Origin: Selenomonadales bacterium
GTDB taxonomy: Bacteria; Bacillota; UBA994
Direction of reading: 5' to 3'
Length of the DNA stretch: 43,055 nt
NCBI GenBank assembly: GCA_018335585.1
Contig: JAGXRZ010000062.1
Location: forward strand, 1 to 43,055
Each line of letters starts with the position of its first letter. The stretch's first letter is position 1. The notes beneath the pieces are model-generated. The model made no database searches, was not told where the DNA came from, and saw nothing but the letters and a program-made list of their open reading frames with translations. Shown here piece after piece: positions 1 through 43,055 of the stretch. The position numbers and the translations under genes were made by a program.

Positions 1-82
1 CCGTCTCTGTACACCAAACAAAAAACGCGGGGCGACTTTTCAAGCAGCCTGTAATTTGTTATGATTAACATGCTGTTTGGGG

Positions 83-128
83 AGACGTCTCGGGTGAATC
101 TGCTTAATTCACCGCAAAAGAGACGTCT
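83..128. other. Nested inverted repeat, possible terminator
   Basis: An outer pair of the palindrome AGACGTCT (83-90 and 121-128) encloses an inner inverted repeat, GGTGAAT (93-99) with ATTCACC (107-113). On the plus strand the outer arm runs into a T/C-rich stretch, so this could terminate a plus-strand gene lying left of the window. It could also act for the minus-strand gene ending at 189. The rest of 1-188 shows no gene that I can support. Confidence 0.4.
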
Positions 129-188
129 TTTCCTTTCCTAAGATACGGTCATTATATCCGTCAGCTTGCGGACAAACAAGCATGTCAA

Positions 189-842
189 CTAGTGGCCATT
201 ATGCGGGAGCTGAAACACCCCAAGGTTAACCCGTCTTTTTACCTCAAGCCTCGTGCTGATATTAGTTCTAAACGCGAAGGACGATTCTAAGTAACCAACC
301 TGGTTTATCGTGGCGACGGTAGTTAGACGATTGGCATATGTTGTATCATCCCACCATACCAACCGATGCCTTATTGTGCCAGGAGGAGTGGCCAGCGGAG
401 CGATCTCTTGCGTCACCTGCTCTTCTGTGCTGGAGGTCCTCATGGGCCTTCTCAGCGTAACTGTCACGGCTTCGGTCGGCTCGTTTCCTTCACGAGCTGT
501 TTTTCCGCTCTGGTGCATCTGTTCAACAGACCAGTGCCATGCCCCTACCTCGAATCCCGGTGCAGAAACCATGACCGACAGATGCACTCCTTGGCCACAC
601 TTATCTACATACTTAGGCTGTGTGAACACTGACACTCCCTCAAAGCTAGTATAGGAAGAACCAACCATGGTTGAAGGCGTAGTTGAGTGATTCCAAAGCG
701 AGACATAAGCCTGTGGGACTGGCTGACCATCGACGCCTATTACTTTGACTGTGATTAGTGTGGCGGGTTCATTTGCGCCTGCATGTGTGATCACTCCGTT
801 CAGCAACAACAACAGACACAGGACTGACAACGCTTTTTTCAT
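189..842 (-). CDS. Secreted protein with carboxypeptidase-regulatory-like beta-sandwich
   Basis: A 217-residue protein with a clear Sec signal peptide: MKK, a leucine-rich core, and a likely cleavage near residue 22 after Ala-Gly-Ala. Residues about 29-105 (ITVKVIGVDGQPVPQAYVSL, then a G-V-S-V-F-like strand) resemble the carboxypeptidase regulatory-like or CnaB-type fold often found in surface proteins. This resemblance is inferred from pattern, not from a search. The C-terminal half is not recognised. The start is supported by GGAGTG upstream of the ATG at 842. It lies 73 bp after the next minus-strand gene (916-1401), which is also envelope-associated, so the two may be co-transcribed. The role is unknown. 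No sortase motif or membrane anchor is visible at the C terminus. Confidence 0.6.
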   Translation of the reverse strand: MKKALSVLCLLLLLNGVITHAGANEPATLITVKVIGVDGQPVPQAYVSLWNHSTTPSTMVGSSYTSFEGVSVFTQPKYVDKCGQGVHLSVMVSAPGFEVGAWHWSVEQMHQSGKTAREGNEPTEAVTVTLRRPMRTSSTEEQVTQEIAPLATPPGTIRHRLVWWDDTTYANRLTTVATINQVGYLESSFAFRTNISTRLEVKRRVNLGVFQLPHNGH

Positions 843-915
843 TCCCTAGACACTCCTTCTAAATATAGTTGCGTTTTGTGCCATGTGGCAATGTCCCTAC
901 TCTCTGTGCCACGGA

Positions 916-1401
916 TCACCTCCAAAGTGTCTCCCAAGTAATGTGCCGCCGCAGGAACAGGATTCGATAGTAGACGGTGATGGTAAATGCAGTTTTTGAG
1001 CCATCGTACGTGCGAGTCGGGTGAATTTCTAACAGGATGTTAAGTGGTGGGACAGCGCCTTGCAACGGAAGCTTTGCAGGTTTCTCCCCAAAATCGCACA
1101 ATCCATCAATAGGCACCGGCATCCTGACGATGCTCGGGTCGAAGTCTGTAAGCCAAGCGTCAACGCTTTCGTAGTATGTTCCCTCCAAGGTCGCGGACTG
1201 CACCTTCACAAAGGCCCTCCAGATTGAAGGTGGCGCGTTAAAGCGTACGGTGATGTACAGCGGGCCCCTTGAGCCAACGGGAAACGCATGGGCCGCTACT
1301 TCCAGCTTGGCCTCATACCTAGCTATTGAGACACTAATAGCCACCAAACTAACAATGAGCAGGGCGGCGAACAGGACAACCCACATGACAAATCTTCGCA
1401 T
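916..1401 (-). CDS. Membrane-anchored hypothetical protein
   Basis: I chose the ATG at 1401, which gives MRRFVMWVV as the N terminus, because GGAGGTG sits about 6 bases upstream. A start at 1425 would add eight residues without a ribosome site. The protein has 161 residues: one N-terminal membrane helix (about residues 5-25), then an extracytoplasmic domain of about 135 residues rich in beta-type alternation and prolines. It ends LRRHITWETLWR. I do not recognise the family. With the signal-peptide protein at 189-842 it forms a pair of small envelope proteins downstream of the housekeeping block. No enzymatic motif is visible. Confidence 0.55.
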   Translation of the reverse strand: MRRFVMWVVLFAALLIVSLVAISVSIARYEAKLEVAAHAFPVGSRGPLYITVRFNAPPSIWRAFVKVQSATLEGTYYESVDAWLTDFDPSIVRMPVPIDGLCDFGEKPAKLPLQGAVPPLNILLEIHPTRTYDGSKTAFTITVYYRILFLRRHITWETLWR

Positions 1402-1529
1402 AAGGCACCTCCGGTTATGGCTCACTGATCAAATTTCCTGTACTTTGTAGGTAGATGCCCTCACCTCCGCATTTGTCCTCACTTGATAAGACACTTAACG
1501 CAAAGAAATGCAACGCTCCGTGGAAAATT

Positions 1530-1543
1530 TTCTTTCGAAAGAA
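1530..1543. other. Perfect 14-bp palindrome TTCTTTCGAAAGAA
   Basis: A perfect palindrome in the 243-bp gap between the minus-strand genes ending at 1645 and starting at 1401. It is immediately downstream (in minus orientation) of the YkuK terminator T-tract, and 129 bp upstream of the membrane-protein start. It could be an operator for the 1401 gene or an extension of the terminator. I do not recognise it as the site of a named regulator. The rest of 1426-1529 holds no convincing promoter. Confidence 0.35.
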
Positions 1544-1544
1544 G

Positions 1545-1584
1545 AAAAAAGTTCCGCGGGAAGTGCTCACCGAGCACATCGCGG
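1545..1584 (-). terminator. Rho-independent terminator after ykuK
   Basis: On the minus strand, CCGCG (1584-1580) and GTGCTC (1577-1572) pair with GAGCAC (1568-1563) and CGCGG (1558-1554). After two or three bases this is followed by six T (1550-1545). It ends the rsmA-ykuK transcript. Confidence 0.75.
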
Positions 1585-1644
1585 AAGGTAGTGCCTAGTA
1601 GCCCGAGCAACTCCCGTCGAGTGATGGAGGTGACCCTAGGCCTG

Positions 1645-2112
1645 CTACTTTGTAAAGCGGTCAGCGACAGCAGACGCCCCAAAAGAGTCTGGTTTGACCT
1701 TGGCCACCAAGCCGGTAGCCATTACCATGCCCACAATCTCGCGGATAATCTCGCGGCTCGCCCCGACGAAACCGGCGTCCACGTGAATCTCGATGCGCAT
1801 GCCGACGAGCAGGTTCTTGTAGAGCTTCTCCTTGAGCGCATGGACTACGTCAAGGCTGATAGCCGTCTCATAGTAAAGCTTCTGCCTGAGGCTGCTCATG
1901 CACATGTGCTCGGTATGGCGGTAGAAGAAACGCGCGCCCTTACCCAGCCGCTGAATAATGACAGCCGTGACCATATGCGTGCCCTTCTTGGTATGCGAAT
2001 CTGTGCCGATAATTAGGCGGTAGTCGGCGGTGCGTTCGGCCCGCACGTAGTCCACGATGTCGGTCACCATTGCATCGAGTGTCATGGGGCCTTTAGACGG
2101 ACTTACAAACAT
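1645..2112 (-). CDS. ykuK: YkuK family ribonuclease H-like protein (DUF458)
   Basis: A protein of about 155 residues matching the YkuK/DUF458 family: small RNase H-fold proteins of Firmicutes with no settled function. Recognisable features are the N-terminal LIIGTDSHTKKGTH segment carrying the conserved Asp, then ...YYETAISL, and a late IEIHVDAGFVGASRE block carrying a second acidic position. This is the two-acid layout expected of an RNase H core. The start is ambiguous. The ATG at 2112 has GAGGAGTG at good spacing, whereas a GTG at 2121 would overlap the rsmA stop as GTGA. Either way it is translationally coupled to rsmA and is the last gene of the metG-tatD-rsmA-ykuK run, closed by the terminator at 1545-1584. 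Confidence 0.8.
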   Translation of the reverse strand: MFVSPSKGPMTLDAMVTDIVDYVRAERTADYRLIIGTDSHTKKGTHMVTAVIIQRLGKGARFFYRHTEHMCMSSLRQKLYYETAISLDVVHALKEKLYKNLLVGMRIEIHVDAGFVGASREIIREIVGMVMATGLVAKVKPDSFGASAVADRFTK

Positions 2113-2117
2113 AGCTA

Positions 2118-2981
2118 TCACTCCTCTCGCAAACTGCGTATTGTCTCTGCTAATGCTACAAAGGCTGCCAAGTCGAGTTTTTCTCCCCGCGTCGCAGGCG
2201 GGATACGGCAGATGCTCAGGGCCTCTAGAACCTGCTCGCGCGGGAAACCACCCGCAGTCAGCGAATTGGCTAGGGTCTTCCGGCGCTGTCCAAACGCGGC
2301 GCGTATGAGCTTAAACAGCAGACGCTCATCCTTAAGCCCGAAATACACTGCCGGGCACTCGCGCACTTCTAGTTCGACTACCGCTGAAGACACGCGCGGC
2401 GGGGGAAAGAAGGCGCGCGGTGGAATCACGGCTTTAACCTTGACCAAAGCATAATACTGCACGGCTAATGAGAGTGCGCCGTACTCCGGCGTGTCGGCTT
2501 TAGCCTGCATGCGCTCTGCTACTTCCTGCTGCACGAGGAAGACCAAACGGGAAAAGTGCACGCGGCTCTCTAAGAGCCCTAGTAGTAGCGGTGTCGTTAC
2601 ATAGTACGGCAGGTTAGCCACTACTTTGTACGGCGGGGCTTGAGTGCGCAAGCAGTCCTCCCACTCAATTTCTAGGGCGTCCTGAAAAACAAGCTGCACG
2701 TTAGCGTAGTCGCTTAAAGTCTCTGCCAGAACAGGCGTAAGCTTTTTGTCTTTTTCTATCGCTATGACTTGACGCGCACGCTTGGCTAATTCACGCGTAA
2801 GCGTGCCTAGTCCCGGCCCGATTTCGACTACTAGCTCACTGTCCTTAATATCGGCCGCGGCGACGATTTTCTCTAGGGCCGGCGCATCGACCAGAAAGTT
2901 TTGCCCTAGGCCTTTATGCGGCGCGAGGCCAAACTTCTTTAGTACCTCGGCGACGCGACTCGGGCGAACTAGGTCATTCAT
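2118..2981 (-). CDS. rsmA: 16S rRNA dimethyladenosine transferase RsmA/KsgA
   Basis: Dimethylates the two adjacent adenines of the 3'-terminal hairpin of 16S rRNA (A1518/A1519, E. coli numbering) using S-adenosylmethionine, a late step of small-subunit assembly. The 287-residue length is typical. Visible motifs are HKGLGQNFL (residues 22-30), the SAM-binding VEIGPGLGTLT (residues 52-62), the catalytic NLPYY (123-127), and RAFFPPPRVSSAVV in the C-terminal part. The ATG at 2981 overlaps the tatD stop by 8 bases, so the two are coupled. In B. subtilis rnmV, encoding the 5S maturase M5, sits between tatD and rsmA; it is absent here. No atypical catalytic residues were seen. Confidence 0.95.
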   Translation of the reverse strand: MNDLVRPSRVAEVLKKFGLAPHKGLGQNFLVDAPALEKIVAAADIKDSELVVEIGPGLGTLTRELAKRARQVIAIEKDKKLTPVLAETLSDYANVQLVFQDALEIEWEDCLRTQAPPYKVVANLPYYVTTPLLLGLLESRVHFSRLVFLVQQEVAERMQAKADTPEYGALSLAVQYYALVKVKAVIPPRAFFPPPRVSSAVVELEVRECPAVYFGLKDERLLFKLIRAAFGQRRKTLANSLTAGGFPREQVLEALSICRIPPATRGEKLDLAAFVALAETIRSLREE

Positions 2982-3756
2982 GAGAAATGCTCACGCCAAA
3001 CAACATTTGTGCGTTAGCGGTAGTGGCTGAAGCAAGCTCGGCTAGCTTAATGCCGCGCCTCTGTGCGACGGCCTTGGCAATATTCACGAGGAAGGCAGGC
3101 TCGTTGCGCTGCCCGCGGTTGGGGTCAGGTGCGAGGTAGGGACAATCGGTTTCGATGAGGAGCCTCTCTAGTGGCACATGCCGAGCCACCTCATGCAGGC
3201 GTGGGGCATTCTTAAAGGTCACAGGTCCGGCGAGAGAGATAAACCCGCCTAAGCGAAGGCATTCTCGCGCTATCTCTAGACTGCCGGAAAAACAGTGCAT
3301 GACAAACCCGCTTGGGTAGGGGGCGTGCTCCTTAAGGAGCGCCAAAATATCGGCGTGCGCGTCGCGGTCGTGGACAATGAAAGGCTTCCCAAGCGACTTC
3401 GCTAACTCTATCTGGGCGCGAAAAGCTGCGTGTGCAATCTCCTTGGGCCACGAGTTCCAGTGGTAATCTAGCCCAATCTCACCTAGTGCCACTACGCGCG
3501 GGTGCCGCAGGTGTCGCGCAAGTTCGGTTAGAGAATCCTCGCCCACTTCAACCGCGTCATGCGGGTGAACGCCAACCGTCGCGTAGATATCCTTATGCTG
3601 CTCGGCGAGAACGACAGCCTGTCTGGATGTGCGCATATTGTGCCCGACAACTACAATTTTTCGCACTCCGGCCTCGCTTGCGCGCGCGAGCACTGCGGGC
3701 AAGTCCTGGGCAAAAGCCGGGTCGTTAAGGTGAGCATGCGTATCGACTAGGAACAT
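2974..3756 (-). CDS. tatD: TatD family metal-dependent hydrolase/DNase
   Basis: A TIM-barrel, two-metal hydrolase of the TatD family (deoxyribonuclease/exonuclease activity in characterised members). Its 260 residues are the usual length. The ligand motifs are all present: HAHLND (residues 7-12), GEIGLDYHW (92-100), HDRDAH (His129), HCFSG (His154) and ETDCPYLAPDP (Asp204). The start at 3756 is two bases after the metG stop, giving a tight operon with metG upstream and rsmA overlapping downstream, the same neighbourhood as yabD in B. subtilis. There is no strong ribosome site of its own; expression probably depends on coupling to metG. Confidence 0.93.
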   Translation of the reverse strand: MFLVDTHAHLNDPAFAQDLPAVLARASEAGVRKIVVVGHNMRTSRQAVVLAEQHKDIYATVGVHPHDAVEVGEDSLTELARHLRHPRVVALGEIGLDYHWNSWPKEIAHAAFRAQIELAKSLGKPFIVHDRDAHADILALLKEHAPYPSGFVMHCFSGSLEIARECLRLGGFISLAGPVTFKNAPRLHEVARHVPLERLLIETDCPYLAPDPNRGQRNEPAFLVNIAKAVAQRRGIKLAELASATTANAQMLFGVSISHE

Positions 3757-3758
3757 CT

Positions 3759-5678
3759 CTAGGTAACCTTAGCCCCGCTTGAGATGCTCTCCCGCGCCGG
3801 CGACAAGACAGCCAAGCTGTGCTCATCGCTGGCCGCTAAAACCATGCCTTGCGACTCGATGCCGCGAATCTTGGCGGGTTTGAGGTTAGCTACGATTACG
3901 ACGCGCTTCCCTACTAGCTCGTCGGGGGAATAGTGCGTGGCTATGCCGGCGACGATGGTGCGCGTCGTAGGCCCAAGCTTAACCGTGAGCTTAAGCAGCT
4001 TGTCTGCCTTGGGCACCTTTTCCGCGGCTACTACTTCGACGACGCGCAGGTCTAGCTTGGCGAAATCGGTGATATCTACGGTCGGCAACAAGGGCGGCGT
4101 GAGCACATCGCTAGTGTCGGCTTCCGGCTCGGCGGGGACTTCCCACTCCACGCGCGGGAAGAGCGGCTCGCCCTTCTTGACCTGTACACCTACCGGAAAC
4201 TGGCCAAACTTCGCCGCGGAGGCTAAAGTAAGTACGCTAGCATGCGCCGTTGTATCTAGCCCTAACTGCTCCCAGATGCGCTGTGGCGTGCGCGGCATAA
4301 ATGGCAAAAGCAGTATGGACATGACCCTTAGCACTTCCGCGAGATTATACAGGACCGTCGCCAGGCGGTCGAAGCGCTTCTCGCGCGCTAGTTGCCAGGG
4401 CGCGGTTTCGTCGATGTACTTATTGCCTCGTTTCGCCAACTCAAGAATCTCACCTAGCGCCGCGCCAAACTGCAGCTTCTCCATGTGCTGACGCACTGCC
4501 TCCGGCAACGCCTCGGCCATAGCCATGAGTTGACCGTCTGGCTCCTCGGCCAGCAAACTTGCGGGAACCCGGCCCTGTGAGAACTTCTCCAACATGGCCA
4601 CAGCCCGACTCAATAAGTTGCCTAGGTCATTGGCCAGGTCGGAGTTGAGGCGGTGTACGAGCAGCTCCTCGGTAAAGTTACCGTCACTGCCAAAAGATAT
4701 TTCTTTCAGGAGGTAATAGCGCACGGCGTCGGAGCTATACTTGTTGGCTAACTCCACCGACGAAATGACGTTGCCCTTAGACTTAGACATTTTGTCGTTG
4801 CCAAAGAGGAGCCAGCCGTGCCCGTAGACCTGTTTTGGCAAGGGCAAATCTAGGGCCATAAGTAGCGCCGGCCAGATGATGGCGTGAAAGCGCACGATTT
4901 CTTTGCCCATGAGGTGCAAGTCCGCCGGCCAAAACTTGTTAAAGCGCTCGCTGTTGTCGCCTACTCCAAGCGCCGTAATGTAGTTACTTAAGGCGTCAAT
5001 CCACACGTAGATGCGGTGCTCGGGGTCAAAGGGCACGGGAATGCCCCACTGATGCGTGGTGCGCGTTACGCACAGGTCGGACAAGCCGGGCAACAGGAAG
5101 TTGTTAATCATCTCGTTGCGGCGCGACGTCGGCTGTAAGAATTCGGGGTTCTCGGTGAGGTGCTTAAGGATGCGGTCTTGGTACTTGGATAGCCTGAAGA
5201 AATAGCTTTCTTCGGTTACCCACTGCACCGCGCGCCCGCAGTCGGGGCAGTTGCCGTTTTGCACCTGTCGTTCCGTCCAAAACGACTCGCAGTCCACGCA
5301 GTAATGGCCTTCGTACTGATGTTTGTAGATATCGCCCTGTTCGTAGAGCTGTGTAAAGATGCGCTGCACTTGCTCTACGTGCTTGCGCTCGGTCGTGCGG
5401 ATGAAAATGTCATAGGAGATATCAAGCGTAGCCCACACTTGCTTGATGTCAGCCACAATCTCATCGCAAAAGGTCTGTGGGTCCTTCCCGGCGGCTTTGG
5501 CCTTGCGTTCTACTTTTTGCCCGTGCTCATCGGTCCCCGTCAGGAAGCAGACGTCTTTGCCGAGCATGCGCTGATAGCGCGCTAGCGCATCTGCGATAAC
5601 GGTGGTATAAGCGTGGCCAACGTGAATGTTGGCGTTAGTGTAGTAGATAGGTGTCGTGACGTAATACTTGTTGTTCAT
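3759..5678 (-). CDS. metG: Methionyl-tRNA synthetase
   Basis: Charges initiator and elongator tRNA-Met. I chose the ATG at 5678 (MNNKYYVTTPIYYTNANIHV), preceded by AGGAGG; the open frame extends 33 codons further, but only into promoter and repeat DNA. That gives 639 residues. Features in order: class I HIGH box as HVGH (residues 19-22), a zinc knuckle with two CxxC pairs (CVDC ... CPDC), KMSKS near residue 300, the anticodon-binding helical domain, and a C-terminal EMAP/Trbp111-type tRNA-binding domain of about 105 residues (FAKLDLRVVEVVAAEKVPKA). This is the dimeric, zinc-binding form. It heads the metG-tatD-rsmA-ykuK operon. No T-box or SAM riboswitch is visible upstream; the leader is only about 40 bases. 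Confidence 0.95.
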   Translation of the reverse strand: MNNKYYVTTPIYYTNANIHVGHAYTTVIADALARYQRMLGKDVCFLTGTDEHGQKVERKAKAAGKDPQTFCDEIVADIKQVWATLDISYDIFIRTTERKHVEQVQRIFTQLYEQGDIYKHQYEGHYCVDCESFWTERQVQNGNCPDCGRAVQWVTEESYFFRLSKYQDRILKHLTENPEFLQPTSRRNEMINNFLLPGLSDLCVTRTTHQWGIPVPFDPEHRIYVWIDALSNYITALGVGDNSERFNKFWPADLHLMGKEIVRFHAIIWPALLMALDLPLPKQVYGHGWLLFGNDKMSKSKGNVISSVELANKYSSDAVRYYLLKEISFGSDGNFTEELLVHRLNSDLANDLGNLLSRAVAMLEKFSQGRVPASLLAEEPDGQLMAMAEALPEAVRQHMEKLQFGAALGEILELAKRGNKYIDETAPWQLAREKRFDRLATVLYNLAEVLRVMSILLLPFMPRTPQRIWEQLGLDTTAHASVLTLASAAKFGQFPVGVQVKKGEPLFPRVEWEVPAEPEADTSDVLTPPLLPTVDITDFAKLDLRVVEVVAAEKVPKADKLLKLTVKLGPTTRTIVAGIATHYSPDELVGKRVVIVANLKPAKIRGIESQGMVLAASDEHSLAVLSPARESISSGAKVT

Positions 5679-5723
5679 CGGTTTCCTCCTGCCCGCACAA
5701 GCGGCGCGACAAATACTTCCCTT

Positions 5724-5729
5724 ATTATA
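5724..5729 (-). promoter_or_regulatory. -10 element of the metG promoter
   Basis: A perfect TATAAT read on the minus strand, 46 bases upstream of the metG ATG. No good -35 hexamer is present at 17 bases; that position falls at the edge of the heptad-repeat array (5753 upward). A short hairpin CCGC-TTGT-GCGG follows in the leader, ahead of the AGGAGG site. Confidence 0.5.
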
Positions 5730-5752
5730 ACCGGATAAAGGCGTGGGCGCCA

Positions 5753-6081
<329 letters not shown>

Positions 6082-6114
6082 ACACCTATAAGCAAATTTT
6101 ATCGCTTACGCCTA

Positions 6115-6143
6115 TTGACAGCTATTGGTAGTGTTGGTATACT
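6115..6143 (+). promoter_or_regulatory. Sigma-A promoter of abrB
   Basis: TTGACA (6115-6120), a 17-base spacer, TATACT (6138-6143): a near-consensus housekeeping promoter, about 50 bases upstream of the abrB ATG. It lies 34 bp downstream of the end of heptad array A. Confidence 0.9.
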
Positions 6144-6194
6144 ATTTTCTGGGTGTAGAAATATGTCGAAACATGTAAGGAGGGAAATTTAGCA

Positions 6195-6446
6195 ATGAAA
6201 TCTACAGGTATTGTGCGTAAAGTTGATGAACTCGGCCGCGTGGTTATCCCCATCGAGCTCCGTCGTACTCTAGACATCAGCGAAAAAGATGCGCTTGAGA
6301 TCTACGTTGACGGCGAAAAAATCATCCTCAAGAAGTACGAGCCCGCATGCATTTTCTGCCAAGACGCAGACGATGTCACCACTCACATGGGCAAGAGAAT
6401 TTGCCAAGGTTGCCTCAAGAAGCTAGCAACCCACATCCATCCATAA
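6195..6446 (+). CDS. abrB: AbrB/SpoVT family transition-state regulator with CxxC C-terminal domain
   Basis: The 83-residue protein begins MKSTGIVRKVDELGRVVIPI and keeps the swapped-hairpin AbrB DNA-binding domain through about residue 50, nearly identical to B. subtilis AbrB. In B. subtilis this global regulator represses post-exponential and sporulation genes. The C-terminal part differs from B. subtilis: Cys52-x2-Cys55 and Cys70-x2-Cys73 look like a small zinc ribbon instead of the usual multimerisation segment. Similar cysteine-bearing versions are, to my knowledge, common in clostridia. AGGAGGG precedes the ATG. The gene is monocistronic, with its own promoter (6115) and terminator (6454). 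It sits between rsmI and metG in opposite orientation, exactly as in B. subtilis. Confidence 0.93.
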   Translation: MKSTGIVRKVDELGRVVIPIELRRTLDISEKDALEIYVDGEKIILKKYEPACIFCQDADDVTTHMGKRICQGCLKKLATHIHP

Positions 6447-6453
6447 TAGACAA

Positions 6454-6480
6454 AGGCGCCTCGCAGGCGCCTATTTTTTT
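6454..6480. terminator. abrB terminator, shared with the rsmI 3' end
   Basis: Two copies of the palindrome AGGCGCCT (6454-6461 and 6465-6472) pair around a CGC loop, followed by a run of eight T (6473/6474-6481). The rsmI stop codon (6473-6471, minus strand) lies inside the right arm, so the convergent genes share this element. Confidence 0.85.
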
Positions 6481-7313
6481 TGCATTTGTGCTCCACGCGC
6501 CACGGCCAGAGCATAGAGCTCCGCGCGCGGTAGCGCACAAACTTGCGCGGCGTGGCGGGCCGCCTGAGCCGGGGAGAGCCCCTTAGCAAGCAAACGAGCC
6601 ACTACCTCCTCACCGTCAAGGTCGGACGACGTATCGCCGACCTCCGCGCCTCCTACTACCAGAACAATCTCGCCGCGCACGGGCTCGTGCCGGGCAGAGG
6701 CTAAGAGCGAAGACAGCGAACCGCGCTCGACTTTTTCGTAGACTTTCGTCAGCTCACGCACTACGGCCGCCGGCCGTTCACCAAACATCTCCAGTAAATC
6801 CGCGAGCGTTTCCGCTAAGCGATGCGGAGCCTCGTAGAAGATGAGCGTGCGCTCTTCATACTGCAGCTTACCGAGCACGCTGCGCCTATCTGTGCGTCCC
6901 CGCGGCAGGAAGCCTTCGAAGGCAAAGCGGGCGGTAGGCAGCCCCGCTATAGCCAAGGCGGCAATTGCGGCCATGGGGCCGGGGATTACGGTAACCTCTG
7001 TCCCCTGCGCGATAGCGTCGCGGATAAGCTCTTCGCCGGGGTCACAGATGCCGGGCATGCCTGCATCGCTAATCAGGGCGATATGCTTGCCGGCAGAGAG
7101 CGCCGCAAGCACCTGCGCGTGTTTGGCTTTGCCGCTGTGCTTGTGGTAGCTAATCAGCGGGGTATGGAGCGAGAAGTGGTGCAGCAACTTCGCACTATGG
7201 CGAGTGTCCTCGGCAGCAACAAAGTCGACTTCTTTGAGGGTGGCCAGCAGTCGGGGAGAGACATCGGCAAGATTGCCAATCGGGGTGGCGCAGACGTAGA
7301 GTTTGCCGCTCAC
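6471..7313 (-). CDS. rsmI: 16S rRNA (cytidine-1402-2'-O)-methyltransferase RsmI
   Basis: Methylates the 2'-OH of C1402 in the 16S decoding centre using SAM. It has the tetrapyrrole-methylase fold: N-terminal LYVCATPIGNL, AAEDTR, the SAM-site SDAGMPGICDPG near residue 85, and VIPGPMAAIAAL, ending with the RsmI-type C-terminal helical segment. Length is about 280 residues, as usual. AGAGGAG abuts an ATG at 7322, leaving essentially no spacer. The in-frame GTG at 7313 has 9 bases of spacing and is preferred. The last codons (MQKK, stop) run into the poly-T/A tract of the abrB terminator. The gene follows the NHL-protein gene by about 25 bases and belongs to the tmk-darA-holB-ricT run. Confidence 0.93.
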   Translation of the reverse strand: MSGKLYVCATPIGNLADVSPRLLATLKEVDFVAAEDTRHSAKLLHHFSLHTPLISYHKHSGKAKHAQVLAALSAGKHIALISDAGMPGICDPGEELIRDAIAQGTEVTVIPGPMAAIAALAIAGLPTARFAFEGFLPRGRTDRRSVLGKLQYEERTLIFYEAPHRLAETLADLLEMFGERPAAVVRELTKVYEKVERGSLSSLLASARHEPVRGEIVLVVGGAEVGDTSSDLDGEEVVARLLAKGLSPAQAARHAAQVCALPRAELYALAVARGAQMQKK

Positions 7314-7338
7314 GCTACTCATCTCCTCTATAGTAGAC

Positions 7339-9222
7339 CTATCTTAACTGCAGCAGCTGCAAGCGGTGATTGTAGGTGTCGACGACCCATACTTGCCCCG
7401 CCTCCTGTGCCGGAGCCAGAGCAGTGGGCAGATACAGCTTCCCTACCTCGCTGCCGAAGCTACCGACGGCATAGAGCGGCTCACCGGTGTGCGCAAACTT
7501 AAGGATGCGGCTGTTGTACGTATCTAAGACGTAAAAGCTGCCGTCAGCCGCTACGATGATGTCGCGCGGCCCGCCGAGCAACCCACGGTCTTCCACTACG
7601 CGCAGCTGCCCAAAGCCGCGGCCCGGGGAGGCATAAACGGCCAGCAACTCCCCGGCGGCATTAAGGCGCAGCACCTGCCCGCCAAAAGTGTTAAGCACCA
7701 GGAGTTGCCCGTCCGCGGTGAGAGTTAGTGCGGCTGGCCACACGTCTGCGGTGAATGGTATTTCCTGCAGGAACTCGCCGAGAGCCGTAAACGCCACTAT
7801 GCGGTGGTTAAACGTATCTGCAACCAACACGCGGCCTGTAGCATCGACGTATATGGCTTGCGGGCCTTGCTCTTCCCCAAACAGGTTAACTTGTTTGAAG
7901 CCGGCCCATTCCCCCAGCGCTTCGCCAAAGGTGCGCAGCTTTTCGCCTTCTAAGGAGTAAACGTCGACCCGATCCCCCTCTAGCACATAGAGCACCCCAT
8001 TGCCGCTGGCAAGGCGCACTGCGTTTGTGCTTAACCCTACCAGCACGCGGCGCAGTTCTCCTCCTTGCGCCGCACGAAACCACACTTGGCGCTCTCCGTC
8101 AACGGCGGGATTAGCCGCTAACACGTACATGCCCGTGGGGGTTATCGCCACGTCTAAGGGATAGGCGAACTCGGCGCGGGACCGCACGGCAACGGCGGAC
8201 ACCCGCAGGCGGCCGGCCGCTAACTCAAAGCGTGAAACTGTCCCGGCCAGCGCGTTGCTGACAAAAATCTCTCCGCCCGGCGACACGGCGACATCGGCGA
8301 TTTCAGCCTTGGCTAGCTGTTCGTTGGTTGTGAGGCGGTGCTCGGCGAGCAGCCGACCGGTGTAATCGAGTGCCAGCAGCATTTGACGGGCACTATCGAC
8401 CACAATGAAGTTGCCTAGCGCATCTACGGCTAGGCTGGTTGGGTAGGGAGCTACACCCCTTACTGCTGGCAGGGTTAACACGCCGTCAAATTTGGTGCCC
8501 GCGCCTAAGCCAAGCAGGCGCCCGTTCACAGCGTCGCCCACCCAGACTACGCCTTCGCGCACCGCCAAACCTGACGGCCCCATATAGAACTCCGAAGCCG
8601 CCGTGCCAAGTTCGGTTGCGTCACCTGCCGTCGGATAAGCAGTCACCAGGCGCCCCGATAAGTCTAACTTAAGCAGCCGATTGAGCGTTAACACATAGTA
8701 GTGGTCGGCAGTGGCAACAACGCTTTTGGCCCACATAACCTCAAGCTCAGCGGCAAGCGCCGTTAAGTCTAAGCGCTTCTCTAACGCGCCGTCCGCGGTA
8801 AAGACATGCAGCGTCGGCGTCGCGTCAAGCACGACCACGTTGTCGACCGCATTAAGTGCGATATCGACTATTTCTGCCAAACCGTCACTCGCTAGCGTGC
8901 CAAAGCTGGTGACAAAAGTGCCGTCAAAAGCAAATACTTTAATAACCCCGCGCGTAGCCAAAGTATCCACGACAAAAACCCGCTCGTCTGCGGCGACAAT
9001 ATGAGCGGGGCGTCCTAAGCTGCCGCGCGCAATGCCCTCAACCACTTGCAGCGCGACCACCGGCGTGGCGTGCGGGTCCGGCTCTAGTTCCGCAGGGTCA
9101 TTGGGCACCCTAGGGGTGGCCCAGCCGTCTAGGGTGATGGCCCATACTAATCCTGTCGCCATCAGGGCTAAGGCTACGACTACTAACGCCCACGTTCTCC
9201 TATGGCGATTAAGTCTCGTCAC
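7339..9222 (-). CDS. Membrane-anchored NHL-repeat beta-propeller protein
   Basis: A 627-residue protein: an arginine-rich N terminus, one membrane helix at about residues 10-31, a short acidic/proline linker, then a long extracytoplasmic region of beta-propeller repeats. NHL-type units are clearest near the C terminus, with the recurring signature VADTFNHRI / VLDTYNSRI / VVDTYNHRL preceded by glycine-rich P-x-x-I/L-V segments. Earlier blades are more diverged. There may be two propellers, judging from length. NHL domains bind proteins, peptides or ligands; no enzyme motif is seen. It overlaps ricT by 14 bases and precedes rsmI. In B. subtilis this position holds yabA and small genes, so the insertion is lineage-specific. 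The start is GTG with GGAGCGGGGAGCA upstream. The function is unknown; an envelope scaffold or sensor is inferred. Confidence 0.8.
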   Translation of the reverse strand: MTRLNRHRRTWALVVVALALMATGLVWAITLDGWATPRVPNDPAELEPDPHATPVVALQVVEGIARGSLGRPAHIVAADERVFVVDTLATRGVIKVFAFDGTFVTSFGTLASDGLAEIVDIALNAVDNVVVLDATPTLHVFTADGALEKRLDLTALAAELEVMWAKSVVATADHYYVLTLNRLLKLDLSGRLVTAYPTAGDATELGTAASEFYMGPSGLAVREGVVWVGDAVNGRLLGLGAGTKFDGVLTLPAVRGVAPYPTSLAVDALGNFIVVDSARQMLLALDYTGRLLAEHRLTTNEQLAKAEIADVAVSPGGEIFVSNALAGTVSRFELAAGRLRVSAVAVRSRAEFAYPLDVAITPTGMYVLAANPAVDGERQVWFRAAQGGELRRVLVGLSTNAVRLASGNGVLYVLEGDRVDVYSLEGEKLRTFGEALGEWAGFKQVNLFGEEQGPQAIYVDATGRVLVADTFNHRIVAFTALGEFLQEIPFTADVWPAALTLTADGQLLVLNTFGGQVLRLNAAGELLAVYASPGRGFGQLRVVEDRGLLGGPRDIIVAADGSFYVLDTYNSRILKFAHTGEPLYAVGSFGSEVGKLYLPTALAPAQEAGQVWVVDTYNHRLQLLQLR

Positions 9223-9937
9223 TGCTCCCCGCTCCTTCGCAGTTCCGGTGGCACGCCTCGCACTTGCAGCGATTATCTGCGCGGAGTGCCTCGAGGACTT
9301 CAGGGAAGTTGCTCTCGTAGCGGAGACAACACATCAGGCGCCCGCACAACCCCGAAATCTTGGCGGGGTTTAATGACAGGTGCTGTTCTTTAGCCATCTT
9401 AATCGAAACCGGAGCGAACTCCCCTAGGAAGCTAGTACAGCAGAGGACTCTCCCGCACGACCCCAGCCCGCCTATCATTTTTGCCTCGTCACGCACGCCA
9501 ATCTGCCTAAGCTCAATGCGCGTGCGAAAGATGTGGGCCAGGTCTTTCACCAGTTCGCGGAAGTCGATGCGGCCGTCTGCCGTAAAGAAGAAGAGGATTT
9601 TGGTGCCATCGAAAGCGACTTCGACGTCGATTAGCTTCATGGGCAGCTGATGAGACGCAATTTTCTCTAGCGCCACGGCAAAGGCTTCTTCCTTAAAGCG
9701 CTGGTTCGATTCGACGCGTTGTTCGTCGACGGCCGTAGCCTTGCGCAGGACGGGTCTAAGCGGCGTGCGGCAGCTCTCGTCACTTGCGGCGCGCGGCAAG
9801 CTCACTACTTCACCGTACTCTTGACCGCGCACGGTGTCTACTACGCAAAAATCTCCCGGCACGAGCGGAATATCGCCTGCGTCAAAATGGTATACTTTCC
9901 CACCGCTCTTAAACCTAATGCCTACTAGATTCGGCAT
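9209..9937 (-). CDS. ricT: PSP1-domain protein RicT (YaaT)
   Basis: RicT (YaaT) acts with RicA and RicF in B. subtilis in an Fe-S-containing complex that stimulates RNase Y-dependent mRNA processing and influences Spo0A phosphorylation. The PSP1 domain is clear. Cysteines are arranged as SCGRVLCC, GLCGRLMCC and a C-terminal CKCEACHRNC, consistent with Fe-S ligands. Length is about 242 residues. The ATG at 9937 with AGAGGTG seven bases upstream is preferred over the GTG at 9946. It lies directly after holB (two-base gap to the longer start) and overlaps the NHL gene. The holB-ricT adjacency is conserved from B. subtilis. Confidence 0.92.
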   Translation of the reverse strand: MPNLVGIRFKSGGKVYHFDAGDIPLVPGDFCVVDTVRGQEYGEVVSLPRAASDESCRTPLRPVLRKATAVDEQRVESNQRFKEEAFAVALEKIASHQLPMKLIDVEVAFDGTKILFFFTADGRIDFRELVKDLAHIFRTRIELRQIGVRDEAKMIGGLGSCGRVLCCTSFLGEFAPVSIKMAKEQHLSLNPAKISGLCGRLMCCLRYESNFPEVLEALRADNRCKCEACHRNCEGAGSSDET

Positions 9938-9948
9938 ATCACTCACCT

Positions 9949-10869
9949 CTATTTCAGCGCCAAGAAAAGTTGGTCCAGCACTAGGCGCTTATTAGTGCCG
10001 GGACTCCACCGTGTGAGCAACTCCTGCAGGTGCAAAAGGCGTGCCACAATCGCACCATGCTCTAAGCGCCTTGCCTGCGCTTCGATTTCCTCGACGTAAG
10101 GCAAGGCGAGATGCTCGCGCAGTCCTAGCTTTAACCATAACACATCTCGCGTCCATAAAGCGAGAAAACTGACGTAGACGTAGAGGTCATCCTTTTTATC
10201 TTCCAGGTGAACCATCTCGCTTAGCTTCGCAGCGCCGGTCAGGCCCAAGATAGATTGCGCCAGCGTCGCCATTTCCCGCTGACGCTCCAAAGCGCCGGGG
10301 TCGAGTAGACGCAGCGCTTCCCCGGGCGAACCGAGGCTCTGCCTAGCAGCAGACTCTAGTCCGGCTGCCTGCGCGCCTACGCGTTTTAACACCAACATCG
10401 TCTCAGGCAATGTGAGAAACCCAAAGCGCAGCACTTGGCAGCGCGAAGAAATCGTACCAAAGACATTGGGTCTGTCCGCTAGCAGGATAAAATGCGTCGC
10501 CGCAGGCGGTTCTTCCAGTAGCGTCAAAAAGCCGTTAGCCGCCTCGATAGTAAGTGATTCGACGTTGTGGAGGATATAGACTTTACGCTTGGCTATGGCC
10601 GGCGCAAGCAGGGCTTCTGCGCTAAGCTCTTTAATCTGGCTAAGGCGCAGGCTATTGCCTTGTGGGCGTATCTCCCGTATATCCGGGTGTAGTGTGCCCT
10701 CTCTGCACTCCGGCCCGCCGATTATGCCAACGGCAAAGGCGCGGGCAATCGTAGCTTTGCCAACACCATCGGGGCCAAGAAACAAGTACGCATGGGGAAT
10801 ACGCCCTGCCTCTAGCGCGCGCCGCAGTAAGCGCAGTGCCAAGCTATGCCCGACAATATCCGAGAACAC
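9949..10869 (-). CDS. holB: DNA polymerase III delta-prime subunit
   Basis: Clamp-loader subunit that, with delta and tau/gamma, opens the sliding clamp. In 306 residues: GHSLALRLLRRAL at the N terminus, Walker A GPDGVGKAT (residues 32-40), an acidic Walker-B-like TLLEEPP segment, and SSRCQ (sensor/arginine-finger region). The usual zinc module of delta-prime, with four Cys between Walker A and the HPD motif, is reduced: only Cys55 remains ahead of HPDI, and the insert is short. The fold may thus be stabilised without zinc. The start is GTG with TAGGAGGAAG upstream. It sits between darA and ricT. The yaaR gene of B. subtilis is missing here. Confidence 0.9.
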   Translation of the reverse strand: MFSDIVGHSLALRLLRRALEAGRIPHAYLFLGPDGVGKATIARAFAVGIIGGPECREGTLHPDIREIRPQGNSLRLSQIKELSAEALLAPAIAKRKVYILHNVESLTIEAANGFLTLLEEPPAATHFILLADRPNVFGTISSRCQVLRFGFLTLPETMLVLKRVGAQAAGLESAARQSLGSPGEALRLLDPGALERQREMATLAQSILGLTGAAKLSEMVHLEDKKDDLYVYVSFLALWTRDVLWLKLGLREHLALPYVEEIEAQARRLEHGAIVARLLHLQELLTRWSPGTNKRLVLDQLFLALK

Positions 10870-10883
10870 AGCCTTCCTCCTAG

Positions 10884-11216
10884 CTAGAAGCGTACAAACT
10901 GCGCAACGTCCACCACAAAAACCGTCGCGCCTCCCACTACCACTTCTATGGGATAGGGAACGTAGGACTCTACAGCGTTGCTGCCGGCAGGCGCCATCGG
11001 CGTCAGCAGCTGTTCACGCGCTTTGCAGGTCTCGCCGATGACGGCTAGGGCACTCTCTACCTGACTGTCTTCTACGCCAATAAGTAAAGTGGTGTTGCCG
11101 GACTTAAGGAAGCCACCGGTACTAGCGAGCTTGGTGGAGCGCAAACCCTTTTGTATGAGTTGGTCAATTAGGCGTTGGCTGTCTCTATCCTGCACGACGG
11201 CAATAACCAGTTTCAT
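10884..11216 (-). CDS. darA: Cyclic-di-AMP receptor DarA (PII-like, YaaQ)
   Basis: A small trimeric PII-like protein that binds c-di-AMP. Its 110 residues begin MKLVIAVVQDRD. The family motifs are visible: LASTGGFLKSGNTTLLIGVED in the ligand-binding T-loop region, and VVVGGATVFVVDVAQF at the C terminus. The ATG overlaps the tmk stop as ATGA, so translation is coupled. The partner pathway is unknown, but conservation of tmk-darA-holB across Firmicutes is long established. No deviation from the family was seen. Confidence 0.95.
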   Translation of the reverse strand: MKLVIAVVQDRDSQRLIDQLIQKGLRSTKLASTGGFLKSGNTTLLIGVEDSQVESALAVIGETCKAREQLLTPMAPAGSNAVESYVPYPIEVVVGGATVFVVDVAQFVRF

Positions 11217-11863
11217 CCCCTGACGCCCCTCTCTAACGCGTGTATTTTATCTATTATATCACGTGTTATGCTGGAGGGGTCGCGCTCGGCATCAACTTCT
11301 ACCACGCGCTCCGGAAACATGGCGGCTAGCTGGCTGTACCCAGCCGCCACCTTGGTGATGTACTCGAGGCCGCGAGCCTCAATGCGGTCGGGGCCGCTGG
11401 CAGTCTCGGTTTGTTTGGCTTGCAGGCGCGCGCAGGCGGAAGCTACGCTCACCTTAAAGACTACCGTGAGGTCAGGCAGACACCCCTGCACGGCCACCAA
11501 GTTCACGTTATAGACATCAGGCAGCGGCAGGCCTAGGCCGAGCCCCTGATATACAAGGCTAGAATCGATAAAGCGGTCGCAAATGACAAATGTCCCCGCC
11601 AGCAAGTGTGGGAGAATTACTTCTTCTACATGCTGTGCCCGGCTAGCCGCATACAGCAGCATCTCGGCGCGGGCGCTCATATTAGTGTGGCGATAAGAGA
11701 GGAGCATGTCGCGAATTACCTCCCCAAGCGCCGTACCCCCGGGCTCACGCGTGAAAAGCACTTCCTTGCCTTGCTGCCTAAGCGCCTGCCCGAGGGCTTG
11801 CGCTTGCGTCGTCTTGCCGCAGCCGTCGGGTCCTTCCAGAGAAATAAACAGTCCTCTACGCAC
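11213..11863 (-). CDS. tmk: Thymidylate kinase
   Basis: Phosphorylates dTMP to dTDP. P-loop EGPDGCGKTTQ, TREPGGT, the DR(F/Y) motif as CDRFIDSSLVYQG, and a LID segment with VSVASACARLQAKQTE. The open frame reaches a TTG at 11878, but the GTG at 11863 (MRRGLFISLEGPDG) has CAGGTGA at proper spacing and matches the usual N terminus. Length is about 216 residues. The start lies within the end of the upstream decarboxylase gene (8-base overlap) and the stop overlaps darA by 4 bases, so the whole run is tightly coupled. Confidence 0.94.
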   Translation of the reverse strand: MRRGLFISLEGPDGCGKTTQAQALGQALRQQGKEVLFTREPGGTALGEVIRDMLLSYRHTNMSARAEMLLYAASRAQHVEEVILPHLLAGTFVICDRFIDSSLVYQGLGLGLPLPDVYNVNLVAVQGCLPDLTVVFKVSVASACARLQAKQTETASGPDRIEARGLEYITKVAAGYSQLAAMFPERVVEVDAERDPSSITRDIIDKIHALERGVRG

Positions 11864-13259
11864 TGCTTTCACCTGCAATCACCAGTATTTTTCCGGCGGG
11901 AGAAATGCCGGTGCAGCTTCCCCCTGCCGCCGAGAGCTCTGAGAGAAAAGCGATATCTGCTTGCTCGATACATTGTCCGGGCCACAGCAAGGGTATGCCC
12001 GGCGGGTTGGGGACTAAGGGCTCTGCACATATTCTACCCTTCGCCTCTCCAAGCGGCACCCATACGCGCTGACTATAGAAGGCTTGCCGCGGCGCCAACA
12101 CCTGCGGCGCACAGGTCTTCGGCCTTGGTGCGACTTGTGCGGATACGGGAACGGCCTTCTGCGGCAAGCGCTCGGCGAGGGCGGCCGCTCTCTGACAGCC
12201 TTCATCGCCTTCCGAGAGACCTACGACCAGCGTTACCGTATATGCATCCGCCATTTCCGGGGCTAACCCGTGTGCCTGCATAACTTGCTCTAAGGCAAAC
12301 CCACTCATGTCAAAGTAGCGAGCATCGACTACTACACGCAAAGGGTCCTGTTTCCAGGGCGGCGGCAGCAGTACTGTAGGCAGTGACGCCGAGAGCTTGT
12401 CCGCATGTCGGCGCGACAAACTAAACCGCGCCGCGCCTTCTGTGGCCAGCATTTTTCGCGCTAGGTCGAGGGAAGCAAGCAATAGATACGAGGGGCTGGT
12501 AGACTGCACGAGCCTAAGCGCCCGTTTGAGCGGTTCCTTGAAGTGCGGATTAAAGCAGTGCACCCAAGCCGCCCCCGTCAGTGCCCCCGCAGTCTTGTGC
12601 ACGCTCTGCACCACGACATCGGCACCCGACCGCACCGCGGACTGCACCTCGGTATCGCTGACAATCAGGTGGGTGCCGTGCGCCTCGTCTACTAACAGGG
12701 GCACGCCGTGCTCCCGGCAAAGTTCGGCTATAGCGGCGGTATCGCTGCACACCCCATGATAAGTCGGCGTAGTGGCTACCACTAGGCTCGGGCGGCATTT
12801 CGCTAGGCTGTCGCAGAGAGTCGCCGCCGTATAGCAGAGAGGCAGCGCGACTTCGGGCTGAAACTCCACCGGCAGAAAGACCGGTCGCAGGTCGCCTAGC
12901 ACACACGCGCCAAAAAAACATTGGTGGGCATTAGCTGGCAAAAAAACTGTGCTGCCCGGCGATGCCATGGCCAATACCCCCGCCATTAGGCCGGCTGTGC
13001 TGCCGTTGGTGGTGAAGTATGTGGCCTCTGCACCTACCAGTGAGGCCGCTAACGCTTCGGCTGCAGCCAAAGGACCGTTTGGGGCCAGTAAATTGTCGAG
13101 CCCCGGCAACTCCGTTAGGTCAAACTCGGCCATATGCGCGGCAAAAGAGGGGTCGAGGCCGCGTCCGCCCTTGTGACTCGGCACGTGATAGGGATAAAGG
13201 CCTTGTACTCTGTGCTTGGCCATGGCGTTCCACAACGGAGCCTCTCTTTGCTCAGCCAT
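11856..13259 (-). CDS. Orn/Lys/Arg decarboxylase-family PLP enzyme (YaaO-like)
   Basis: A fold-type I PLP enzyme of the small Orn/Lys/Arg decarboxylase group found upstream of tmk in B. subtilis (yaaO). I chose the ATG at 13259 (MAEQREAPLWNAM), eight bases past the gin stop, with GGGGAG upstream: 467 residues. Visible features: YPYHVPSHKGGRG at the N terminus, FTTNGSTAGL (PLP phosphate cup), DEAHGTH, the Schiff-base lysine in QSVHKTAGALTG, and a C-terminal PNPPGIPLLWPG. The product is predicted to be a polyamine or agmatine/cadaverine, but the substrate cannot be read from sequence. The xpaC and yaaN genes that separate csfB from yaaO in B. subtilis are missing. Confidence 0.85.
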   Translation of the reverse strand: MAEQREAPLWNAMAKHRVQGLYPYHVPSHKGGRGLDPSFAAHMAEFDLTELPGLDNLLAPNGPLAAAEALAASLVGAEATYFTTNGSTAGLMAGVLAMASPGSTVFLPANAHQCFFGACVLGDLRPVFLPVEFQPEVALPLCYTAATLCDSLAKCRPSLVVATTPTYHGVCSDTAAIAELCREHGVPLLVDEAHGTHLIVSDTEVQSAVRSGADVVVQSVHKTAGALTGAAWVHCFNPHFKEPLKRALRLVQSTSPSYLLLASLDLARKMLATEGAARFSLSRRHADKLSASLPTVLLPPPWKQDPLRVVVDARYFDMSGFALEQVMQAHGLAPEMADAYTVTLVVGLSEGDEGCQRAAALAERLPQKAVPVSAQVAPRPKTCAPQVLAPRQAFYSQRVWVPLGEAKGRICAEPLVPNPPGIPLLWPGQCIEQADIAFLSELSAAGGSCTGISPAGKILVIAGESSA

Positions 13260-13267
13260 CCGCTCCC

Positions 13268-13459
13268 CTACCTCTCCCCTAATGGCACTCCTGTCCACAG
13301 CTTCCTTAGGTTGACTATGAGTTGCCCGTAGCCGGCGTCTCTGGCCCGCGCTTTGACGATTCTACGCTCGCACTTCGGACAGATTACAAGCTCCCGCACC
13401 TTAAGGCCCGCCGTGCATGACTCTTGGCAGACAAGGCATCTTTCGTCTTCCATGGGCAC
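13268..13459 (-). CDS. csfB: Sigma-G inhibitor Gin (CsfB-like zinc protein)
   Basis: A 63-residue protein with two CxxC pairs (Cys8/Cys11 and Cys27/Cys30), followed by YGQLIVNLRKLWTG. This matches Gin/CsfB, which in B. subtilis binds sigma-G in the forespore before engulfment and sigma-E in a later role. The position just upstream of the yaaO-tmk block supports orthology. The start may be GTG 13459 or ATG 13453; AAGAGGTAGGG lies just upstream of both. This gene is the best direct sign in the window that the organism sporulates. I saw no convincing sigma-F promoter in the 44-bp gap upstream. Confidence 0.82.
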   Translation of the reverse strand: MPMEDERCLVCQESCTAGLKVRELVICPKCERRIVKARARDAGYGQLIVNLRKLWTGVPLGER

Positions 13460-13503
13460 AATCCCTACCTCTTAGGCATTTCTACACCATGCTATGGCAA
13501 CAG

Positions 13504-14883
13504 CTAGCGTTCGGTGCCTGCGGCAAGTATGGTCCGCCAAGGGCCACGGTAGTATCGAAATGTGCTTAGGCCAAAGCGCAGGAAAAGGTCGACCGTCATG
13601 GCTAGCCACACGCCTTCTATCCCTAGCCCAAAACCAACGCTGAGCACCCACGCCAGCGGCAGTCTGACTAGCCACAGCCCCACGCCACCTATGACCATGG
13701 GCGCTTTCGTGTCGCCTGCGCCTCGTAACGCGCCGTTTAGTACGCCGGCAATTTGCATCGGCAATTGTGCTAAGGCCATCAGCCGCAAATAGATGGCACC
13801 TAGCCTAATGACCTCGACTTCATTGGTCAGCACACCCATAAGGGCCTCGGGCAGAAAAAAAAGAATACTGGCCGTAACGACAGTCAGCAGTGCGCACACT
13901 CGCACAGTTTCTCCCACATAGCGCTCGGCGAGGTGTGGGTTCTTTGCCCCAAGACTTTGCCCAACCAGCGCGGTGGCGGCAATGCCAAACCCCACCGCCG
14001 GCATATAACTTAGCGACTCGGCGGTGAGGCCAAGCTGATGCGCCGCAAGCTCGTGCGTGCCAAACCGAACAATCAGACGCATAAGAACAATGGTAGCCGC
14101 CTGCCAGAAAATCATTTCAAAGGCTGCGGGCACGCCGATAGCCAGAATGCGCCAGACGACGTCTGGCTGCGGGCGATACCGCCGCACGGCACTGACCGAA
14201 ATTATGGCGTGTAGCCGCGTCAGCGCAAAGAACGCCAAGACTGCACCTAAAGCCTGTGCCATGACGGCCGCTAAGGCTGCACCGCGGAGGCCTAACGCCG
14301 GGAGTCCGAAATGCCCATAGATCAAAGCATAAGTCAAGCCGACGTTTATGGCATTGACTAAGAAGGCAATCCCCATGGGCGTCTGCGTATTGCCCGCGCC
14401 GCGCATTATCGCTCCCGCTACCTGCATAATAGCCATAAAGGGCATACCAAGGGCTACTATGGACAAATACATGAAACTTAAGTCAAGAACTTTGCCTTGG
14501 GCCGTAAACAACCACATCATTAGAGCTCTCGCCTGCCACACTACTAAGGCTGTGAGCACGCTGACGAGAGCAATCGCGAGAACAAGTGCCTGCAGAGCCG
14601 TACGCTCAATGCCCTCGCGGTCGTTGCCTCCTACCGCCCGCGCAATCAGCACGGTCGCTCCGGTGCCGGCGGCAGAAAACATGGCCCAGACAATCTGCGT
14701 CACCCGGCTAGATAGACCGACGGCTCCTATTGCCTCTGCACTTAGGTGCCCTACCATCGCTGTGGCGACGATGCCTACTAACATTTGCAGCACGCTCTCC
14801 GTCGTGGCCGGCCACACAATACGGAGGATGTTGCTTCTTAACGTCGGCAACGCCACTTCATGAGGCTCCTGTGTAAGTTGCAT
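13504..14883 (-). CDS. MATE family efflux transporter
   Basis: A 459-residue polytopic protein with about 12 membrane helices in two MatE halves. N terminus: LRSNILRIVWPATTESVLQM, then TAMVGHLSAEAIGAVGLSSR, the usual MATE helix-1/2 pattern. It is probably a Na+ or H+ driven multidrug or metabolite exporter; the substrate cannot be inferred. GAAGGTG precedes the ATG at 14883. It has its own extended -10 promoter (14932-14940). A divergent GNAT acetyltransferase and heptad array B lie on the other side. The gene ends 44 bp before gin and could read through into it. Confidence 0.9.
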   Translation of the reverse strand: MQLTQEPHEVALPTLRSNILRIVWPATTESVLQMLVGIVATAMVGHLSAEAIGAVGLSSRVTQIVWAMFSAAGTGATVLIARAVGGNDREGIERTALQALVLAIALVSVLTALVVWQARALMMWLFTAQGKVLDLSFMYLSIVALGMPFMAIMQVAGAIMRGAGNTQTPMGIAFLVNAINVGLTYALIYGHFGLPALGLRGAALAAVMAQALGAVLAFFALTRLHAIISVSAVRRYRPQPDVVWRILAIGVPAAFEMIFWQAATIVLMRLIVRFGTHELAAHQLGLTAESLSYMPAVGFGIAATALVGQSLGAKNPHLAERYVGETVRVCALLTVVTASILFFLPEALMGVLTNEVEVIRLGAIYLRLMALAQLPMQIAGVLNGALRGAGDTKAPMVIGGVGLWLVRLPLAWVLSVGFGLGIEGVWLAMTVDLFLRFGLSTFRYYRGPWRTILAAGTER

Positions 14884-14931
14884 GTCTGACGCACCTTCTT
14901 CCAGTCACCGGCTTTTCTTCGGCATGCTAAG

Positions 14932-14940
14932 ATTATAGCA
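14932..14940 (-). promoter_or_regulatory. Extended -10 promoter of the MATE gene
   Basis: On the minus strand TGCTATAAT: a perfect -10 hexamer (14937-14932) with the TGn extension. The -35 (TTTCTG at 17 bases) is weak, as expected for an extended -10 promoter. It is about 50 bases upstream of the ATG. Confidence 0.65.
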
Positions 14941-15015
14941 CCGCGCGGCAAGCACAGAAAGCCTGTCCTTTTTCTCACGCTTCTCACGAGCGGACGTAGA
15001 CTGGAGTGAGCGGGG

Positions 15016-15160
15016 AGTGCTCAGTGCCCAGTGCTCAGTGCCCAGTTGAGAACACGTACTTGTACGCTCATGAATCGCAAATCATGAACCATGAGTAAGG
15101 GTGAATCATGAACTAGGGGAATCGTACCCCGCTGGGCACTGGGCACTGAGCACTGGCACT
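15016..15160 (-). repeat. Heptad-repeat mosaic, copy B (MATE/GNAT intergenic)
   Basis: Lies in the 330-bp gap between divergent genes. On the plus strand it opens with TGCTCAG and TGCCCAG alternating twice (15018-15045). It then has degenerate GAATCAT/GAACCAT words (15070-15114) containing the anchor AGTTCATGATT on the minus strand (15114-15104), and closes with CTGGGCA x2, CTGAGCA, CTGGCA (15132-15157). The outer blocks form a perfect 18-bp inverted repeat, 15028-15045 against 15139-15156. The remaining gap sequence holds the MATE promoter and the GNAT ribosome site, nothing else recognisable. Confidence 0.85.
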
Positions 15161-15213
15161 CTACCAGAAGTTAGCAGCCGCTACGCGTCCCCAAAAGAAA
15201 AGGAGGCAACCCT

Positions 15214-15609
15214 ATGCGCTTAGTAAGAATCCGCGATTGGCGCAAGGCCGGCCTGGTCGCGGCCGGAGTCAGGCGTTACAACGGCGTGAGCGTAAGCCGA
15301 CAACGCATCTTGTCGCGCCCGCACTTTACTATTGAGACGGGTTCGCGCGTCGCCGGCTGGATTGGCTTCGAGGGACGACGTCCCGGCGTTTTTGAACTGG
15401 TGCATCTCTCGGTAAAGCCACAGTATCGCCACGGGGGACTGGCCCAAAGCGCTGTTTACCGCGTGCTGAACATGGTGCGCAGTTGCGGCGGGCGCTATGC
15501 CTACACGCGCATCAACCACCGCAACTACCCATCTATGTGCTTGGCGCGCAAGCTAGGCTTTGCCAGAACAAGCCGGGGTCCCCTCGTGCGCTATGGTCGG
15601 CGCGTATAA
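15214..15609 (+). CDS. GNAT-type acetyltransferase, small and arginine-rich
   Basis: A 131-residue protein. ELVHLSVKPQYRHGGLAQSA fits the GNAT motif A (V-x-P-x-Y-R-x-x-G, acetyl-CoA pyrophosphate loop). A later YTRINHRNYPSMCLARKLGF fits the N-x-x-S/A-x-x-L-x-x-K-x-G-F element that closes the acetyl-CoA site. The N-terminal 40 residues are unusually basic, and the family subclass is not recognised. AGGAGG lies at ideal spacing upstream. No clear sigma-A promoter is seen in the 54 bp between array B and the start. The gene is monocistronic, convergent with gntR across the hairpin at 15617-15637. Substrate unknown. Confidence 0.75.
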   Translation: MRLVRIRDWRKAGLVAAGVRRYNGVSVSRQRILSRPHFTIETGSRVAGWIGFEGRRPGVFELVHLSVKPQYRHGGLAQSAVYRVLNMVRSCGGRYAYTRINHRNYPSMCLARKLGFARTSRGPLVRYGRRV

Positions 15610-15610
15610 A

Positions 15611-15637
15611 GAAAAAGACTAGCCCTCTCGGCTAGTC
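15611..15637 (-). terminator. Terminator of the aroD-gntR operon
   Basis: On the minus strand GACTAGCC (15637-15630) pairs with GGCTAGTC (15624-15617), followed by TTTTT (15616-15612). It is 8 bp after the gntR stop. It also lies just after the GNAT stop and may stop both convergent transcripts. Confidence 0.8.
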
Positions 15638-15644
15638 GGATTGC

Positions 15645-16331
15645 CTAATTCTTGTGTCGGGGCGTAGCCATCGCTTTGCGCTTGCCTGGCGCGGCGCAGG
15701 CCTCCATGGCGTGCTGTACGTGCAGCTTGGCACGCTGCTCAGCTAGCTCGCCATTGCGTTGCTCGATGGCTTCAATGATTGTAAGGTGCTCGTCCCAGGC
15801 CGCACTTTGTCGCTCCGGTGTATCCAGGCTGACATAGCGCAGGCAGCTAAGCTGCGAAGCATAGGTTTCCATGAGCTGCATTAAGCGCGCGCTGCGGCTG
15901 GCGCGATTCAAGATGGTGTTAAACTCCGCGAAGATACGCGCATACTCTGCGAAGTCCCCGAGCGGGGGCTTCTTGGCTTTAAGCCGTTTGAGTTGCGCGA
16001 GTTCCTCAGGCGTGATATGCTCGGCCGCTAGTTTCGCCACCAGCCCTTCTAAGACCGAGAGAATGCTGTATATCTCTAGCGCGTCCTCGAGCTTTAGGCC
16101 GACGACGACTGTCCCGCGCCGCGGCACGGATACGGCAATGCCGTCCTTTTCCAGCATACGCAGGGCTTCGCGCACCGGCGTACGGCTCACCTGCAGTCGC
16201 TCCGCTATCTCACTCTCAACTAGGCGCTCCCCTGCCTCTAGATGCCCTTTCATAATGGCACTGCGCAGGCTTTCGTACACTAGGTCGCGGATAGGGCGCA
16301 AGTCAGTTATCTCGATAGGGCTTAAGGCCAT
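15645..16331 (-). CDS. GntR/FadR-family transcriptional regulator
   Basis: About 228 residues. N-terminal winged helix-turn-helix: LVYESLRSAIMKGHLEAGERL ... SEIAERLQVSRTPVREALRMLEKDG, the hallmark of GntR proteins. The C-terminal FCD-type helical domain binds an effector. The ATG at 16331 with GGGAGG upstream is preferred over TTG 16337. It is the last gene of the operon, 15 bases after aroE, so it is likely an autoregulated local repressor of the catabolic genes that responds to a pathway acid. The palindrome at 25807-25832, downstream of the operon promoter, is the natural candidate operator. Confidence 0.9.
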   Translation of the reverse strand: MALSPIEITDLRPIRDLVYESLRSAIMKGHLEAGERLVESEIAERLQVSRTPVREALRMLEKDGIAVSVPRRGTVVVGLKLEDALEIYSILSVLEGLVAKLAAEHITPEELAQLKRLKAKKPPLGDFAEYARIFAEFNTILNRASRSARLMQLMETYASQLSCLRYVSLDTPERQSAAWDEHLTIIEAIEQRNGELAEQRAKLHVQHAMEACAAPGKRKAMATPRHKN

Positions 16332-16346
16332 GGGCAACCTCCCTGC

Positions 16347-17225
16347 TTAGGATAGACGCGCGCTTAATTCCGCTATTGTCTCCTTCATAGTGGCGACGGG
16401 GGCGGCTTGCCCTGTCCAGATGGTAAAAGCGGCCGCACCTTGATAGATGACCATACCGAGGCCATTGGCAGTTCTACAGCCCCTACCTGCGGCCTCGCGC
16501 AACAGCCGCGTAGTTGTAGGGTTGTAAATAATATCACAAACAAGCTGCCGGTTGTCAAGCCCGCCTGCCGCCAACCACTCGCTTGGCAGCGGTGTGTCGT
16601 CAGCGTAAGGGGCCATACCCACCGCCGTGGCGTTAATTACGACGTTTGCTTCCGCGACTGCGTTTCGCATGCTAGCTGTTCCGAGCTCTACGCGCGAGAC
16701 AGGATAAGAGAAATGCTGGTCTATCGAATCCGCCAGGCTTGCTACCGCAGCGTCTGACATATCGGCCAACGTAATGCCTTGCGCACCTTTGGCGGCAAGA
16801 ACAGCGGCGATAGCTCGCCCTGCTCCCCCGCAGCCAAGCACGAAAAAGCGCGTGCTTGGAATGTGAATCGCCTCGTCTTGCTCGAGAAAGGTCGCAAAGC
16901 CAAGGCCGTCCGTGTTGTAGCCGGTGAGCTTCCCGCCCTCGGCCTTAACGGTATTGACTGCGCCAATGGCGAGAGCGGCCGTGTCTACAGCGTCTAGATA
17001 CTGCATTACCTCAATTTTGTTGGGCTTTGTGACATTGCAGCCTGCGAAATTCATGCGGCGCATGCCCTGTAGTACATCGCGGAGGCCTTCGGTCGCCACT
17101 TCGATGGGAAAGTAATAGTAGTTAAGGCCCGCTGCCCCAAAGGCGCGGTTTTGCATAGCCGGAGAAAAGCTCTGCTTTAAGGGCGTGCCAAGCAAGCCCA
17201 CTAGCTTGGTTTCTACATCAATCAC
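16347..17225 (-). CDS. aroE: Shikimate/quinate dehydrogenase (AroE family)
   Basis: An NAD(P)-dependent oxidoreductase interconverting 3-dehydroshikimate and shikimate, or 3-dehydroquinate and quinate. It has 292 residues. Substrate motif SFSPAMQN (residues 19-26), NVTKPNK with catalytic Lys70, GAVNTV, YNTDG with Asp106, the Rossmann loop VLGCGGAGRA, and C-terminal NGLGMVIYQGAAAF. The PNK ending of the lysine motif resembles YdiB-type enzymes (MPNK) more than classical biosynthetic AroE (P-F/H-K). This is a mild hint of quinate/shikimate dual use. The GTG start at 17225 has AAGGAGG upstream. It sits between tctA and gntR in a catabolic operon that also carries aroD, so a catabolic role is inferred. 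Confidence 0.88.
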   Translation of the reverse strand: MIDVETKLVGLLGTPLKQSFSPAMQNRAFGAAGLNYYYFPIEVATEGLRDVLQGMRRMNFAGCNVTKPNKIEVMQYLDAVDTAALAIGAVNTVKAEGGKLTGYNTDGLGFATFLEQDEAIHIPSTRFFVLGCGGAGRAIAAVLAAKGAQGITLADMSDAAVASLADSIDQHFSYPVSRVELGTASMRNAVAEANVVINATAVGMAPYADDTPLPSEWLAAGGLDNRQLVCDIIYNPTTTRLLREAAGRGCRTANGLGMVIYQGAAAFTIWTGQAAPVATMKETIAELSARLS

Positions 17226-17246
17226 GTCTGTTTCCTCCTTGGTCGG

Positions 17247-18737
17247 CTACTTTCGCCACCTAGCGAACAGCGACTTCCAGTCTTGTTGACTGACAAGCAT
17301 TATGACCATAAACGCGAGTAAAGCCGCCGAAAGTGGGTTCGTGACCATGCTCAGCAAGAAGTCGCCCACATTGCCGTGTGACAAGGCCATTGCCCGGCGG
17401 TAGTTTGACTCGATTAAGGGGCTAAGAATCACGCCTAGCACCATCGGGGCCAAGGGATAGTCATACATTTTCATAAAGTAACCGAGGACGCCAAAGGCAA
17501 TCATCCAGTAGACGTCGGCCACGTTTAGGTTAATGGCGTAGCTGCCAATTACAGACAACACCAGAATAATTGGCACGATAATGTTTTTGGGGATTTCTAC
17601 TACTTTGCTAAAGATGCGGATGCCCGTCATCCCGAACACGTATAAAAAGATGTTCGCGATGATGAGGGAGCCGACAATCATCCAAAAGAACTCCGGCTGT
17701 TCGCGCATTAGGAGCGGCCCGGGGCGCAGACCGTGAATCATCATTACGCCAATTAACACGGCCGTCACGGAATCGCCGGGGATACCGAGCGTCATCATTG
17801 GGATAAAGGCGCCGCCGATAGCCGCGTTGTTGGCGGCCTCCGGCGCAACCACTCCTTCCCAGGCGCCTTCTCCAAACGGACGCGACGGGTTCTTAATCGT
17901 GCGCTTGGCATGGTCGTAGGCCATAAGTGCGGCAATGTCTCCGCCGGTGCCAGGGAGCGCACCGATAAGGGTGCCTAGCACAGAGCAGCGCAGCGCCAAG
18001 GGCAGGTTTTTTAAGACAAGCTTTAGATCCGGCACTATGCGGTCTATTTTTTGCTTGACCGGAGGAATCTTGTAGCGCAGTTGATACAGTCCTTCCGATA
18101 AGCCAAACAAGCCAATCATCACTACGACGAAACTAATGCCGCCAAGGAGCCGCGGGTTGCCAAAGGTGAGGCGTGCCTGTGCGGTAAAGGGATCCATGCC
18201 GACGAGGCCTACAAACGTGCCAAGCGCGGCAGCAAGTAGTGCCTTGCTTAGCGAGCCACGGCTAAGACTCCCGACGAGAAGCATCCCCATTAAAGCCAGG
18301 AGCAGATAGTCGCGCGGCGCGAAGCTTAGCGCCAGCCTTGCCACAAACGGGGCGGCAACCGCTAACACCGCAATGCCAAAAAAAGTGCCGAGTACTGACA
18401 TGGTCGTCGCTAACCCCATGGTCTTACCGGCCTCCCCTAATCGGGCTAGCGGGTACCCGTCAATGCCGGTAGCTACGGCCGACGGAGCGCCGGGGATGTT
18501 AAGCAATATTGCCGATCGACTGCCCCCGTACACGCCGCCTGTGTAAATGCCTACCATCAGCGCAAGCGCAGGGTACACATCCCAAGCGTAAGTGAAAGAC
18601 AAGAGCAGCGACACGGCCATAGTTACCGAAAGACCCGGAATAGCGCCAATGTAAATGCCGACAAAGACACCCACAGCGACATAGAGCAAGAGCTCGATGC
18701 TCAGAAAAGGGATAAGAAAGCCCTCAAGACCTGCCAT
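17247..18737 (-). CDS. tctA: Tripartite tricarboxylate transporter, large membrane subunit TctA
   Basis: A 496-residue, roughly 12-helix membrane protein of the TctA family. Family signatures: GIYIGAIPGLSVTMAVSLLL near the N terminus, GIYTGGVYGGSRSAILLNIP(G)APSAVAT, LGTLIGALPGTGGDIAALMAY, and GVVAPEAANNAAIGGAFIPM. It forms the translocation channel with TctB and takes substrate from the periplasmic or lipoprotein receptor TctC. Known substrates of the family include citrate and other carboxylates. AGGAGGGAA precedes the ATG; it is 15 bases after tctB. Confidence 0.95.
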   Translation of the reverse strand: MAGLEGFLIPFLSIELLLYVAVGVFVGIYIGAIPGLSVTMAVSLLLSFTYAWDVYPALALMVGIYTGGVYGGSRSAILLNIPGAPSAVATGIDGYPLARLGEAGKTMGLATTMSVLGTFFGIAVLAVAAPFVARLALSFAPRDYLLLALMGMLLVGSLSRGSLSKALLAAALGTFVGLVGMDPFTAQARLTFGNPRLLGGISFVVVMIGLFGLSEGLYQLRYKIPPVKQKIDRIVPDLKLVLKNLPLALRCSVLGTLIGALPGTGGDIAALMAYDHAKRTIKNPSRPFGEGAWEGVVAPEAANNAAIGGAFIPMMTLGIPGDSVTAVLIGVMMIHGLRPGPLLMREQPEFFWMIVGSLIIANIFLYVFGMTGIRIFSKVVEIPKNIIVPIILVLSVIGSYAINLNVADVYWMIAFGVLGYFMKMYDYPLAPMVLGVILSPLIESNYRRAMALSHGNVGDFLLSMVTNPLSAALLAFMVIMLVSQQDWKSLFARWRK

Positions 18738-18752
18738 TAGATTCCCTCCTCA

Positions 18753-19229
18753 CTACGGCAAGACGACTTCAAAGAGCATGGCAAAGATGACGTAGATGAT
18801 ACCTACCGTAGCGACAGCTAAAACAGCTTTTCGCAGTAGTCTAACGGGCTCCAAGAGATACATTGCGGCAACCAAAAACCCTAAGGTGGCCAACTCAAAG
18901 CCAAGCGGAACCAAAGCCACGGTGTAACCGACGACGGTAGCAAGCAAGAGAACCGCGTCCCGCGAAAACAGGTACTGCACGGTGGGCATGAGGCTCTGTG
19001 AATCGGCGCGGACAGCAGTTACCAAGAGCCCGCCGGCAAGAGCCATCAGCGCGAGCAACAAGAGCTGGGCGACAGAGCCCGGCCCGGCCCATTGCCCCTG
19101 AAAGATGCCGGGCAGTTTTAGTGCTTCGGGCAGCAACCGAGCGAGACCAAGCAGCAGGACTGCGAGAAATATGCCTTCCCCGGGACGCTTTTCGGCTTGT
19201 CGGACTTCGTGGGTTTCGTGCTCTACCAC
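18753..19229 (-). CDS. tctB: Tripartite tricarboxylate transporter, small membrane subunit TctB
   Basis: About 158 residues with four predicted membrane helices: EGIFLAVLLLGLARLL..., the AQLLLLALMALAGGLLVTAV pair, the VLLLATVVGYTVALVPLGFE pair, and a final AVLAVATVGIIYVIFAMLF. This matches TctB size and topology, and the operon position between tctC and tctA confirms it. The longer GTG at 19235 overlaps the ribosome site; the GTG at 19229 has GGAGGGG seven bases upstream and is preferred. A strong hairpin (19253-19278) lies between it and tctC. Confidence 0.88.
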   Translation of the reverse strand: MVEHETHEVRQAEKRPGEGIFLAVLLLGLARLLPEALKLPGIFQGQWAGPGSVAQLLLLALMALAGGLLVTAVRADSQSLMPTVQYLFSRDAVLLLATVVGYTVALVPLGFELATLGFLVAAMYLLEPVRLLRKAVLAVATVGIIYVIFAMLFEVVLP

Positions 19230-19252
19230 ACTCACCCCTCCTTTGCTTTAAC

Positions 19253-19278
19253 GAGGGGAGGACTTTGCTCCTCCCCTC
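19253..19278 (-). other. Strong intercistronic hairpin between tctC and tctB
   Basis: A perfect 10-bp stem, GAGGGGAGGA with TCCTCCCCTC, around a 6-base loop. There is no T-tract on the minus strand, so it is unlikely to terminate transcription. Its position after the binding-protein gene fits an mRNA-stabilising or processing hairpin that raises TctC over the membrane subunits. The C-rich arm could alternatively pair with the GGAGGGG ribosome site of tctB. Confidence 0.7.
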
Positions 19279-19289
19279 ATAATCATAAC

Positions 19290-20309
19290 CTATGGTCTCG
19301 CGATATTGAATTTCTGCGGCGATTCCTTGGCACCGCCGGCATCGTAGATCAGCCAAGCCATATGGCGCTGCCACTGCGTCATGTAATCGCGTGCGGCTTG
19401 CCCGGTGTGTCCAAGGAGCACTAATCCGCGCTCGTTAGCGAACTGCACAAATCGCGGGTCGTTATATGCAGCAACGAAAGCCTCTCGCAGTCTGTCGACG
19501 ACCGGCTGCGGGGTGCCTTTGCGCACATGCACGCCATAGAAGAAGCCGGCTGTCGTAAGCATGGGGCGCGCCTGCGGACGCATCTGTCCTAACGCCGGAA
19601 CCCCGGGGAGCACTGCTAACGGCTCGTTGGCTACTACGGCCAGCGCGCGCAGCGTGCCACCCTGCACTTGCGGTACGGCGGCTAAGAGGGCGAGGCCTGT
19701 TACGTCAATGTGCTTGCCAAGCAAAGCTGTTGCCAACGGGCCGTCGCCGTCAAAGGCTACTTGGTTAAAGCGCACGCCTTCGATGCTGTTAAGGATAGCA
19801 GCGGTTACATAGGGCTGACCGCCTACGCCGCTGATGCCGAGGTTAACTCGGCCTGGGTTGCGTTTCGCTTCCTCAATGAGCTGCTCATACGTTTGGATAG
19901 GGGATTGCGGGTGCACGACGATAACCGTCGGCCCCTGCACCGTGAGAATAATGGGCTCAAAGTCGGCATAGGTGAGGTTTGAGAGCCCTAGTACCTGATA
20001 GAGCTGCGGGTTCTCGGCGTGGAACAGCACGGTGTAGCCGTCGGCGGGACGGTCTTGCACGTACTGCGTGGCAATGGCACCTGTTCCGCCCGTGCGGTTG
20101 GTCATGGTAATGCTTTGTCCAAGCTTAGCTTCGGCAATGGAAGCCAGCAAGCGAGACGAAGTATCCGTGCCGCCGCCTGCACCCCAAGCGATAACACCTT
20201 CAATCGTGCGCTCCGGGAAGGGACGCGCAGCCGGGCGACACCCGATAGTTAAGGTAACAAGTAGGACGCCTATTAGGACCAACCCGACGATTCTGCTCAG
20301 TTTACTCAT
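19290..20309 (-). CDS. tctC: Tripartite tricarboxylate transporter, substrate-binding lipoprotein TctC
   Basis: About 339 residues from the ATG at 20309, which has AGGAGGGTC upstream; the open frame continues for 36 codons further without a ribosome site. Lipoprotein signal peptide: a hydrophobic core then LTIGC lipobox with Cys at about residue 23, fitting a Gram-positive anchored receptor. The Bug-type fold is shown by the G-G-G-T-D-T near residue 48, MTNRTGGTGAIAT, GGQPYVTAAILN and YDAGGA at the C terminus. It delivers a carboxylate substrate to TctAB. The gene lies between the cupin gene and tctB. Confidence 0.92.
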   Translation of the reverse strand: MSKLSRIVGLVLIGVLLVTLTIGCRPAARPFPERTIEGVIAWGAGGGTDTSSRLLASIAEAKLGQSITMTNRTGGTGAIATQYVQDRPADGYTVLFHAENPQLYQVLGLSNLTYADFEPIILTVQGPTVIVVHPQSPIQTYEQLIEEAKRNPGRVNLGISGVGGQPYVTAAILNSIEGVRFNQVAFDGDGPLATALLGKHIDVTGLALLAAVPQVQGGTLRALAVVANEPLAVLPGVPALGQMRPQARPMLTTAGFFYGVHVRKGTPQPVVDRLREAFVAAYNDPRFVQFANERGLVLLGHTGQAARDYMTQWQRHMAWLIYDAGGAKESPQKFNIARP

Positions 20310-20346
20310 TTTGACCCTCCTCTTTTTTTGGTTACCTAGAAAGCAA

Positions 20347-20727
20347 TTAGGCTTTCGCCGGCGGCAGCTCCGCTTGCGGCGTGTACACCCACAAAAGCCA
20401 CAGCGGCTCGTCGCCAATGCTTACGTGTTGATGGTACTCCCCTTCGGGAATAAACATGCAGTCATTTGGTTCAAGAATAGTCTCGTTGCCTTCTGCGTCA
20501 ATCGCCAAAGCTCTGCCTTTCAGAATAAAGTCGATTTCTTCGGAGCCGGGGTGGTTATGCATTTGGCAGCGCTCGCCCGGTTCAAAAATGGTAATGCCCA
20601 TGTTGAAGTGCTTTGAACCCACGAGCTGTTTGCTGATTAGGCGGAAGACTTTGCGCCTCATGCCGGGGTCGTCGAGTCCCAGCCAGATTTGTTCTGCGTC
20701 ACGAAACGTCTTAAGAAATTTTGCCAT
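20347..20727 (-). CDS. Single-domain cupin protein
   Basis: 126 residues. Cupin motif 1 is G-x5-H-x-H-x3-E: Gly51, His57, His59, Glu63. Motif 2 is PEGEYHQH with His99 (and His101) plus Gly105. All metal ligands are therefore in place. Such small cupins may be isomerases, decarboxylase accessories, dioxygenases or ligand-binding proteins. Context in a carboxylate-catabolic operon, between a TPP enzyme and the transporter receptor, suggests action on the transported substrate, but the reaction is unknown. AAAGGGG precedes the ATG. It is 89 bp after the TPP-enzyme stop. Confidence 0.82.
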   Translation of the reverse strand: MAKFLKTFRDAEQIWLGLDDPGMRRKVFRLISKQLVGSKHFNMGITIFEPGERCQMHNHPGSEEIDFILKGRALAIDAEGNETILEPNDCMFIPEGEYHQHVSIGDEPLWLLWVYTPQAELPPAKA

Positions 20728-20816
20728 TACTTGTCCCCTTTCTCTGGTTGCGTTAGTGTCAAGTAGTGTGCTTTTGTCTCCACCTCCTTGGATTAGTCTG
20801 GGTTTGGCGAGCTAGC

Positions 20817-22574
20817 CTAGGTGCTGGCATGGTGCACTTTGCGGTGCGGCGAGTAAATATCCATGATGTTCCAATGCCCCGCGGTAGGCACGGGGTTGTT
20901 GACCATCGGCACGTCGATAACTACGGCCTTGTTGCCGGCGATAGCTTCGCGGAGAGCCGGGCCGAACTCATGCGCTGCGTTTATGCGTATGCCGTCTACG
21001 CCGTAGGCGCGCGCTATCGCCGCGTAATCCGGCGAGTAGGGTTTCCCGTCTTTTTCGAACAGGGTGCCTAGGGTAGTGCCGTAGTGAGCTTTTTGCAGTC
21101 CGGCGATAGTCCCAAAGGCGTAGTTGTTCATGATTACGAAAATTACCGGCACATTCTCTGCCGCTGCCGTAGCCAGTACCGCGGGATTCTGCCCAAAACC
21201 GCCGTCGCCGATTAACGAGACTACGACGCGGTGCGGAGCGGCGATTTTTGCTCCCAAAGCGGCACTTGAACCAAAACCCATGGTCGCCAGGCCGCCGGGC
21301 GTAAGAATGCTGCCCGGTTCATAAATGGGAAACTGCTGCCCCACGCCGTTCTTGTTCCAGCCTACGTCGGTGGTAATCAGTGCATCGGGCGGGAGCGCTG
21401 CCCTTACTTCCGCAAGTATGCGCTGCGGGCTCATGGGGAAGGCGTCGCTCTGGGCGTGAGCTTGGTTGCCGGCCGCAAACTCCCGGCGATACTCCGCTAT
21501 GGCAGCTTTTTCCTGTGCGTTGTCAAAGCCTTGCGGGTACATCTCCTTCGCTACGGCCAGCAGGGTGGCGGCGGCGGACTTCACGTCGGCAATGGCCCCT
21601 ATCTCTACGGGGAAATTCCGCCCGATTTCGAGCGGGTCAATGTCGATGTGGATAAGCTTGCTCGGCGGGAAACTAAACGTGTACTCCGGATACCAGGAGC
21701 TGCAGTCGGCCTCGGAAAAACGCGTACCTAGAGCTAGGACGTAATCGGCACTGAGGCAGCGGTCGTTAATAAACTTGGTGCCCCAAAAGCCGGTCATACC
21801 TAGAGTTAGGGGATGGTCGTCCGAGACTACGCCCTTGCCCATAAGCGTGTGAGCGACGGGAATACCTAGATGGTCGGCTAACGCCCTGACCTCTCGGGCG
21901 GCATCAGCCAGAATAACGCCCCCACCCACGTAGAGAAGCGGGCGCTTAGCTTCCGCCAAGAGGGAGACTATGCGACGCGCTACACTCATCTCTAGCGCCG
22001 GGCGGGTTAACGTAAGGCTGCTTTGCATAACTCGCTCAAATAGCTTGCTGGGAATGTGCTCCGAGAAAATGTCCATCGGCACGTCGACCAAGACAGGTCC
22101 CGGCCTTCCCGCCTCGGCGAGAGTAAAGGCTTTGTGCATAATCTCCGGCAACAGCGCGGCTTTCTCCACGCGCCAGGCGCGCTTAACAAAGGGACGGTAT
22201 ATCTCCCACTGCGCGGCATCGGCGTGCATGCCCACTTCCTGGTGTGGGTGCTTGCCGTAGTAATGCGAGGGCACATCCCCGGCGATAACGACCATGGGGA
22301 TAGAATCAAGCGCGGCGTTAGCTACCCCGGTGGCAGCGTTAGTTAACCCCGGGCCAAGGTGACTGAGCACGACTGAGGCCCGCTTGGTGACGCGGGCATA
22401 GCCGTCGGCGGCATGTGCGGCGATTTGCTCGTGCCGCACGTTAATGAACTTAATTTTACTCTCTGCCAGGGCGGCTAACACGGCAATGTTGGTGTGTCCG
22501 CAGAGGCCAAAGATATGTTCGACGCCTCTTTGTTCAAGGTATTTGACCAATAGGTTAGCTACTGAATCCTTCAT
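20817..22574 (-). CDS. Thiamine-diphosphate enzyme of the acetolactate synthase/2-oxoacid decarboxylase family
   Basis: 585 residues with three canonical domains: N-terminal PYR domain with catalytic glutamate (Glu49 in VRHEQIAAHAADGYARVT), a central Rossmann-like domain (GGGVILADAAREV), and a C-terminal PP domain with GDGGFGQNPAV ... MNNYAFG (the GDG-N-N TPP/Mg motif). No regulatory small subunit is present, arguing against biosynthetic acetolactate synthase. It is not obviously sulfoacetaldehyde acetyltransferase from its N terminus. In this operon it is adjacent to an acylating aldehyde dehydrogenase, so decarboxylation of a 2-oxoacid to an aldehyde is the simplest inference. AAAGGAG lies upstream of the ATG. 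Confidence 0.85.
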   Translation of the reverse strand: MKDSVANLLVKYLEQRGVEHIFGLCGHTNIAVLAALAESKIKFINVRHEQIAAHAADGYARVTKRASVVLSHLGPGLTNAATGVANAALDSIPMVVIAGDVPSHYYGKHPHQEVGMHADAAQWEIYRPFVKRAWRVEKAALLPEIMHKAFTLAEAGRPGPVLVDVPMDIFSEHIPSKLFERVMQSSLTLTRPALEMSVARRIVSLLAEAKRPLLYVGGGVILADAAREVRALADHLGIPVAHTLMGKGVVSDDHPLTLGMTGFWGTKFINDRCLSADYVLALGTRFSEADCSSWYPEYTFSFPPSKLIHIDIDPLEIGRNFPVEIGAIADVKSAAATLLAVAKEMYPQGFDNAQEKAAIAEYRREFAAGNQAHAQSDAFPMSPQRILAEVRAALPPDALITTDVGWNKNGVGQQFPIYEPGSILTPGGLATMGFGSSAALGAKIAAPHRVVVSLIGDGGFGQNPAVLATAAAENVPVIFVIMNNYAFGTIAGLQKAHYGTTLGTLFEKDGKPYSPDYAAIARAYGVDGIRINAAHEFGPALREAIAGNKAVVIDVPMVNNPVPTAGHWNIMDIYSPHRKVHHAST

Positions 22575-22604
22575 GCCTGTTCTCCTTTACTGCGCTTTGT
22601 CGCC

Positions 22605-24011
22605 CTAGCGCTCAAGCTCTGGGTCATAAAACTCGCCAAACAACTCCGCATCGGACGGACGATCCTCAGGAATAGGGAAGGACACCCACGTCGTGTTGAG
22701 ATAATGTTTTAGACTAATATTCTCTGAGACGATGTTGCCTCCCCAGGTGCCGCACCCTAGGCTCGAGGTCATGGGCATGCCGTTAGTGAACGCACCGGCA
22801 TTGGCCTTAGACTGCGGCTGGCGCACCATGATTCTGCTTACGGGTGCCGCTAGGGCTAGGCGGTGAATGTGGTCGTTGTTAAAGGAGTAAATCCCCACCG
22901 AGTGGCCCTTGCCCCCGACTTCGTAGATAGCAGCCATCTTAGTGAGGGCCTCGTCAAACCCGCTGTACTTAAAGACAGAGAGCAGCGTGCCGAGTTTTTC
23001 CCCCGAGAACGGGTTGTTCTTGCCGATATGCTCTTCCTCGGTAACAAGGAACAGCCTGTCGTCAGGGATGGAGAAGCCGGCAGCCTGGGCTAAGGCGGTA
23101 GCGGCTATAGCTACCGTGTCACTTTTGCGATAGCCCGCTTCGTCCCACATTACTGCTCTTAACTTGTCGCGCTCGGCGGGAGTAACCAGATACCCGCCAA
23201 CTTGGACTAGCGCTTCAAGGAGACCTGCGTAAACTCGCTCGTCAACGAGCAGGTTGCCGTCGGCCGAGCACCCCGACCCAAAATCCGACGTCTTGCTCTG
23301 CATCGTGTTCTGCGCGGCGTCCTGCAAATCCGCGGTCACGTCAATAACCATAGTGGCATTACCTGCACCCACGCCTAGTGCCGGCGTGCCTGAGCTATAG
23401 GCTGCGCGCACCATACCCGGGCCACCGGTGGCCATAACTAGGTCGGCCTCGGCCATCAGGGCCTTGGACATGGGGATATTGACCTCAGTCAAACACTGTA
23501 GAATATCTGCCGGTGCGCCTTCCTGCTCTAGCGCCTCGCGCATAAGCTGCACCGTCTTGTAGGTGGTGTGCTTGGAGCGCGGATGCGGGGAGAAAATAAC
23601 TGTATCGCGCGCCTTAATCGCGTAGATAGCGGTGCCGGCGGGAGTAAGGTCCGGATTGGTGGTCGGAACAATCGAAGCAATAATGCCTACCGGTTTCGCG
23701 TATTTGACGATGCCTTTTTCCGGTATCTCTTCAATGATGCCGATGCTTTTCTGGCGGAGAGCATCGCGCAGGATACCGCGAATCTTAAACCGCTTGTTAG
23801 CGCGACTCACGGGGTCGCCTAAGCCGCTCTCCTTAATGCCTAGGTCCACTAGCTCTAAAAAAGTGCGCTTGTTGGCCACAGCCCAAGCGACGGCTTGGCA
23901 GAGGCGGTCTACCCGAGCTTGGTCGTACGTAGAGATGATTTCAAGCGCACGCCGAGCTTTTGCCAGCGCACTGTCTAGTTCTGCCCGCTGTGTGGGTGTT
24001 AGGTCACTCAT
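22605..24011 (-). CDS. CoA-acylating aldehyde dehydrogenase
   Basis: 468 residues of the acylating ALDH group (EutE/PduP/SauS-like): IVPTTNPDLTPAGTAIYAIK, TGGPGMVRAAYSSGTPALGV, the nucleophile Cys248 in DFGSGCSADG, and C-terminal CGTWGGNIVSENISLKHYLN. It converts an aldehyde plus CoA and NAD(P)+ to an acyl-CoA. No N-terminal encapsulation peptide or microcompartment genes are evident in the window, so it is presumably cytosolic. The sequence style is reminiscent of sulfoacetaldehyde dehydrogenase SauS, but specificity cannot be fixed. It lies between the HMG-CoA lyase-type gene (6-base gap) and the TPP-enzyme gene (30-base gap). Confidence 0.88.
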   Translation of the reverse strand: MSDLTPTQRAELDSALAKARRALEIISTYDQARVDRLCQAVAWAVANKRTFLELVDLGIKESGLGDPVSRANKRFKIRGILRDALRQKSIGIIEEIPEKGIVKYAKPVGIIASIVPTTNPDLTPAGTAIYAIKARDTVIFSPHPRSKHTTYKTVQLMREALEQEGAPADILQCLTEVNIPMSKALMAEADLVMATGGPGMVRAAYSSGTPALGVGAGNATMVIDVTADLQDAAQNTMQSKTSDFGSGCSADGNLLVDERVYAGLLEALVQVGGYLVTPAERDKLRAVMWDEAGYRKSDTVAIAATALAQAAGFSIPDDRLFLVTEEEHIGKNNPFSGEKLGTLLSVFKYSGFDEALTKMAAIYEVGGKGHSVGIYSFNNDHIHRLALAAPVSRIMVRQPQSKANAGAFTNGMPMTSSLGCGTWGGNIVSENISLKHYLNTTWVSFPIPEDRPSDAELFGEFYDPELER

Positions 24012-24017
24012 TCTGCT

Positions 24018-24959
24018 TCATCCCTTCTGCTGTTGGTCAGGTGTCGCGTGAGAAGCTCTAGCCGCCGCGAGGCGAAGCATGGCGCTGTCGGTGACTCGTC
24101 CCACTAGCTCTTGCACCCGGCACCCTAGGCCTACCACTTTGGCTAACTCAACCCCGGTCTCTATCTGCAGCGCCTCGGCCATATGCACGAGGTCCTCCGT
24201 CGCGATGTTGCCGGTGGCTCCGGGCGCAAAGGGACACCCGCCGAGTCCGGCAAAAGCGGCGTCGTAGTGCGTTACGCCGGCGAGCAGGCCGGCGAAAACG
24301 TTTGCTAGTCCCAAGCCGCGCGTGTCATGAAAATGCAGGGTCCATTGTACAGTCGGGTACTCCGCGCGCAAGGTAGTGCAGTAGTCGTAGACTTGGCGCG
24401 GGTTAGCTACACCCGTCGTGTCCGACAAAGAAAGCTCCGTAATGCCAAGCGCCAAGAAGCTTTCGATGAGAGCGCGCACCCGGTCTATGGAAACCGCTCC
24501 TTCATAGGGACACCCAAAAGCCGTGGAGATAGCCCCTGCAAGTGCTATGTGGTGCTCGCGCGCAAAGGCCGCGCAATCCGCAAAGTCTTGCATTACCTTG
24601 TGCGGCGTACGACCTAGGTTTTTTAGGGAGTGCGTCTCACTCGAGGATACGGTGAGTTTAGCCTTATCAATGCCGGCAGTCTGACAGCGCTTGAGCCCGG
24701 CTAGGTTAGCGACTAAGACTCGGTACTCCACTCCTTCGCGTCGCTCAATGCGGCGCGCCACTTCGTCGGTGTCTGCCATGGAGGGGACTGCCTTAGCGCT
24801 GACAAACGAGCCTATTTCAATACAGCGCAATCCTGCGGCTGCTGCCATCCCAATAAGCTCGGCTTTCTGTGCGATGCTAAGCTGTACGGCCTCGTTTTGC
24901 AGACCGTCGCGCGGCCCTACTTCGCAGATACTTATCCTCTGCGGCAAGCTAAGCGTCAT
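24018..24959 (-). CDS. HMG-CoA lyase-type enzyme (DRE-TIM metallolyase)
   Basis: About 313 residues. DRE-TIM barrel with EVGPRDGLQNE at the N terminus (catalytic Arg-Asp), metal ligands in LHFHDTRGLGLAN, and the mobile active-site loop GLGGCPFAPGATGNIATED carrying the catalytic Cys. This signature is specific to hydroxymethylglutaryl-CoA lyases and close relatives such as citramalyl-CoA-type lyases. It would cleave a 3-hydroxy-3-methyl (or related) acyl-CoA to acetyl-CoA (or propionyl-CoA) plus a keto acid. The ATG at 24959 overlaps the aroD stop (ATGA) with TGGAGG nine bases upstream and is preferred over TTG 24974. Confidence 0.9.
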   Translation of the reverse strand: MTLSLPQRISICEVGPRDGLQNEAVQLSIAQKAELIGMAAAAGLRCIEIGSFVSAKAVPSMADTDEVARRIERREGVEYRVLVANLAGLKRCQTAGIDKAKLTVSSSETHSLKNLGRTPHKVMQDFADCAAFAREHHIALAGAISTAFGCPYEGAVSIDRVRALIESFLALGITELSLSDTTGVANPRQVYDYCTTLRAEYPTVQWTLHFHDTRGLGLANVFAGLLAGVTHYDAAFAGLGGCPFAPGATGNIATEDLVHMAEALQIETGVELAKVVGLGCRVQELVGRVTDSAMLRLAAARASHATPDQQQKG

Positions 24960-25720
24960 GGCAACAGCCTCCAAATGGAGCGCAGCTCTGCTATGGGAAT
25001 CTGCCCCGGCGCTGAACCGCTTTGCCCCCGGGCAAAAGTGACATCCGAGCCGAAGTTGCCGCCAAAGACGCGTGACATTGCGCCAAGCGCACCCATAGAC
25101 ATAGTGATAAGCGGCATATCCGGTGCCGCTTGCCGCGCTGCGAGAGTTGCGGCGAGGAGCGTTAAGACATCGCGGGCGTCGTTTGGCATAACCGCAACTT
25201 TAGCTATGTCTGCGCCTTGCTGCCTAGCTTCGTGGAGCTTGCTTAAGATAAAAGACTCGTCCGGGGTAGTGGCAAAATTATGCCAGGAAAGTAGCAGCTT
25301 TTTGTCTTGCTTACTTGCTTCGTGCCTCACTCTCTGCACCGCTTCCGGGCCGGAGGCGAGCTCGAAATCCACTATGTCTGCGTTTGGAGAGGCCAGAGCT
25401 GCAAACACCGTTTGCAGGCGCAGCGTTAAATCGTCCGGGGCGCGCCCGCCTTCTTGCGGCGAGCGATAAGTGAAGATAAGGGGCGTCTCCCCAACTAGCC
25501 CACGCAACTCGGCCAAAAGCGGAGCAACGTCTGCCGGCAGCAGCCCCGTAAGGTAGTCCGCACGCCACTCTAAGAGGTCTGGCCTGCTCTGGCAAGCCTC
25601 GCGCGCCTCCGTCAGCAGCGCTTCTCTTTGCATTGCGACAAGCGGCACACACACCAAGGGTTCCTGCCCGCCAATTAGTGTGCCTCTTACTAGCAGCGGT
25701 TGTTTGACAGGTATTCGCAT
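24956..25720 (-). CDS. aroD: Type I 3-dehydroquinate dehydratase
   Basis: Converts 3-dehydroquinate to 3-dehydroshikimate through a lysine Schiff base. About 254 residues from the ATG at 25720, with TAGGAGA upstream. Motifs: LLEWRADYL (substrate-binding Glu/Arg), FTYRSPQEGG, SWHNF with the catalytic His, AKVAVMP with the Schiff-base Lys, and TMSMGALGAMSRVFGG ... SDVTFA at the C terminus. It is the first gene of the ten-gene operon. Placement with aroE, a carboxylate transporter and CoA enzymes, instead of other aro genes, suggests quinate/3-dehydroquinate catabolism over aromatic amino-acid synthesis. Confidence 0.92.
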   Translation of the reverse strand: MRIPVKQPLLVRGTLIGGQEPLVCVPLVAMQREALLTEAREACQSRPDLLEWRADYLTGLLPADVAPLLAELRGLVGETPLIFTYRSPQEGGRAPDDLTLRLQTVFAALASPNADIVDFELASGPEAVQRVRHEASKQDKKLLLSWHNFATTPDESFILSKLHEARQQGADIAKVAVMPNDARDVLTLLAATLAARQAAPDMPLITMSMGALGAMSRVFGGNFGSDVTFARGQSGSAPGQIPIAELRSIWRLLP

Positions 25721-25806
25721 CTTTAGCCACTCTCCTACGTCACACATCATACTACTGCGGCCGGAACAGATAAAGTCAGGCCGTTATTCGAACTGCTATT
25801 GTAGCC

Positions 25807-25832
25807 CGGTATACCGGAATGCCGGCATACCG
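25807..25832. promoter_or_regulatory. Candidate GntR operator (26-bp inverted repeat)
   Basis: CGGTATACCGG (25807-25817) and CCGGCATACCG (25822-25832) form an 11-bp inverted repeat with one mismatch around AATG. Each half contains a GGTATACC-like core (GGCATACC in the right arm), reminiscent of GT-n-AC sites of FadR-type GntR regulators. It lies about 40-65 bases downstream of the predicted aroD transcription start, in the leader. A repressor bound there would block elongation. Confidence 0.6.
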
Positions 25833-25878
25833 ACGCGCTTTAAAAAAATGCCCCAATATAACTGCTTCTTTCACCCCT

Positions 25879-25907
25879 AGTGTAAAGTGTAGCGCGACTA
25901 TTGTCAA
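25879..25907 (-). promoter_or_regulatory. Sigma-A promoter of the aroD operon
   Basis: On the minus strand TTGACA (25907-25902), 17-base spacer, TACACT (25884-25879). It is about 160 bases upstream of the aroD ATG, giving a long leader that contains the inverted repeat at 25807-25832. The promoter of the divergent MFS gene must lie in 25908-25975, but I could not assign it. Confidence 0.8.
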
Positions 25908-25988
25908 TATTGTTTGTATGGAATTTTCCTGTCATATAGCCGACAATTCGTGTACCATAGTAAAGGAGCAGCATAGGAGGGATGCATT

Positions 25989-27323
25989 TTGCACTTACCA
26001 CAGCACGAGAAGCTAAAAAATGGGCTGGCCCTGCTTAAAGCCGACTTCTCCGGCTGTACCAGCGACACGCTAGCCACAAACATTAGGCTAAACAACTACC
26101 ACGGCATTATGTCTACGCTTGCGCAGAACCTTGTGGGCCCGTTTATTGGGATTTTCGCAGTGCGTCTTGGGGCCAGCAACTATCAAATTGGCCTCCTCTC
26201 TTCGGCACCTGCACTGATGGCTCTGCTCGCGATGATTCCGGGCGCAAAGTACGTCGACAGCCGCAGCAACAAGAAACGCGTTACAGCTGCCTTTATGTGG
26301 GCACATCGCCTCTTTTTCTTTCTGCTTGCCCTTATCCCTTTGTTTGCCGAAGACAGCCGCGCAACCATTTTAGTTATCTTAATTGCCGCCATGAACTTCC
26401 CCGGAGCCATCAGCAATGTAGGTTGGCAGGGGTTTATTGCCAATGTCGTGCCAAGTGAGCGCCGTGCGGCTGCCTTTGCCGACCGCAATCGGCTGATGAA
26501 TATCGTAGGGACGCTAGCGGTGCTTGGAGCGGGCCGCATGCTCGACATTATGCCCTTCCCGCTTGGATACCGCATTATGTTCACGCTAGCCTTTGTGCTG
26601 GCCATAGGGGAAATCTGGGTCTTCTCGCGGCTCAAGGAGCTCTCGCCAAGCGGCACACCGGCACACGGGCAGGACGTACCGTGGCCGCGCTTTCTCTTGG
26701 AGTTGCCGCGCTCAATTGCCGCAGACATTAAGGGTATGGCGCACCAGAAGCGTTTCTTGCGTTTTACCGCGACCTCGCTGTTTTTCCACTTTGCCTGGCA
26801 GGTTGCTTGGCCGCTGTTTACACTTTATCAGACTAGAGAACTCGGAGCCAACAACCTGTGGATTAGCATGCTTACCCTTAGCAACACGGGCGGCACGCTG
26901 CTTGGATACGGGTTTTGGGTGCGTTACACCCAGAAGTACGGCTCCCTAAAAACACTCTTTATTTCTTCGCTAGGGATGTTCATGGTGCCGCTTGTGCACG
27001 CTTACTCGCGCAGCCTCACTACCATTGCTCTGTTCAATATCATCACCGGAGTAATCTTCTCCGGCGTGATGCTGTCACTCTTTAATGCCCTACTCGACAT
27101 GACGCCAGAAGACAGGCGTACGACATCTATAGGTTATTACAATACGGCCATCAGCCTAGGTGCCATAGCTGCACCGCTTGCTGGCGTCGCTATGCTCAAT
27201 CTGTTCGGCTACAAAGTTGCCTTTTTGGTTGCTGCCGCTCTGCGCATCCTAGGCGGCCTCGCCTTTGGTGCAGTGTACTGGCTAGAGACGGCTGAGCAGA
27301 AGAAGTCGGCCGCAAACCCCTAG
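25989..27323 (+). CDS. MFS transporter
   Basis: 444 residues with about 12 membrane helices. The TTG start at 25989 is chosen because AGGAGG lies seven bases upstream; the ATG at 25982 in another frame closes after a few codons. MFS features: a first-half NVVPSERRAAAFADRNRLMN loop, similar to the motif A region, and DMTPEDRRTTSIGYYNTAIS in the second half. It resembles the poorly characterised group of MFS proteins with a long hydrophilic N terminus. It is divergent from the aroD operon and might export or import a related metabolite, but nothing in the sequence fixes the substrate. Its TAG stop overlaps the histidine kinase stop on the other strand. Confidence 0.85.
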   Translation: MHLPQHEKLKNGLALLKADFSGCTSDTLATNIRLNNYHGIMSTLAQNLVGPFIGIFAVRLGASNYQIGLLSSAPALMALLAMIPGAKYVDSRSNKKRVTAAFMWAHRLFFFLLALIPLFAEDSRATILVILIAAMNFPGAISNVGWQGFIANVVPSERRAAAFADRNRLMNIVGTLAVLGAGRMLDIMPFPLGYRIMFTLAFVLAIGEIWVFSRLKELSPSGTPAHGQDVPWPRFLLELPRSIAADIKGMAHQKRFLRFTATSLFFHFAWQVAWPLFTLYQTRELGANNLWISMLTLSNTGGTLLGYGFWVRYTQKYGSLKTLFISSLGMFMVPLVHAYSRSLTTIALFNIITGVIFSGVMLSLFNALLDMTPEDRRTTSIGYYNTAISLGAIAAPLAGVAMLNLFGYKVAFLVAAALRILGGLAFGAVYWLETAEQKKSAANP

Positions 27324-28756
27324 CTAGGCGGTGTCGTTACGGGCACAGGTAAGCTGAGGAGGAAGGTGGCGCCGTGCCCATGCGCAGTTTCTACACGGAT
27401 ATTGCCCTCATGGGCTTGCACTACCTCGTAAGCAATCGCTAGCCCCAGCCCGCTACCGCCTGTAGCGCGTGCGCGTGATGCGTCGACACGATAGAAGCGT
27501 TCAAAAATCCTCGCCTTAGCTTCGAGCGGAATCCCAGGACCGTCATCCACGACACAGAGCGAAATCGCCTCGGGAGTAGTGCTTAAGGCAATATGTACGG
27601 CGTTGTCGGCAAACTTGATGGCGTTGTCTACTATGTTAAAGATCGCTCGGTGCAGCGCGGCTTCATCCCCCACGTAAGGGACCTCCCGCGGAATGTTCGT
27701 CGTCACACTGACTCGCCGCGTCCTGGCAAGAGCCGACAGGCTCGCTACCACCCGCCGGGTTAGGTGTGCTAAGTCGCAGTGTTCACGCACTAGCGCCGCT
27801 CGGCTGTCGAGGCGGGCTAGCTGGAGCAGGTCTGCCACGAGAGTGCTGAGCCTGTCTATTTCCCGCACGAGGTCAAGCAGCAGTTCTTGTCGGGTATCAG
27901 AGTTTATGCTTGGGTCGGTCACCAGCGGGTCGATAAGCGCCTTCATGGCCGCTAAGGGAGCGCGCATTTCGTGGGAAGCGTCGGAAATAAAGCGCATGCG
28001 AGCCGCTTCTAGCGCATGCACTCGCTCGCTCATATGATTAAATGCTACGCCAAGCTCGTAGATCTCTTCATCGCCGCTCTCGGCCACCCTAGCCGTCTGT
28101 TCCCCATCGCATATTTTGCCAACGGCTTGCGTCAGGTGCACAAGCGGAGAAGTTATACTTGACGCTAGCCCGAGTCCCATGATGGCGGCAATCAGGGCGA
28201 CTGCCGCGCTCCCCACTAGCAGCCGCCGCTCAAGGAGATCGAGAGAAGCGTAGACATCGTCGAGGCTGCTGGCAATAAAGGCCACGCCGATTTGCTCGCG
28301 CCCCATCAGCTCGGTAGGGACTCCCCCTTCGCCGTAATGGTCGCGGAAAATCGGCGCCAACACGTAGAGAGTAGCCCGCCCTACATTCGTGTGCCGTTCC
28401 AAGACCTCGGTGTTTCCCATAAGGCTACTCGGCAGCGCCGGGTGCGTGAGTGCGTGCCCCGTGAGTTGGTCAAACGCATCCGCTAACACCAGACCTGACG
28501 TATCCGTAATAATGACACGCGCCCGTAACTGCTCGGCGAAAGTGCGGGTCATGCGCGCTAGGTCAAGCTTACTATCAAGCATGGCTTCCCGCGCGCTGTT
28601 GGCGATAATGTTGCTCTGTATCAGCAAGGCTGCGCGCCGCTCACTAAGAAAATGCTCGTGCAAAAACTGCTGTATGATGAGCCCTAGTCCCACTACAGCC
28701 ATGGCGATGACGAGCAAGTAAGTAAGCGGCAGTCGCAGCCTGAGGCTAAGTCGCAT
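27320..28756 (-). CDS. Sensor histidine kinase
   Basis: 478 residues. First membrane helix about residues 10-30, an extracytoplasmic sensor loop of about 150 residues, second helix about 180-205, HAMP linker, HisKA with the phospho-His in FISDASHEMRAPLAAMK, then HATPase: N box IFNIVDNAIKFAD, G1 VVDDGPGIP, F box FERFYRVD, G2 GGSGLGLAIA. It phosphorylates the response regulator encoded upstream (28746-29444), which it overlaps by 11 bases. The kinase of a PhoR/WalK-like pair is the best general description; the stimulus is unknown. The stop codons of this gene and the convergent MFS gene overlap within CTAG. Confidence 0.93.
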   Translation of the reverse strand: MRLSLRLRLPLTYLLVIAMAVVGLGLIIQQFLHEHFLSERRAALLIQSNIIANSAREAMLDSKLDLARMTRTFAEQLRARVIITDTSGLVLADAFDQLTGHALTHPALPSSLMGNTEVLERHTNVGRATLYVLAPIFRDHYGEGGVPTELMGREQIGVAFIASSLDDVYASLDLLERRLLVGSAAVALIAAIMGLGLASSITSPLVHLTQAVGKICDGEQTARVAESGDEEIYELGVAFNHMSERVHALEAARMRFISDASHEMRAPLAAMKALIDPLVTDPSINSDTRQELLLDLVREIDRLSTLVADLLQLARLDSRAALVREHCDLAHLTRRVVASLSALARTRRVSVTTNIPREVPYVGDEAALHRAIFNIVDNAIKFADNAVHIALSTTPEAISLCVVDDGPGIPLEAKARIFERFYRVDASRARATGGSGLGLAIAYEVVQAHEGNIRVETAHGHGATFLLSLPVPVTTPPS

Positions 28757-29444
28757 GATCGTTTTCTCGTAAATAGTACCCGGCGCCCCATCGCGTTAGC
28801 ACGTACTTGGGGCAGGCTGGGTCTTCTTCTATTTTGGCCCGCAGGCGCCCTATGTGCACGTCGACGTTGCGCAAATCGCCTAAGTGGCTGTATCCCCACA
28901 CGAGCTGCAGCAGGTTCTCGCGCGAAAACGTTTTGCCGCGGTTAGTAGCCAGCGTTAGCAAAATATCGTATTCTTTATTGGTTAAGTCGACAGGTCGCCC
29001 TGTGACGGACACCTTGCGCTTACCCGTATCTATGACTAAGTCCCCCACGCTGAGGCGCGTTTCCTCGCCAGAGCTGCGGCTCCAATCTTTGCGGCGCAGC
29101 AATGCGCGCACACGCGCTACTAACTCGCGCGTGTTAAAGGGCTTCGTCAGGTAATCGTCGGCACCTTTTTCTAAGCCCAGAATCTTGTCTACGTCTTCGC
29201 TGCGCGCCGTAAGCATCAATATTGGGACAGTGGCCTTTCGCCTGATGGCTTCGCAGACAGCGAACCCGTCTAGACCGGGCAGCATGACATCAAGTATTAC
29301 TAGGTCTGGGGCAAGGCGACTAAAGGCGGCAAGCGCTTCGTTGCCGTCGTAGGCGGCATGCACTTCATACCCCTCGTGCTCCAAACTGAGGGTGAGCCCC
29401 TTAAGAAAGCTAGCTTCGTCGTCGACTAAGAGTAGCTTATACAT
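28746..29444 (-). CDS. OmpR/PhoB-family response regulator
   Basis: 232 residues. Receiver domain with acidic pocket VDDE (residues 8-10), phospho-acceptor Asp52 in LVILDVMLPGLDG, conserved Thr79 and Lys101. Then a C-terminal winged helix of the OmpR type (DLTNKEYDILLTLATNRGKT, NVDVHIGRLRAKIE). First gene of a two-gene operon with the overlapping kinase. AGGAGG lies upstream of the ATG. It is transcribed from the sigma-A promoter at 29466-29494, leaving a very short leader of about 15 bases. The regulon cannot be read from the window. Confidence 0.95.
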   Translation of the reverse strand: MYKLLLVDDEASFLKGLTLSLEHEGYEVHAAYDGNEALAAFSRLAPDLVILDVMLPGLDGFAVCEAIRRKATVPILMLTARSEDVDKILGLEKGADDYLTKPFNTRELVARVRALLRRKDWSRSSGEETRLSVGDLVIDTGKRKVSVTGRPVDLTNKEYDILLTLATNRGKTFSRENLLQLVWGYSHLGDLRNVDVHIGRLRAKIEEDPACPKYVLTRWGAGYYLRENDHAT

Positions 29445-29465
29445 GGCCAGACCTCCTGTACCATT

Positions 29466-29494
29466 AGTATAACGGGTCGGGGGTAGGGGGGCAA
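29466..29494 (-). promoter_or_regulatory. Sigma-A promoter of the two-component operon
   Basis: On the minus strand TTGCCC (29494-29489), 17-base spacer, TATACT (29471-29466). The -35 hexamer is only about 5 bp from the edge of heptad array C (29499). Confidence 0.75.
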
Positions 29495-29498
29495 GGGA

Positions 29499-29781
29499 GC
29501 GCGCGACGTGCGACGTAGGCCGTGCGCCGTGCTTCGTGCTTCGTGCTTCGTAGCTTAAGGCGTACGGCTTACAGCGTACAGCTTACAGCGAAGAACCGTT
29601 CCCCTTTGACCTTTCCACCTTTCCACCCCTCCCCTCAACGCTGATAGCACTCCCACCCAGTTCATGATTCACGATTCACGATTCACGATTACCCCGCTCA
29701 CAGCTCACTGCTCAAAGCTGTCGGCTGGCGGCCGGCGGCTGGCGGCCCCCGCCCCAAGCGACAAGTGACAAGCCACAAGCA
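29499..29781 (+). repeat. Heptad-repeat mosaic, copy C (response regulator/sigma intergenic)
   Basis: Occupies most of the 394-bp divergent gap. Plus-strand blocks: GTGCGAC-like words (29499-29528); CGTGCTT x3 (29528-29548); GTAGCTTA (29550-29557); CGGCTTACAGCG and variants (29565-29590); CCTTTCCA x2 (about 29610-29627, period 8); the anchor CAGTTCATGATT with CACGATT x3 (29658-29690); GCTCACA, GCTCACT, GCTCAAA, GCTGTCG, GCTGGCG, GCCGGCG, GCTGGCG in unbroken 7-bp phase (29696-29744); AAGCGAC, AAGTGAC, AAGCCAC (29756-29776). The words drift one or two bases at a time while the 7-bp phase holds. It is followed by the sigma-factor leader, in which I saw no certain promoter. Confidence 0.9.
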
Positions 29782-29838
29782 GGATTGTTTCATGCGACAC
29801 CGTATTTAATGGTTACGGAAAAGAGGCAGGTGAAATGA

Positions 29839-30489
29839 GTGGATCTCGATGAGCGCGGCCTAGAACAGGAACGTCAGCTAGTGGAACGGGCCAAACGAGA
29901 CCCGGAGGCTTTTGGCCTGCTTTACGAGCGGCACTACGATTCTGTCTATAACTATGTACTGCGCCGCACCGGACACGTGCAGACCGCGCAGGACATTGTC
30001 AGCGAGACGTTCTTTATTGCGCTGCGTAGCTTAGGCAAGTTTAAGTGGCAGGGCGTACCCTTCTCGGCTTGGCTCTACCGAATCGCTATCAATGAGCTGG
30101 CCGGCCACTTCCGCCGCGGGCGCGCTAAGACTGTCTCGCTGGAAGCCCTGCGCGAGGAGGGGTTTGAGCCGTTAGCGGACAGCGATGTTGAACGCGAGGC
30201 GCTCGCCTGTCAGGAAGAGATAGACCGCTACCTTGAGTATCACGCCGTGAGGAAGGCCGTGAACGACCTACCGGAGCGATACCAAGACGTGGTCGCGTTG
30301 CGTTTTTTCGCCGGCAAGCAGGTAGCCGAGATCGGCGTAATCCTAGGCAAGCCGGTAGGTACCGTAAAGTCGCTCCTGCACCGCGGGATAGAAAGACTAA
30401 GGCAAACGCTCACACAGGCAAGACAAGGTGCAACCTTTAGCGAGGCGTCGACTTATGTAGAGAAAGGGAGGGGATTGCATGGAGACTAA
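29839..30489 (+). CDS. ECF-type RNA polymerase sigma factor
   Basis: 216 residues. Sigma region 2: AFGLLYERHYDSVYNYVLRRTG ... AQDIVSETFFIALRSLGKFK ... FSAWLYRIAINELAGHFRR. Region 4: LPERYQDVVALRFFAGKQVAEIGVILGKPVGTVKSLLHRGIERLR, a clear helix-turn-helix. The GTG at 29839 is preceded by AGGTGA at 7 bases. The stop overlaps the next gene (30479-31732) by 11 bases, the classical sigma/anti-sigma arrangement. A ~25-residue C-terminal extension after region 4 is present. It is divergent from the two-component operon. It is an ECF protein and not SigI, although its partner carries an RsgI-like domain. Confidence 0.93.
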   Translation: MDLDERGLEQERQLVERAKRDPEAFGLLYERHYDSVYNYVLRRTGHVQTAQDIVSETFFIALRSLGKFKWQGVPFSAWLYRIAINELAGHFRRGRAKTVSLEALREEGFEPLADSDVEREALACQEEIDRYLEYHAVRKAVNDLPERYQDVVALRFFAGKQVAEIGVILGKPVGTVKSLLHRGIERLRQTLTQARQGATFSEASTYVEKGRGLHGD

Positions 30490-31732
30490 CGCACGCGATG
30501 ACCAAGCGTTTGTTTCAGCCCTAGAGGCCGTGTCGTTGCCGCATGCCGATACCCCCCGCTTTAAGGCAGAGCTTAAGGCGAAGCTACTGGTGGAGGCGGC
30601 GCAGCGCGCGCAACCCGTCCGTCCCGCTAAGCCCGCCGGTGTGGTAGGGCACCCGTGGTGGCGCTATGCGCTTGTTGCGGCGGCATTGCTTGTGGTGCTG
30701 ACTTGGCAAATGCTACCCGCTCCCTTGCCTGCTTTTGCCTACCTAGAGATTGAGGTTAACCCCGGCGTACGCCTGACGCTAAATGTGCGCGGGCAAGTCA
30801 TCGGCCTGGAACCCCTAGACGACGCTGCGGCACTGGCCTTGGGCAACATTAATCTGCGCAGGCAAACCACTGCGGAGGTCGTAACACAGGTACTGGGGCG
30901 CTTGCATGGCGCGGCTCTACTTGACGCAACAAGTCGGGTGTGGCTGGTGGCGTCTCCTGTCGGCGAGGCGCGGGCAGAGGAAGTAGAAAAGCTCTTGACC
31001 ATGGCGCAGACGGCCGTCAACACAGCGACACAGCACTTACTTACGCAGTCGGCGGCAGCACAGGGGCTGGTAGTTGACCGCGAGCGCTACGAAATAGCCA
31101 AGCAGGCCGCGCTTAGACCGTCGCAGTACCTTCGCGTGGCACGGGCAGGTGTGTCGGCAGCCGGGATGAAGGAGCTGGTGGCGGCAGGTGCAAGGCTACA
31201 GGCGACAGGGAAACTACCCGGGAACCGCCTGCGCGAACTGGCGGAACTAGTCGCGGAACTGCTGGAGCTAGGCTTGCCGGAAGGTGAAGCTGTGCAGCTT
31301 ATTGAGACCTTGCTTGCGCAAGAACAGAACATGGAACGCTTGACTAAGCGCATTGAGAAGGCCGTGGAGCGAATAGAGGAAGGGCAAGCGCTAAAGGACG
31401 CCGTGCAGGAGCTGCGAGAGGGCAAGGATCGGCTAGATGAGCGAGACGACGCAGAAGACGACGAAGATGACGACAAAGACGACGAAGATGATAAGCGTGA
31501 CAGATCCGAAGGCCGGGGACAAGGACAAGGTCAAGGTCAAGGTCAAGGCCAAGGCCAAGGTCAGCGCGAGCGCGAGGATAAGCGCGAGGATAAGCGTGAG
31601 GATGAGGGCGAAGGCGGGATTGACGACACAGGTGACGACGAGCGCAAGCCCGGCCCTGAGGATATTCCGCCACAAACCGATGGGGACGGCCAGGATAAGC
31701 AGGCGAACGAAGACAAAGACGAGGGAAATTAA
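30479..31732 (+). CDS. Membrane anti-sigma-like protein with RsgI-type domain and acidic tail
   Basis: 417 residues. A cytoplasmic segment of about 60 residues (FVSALEAVSLPHADTPRFKA, the pattern of anti-sigma domains with F-x3-L and a T-P-R-F-K-A-x-L box). One membrane helix at about residues 62-80. Then an extracytoplasmic domain opening AYLEIEVNPGVRLTLNVRGQ, which matches the conserved periplasmic part of RsgI-like anti-sigma factors. A long helical region follows. The C-terminal 110 residues are low complexity: Asp/Glu runs, eight Gly-Gln-type dipeptides and an EDKR repeat. It probably holds the sigma factor encoded upstream at the membrane. The domain pairing of an ECF sigma with an RsgI-type sensor is unusual. 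Confidence 0.8.
   Translation: METNARDDQAFVSALEAVSLPHADTPRFKAELKAKLLVEAAQRAQPVRPAKPAGVVGHPWWRYALVAAALLVVLTWQMLPAPLPAFAYLEIEVNPGVRLTLNVRGQVIGLEPLDDAAALALGNINLRRQTTAEVVTQVLGRLHGAALLDATSRVWLVASPVGEARAEEVEKLLTMAQTAVNTATQHLLTQSAAAQGLVVDRERYEIAKQAALRPSQYLRVARAGVSAAGMKELVAAGARLQATGKLPGNRLRELAELVAELLELGLPEGEAVQLIETLLAQEQNMERLTKRIEKAVERIEEGQALKDAVQELREGKDRLDERDDAEDDEDDDKDDEDDKRDRSEGRGQGQGQGQGQGQGQGQREREDKREDKREDEGEGGIDDTGDDERKPGPEDIPPQTDGDGQDKQANEDKDEGN
31517..31609 (+). repeat. In-frame hexamer and 12-mer tandem repeats within the anti-sigma gene
   Basis: Eight hexamers (GGACAA x2, GGTCAA x3, GGCCAA x2, GGTCAG) at 31517-31564 encode alternating Gly-Gln. Three 12-mers of GAGGATAAGCGC type at 31574-31609 encode Glu-Asp-Lys-Arg. 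Periods are multiples of three, unlike the 7-bp intergenic arrays. Confidence 0.9.
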
Positions 31733-31820
31733 TTTTCGGCGGGAGTGCAACCTTTCGCTGCTAGACCCCTTATGAGAGTAAGAGACGCCGGTCTCGCAAA
31801 AATTGTAAGAGGTGAAGGCA

Positions 31821-32909
31821 ATGTTATCAGGAAACCGGAAATTCCTTGTTCCCTTATTGGTAATCGCTCTTTTGGCCACTAGTTTACTCTGGACCTTCCG
31901 TGCTCGCCCTGCGTTCGCACATATCACGCTGGAAGTTAATCCGAACCTGACGCTTACGGTTGACTCGAGGAACCGCGTTTTGGCCGTCGAACTAGGGGAA
32001 GGCAAAGCGCAAGAGCTTTTTGCCGACACCGATTTCCGCCATATGCCGCTTGAGGCGGCCCTCCGGCAAATCACCGCCAAAATCGAAGCGGCAGGGCTCC
32101 TTACTCCTGAGAGGCGTGTACTGCTAACTGCCCATGCGGCGACAGGCACTACCCCGGAACAACTGGCTCCGCTGGTGAAAAAGGCACAGGCAGTGATAGA
32201 CGTCCACATCAGAGAGGCTGCGTCGGCGGTACCGGTAGCCACGGCGATTGTATCGGCACCGCTAAGCGAGGCAGCAAAGAGACTGGGCGTATTGCCCTCA
32301 GTTTACGCAGAACTGATCGCCGGCGGCATATCCAATGAAACTCTGGTGGCACTGTTTGGCCAACTGACCGGCGAGGGCATTACCGCCAAGAATTTTCGCA
32401 AAGAGATTCGCGACATAGCCGAGAGCCTGCTCGATATGCGGGAGGAAGGCATTAGCGAGGCAATGGCTCTGCAGGTGCTGCAAAAGGCCATTAAGGCAGA
32501 CCCGGCTCTGCGCGAAGTTACTACTATCGCTTATGATTTCCTAGACCTAGTCGAGGCCGGGTTTGCGCCTGAAGCTGCACTGGCCGCCATTTCTCGGGCT
32601 ATCGCCGCCGACCCGACGCTCCGCGAACATAGCACAATTGTTGCGGTGCTTGCCGATCTAAAAGAGCAGGGCCTCTCCGACACAGATGCGTTAACTAAGC
32701 TTGAGCAGGCCATTACCGCCGACCCCACCCTGCGCAGTCTAGACGATTTGGTGGAAAAGGCCCCCCCGGGCACGCGCGGCCGCGCTCTAGGGAGGAACAA
32801 GGACAAAGATCGGGCTGACGAAGATAAGGATGACGAGGACGACGACAGCGACGACGACGACAGCGGCAAACCCGAGTTTCCCGGCAAGGGCAAGGCACGC
32901 GGACGCTAA
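31821..32909 (+). CDS. Second RsgI-like membrane-anchored protein with 37-residue repeats
   Basis: About 362 residues from the ATG at 31821 (AGAGGTG at 7 bases; a GTG at 31812 is less likely). An N-terminal helix at about residues 8-30 serves as anchor or uncleaved signal, with almost no cytoplasmic part. The domain AHITLEVNPNLTLTVDSRNR is a paralogue of the RsgI-type domain in the preceding gene, as are the following helical segments (AGLLTPERRVLLTA vs AALLDATSRVWLVA). Then come three copies of a ~37-residue helical repeat, each ending AI-x-ADP-x-LR. The tail is Asp-rich and ends in a basic GKGKARGR. Lacking a sigma-binding domain, it may be a co-sensor or decoy. A terminator follows. Confidence 0.75.
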   Translation: MLSGNRKFLVPLLVIALLATSLLWTFRARPAFAHITLEVNPNLTLTVDSRNRVLAVELGEGKAQELFADTDFRHMPLEAALRQITAKIEAAGLLTPERRVLLTAHAATGTTPEQLAPLVKKAQAVIDVHIREAASAVPVATAIVSAPLSEAAKRLGVLPSVYAELIAGGISNETLVALFGQLTGEGITAKNFRKEIRDIAESLLDMREEGISEAMALQVLQKAIKADPALREVTTIAYDFLDLVEAGFAPEAALAAISRAIAADPTLREHSTIVAVLADLKEQGLSDTDALTKLEQAITADPTLRSLDDLVEKAPPGTRGRALGRNKDKDRADEDKDDEDDDSDDDDSGKPEFPGKGKARGR

Positions 32910-32933
32910 ACCTAGTAGCGACAACGAACAGAG

Positions 32934-32964
32934 GGCTCCCCGCAATATCGGGGAGCCTTTTTTT
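32934..32964 (+). terminator. Terminator of the ECF sigma/RsgI-like operon
   Basis: GGCTCCCCG (32934-32942) pairs with CGGGGAGCC (32949-32957) around CAATAT, followed by seven T. A strong intrinsic terminator. Confidence 0.95.
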
Positions 32965-32974
32965 GATCAGACCA

Positions 32975-33004
32975 TTGACAACATCTACTTGCCCTTGCTA
33001 AAAT
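32975..33004 (+). promoter_or_regulatory. Sigma-A promoter of the ABC transporter operon
   Basis: TTGACA (32975-32980), 18-base spacer, TAAAAT (32999-33004), about 40 bases upstream of the ATPase ATG. Confidence 0.75.
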
Positions 33005-33045
33005 CAAGGCACGTATTATTAATATAAAGGGGTTGATACACATAC

Positions 33046-34014
33046 ATGAGCATGCTAGATATTCATAACCTCAGGAAGACTTTCGCCGGCAAGAAGCAGA
33101 AGGTGGTGGCCGTGGACGACGTGTCTTTCACAGTGCTACCGGGGGAAATGGTGGGGTTGCTGGGCCCAAACGGCGCGGGCAAGACTACCATCATTAAATC
33201 TGTGCTTGGCATCGTCGAGCCTGACAGCGGCACGATTAGCGTTAAGGGGTATAGCCCGGCGCGGGAGCTTAGGCAGCTCCTCTCCCACACCGCGGCGGTA
33301 CTTGAGGGTAGTCGCAACATCTATTGGCGCCTAAGTGTGTGGGAGAACATCTGCTTCTTTGCGGGTATTCACGGCATATCTGTAGCCGCGGGCAAGAGCT
33401 ACTTCGAACACCTCTTGACCACCTTTAGTCTCAAAGAGAAGCGCGACAGCGAGGTGCGCCATTTGTCGCAGGGCATGAAGCAAAAGGTGGCCATCTGCTG
33501 CGCACTGGCCAAGCAGACCTCGCTTGTTTTTCTGGATGAACCCACGCTTGGACTCGACGTAGAAACTTCCTATGAACTGCGCGATGCACTAAAAGACCTG
33601 GTACAAAATGAGCAGCGCACCGTCGTGGTGAGCAGTCACGATATGGACGTGATTCAGGATATTTGCCAGCGTGCCATTATTGTATCCGGAGGCAGAGTGA
33701 TCGCCGACGAAAGAATCATCGACCTATTAGCGCTCTTCGAAAGCCGCACATTCAAGCTTGTCGTGGCGGGGGCCGAACACAAGGAGCTGCTTGCTGCGCT
33801 AACCCACATCTTCCCGCATTTTACTTACAGCACTAACGACAGGCAGCTCCTGCTTACGGCTAACTTGCCGCAAGCGAGCGACCTGTACGCCTTAATCGAC
33901 CTCTTGCGTGAACACGGTGCCGAGCTTGAGACCATTAACCAAGAGGCGCCCGACCTAGAAAAAGTCTTTGTCAACCTGGTGCGGAAGGAGAGAGAGCGGT
34001 GCAACGGTATTTAA
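33046..34014 (+). CDS. ABC transporter ATP-binding protein
   Basis: 322 residues. Walker A GPNGAGKTT, Q-loop region, signature LSQGMKQKVAI, Walker B LVFLDEPTLGLD, and switch His in VVSSHDMD. A C-terminal extension of about 90 residues (ALFESRTFKLVVAGAEHKEL ...) is of the type found in CcmA/NatA-like exporters. It energises the permease that overlaps it by 16 bases. A drug, lipid, Na+ or antibiotic-type export role is typical, but the substrate is unknown. The ribosome site (AAAGGGG) is about 13 bases from the ATG, longer than usual. Confidence 0.93.
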   Translation: MSMLDIHNLRKTFAGKKQKVVAVDDVSFTVLPGEMVGLLGPNGAGKTTIIKSVLGIVEPDSGTISVKGYSPARELRQLLSHTAAVLEGSRNIYWRLSVWENICFFAGIHGISVAAGKSYFEHLLTTFSLKEKRDSEVRHLSQGMKQKVAICCALAKQTSLVFLDEPTLGLDVETSYELRDALKDLVQNEQRTVVVSSHDMDVIQDICQRAIIVSGGRVIADERIIDLLALFESRTFKLVVAGAEHKELLAALTHIFPHFTYSTNDRQLLLTANLPQASDLYALIDLLREHGAELETINQEAPDLEKVFVNLVRKERERCNGI

Positions 34015-34778
34015 TCGCCATGCGGGCCATGATTACCCGCAACCTGATCAATATGCGGCGCTATGTGTTTAACACCATATCGGGGCTAGTCACGATGTAC
34101 ATAGTCTTTATGCTGCTTTTTATGGGGGTGCGAGGCATAGGCGGCGCGGCTCTCGCCGGCGGCACGACGCTCGAAGGGTTAGTTGTAAGCTACCTGCTGT
34201 GGGTGCTTTCCATTAGCGCCTACAGCGACCTCGCATGGGACTTAAACCAAGAAGCGCAGGTAGGCACACTAGAGCAGCTGTACATCTCTCCTATCGGCTT
34301 CAACTGGCTAAATGCCTTCAACCTTATCTCGGGGCTTGGTCTAAGCTTTGTTTTCGCGAGCGTGCTCCTGACGTTAATGATGCTTACTACCGGGACGTAC
34401 CTTAACCTGGACGTAATAAGCGTGATACCGCTGATGATACTGTCGCTGCTTGGGGTCTACGGCATTGGCTTTGCTATGGGCGGCCTAGCCCTTATCTTTA
34501 AGCGCATCCAGGCCTTCTTTCAGATCTTCCAGTTTGTCTTTGTGGCTTTCCTCGCCCTGCCCCTAGACCGCTTCCCGTGGGCACAGTTTCTGCCGTTGAC
34601 CATGGGCGGGCATTTAGTTCGTCAAGTGATGGTTCACGGCACTCGCCTGTGGGAACTGCCCGCATCTTCTCTGGCGGTGCTAGCACTAGTTGGCGTCTTC
34701 TACTTAGCACTTGGCCTCACTATCTTTGAGTGGAGCGCGCGTATCGCTAAGCGCAAGGGGCTGCTAGGGCACTATTAG
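33999..34778 (+). CDS. ABC-2 type transporter permease
   Basis: 259 residues with about six membrane helices. The N-terminal RAMITRNLINMRRYVFNTIS segment and SISAYSDLAWDLNQEAQVGT-L-E-Q-L-Y-I-S-P element are characteristic of ABC-2 (NatB/DrrB-like) permeases. GTG start at 33999 with GGAAGGAG upstream, inside the ATPase gene. It forms the exporter with the preceding protein. The terminator at 34805-34836 closes this two-gene operon. Confidence 0.92.
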   Translation: MQRYLIAMRAMITRNLINMRRYVFNTISGLVTMYIVFMLLFMGVRGIGGAALAGGTTLEGLVVSYLLWVLSISAYSDLAWDLNQEAQVGTLEQLYISPIGFNWLNAFNLISGLGLSFVFASVLLTLMMLTTGTYLNLDVISVIPLMILSLLGVYGIGFAMGGLALIFKRIQAFFQIFQFVFVAFLALPLDRFPWAQFLPLTMGGHLVRQVMVHGTRLWELPASSLAVLALVGVFYLALGLTIFEWSARIAKRKGLLGHY

Positions 34779-34804
34779 GCTATTAACTAGCTACTTTAGA
34801 CAAG

Positions 34805-34836
34805 AACTCCCCCTACCTGTGCGTAGGGGGAGTTTT
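34805..34836. terminator. Terminator after the ABC operon
   Basis: AACTCCCCCTAC (34805-34816) pairs with GTAGGGGGAGTT (34823-34834) around CTGTGC, then TTTT-A-TT. The symmetric A/T flanks suggest it also serves the convergent serine-hydrolase gene ending at 34857. Confidence 0.9.
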
Positions 34837-34856
34837 ATTGTGCCGGGGAGTTGCTC

Positions 34857-36227
34857 TTAGCCTAACTTGCCTACACGGCGCAGAAGATACCGTTCGTAAA
34901 TCAGCTCGATGCCTTTGTCGCTTACCGCAAACTCAATAGGCACTCTCACGCCGGTGTTAAGCGTGTAGAACCGCTTGTGCGCGCCCGATAAATCCTCCAC
35001 AAGCAATGGCGCGGTAGTGTCGTTGTATTTGTCCTTGTTCTCAAGCATCAGGAGACTGCCCGCCTTCTTGACCTGCACGCGCATCGTGCCCTTGTAAGTC
35101 TCGTACACGCCTGTTAGCGCGGTTAGTTCGCGCTCTAGCGCGATAAAGGGGAGCTCTGCTGGCTCTTGCCCAAGCAGCAGGCACAAGGCGTATTGCCCTA
35201 TCTGCGACAGCGGATAGCCGCTGCCGTTAGCGAGTAGGACTACCCCCAGCCCTTCCTCGGGCACAAAACCCATAAAGGCAGTCGCCACGAGCACCGAGCC
35301 GCCGTGGTCAATCAGAGTGCGACCGTAAAAGGCCGGTGTATTAAACAAGCCCAAAGCGTAGTAGCGGGAGCCGAAGTTCCCCTGATAGGGGAGCGCAATG
35401 CGCGGCTCCTGCATGGCTTTGATGCCGTCTTCGCCTAAGACGCGTGTCTGCCCAAACTTGCCCCCGCCCAAATACATCGCGGCGTAGCGGGCTAAGTCGT
35501 AGATATTGCTAATCAGTGCGCCGTCGGCCGTCAAGCCGCCGTAAGCATAAGTTGAAGGCATCTGCTCGCCGGTGCGGGTGATGACGTAAGGCACGGCGAC
35601 GTCGCTGTCCTTCTCTACCGCGGCTTTGCCAAAAAAGCTTCTGTCCATACCAAGGGGCAGCAAAATATGTGTGCGCACGTAGTCCTCGTAAGGGACGCCC
35701 GCGCACTTCTCAATCACCGCGCCAAGCGCGGCATAGCCCTCGTTCAGGTAAAACCAGCGTTCGCCGGGCTTAAACAGAGTCCAGTCGTTAGCGTCCTGCA
35801 TAAAAGTCACGAGGTCGCTGTAGCTCGCAATCGGCAGCCAATTATCCTGCGCGCCCGTGCGTCCTCGGATTACCGCCTCGGCATAAGCTAACGCCGGTAT
35901 GCCGGACGAATGGGTGAGCAGGTGCAGAATGGTCACGCGCTCGCCCTGCGGCCTCACCGGAAACGGCACGTGCAGGTCGACCGGGTCGTCGAGGCGGAGC
36001 TTCCCCTGCTCGGCTAGCTGCATAATGGCTAGCGCAGTAAAGGACTTGGTCACCGAGCCGATGCCATACAGCGTCTTCGTCGTGGCCGGGAGCCCGCGCG
36101 CCACGTCTTTAAAGCCAAACGCCCTCGCCCACACCACTTCCTCTCCCTTGACGACGGCAGCTGTCAGCGACGGCAGCTTAGTTTCGGACAGCTTCTCCAG
36201 AATAAACTCCTCTAACCTAGCAAACAC
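34857..36227 (-). CDS. Serine beta-lactamase-fold hydrolase
   Basis: I place the start at GTG 36227 (MFARLEEFILEKLSETKLPS) because AGGAGG lies exactly 7 bases upstream; the frame is open to 36584 but contains another gene-like segment. That gives 456 residues. Class C beta-lactamase/esterase fold: SxxK as Ser58-V-T-Lys61 in GIGSVTKSFTALA, Y-x-N as FYLNEGYAALG, and the third motif IDHGGS. A C-terminal domain of about 120 residues (LTGVYETYKGTMRVQVKKAG) resembles the lipocalin-like add-on domains of these enzymes. There is no signal peptide from this start, so it is predicted to be cytosolic. Substrate unknown; probably a peptidase or esterase and not a resistance enzyme. Confidence 0.85.
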   Translation of the reverse strand: MFARLEEFILEKLSETKLPSLTAAVVKGEEVVWARAFGFKDVARGLPATTKTLYGIGSVTKSFTALAIMQLAEQGKLRLDDPVDLHVPFPVRPQGERVTILHLLTHSSGIPALAYAEAVIRGRTGAQDNWLPIASYSDLVTFMQDANDWTLFKPGERWFYLNEGYAALGAVIEKCAGVPYEDYVRTHILLPLGMDRSFFGKAAVEKDSDVAVPYVITRTGEQMPSTYAYGGLTADGALISNIYDLARYAAMYLGGGKFGQTRVLGEDGIKAMQEPRIALPYQGNFGSRYYALGLFNTPAFYGRTLIDHGGSVLVATAFMGFVPEEGLGVVLLANGSGYPLSQIGQYALCLLLGQEPAELPFIALERELTALTGVYETYKGTMRVQVKKAGSLLMLENKDKYNDTTAPLLVEDLSGAHKRFYTLNTGVRVPIEFAVSDKGIELIYERYLLRRVGKLG

Positions 36228-36566
36228 AACGCCACCTCCTCGTATTTGGCACACATAGGTGCTGTAAGTGGTAATTCTGCGGCGAGGCGGCAAATCCTTT
36301 AGATATGCGAAACTGCAGGCTCCCCCACTCGCAAGGCGCACGAAACGCCTGGAATGGGGGAGTCTCTCTAGCCAGTGATTAATTCTCCTCTGGGTCTCCT
36401 GGTAACCTTGGCTGTCACACAACTGGGCAATTGTCTCGGGCGGGAGATTGGCTTTTCTTAGCTCTGCGGCAAAGGCGCCTACGGCCGCTTGACGCGATGC
36501 TTTAAGGCTTAGACCCATAACACCTGCTTTGACTGCTAAGCCTAGGCCCTTGCCGGCAAGGCGCAT
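36228..36566 (-). CDS. Small ORF of the ECF operon, in frame with the serine hydrolase
   Basis: From ATG 36566 (or TTG 36584): MRLAGKGLGLAVKAGVMGLS then FAAELRKANLPPETIAQLCD. This basic helix plus a short helical domain resembles small proteins encoded after sigma/anti-sigma genes in other Firmicutes, though I cannot name a family. It starts immediately after the 36587-36961 gene. No in-frame stop separates it from the serine hydrolase, but the sequence after about residue 75 looks non-coding and contains a hairpin (36320-36362). A TAG lies one base out of frame at 36370-36368, just before that hairpin. A single-base indel, real or from sequencing, could therefore have removed the natural stop. 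Alternatively a fused protein is made. Confidence 0.45.
36320..36362 (-). other. Two-part hairpin at the end of the ECF operon
   Basis: Minus-strand CTCCCCCA (36362-36355) pairs with TGGGGGAG (36327-36320), enclosing AGGCG (36350-36346) with CGCCT (36338-36334). There is no T-tract. It may be a weak terminator or 3' mRNA-stabilising structure for the sigma-factor operon. Confidence 0.5.
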
Positions 36567-36586
36567 TAACCGTAGTGCACCCAAGG

Positions 36587-36961
36587 CTATTCTTCGTCCT
36601 CAGGGCAGCAGACAATCTCCTCGCCATGGCTTCGGTGCATCCGTATTTTGTGGCTCATCTTATGTGGGTGTATCGATACCACGCCGGGCTTGTCGATTTT
36701 GTCACTAAAGCTTTTGATTGTGCTAAGGTAGTCGCGCGTGAGACTGGAGGCAAGCTCAGTGTCAATACCGCTGGCAATAAGCTCTTTGTAGAAGTTGCCT
36801 ACTGCTTGCCCCATGCCCTTCCCGGCTTCGGGGGAATAGACTACTTCCTTTATGGACCTAATGAGATGCGGCACTTTGTCGCTTACTACGCCAAGCAGCT
36901 TGCTGATCTCTTCAACCGGAATCTCTCTTCTCCCTTTGTTTTCATCGTGTTCTTTTGACAT
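36587..36961 (-). CDS. Hypothetical protein of the ECF sigma operon
   Basis: 124 residues, highly charged, without membrane helices. IPVEEISKLLGVVSDKVPHL ... FYKELIASGIDTELASSLTR ... DYLSTIKSFSDK forms an all-helical core. The C-terminal 30 residues are His/Cys/acid-rich (HPHKMSHKIRMHRSHGEE, then CCPEDEE) and could bind metal. GGGAGG lies upstream of the ATG at 36961. It lies 16 bases after the anti-sigma gene and is followed within a few bases by the next small ORF. I do not recognise the family. A role in the stress response controlled by the sigma factor is inferred only from operon position. Confidence 0.65.
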   Translation of the reverse strand: MSKEHDENKGRREIPVEEISKLLGVVSDKVPHLIRSIKEVVYSPEAGKGMGQAVGNFYKELIASGIDTELASSLTRDYLSTIKSFSDKIDKPGVVSIHPHKMSHKIRMHRSHGEEIVCCPEDEE

Positions 36962-36977
36962 TTCTCAGACCTCCCTG

Positions 36978-37376
36978 TTAATTCCCTACTGCGGCGAGCA
37001 GCCAGTCGGCAAGTGATTGGTTTCTTAGTGTCGGGACGGGCATTTTGACTACAAGGAACCCGTCGAAGAGCGGTGGCAACGCAAATTCGGCCATGCAGAC
37101 TGTCACCCTAGGAACAGAGATTGGCACGAGCTGGAGTATCTCTCGCAGCACCCTGTGCGTCAAGGCATCGTCGGTATGGTCCGGCAGCGGTCGTGTGCAC
37201 AGCCTCGCGATGGGCAGGGAGTCAATTTCTGCGTGCAGCTTAGGCCCAATGCTATGCCAAAACGCAAGCTCCTGCCGGCATGTACCACACGTGCCGAGGT
37301 GATGCACTACCAACATTCTATCGCTTTCATCGAGGCCGTCGGCAGCAAACCAAGGCAATAGCTCGCAGATGCTCAT
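36978..37376 (-). CDS. Zinc-finger anti-sigma factor (zf-HC2 type)
   Basis: 132 residues. N-terminal ZAS/zf-HC2 module with His26-x3-Cys30-x2-Cys33 in VVHHLGTCGTCRQELAFW, preceded by the usual ICELLPWFAADGLDESDR. It binds the ECF sigma encoded directly upstream, with which it overlaps by 4 bases (ATGA). No membrane helix is visible in the C-terminal part, so this is a soluble anti-sigma. The zinc/cysteine motif suggests possible redox or metal responsiveness, as known for RsrA-type proteins, but that is inference. Confidence 0.85.
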   Translation of the reverse strand: MSICELLPWFAADGLDESDRMLVVHHLGTCGTCRQELAFWHSIGPKLHAEIDSLPIARLCTRPLPDHTDDALTHRVLREILQLVPISVPRVTVCMAEFALPPLFDGFLVVKMPVPTLRNQSLADWLLAAVGN

Positions 37377-37906
37377 GTCCTCACCTCCCCTAGGCTTGCC
37401 AGTAGCGCACGTCTGGCTAGAAACATTCGGCTTTTGACTGTACCGACCGCAACGCGCTGCAGCTCTGCTATTTCGCGGTAGGTTAATCCGGCATAATAGG
37501 CTAGTAGCACAACTTCTTGCTGCTCCTCCGGCAGAGCGCGTACCGCACTAAGTACCACCAGCCGATTTTCGCTCGACTCGCTGGCATTGCCCACGCCTAG
37601 ATGCTGGACTTCGCTAGTTAGCTCCTCCGTCGGTCGGTGTTTACGCCTTGTCTCGCGGATTTTGTTGTGTGCGACTCCAAAGACCCAAGTAGAGACGGTG
37701 GACTTCCCTGTGAATGAAGCGGCTGATTTCCACACGGTTAGGAATGTCTCCTGCAGACAGTCGCTGGCCAGTTCGCTATCCTGCAGCCGACTTAGGGCAA
37801 AGCGGTAGATGCGTTCCTTATACTTTTCGTACAGCGCCGCAAAGCTACTCGTGCAGCCTTTACTGATAGCTGCCAGCAGTTCTTGGTCACTGTACACCGC
37901 GCTCAC
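37373..37906 (-). CDS. ECF-type RNA polymerase sigma factor
   Basis: 177 residues. Region 2: SFAALYEKYKERIYRFALSR, SDCLQETFLTVWKSAASF, STWVFGVAHNKIRETRRKH. Region 4: LPEEQQEVVLLAYYAGLTYR-E-I-A ... VAVGTVKSRMFLARRAL. It is a standard SigW/RpoE-like ECF protein, unlike the sigma at 29839 in sequence detail. Starts at GTG 37906 or GTG 37897 are both possible; GAGAGGCG fits the second better. First gene of a sigma/anti-sigma/unknown/small-ORF operon. A plausible ECF promoter at 37924-37948 suggests autoregulation. Confidence 0.92.
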   Translation of the reverse strand: MSAVYSDQELLAAISKGCTSSFAALYEKYKERIYRFALSRLQDSELASDCLQETFLTVWKSAASFTGKSTVSTWVFGVAHNKIRETRRKHRPTEELTSEVQHLGVGNASESSENRLVVLSAVRALPEEQQEVVLLAYYAGLTYREIAELQRVAVGTVKSRMFLARRALLASLGEVRT

Positions 37907-37923
37907 CGCCTCTCGTATATTAG

Positions 37924-37948
37924 TGTCGGTTTAGGGGTGAGAGGTTCA
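37924..37948 (-). promoter_or_regulatory. Possible autoregulated ECF promoter
   Basis: On the minus strand TGAACC (37948-37943) and CGACA (37928-37924), with AAC and CGA 15 bases apart. This resembles the GAAC ... CGTC layout of ECF-dependent promoters and lies 18 bases upstream of the sigma gene. The 111-bp gap also must hold the promoter of the divergent ATPase gene, which I could not identify. Confidence 0.35.
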
Positions 37949-38017
37949 CTTCGCAGCAGGATTTTGCTCGATCTCGGCAGAATAAGGAGTGAAACGTAAT
38001 CGATGGGAGCTGATTAG

Positions 38018-39121
38018 GTGCTTCGACGAATCAGCATTAGAGGCTTTAAAAGCTTACGCGATGCGGACATTGAACTTCAGCAAATCAACGTGCTGATCGG
38101 TGCTAACGGAGTCGGGAAATCTAATTTCCTTGCGTTCTTTCGCATGCTCAATTACCTAACTAGTAAGGGCCTGCAGGTGTATATTGCTAAGGCTGGCGGA
38201 GCCGACATGCTTTTGCACTACGGGTCGAAGAATACTCCACGCTTAGAATGCTCCCTCGCATTTGATACAGAGCAGGGAACGAATATTTACGAGATGTCAT
38301 TAACAAGTGCTGCAGGTGATACCCTAATCTTCACTGATGAGAAAGCATGCTTTAACAGGAGGGATGGCACGCAGAGGCTTCCGATATCATTAGGTCAGGC
38401 GGGCCATAAAGAGACGGCTCTTGACGAGAGCACAGTGGAGGGTATTAGTAGAGTCGGACGCTTCATTAGATCTGCTATGAGCATGTGGCGAGTCTATCAT
38501 TTTCATGATACTTCTCCTGAGGCCAGACTAAAGAAAAAGTGTAGCATCTACGATAACGAGTACTTGCGAGATGATGCCGGGAACCTCGCTGCCTTCTTGT
38601 TTCGTTTGCGTTCTGAATCATCACCGTACTACAATCGAATTGTTGAAGCTGTTCGTCAGTTTGCGCCTTGGTTCGGTGACTTTGTTCTCAGACCAGACGT
38701 GGTGAATTCGGGGTCGATCTCCTTGGCGTGGCGTGAAAGAGACTCGGACCACTTGTTCAGCGTCGACCAGCTGTCTGATGGCACGGTAAGAATGATGGCC
38801 TTGGCTACACTCCTCTTACAACCCCAGCTACCCTCATGCATTATTCTGGATGAGCCGGAACTGGGCCTTCACCCCTATGCGCTTAACATTCTCTCAGATC
38901 TCATCAAGGCAGCCTCCATGAAGTCACAGGTAATACTGGCAACTCAATCTGCCCACCTCGTTGATCAATTCGCTGCCAAAGACATCATTGTCGCGGAGCG
39001 AAGGAACAGTCAAACAGTCTTTGAAAGACTAAATGAGGAACACCTTGCAGCTTGGCTACAAGAATACTCCCTAGGCGAGCTGTGGGATAAGAATGTCTTC
39101 GGGGGCAGGCCCGCCCTATGA
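38018..39121 (+). CDS. AAA15/21-type ABC ATPase of a putative defence pair
   Basis: 367 residues, SMC/RecF/OLD-type ATPase: FKSLRDADIELQQINVLIGA with Walker A GANGVGKSN (residues 28-36), a middle coiled/helical insert, signature-like LSDGTVRMMAL, Walker B SCIILDEPELGLHP, and VILATQSAHLVDQF. No nuclease domain is fused, in contrast to OLD proteins. The start is GTG 38018 with GGGAG upstream. The stop overlaps the DUF4276 gene (ATGA). This arrangement, a stand-alone ATPase followed by a small TOPRIM-like or DUF4276 protein, is characteristic of several anti-phage modules. Composition looks slightly less GC-rich than the neighbours, consistent with acquisition. Confidence 0.85.
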   Translation: MLRRISIRGFKSLRDADIELQQINVLIGANGVGKSNFLAFFRMLNYLTSKGLQVYIAKAGGADMLLHYGSKNTPRLECSLAFDTEQGTNIYEMSLTSAAGDTLIFTDEKACFNRRDGTQRLPISLGQAGHKETALDESTVEGISRVGRFIRSAMSMWRVYHFHDTSPEARLKKKCSIYDNEYLRDDAGNLAAFLFRLRSESSPYYNRIVEAVRQFAPWFGDFVLRPDVVNSGSISLAWRERDSDHLFSVDQLSDGTVRMMALATLLLQPQLPSCIILDEPELGLHPYALNILSDLIKAASMKSQVILATQSAHLVDQFAAKDIIVAERRNSQTVFERLNEEHLAAWLQEYSLGELWDKNVFGGRPAL

Positions 39122-39807
39122 GTCGCATTAATGTTGTTGTGGAGGGGCAGACCGAGGAGGCTTTTGTCACGCAGGTGCTCGCTCCCTATCTTGGCGCACA
39201 AGGCGTCTTCCTCACACCTAGGCGAGCCTATACCAGCAAGCGCGGAACTAAGTATCATAGAGGAGGTGTGACCACCTACTCTCTAGTCAAACGCGATATA
39301 GTCACTTGGCTTCGGCAAGACCAAGGCGCGTGGGTAACAACTATGCTGGACTTGTACCGGCTTCCTGACGACTTTCCCGGGCACCTAACTACATCATCTA
39401 GCCAAGACCCCTATGTGATTGCGAGTGCGCTAGAAGCGGCATTGGCTCAAGACATAAGCAGCCTTCGGTTCATCCCCTACATCCAGCTACACGAATTTGA
39501 GGCTTATCTGTTCTCAGACGTTTCTGCTATAGCCAGTTATTTCTTCGAATGTGAAGGTCTCAGAGACAACCTTAGTGCGATCAGAGATGGATACCATAGC
39601 CCAGAACACATTAACTCCAGACCTGGGCAGGCACCCTCCAAGCGACTCATGCAGCACGTACCTGCATATGACGCGTTAAAGAGAATAGCTGGGCCCGTGA
39701 TTGCGGAGAAAATCGGTCTCGCTGTAATCCGAAAGGAGTGTCTGCACTTTAACTCCTGGATTGAGCGCATGGTGGCCGTCACCCAGAAGCCCAGCGGAAC
39801 ACGTTAA
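39118..39807 (+). CDS. DUF4276 family protein, putative effector of the defence pair
   Basis: 229 residues. DUF4276 landmarks: NVVVEGQTEEAFV at the N terminus (TOPRIM-like Glu), MLDLYRLPDDFPG with the acidic DxY segment, IPYIQLHEFEAYLFSD, and PEHINSRPGQAPSKRLMQ. DUF4276 proteins have been likened to TOPRIM nucleases and recur beside ATPases such as the one overlapping upstream. The likely role is a nuclease or toxin kept inactive by the ATPase until phage infection; this is inference. ATG at 39118 overlaps the ATPase stop by 4 bases. No third gene belongs to the unit. Confidence 0.85.
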   Translation: MSRINVVVEGQTEEAFVTQVLAPYLGAQGVFLTPRRAYTSKRGTKYHRGGVTTYSLVKRDIVTWLRQDQGAWVTTMLDLYRLPDDFPGHLTTSSSQDPYVIASALEAALAQDISSLRFIPYIQLHEFEAYLFSDVSAIASYFFECEGLRDNLSAIRDGYHSPEHINSRPGQAPSKRLMQHVPAYDALKRIAGPVIAEKIGLAVIRKECLHFNSWIERMVAVTQKPSGTR

Positions 39808-39835
39808 CGTAAAGATGAGAGGAGCAAAACTCAAT

Positions 39836-40384
39836 ATGAAGCCAAGTTTGCCTCTATTTGTTAGAACAGCCCTAATGATTGCACTAGGAATCGCTCTCCC
39901 GTTTGCGTTTCACGGCATCCCTAATGCCGGACGCATATTCTTGCCGATGCACATCCCTGCCATTTTGGCCGGGTTGCTGTTTGGGCCACTTTCGGGTCTT
40001 CTGACCGGCGCGATAACGCCGCTGCTTAGCTCGCTCCTTACGGGCATGCCACCGCTAGCCCCTGTCCCCATTGCTGTGCAAATGAGCGTAGAGCTAGCGA
40101 TCTTTGGCTTATTGGCAGGGGTCTTGTATCGCGTTTTGCGCCAAAACCTCGTGCTTAGCTTAATTGTCGCGGTGTTTGGGGGCAGATTCGCCTATAGCGT
40201 CATCACGCTGGCGTTTTTCCCACTGGTTGGCCTGCGTCCGGCCCCGCTCGGCGTCGTCTTTGGTGCCGCGCTGACCATGGCTGTGCCTGGCTTGCTGCTA
40301 CAATTTGTGGCCATTCCTGCGGTCGTATTGGCATACGAAAAGCTCTATCCTACAAAGGCCAGAAAGCGAAACACCGCCCAGTAG
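39836..40384 (+). CDS. ECF transporter S component
   Basis: 182 residues from ATG 39836 (AGGAG about 11 bases upstream; ATG 39815 is an alternative that adds seven residues). Five to six membrane helices. The stretch NAGRIFLPMHIPAILAGLLF then GPLSGLLTGAITPLLSSLLT is typical of a group of ECF S components. The S component binds a vitamin or metal-cofactor precursor and would use a shared EcfAA'T module encoded elsewhere. Ligand not predictable. It is unrelated to the defence genes upstream. Its 3' 40 bases overlap the convergent hemolysin III gene. Confidence 0.8.
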   Translation: MKPSLPLFVRTALMIALGIALPFAFHGIPNAGRIFLPMHIPAILAGLLFGPLSGLLTGAITPLLSSLLTGMPPLAPVPIAVQMSVELAIFGLLAGVLYRVLRQNLVLSLIVAVFGGRFAYSVITLAFFPLVGLRPAPLGVVFGAALTMAVPGLLLQFVAIPAVVLAYEKLYPTKARKRNTAQ

Positions 40385-40995
40385 TGCAGCGCACTGCCAG
40401 CCAGGACAAAGAAATGCCAAAGCTCGTGAAAGCCAAATACGCCTGGGAGAAGCCTGGGCCAGCGCAAGCCATAGAATACTGCCCCCACGGTATAAGCTAG
40501 GCCTCCTAAGGCCAGAAAGATTAGTGCCCCAGCGGGGAGAGCTTGTACCAGCGGCACAGCTACTATAACCACCATCCACCCCAAAAGCAGATAGAACCCG
40601 AGATAGAGCCACCGCGGTGCGCTAAGCCATACGACGCGAAAGACCATGCCTAAAATGGCCAGTGTCCAAACGGCACCAAGCAGCCACTCACCGCCCCGCC
40701 TTTGTAGAGCTACAAGGCAGAAAGGTGTATACGTGCCGGCAATCAGCACAAAGACCATCATGTGGTCGATGCGGCGCAACCACTGCTTGACCTTTGTGCG
40801 GACGGCGGCTAAGTGATACACGGCCGAAGCGGAGTAGAGCAACACCAGGCTGATGCCAAAAACAAGGAACGAGGCTAAGTGCCGCGCGGTGCCATGCGCT
40901 AAGGCGACACTAATCAGGGGAATTAAGGCGACTACAGCCAAGACCGCTCCTGCCGCATGCGAAATGCCACTCGCCCAATCGGGCCTGCTGATCAC
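40345..40995 (-). CDS. Hemolysin III (PAQR/TrhA) family membrane protein
   Basis: 216 residues, seven membrane helices. Family motifs: LLYSASAVYHLAA (S-x-x-x-H), RIDHMMVFVLIAGTYTPF (Asp-His metal site region) and GFHELWHFFVLAGSALHYWA (H-x3-H). Members are distantly related to adiponectin receptors, and the conserved Asp/His residues bind zinc; TrhA influences membrane-lipid homeostasis in bacteria. The start is GTG 40995 with GGAGGTG upstream. The 3' end overlaps the convergent ECF S-component gene by 40 bases, an unusually long antisense overlap. No terminator separates them. Confidence 0.9.
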   Translation of the reverse strand: MISRPDWASGISHAAGAVLAVVALIPLISVALAHGTARHLASFLVFGISLVLLYSASAVYHLAAVRTKVKQWLRRIDHMMVFVLIAGTYTPFCLVALQRRGGEWLLGAVWTLAILGMVFRVVWLSAPRWLYLGFYLLLGWMVVIVAVPLVQALPAGALIFLALGGLAYTVGAVFYGLRWPRLLPGVFGFHELWHFFVLAGSALHYWAVFRFLAFVG

Positions 40996-41142
40996 TGGCG
41001 CACCTCCAATGCGATGTTCGAGGCTGACACGCTTATATTATTGACGATATCGAGAGCATAAAGTGTCTATTTGGGGACGGAGCGGAGAGTGTCTTGTGAT
41101 GGACGGAGGAGAGCGACATCTGCAGCTCCCGCTCGCTCGCAG

Positions 41143-42003
41143 CTACTCATACATACGCAGGTAATCCTTGACGTGCTGTCTGACCTTCTCGCGAGGCAGT
41201 GAAGCGATTTGTTGGATATCCAACTCGATCTCCTCAAGGTACAGCACGAACTCCCGGCCTAGGTAATAGCCTGCGTCACTTTTCCCCCCGATATGATTCC
41301 AGTTCCCGTAGAATTCAGAGACGGCTTCGCCAGCATCAACTCGTTCGCGGTACACCCCGCAGAGCCTAATGTGATTTTCTTTGCACCAGGCTAGCCAGCT
41401 TGCTCCGTAGCGCTGAAATGCCGGATAGCCGAGGACTAGTTCTTGGTAGCGCTCTGCGAACCCTTCGAGGTACAGCCTGAGGGAGCCGTCCTCAGCTGTT
41501 CCCTGCAGCAAGTCTAACCATTCCCGCTTACCGCGTAATGCTTGGTGCGCAACGTGGCAGATTTCGTGGGCCACTAGATATTGCAGCGAGGCGACGTCCG
41601 TCCAGCCGAGATCCGCGATGTTCTCAAGGCCAAACAAAATAGCTGACTCCCCTTCGTATTCGGTCACCCAGCCTGCACCGTTACCCAGCCCGATATAGAC
41701 GACTATGTTCACCTCTCCTACGCGTCCGAAGAAGTTGGCACCCCTCTCCGTGACCGACGGAAGAACTGCAAGCAAGTTGTCGTGCGCCATTTGCATCTTC
41801 TCTATGCTCCGACAGAGCCTTGGGAAGACGTGCGAAAAGAAGACTTCCCGCCAGTTGTCGCCGTACTCGCCTTGGCACAGCTCGCGAAGAGCTGGCCACG
41901 CAGAGATATAGCGCTCCCACTCCGCTAGCGCCTCTTCGGCAGAGCCGCTACAGCAAGTCTTAAGGTAAAGCTGAGCAGCGTCAAAGGTGTCGATTACTGT
42001 CAT
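41143..42003 (-). CDS. HExxH zinc metallopeptidase (DUF2268-like)
   Basis: 286 residues from ATG 42003 (AGGTGATG upstream; the open frame continues to 42186 only by running through the divergent gene). Motif LVAHEICHVAHQ, followed by YLEGFAERYQELVLG, whose Glu would be the third metal ligand as in gluzincins. The C-terminal YYLGREFVLYLEE helix resembles DUF2268 proteins (predicted Zn-dependent proteases). There is no signal peptide, so it is probably cytoplasmic. Divergent from the UppS-like gene with 103 bp between. No relation to hemolysin III is implied. A CG-rich 147-bp gap with no clear terminator follows downstream. Confidence 0.75.
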   Translation of the reverse strand: MTVIDTFDAAQLYLKTCCSGSAEEALAEWERYISAWPALRELCQGEYGDNWREVFFSHVFPRLCRSIEKMQMAHDNLLAVLPSVTERGANFFGRVGEVNIVVYIGLGNGAGWVTEYEGESAILFGLENIADLGWTDVASLQYLVAHEICHVAHQALRGKREWLDLLQGTAEDGSLRLYLEGFAERYQELVLGYPAFQRYGASWLAWCKENHIRLCGVYRERVDAGEAVSEFYGNWNHIGGKSDAGYYLGREFVLYLEEIELDIQQIASLPREKVRQHVKDYLRMYE

Positions 42004-42106
42004 GGCGGCATCACCTGACTTTCGAGTTTCTGGATGTCGCGCTCCTCCGTCCTCATCCTCCGTCTCTCTCCGTATAAGTTCCTTAAGCGCGGGGCACACC
42101 AAGGCT

Positions 42107-42751
42107 ATGCAGAGAAACAAGAGGTTCACCCGACTGCCAAAGCATATCGGCATTATTCCCGATGGGAACAGAAGATGGGCTGTCAAGAACGGCAGGCAGA
42201 AGCAGGACGGATACCAGCGGGGCTTAGAGCCGGGGCTCCTAGTGTATGAGATGTGCCTAGAGCTAGGGGTACCGGAGCTTACCTTTTATGGCTTTACCCA
42301 GGACAACACCAAGCGCCCCGCTGCCGAGAGATTGGCTTTTCAGCAGGCCTGCGTGGATGCTGTTAGGCTGCTCTCTAACCGCGATGCCTCCTTGCTCGTG
42401 ATGGGGGACCATACGTCGCACTTCTTCCCACCCGAACTTTCGGAGTATGTCCACAGGAAAGTCTTCGGCAAGGGTCTTATGCACATTAACTTCCTCGTTA
42501 ACTATGGCTGGAAATGGGATTTGTCGCATCTGACGAAAGCAAGCGGTGGTCGCATTGCTTCCCACGACATATCGCGCATTGACCTGATCATACGGTGGGG
42601 TGGCCGGAATCGGCTTAGTGGCTTTCTACCTTTGCAGTCCGTCTACTCAGACATCTACGTGGTAGATGATTATTGGCCGGACTTTAGACCAGAGCATTTG
42701 CAGAGGGCCTTGGAATGGTATCAGAAACAGGATATCACGTTGGGCGGATAG
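42107..42751 (+). CDS. Divergent UppS-like cis-prenyltransferase
   Basis: 214 residues, shorter than typical undecaprenyl diphosphate synthases (about 240-250). The substrate Asp is kept in HIGIIPDGNRRWA (Met replaced by Pro). Other positions vary: the S-x-E-N motif is FTQDNTKRP, NYGGRxD is NYGWKWD, and the Mg-site Glu becomes Asp in YSDIYV. R-x-GG and R-x-S are retained as IIRWGGRNRLSGF. Such a set suggests an active enzyme with a different chain length or acceptor, or a sub-functionalised paralogue. The ATG at 42107 lacks a good ribosome site, so the start is uncertain. The bidirectional terminator at 42755 follows directly. Confidence 0.8.
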   Translation: MQRNKRFTRLPKHIGIIPDGNRRWAVKNGRQKQDGYQRGLEPGLLVYEMCLELGVPELTFYGFTQDNTKRPAAERLAFQQACVDAVRLLSNRDASLLVMGDHTSHFFPPELSEYVHRKVFGKGLMHINFLVNYGWKWDLSHLTKASGGRIASHDISRIDLIIRWGGRNRLSGFLPLQSVYSDIYVVDDYWPDFRPEHLQRALEWYQKQDITLGG

Positions 42752-42754
42752 GCG

Positions 42755-42782
42755 AAAACCCCGAGCGTATGCTCGGGGTTTT
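42755..42782. terminator. Bidirectional terminator between uppS-like gene and 5S rRNA
   Basis: AAAACCCCGAGC (42755-42766) pairs perfectly with GCTCGGGGTTTT (42771-42782) around GTAT. The A and T flanks make it a terminator on both strands: for the prenyltransferase gene and for the rRNA operon ending with 5S. Confidence 0.95.
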
Positions 42783-42792
42783 CTAATTTTCT

Positions 42793-42910
42793 TCCGGCAG
42801 CGTCCTACTCTCCCGGGGACTTGCGTCCCAAGTACCATCGGCGCTGGAGGGCTTAACTGCCGTGTTCGGGATGGGAACGGGTGGGTCCCCTCCGCCATTG
42901 CCACCGGAAA
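42793..42910 (-). rRNA. rrf: 5S ribosomal RNA
   Basis: On the minus strand the sequence carries the universal 5S core CCCGTTCCCATCCCGAACAC, then GGCAGTTAAGCCCTCCAGCG and CGATGGTACTTGGGACGCAA. The terminal stem forms between TTCCGG near 42908 and CCGGAA near 42794. Length is about 118 nt. It is the last gene of an rRNA operon that enters from the right. The terminator at 42755-42782 lies 10 bases beyond its 3' end. Confidence 0.95.
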
Positions 42911-42916
42911 TGTGTT

Positions 42917-43003
42917 AATCTTGAATCTTGAATCTTGAATCGCGAATCATGAACTGTGAGCCGCAACCCGAAGGTCATGTTTCATGATTCATGTTTCATG
43001 ATT
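42917..43003 (-). repeat. Heptad-repeat mosaic, copy D (23S-5S spacer)
   Basis: Minus-strand order: ATCATGA and AACATGA alternating (42998-42973), then GGTTGCGGCTCAC, the anchor AGTTCATGATT (42955-42945), CGCGATT, and CAAGATT x3 (about 42940-42919). It has period 7, and shares its words with arrays A, B and C. Because it lies between 23S and 5S genes it must be transcribed in the rRNA precursor. Confidence 0.88.
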
Positions 43004-43009
43004 TCTCAG

Positions 43010-43055
43010 GCGCATCGTGCACCTTCAAAACTGAACAGTGGGAAGTTCACATTCA
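43010..43055 (-). other. 23S-5S spacer, conserved rRNA-operon segment
   Basis: The minus strand reads GTTCAGTTTTGAAGGTGCAC, a motif common in rRNA spacers of Firmicutes next to 5S or tRNA genes. It indicates that the 3' end of 23S rRNA lies just right of the window. No tRNA is present in the visible spacer. Confidence 0.6.

Follow-up and report, generated by a model that had tools for sequence, protein, structure and literature searches.

BOX elements of Streptococcus pneumoniae and S. suis are dispersed, intergenic and modular repeats with more than 100 copies, a fixed module order, a variable number of internal tandem modules and a low density in relatives (PMC3049150). They are built from three or four module types of ~50 bp, end in inverted repeats, come with target duplications and have an RNA fold (PMC3049150). 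Tandem repeats of 7 bp, in which some positions are conserved and others free, are spread genome-wide through the intergenic DNA of cyanobacteria (Nostoc), Xanthomonas (PMC4692102) and Beggiatoaceae (TAACTGA; PMC4679880), where one word or a few are repeated alone. Geobacter metallireducens has 49 dispersed copies of an element with four tandem heptads and another family with five, each with a single word (PMC2700814). Citing a 2007 survey, PMC4692102 describes heptanucleotide repeats as over-represented in many bacteria, without explanation. A further class of non-autonomous intergenic repeats is formed by REP/REPIN sequences, which go with RAYT transposases. The arrays that we describe here resemble BOX in being dispersed, intergenic and modular, in copy number, fixed order and variable tandem units, and in their low density in relatives, but they consist of ~12 blocks of 7-bp units, have no fold and showed no target duplication; unlike the known heptanucleotide repeats, they combine a dozen words in one order with shared linkers. 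BOX is the closest known system in organisation, and the heptanucleotide repeats are the closest in unit. A literature search of open-licence papers found no description of an element that combines several heptad words in a fixed order.

The window, i.e. the whole stretch of 43,055 nucleotides that was analysed, is contig C62 of the draft genome G000 of an uncultured Bacillota bacterium (2.34 Mb, 69 contigs, 96% complete). Tandem-repeat analysis of the window revealed the 7-bp arrays A (at 5770-6081 in this analysis), B, C and D, listed below with their blocks. According to the initial annotation, array A (minus strand) and array C (plus strand) carry the same words in the same order, and all of the words that it listed are indeed present on these strands. 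Its list of blocks was correct as far as it went, and has to be extended by inverted K, GTGCTCA/GTGCCCA and GCTCCTG words in array A and by blocks F (CCTTTGACCTTTCCACC) and K in array C. The CGTGCTT repeats attributed to both arrays are found in array C, whereas array A has CGTGCTT just once, plus a single CGTGCTC. Local alignment of array A (minus strand) with array C (plus strand) gave a score of 71, compared with a mean of 19.5 and a maximum of 32 in 300 shuffles.

Heptad arrays of the window and their blocks (positions refer to the window)
Feature	Position	Strand	Content	Basis
Array A	5774..6081	-	blocks inverted K - D - C - D - G - I - J - L, read from 6081 to 5774	
Array A, inverted K	6051-6081	-	inverted GCCGCCA words	
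Array A, long GTGCTCA/GTGCCCA block	5987-6045	-		
Array A, GCTCCTG block	5946-5970	-		
Array B	15016..15160	-	blocks D - I - inverted D; partial palindromic copy	
Array C	29521..29780	+	blocks D-G-F-I-J-K-L	
Array C, block D	29521..29551	+	CGTGCTT heptads	sequence
Array C, block G	29550..29590	+	GCTTACR heptads	sequence
Array C, block F	29603..29629	+	CCTTTGACCTTTCCACC	sequence
Array C, block I	29659..29690	+	AGTTCATGATTCACGATT heptads	
Array C, block J	29696..29718	+	GCTCACA heptads	sequence
Array C, block K	29723..29746	+	GGCTGGC heptads	sequence
Array C, block L	29756..29780	+	AAGCGAC heptads	sequence
Array D	42917..43003	-	block I type heptads, directly upstream of 5S rRNA gene (presumed 23S-5S spacer)	

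Beyond the window, we sampled four further contigs of G000 (C20, C40, C53 and C46), which together with the window amount to 768 kb, and later another 335 kb, giving a total of 1.1 Mb. The 768 kb contain ~47 intergenic arrays, each with a subset of ~12 word blocks in one polar order; this number scales to roughly 140 or more arrays genome-wide, and about 13% of the intergenic gaps of at least 40 bp bear an array. The block words are GCACTTN (A), GTGGAGGACG (B), GCTCCTG/GCTGCTG (C), GTGCYYA/GTGCTTC (D), GTAGAGCGGT (E), CCTTTGACC (F), GCTTACR/GCGGAAA (G), GCCTAAC (H), GTTCATGATTCAC (I), GCTCACA (J), GGCTGGC (K) and AAGCGAC (L). The sequence AGTTCATGATT occurs 36 times in the genome, its reversed control not once. 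In the sampled contigs, exact 7-bp tandem runs numbered 196 as opposed to 48 in an order-2 Markov control, and the 7-bp autocorrelation was located in intergenic DNA. Other tandem periods were mostly near control, except for period 6 (296 versus 149) and period 14, the excess at the latter being a harmonic of 7. With their 7-bp tandem unit, intergenic position and many loci, the arrays are STRR-like. Their units stand head-to-tail without unique spacers of like length, on which ground a CRISPR array was rejected; separately, ~95 repeats with TCTTCCCCACGCGGGTGGGGGTGTTTC-like 9-mers in the sampled contigs do resemble a CRISPR array.

The polar order was examined against a null in which strand and position were randomised. 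It holds in 298 of 356 word pairs in the sampled contigs (null 89±10, maximum 128 of 2000). Because the order list had partly been read from the arrays on which it was tested, we applied the fixed list and order to the 335 kb fetched afterwards, where 176 of the 195 pairs in 29 arrays without AGTTCATGATT were consistent (null 49±7, maximum 73). In a set of 61 arrays, the two words of a pair share a strand in 449 cases and are on opposite strands in 42; A-to-L order holds for 420 of the 449. Random block order in other copies, named beforehand as the result that would speak against a common origin, was looked for; instead, block order and strand proved to be conserved across over 70 arrays, and two other species show the same conservation. 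Most arrays do not have several of the blocks. Block I is usually preceded by G (9 cases) or H (5), and both are present in only one array. A minority of copies has terminal inverted words, i.e. inverted K (and L) at the 5' end and K and L at the 3' end; the inverted K words are restricted to the 5' end, all 17 matches lying in the first 13% of the array.

Arrays of this dispersed family share descent by copying, with order and strand conserved; this follows from non-repetitive linkers and from an 18-mer of unequal heptads, which are found again and again at loci that are unrelated. The inter-block linkers have no internal repetition, yet variants of GTAGAGCGGTATCGCAGTGGTGACCGGTTCC come after block D at about 20 loci, and the C-I, G-I and J-H linkers are recurrent as well. 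The 18-mer GATTCCTGATTCATGATT, which consists of two unequal heptads and GATT, occurs 18 times in G000 and not in seven relatives; it marks a subfamily private to the species of G000. Arrays at different loci are ~72-94% similar in pairs over 60-260 bp with differing end points, and the non-orthologous loci C2 and C23 have 172 bp in common at 94%. The common descent by copying that the initial annotation had proposed is thus borne out, and local slippage is not the source of all heptad arrays, some of which at least are dispersed elements. That each array was made by independent slippage, with shared words due to coincidence or composition, has next to no probability: slippage of 7-bp units does occur, as a one-unit difference between alleles attests, but the order statistics, the shared linkers and the repeated unequal 18-mer exclude it as the origin of the arrays, as the initial annotation had argued. 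A single ancestral heptad for all words was also rejected; the excess of similarity between words is weak (p 0.017 for mean distance, 0.24 for nearest distance), and in this test no common phase across blocks was found.

We compared G000 with its congeners G001, G002 and G003 and with G004, which belongs to another genus of the same taxonomic family. Same-strand pairs were consistent with the block order in 42 of 48 cases in G003 and in 17 of 18 in G002, while G001 has almost no arrays (85 kb sampled). Among the 15 genomes of the class that the set contains, the G-I block pair is found only in G000, G002 and G003. A GTDB scan with an 18-mer returned only HKB212 and three single matches in unrelated genomes, which look like chance. 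The orthologous intergenic region of array C is empty in G001, G002 and G003, and that of array A is without an array in G001. Of the 38 orthologous intergenic regions in which G000 and G003 can be compared, 6 have arrays in both, 4 in G000 only, none in G003 only and 28 in neither; this sharing of sites is significant (Fisher p = 8e-5), with most G003 contigs picked for holding block I. The array content differs at the shared sites, and in one case (C46:67475) the orientation is reversed. Filled and empty orthologous sites thus both exist, with flanks that are only ~85% identical; at this divergence, no target-site duplication was visible by eye.

On balance, we consider it probable that the arrays are one dispersed, non-coding and non-autonomous family that was spread by BOX- or MITE-like copying, followed by exchange between copies; the preferred route is a BOX-like copy process in trans. 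The differing and inverted content at the sites shared with G003 goes against this reading, since insertions that were simply inherited vertically would not account for it. The main rival is pure recombination, a possibility that we hold to be rather unlikely though serious. It dispenses with transposition: heptad-rich intergenic regions would swap segments by ectopic recombination or template switching, order being kept since exchanges pair like with like, and a new site would only occasionally be gained, through microhomology-mediated capture. Mosaic sharing whose end points vary, recurrent junction types and the sharing of 6 of the 10 comparable array sites although their content differs are all consistent with it. 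However, the 4 of 10 sites that are empty in the congener require a route to new sites, and the inverted words at the 5' end resemble element ends.

In the copying model that we prefer, the ancestral copy would have been polar, with the order (inverted L, inverted K) - A - B - C - D - E - F - (G, or J-H) - I - J - K - L. Most of the letters belong to a few degenerate 7-base units, and short unique linkers join the blocks. The family may have been multiplied in trans by copy-and-paste, the mode of spread that has been proposed for BOX or MITE repeats. Exchange via shared heptads may then have homogenised the words within species, and the same exchange may have produced subfamilies with recurrent junctions. 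Slippage by 7 bp, block loss and mosaic recombination followed the copying. The allelic arrays of C7 and C40 have equal blocks, and what sets them apart is one heptad unit and several substitutions, in line with the heptad expansion inside blocks after copying that the initial annotation had suggested. The homologous contigs C60 and C64 of the same assembly are ~95% and 90% identical on the two flanks of an array whose content is k-D-C-G-I-J in one and F-J in the other. From the one-unit difference and this unequal content it follows that units slip and that block content is lost or exchanged; the arrays change by gain and loss of 7-bp units, in block content and by forming mosaics. They provide a system for tracking block gain, loss and shuffling between close species, and the subfamily markers can be used to follow how intergenic DNA turns over in an uncultured lineage.

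A bounded mobile element could not be demonstrated: array ends vary, and no constant terminal base could be shown. We could tie no transposase to the family, and no autonomous copy of it was met within the stretches read. Genes for RAYT-like Y1 transposases are present in 6 of 6 genomes tested, and 2 of the 4 whole RAYT-like genes of G000 have an array just upstream. This observation, together with the few arrays that contain or abut REP-like palindromes, would fit arrays that are passengers of the genome's RAYT/REP system, which we nevertheless regard as very improbable. Unlike REP/REPIN, the arrays have no palindromic hairpin unit, and REP-like palindromes are not enriched near them (3 of 43 array-bearing versus 22 of 292 other intergenic regions). 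The palindromes themselves (GAAGCAAAAGGGACGGAGCTTTTTGCTTC and relatives) border RAYT-like Y1 transposase genes on both sides (C60, C64) and recur genome-wide, with 37 core matches in 768 kb. Another palindromic family, GTAGGGACGTGC...GCACGTCCCTAC, is likewise scattered through intergenic DNA (e.g. C53:95302-95361 and C20:271055-271132).

The unit of 7 bp whatever the word, and the fixed order, might also be explained by an ordered template that is copied by a telomerase-like or reverse-transcriptase enzyme slipping by 7 nt. We judge this highly improbable: the Pfam model PF00078 (RVT_1), the one model used, had no match in the draft genome G000, nor in G001, and the linkers have diverged between copies. 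In addition, unit variants such as the CAC-CCT-CAT units of block I recur identically at different loci and so look inherited. For the ordered template function that the initial annotation had offered as an alternative, our analysis found no evidence. A further and very improbable reading is a genome-wide system that writes intergenic arrays from an ordered master in 7-nt steps. Blocks would be copied and expanded by an enzyme whose translocation is fixed at 7 nt, and the heptad arrays of many bacteria would be the work of one type of activity. If true, cyanobacteria, Xanthomonas, Geobacter and this genus would share one kind of heptad-writing activity.

Selection for a function in cis, i.e. 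RNA processing, termination or protein binding, could likewise keep the order. Variation is limited to one or two positions per heptad, and in 85 units of block A four positions are invariant and the seventh is nearly free; conserved cores with one free position could hint at selection, but as unit variants recur identically at different loci, the pattern can also stem from the founder copy. Heptamer repeats of other bacteria serve as binding sites for cold-shock proteins (reviewed in PMC4679880). On the other hand, array folding is not in excess (mean z -0.5 on either strand versus -0.65 for random genome sequence), co-orientation with genes is not significant (16 co versus 10 anti, p = 0.33), and the replication strand deduced from GC skew shows no bias (22 versus 20 arrays). 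The absence of several blocks from most arrays and the near absence of arrays from the 85 kb sampled of G001 point in the same direction, and a cis function appears improbable. The lack of both fold and orientation bias is expected of a passenger, and the distances of the arrays, with medians of ~20 bp from stop codons and ~80 bp from start codons, fit tolerated insertions. A cis function is not needed to explain the data, and the arrays can be regarded as tolerated intergenic fillers. With Rfam covariance models, the window matches 5S rRNA only, and four array loci had no match over the arrays.

Several minor observations concern the surroundings of the arrays and the relatives. Array D has a near-identical copy in a second operon, on C45. 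At the window end (42740-43055) and on C45, the space between the presumed 23S gene and the 5S rRNA gene is occupied by heptad arrays, which are therefore probably transcribed together with the rRNA. The 5S rRNA gene of G004 has different heptads (AGAAGCA) as its neighbour, and this genome has heptad words of its own, AAGAGGC and AAGAAGC (18 exact runs versus 8 expected). Two neighbouring anti-sigma-type proteins in the window have long C-terminal tails (31433-31611 and 32834-32865), acidic or GQ-rich, of low complexity and with tandem repeats; a sigma factor gene is located just upstream. In G002 (C2:8859-8968), the words shift gradually along one array from CCAGCCG through CTATCCG, CTATGTG, CCATGTG and CTAAGTG to CCAAGTG, which looks like the stepwise mutation of one heptad word into another.
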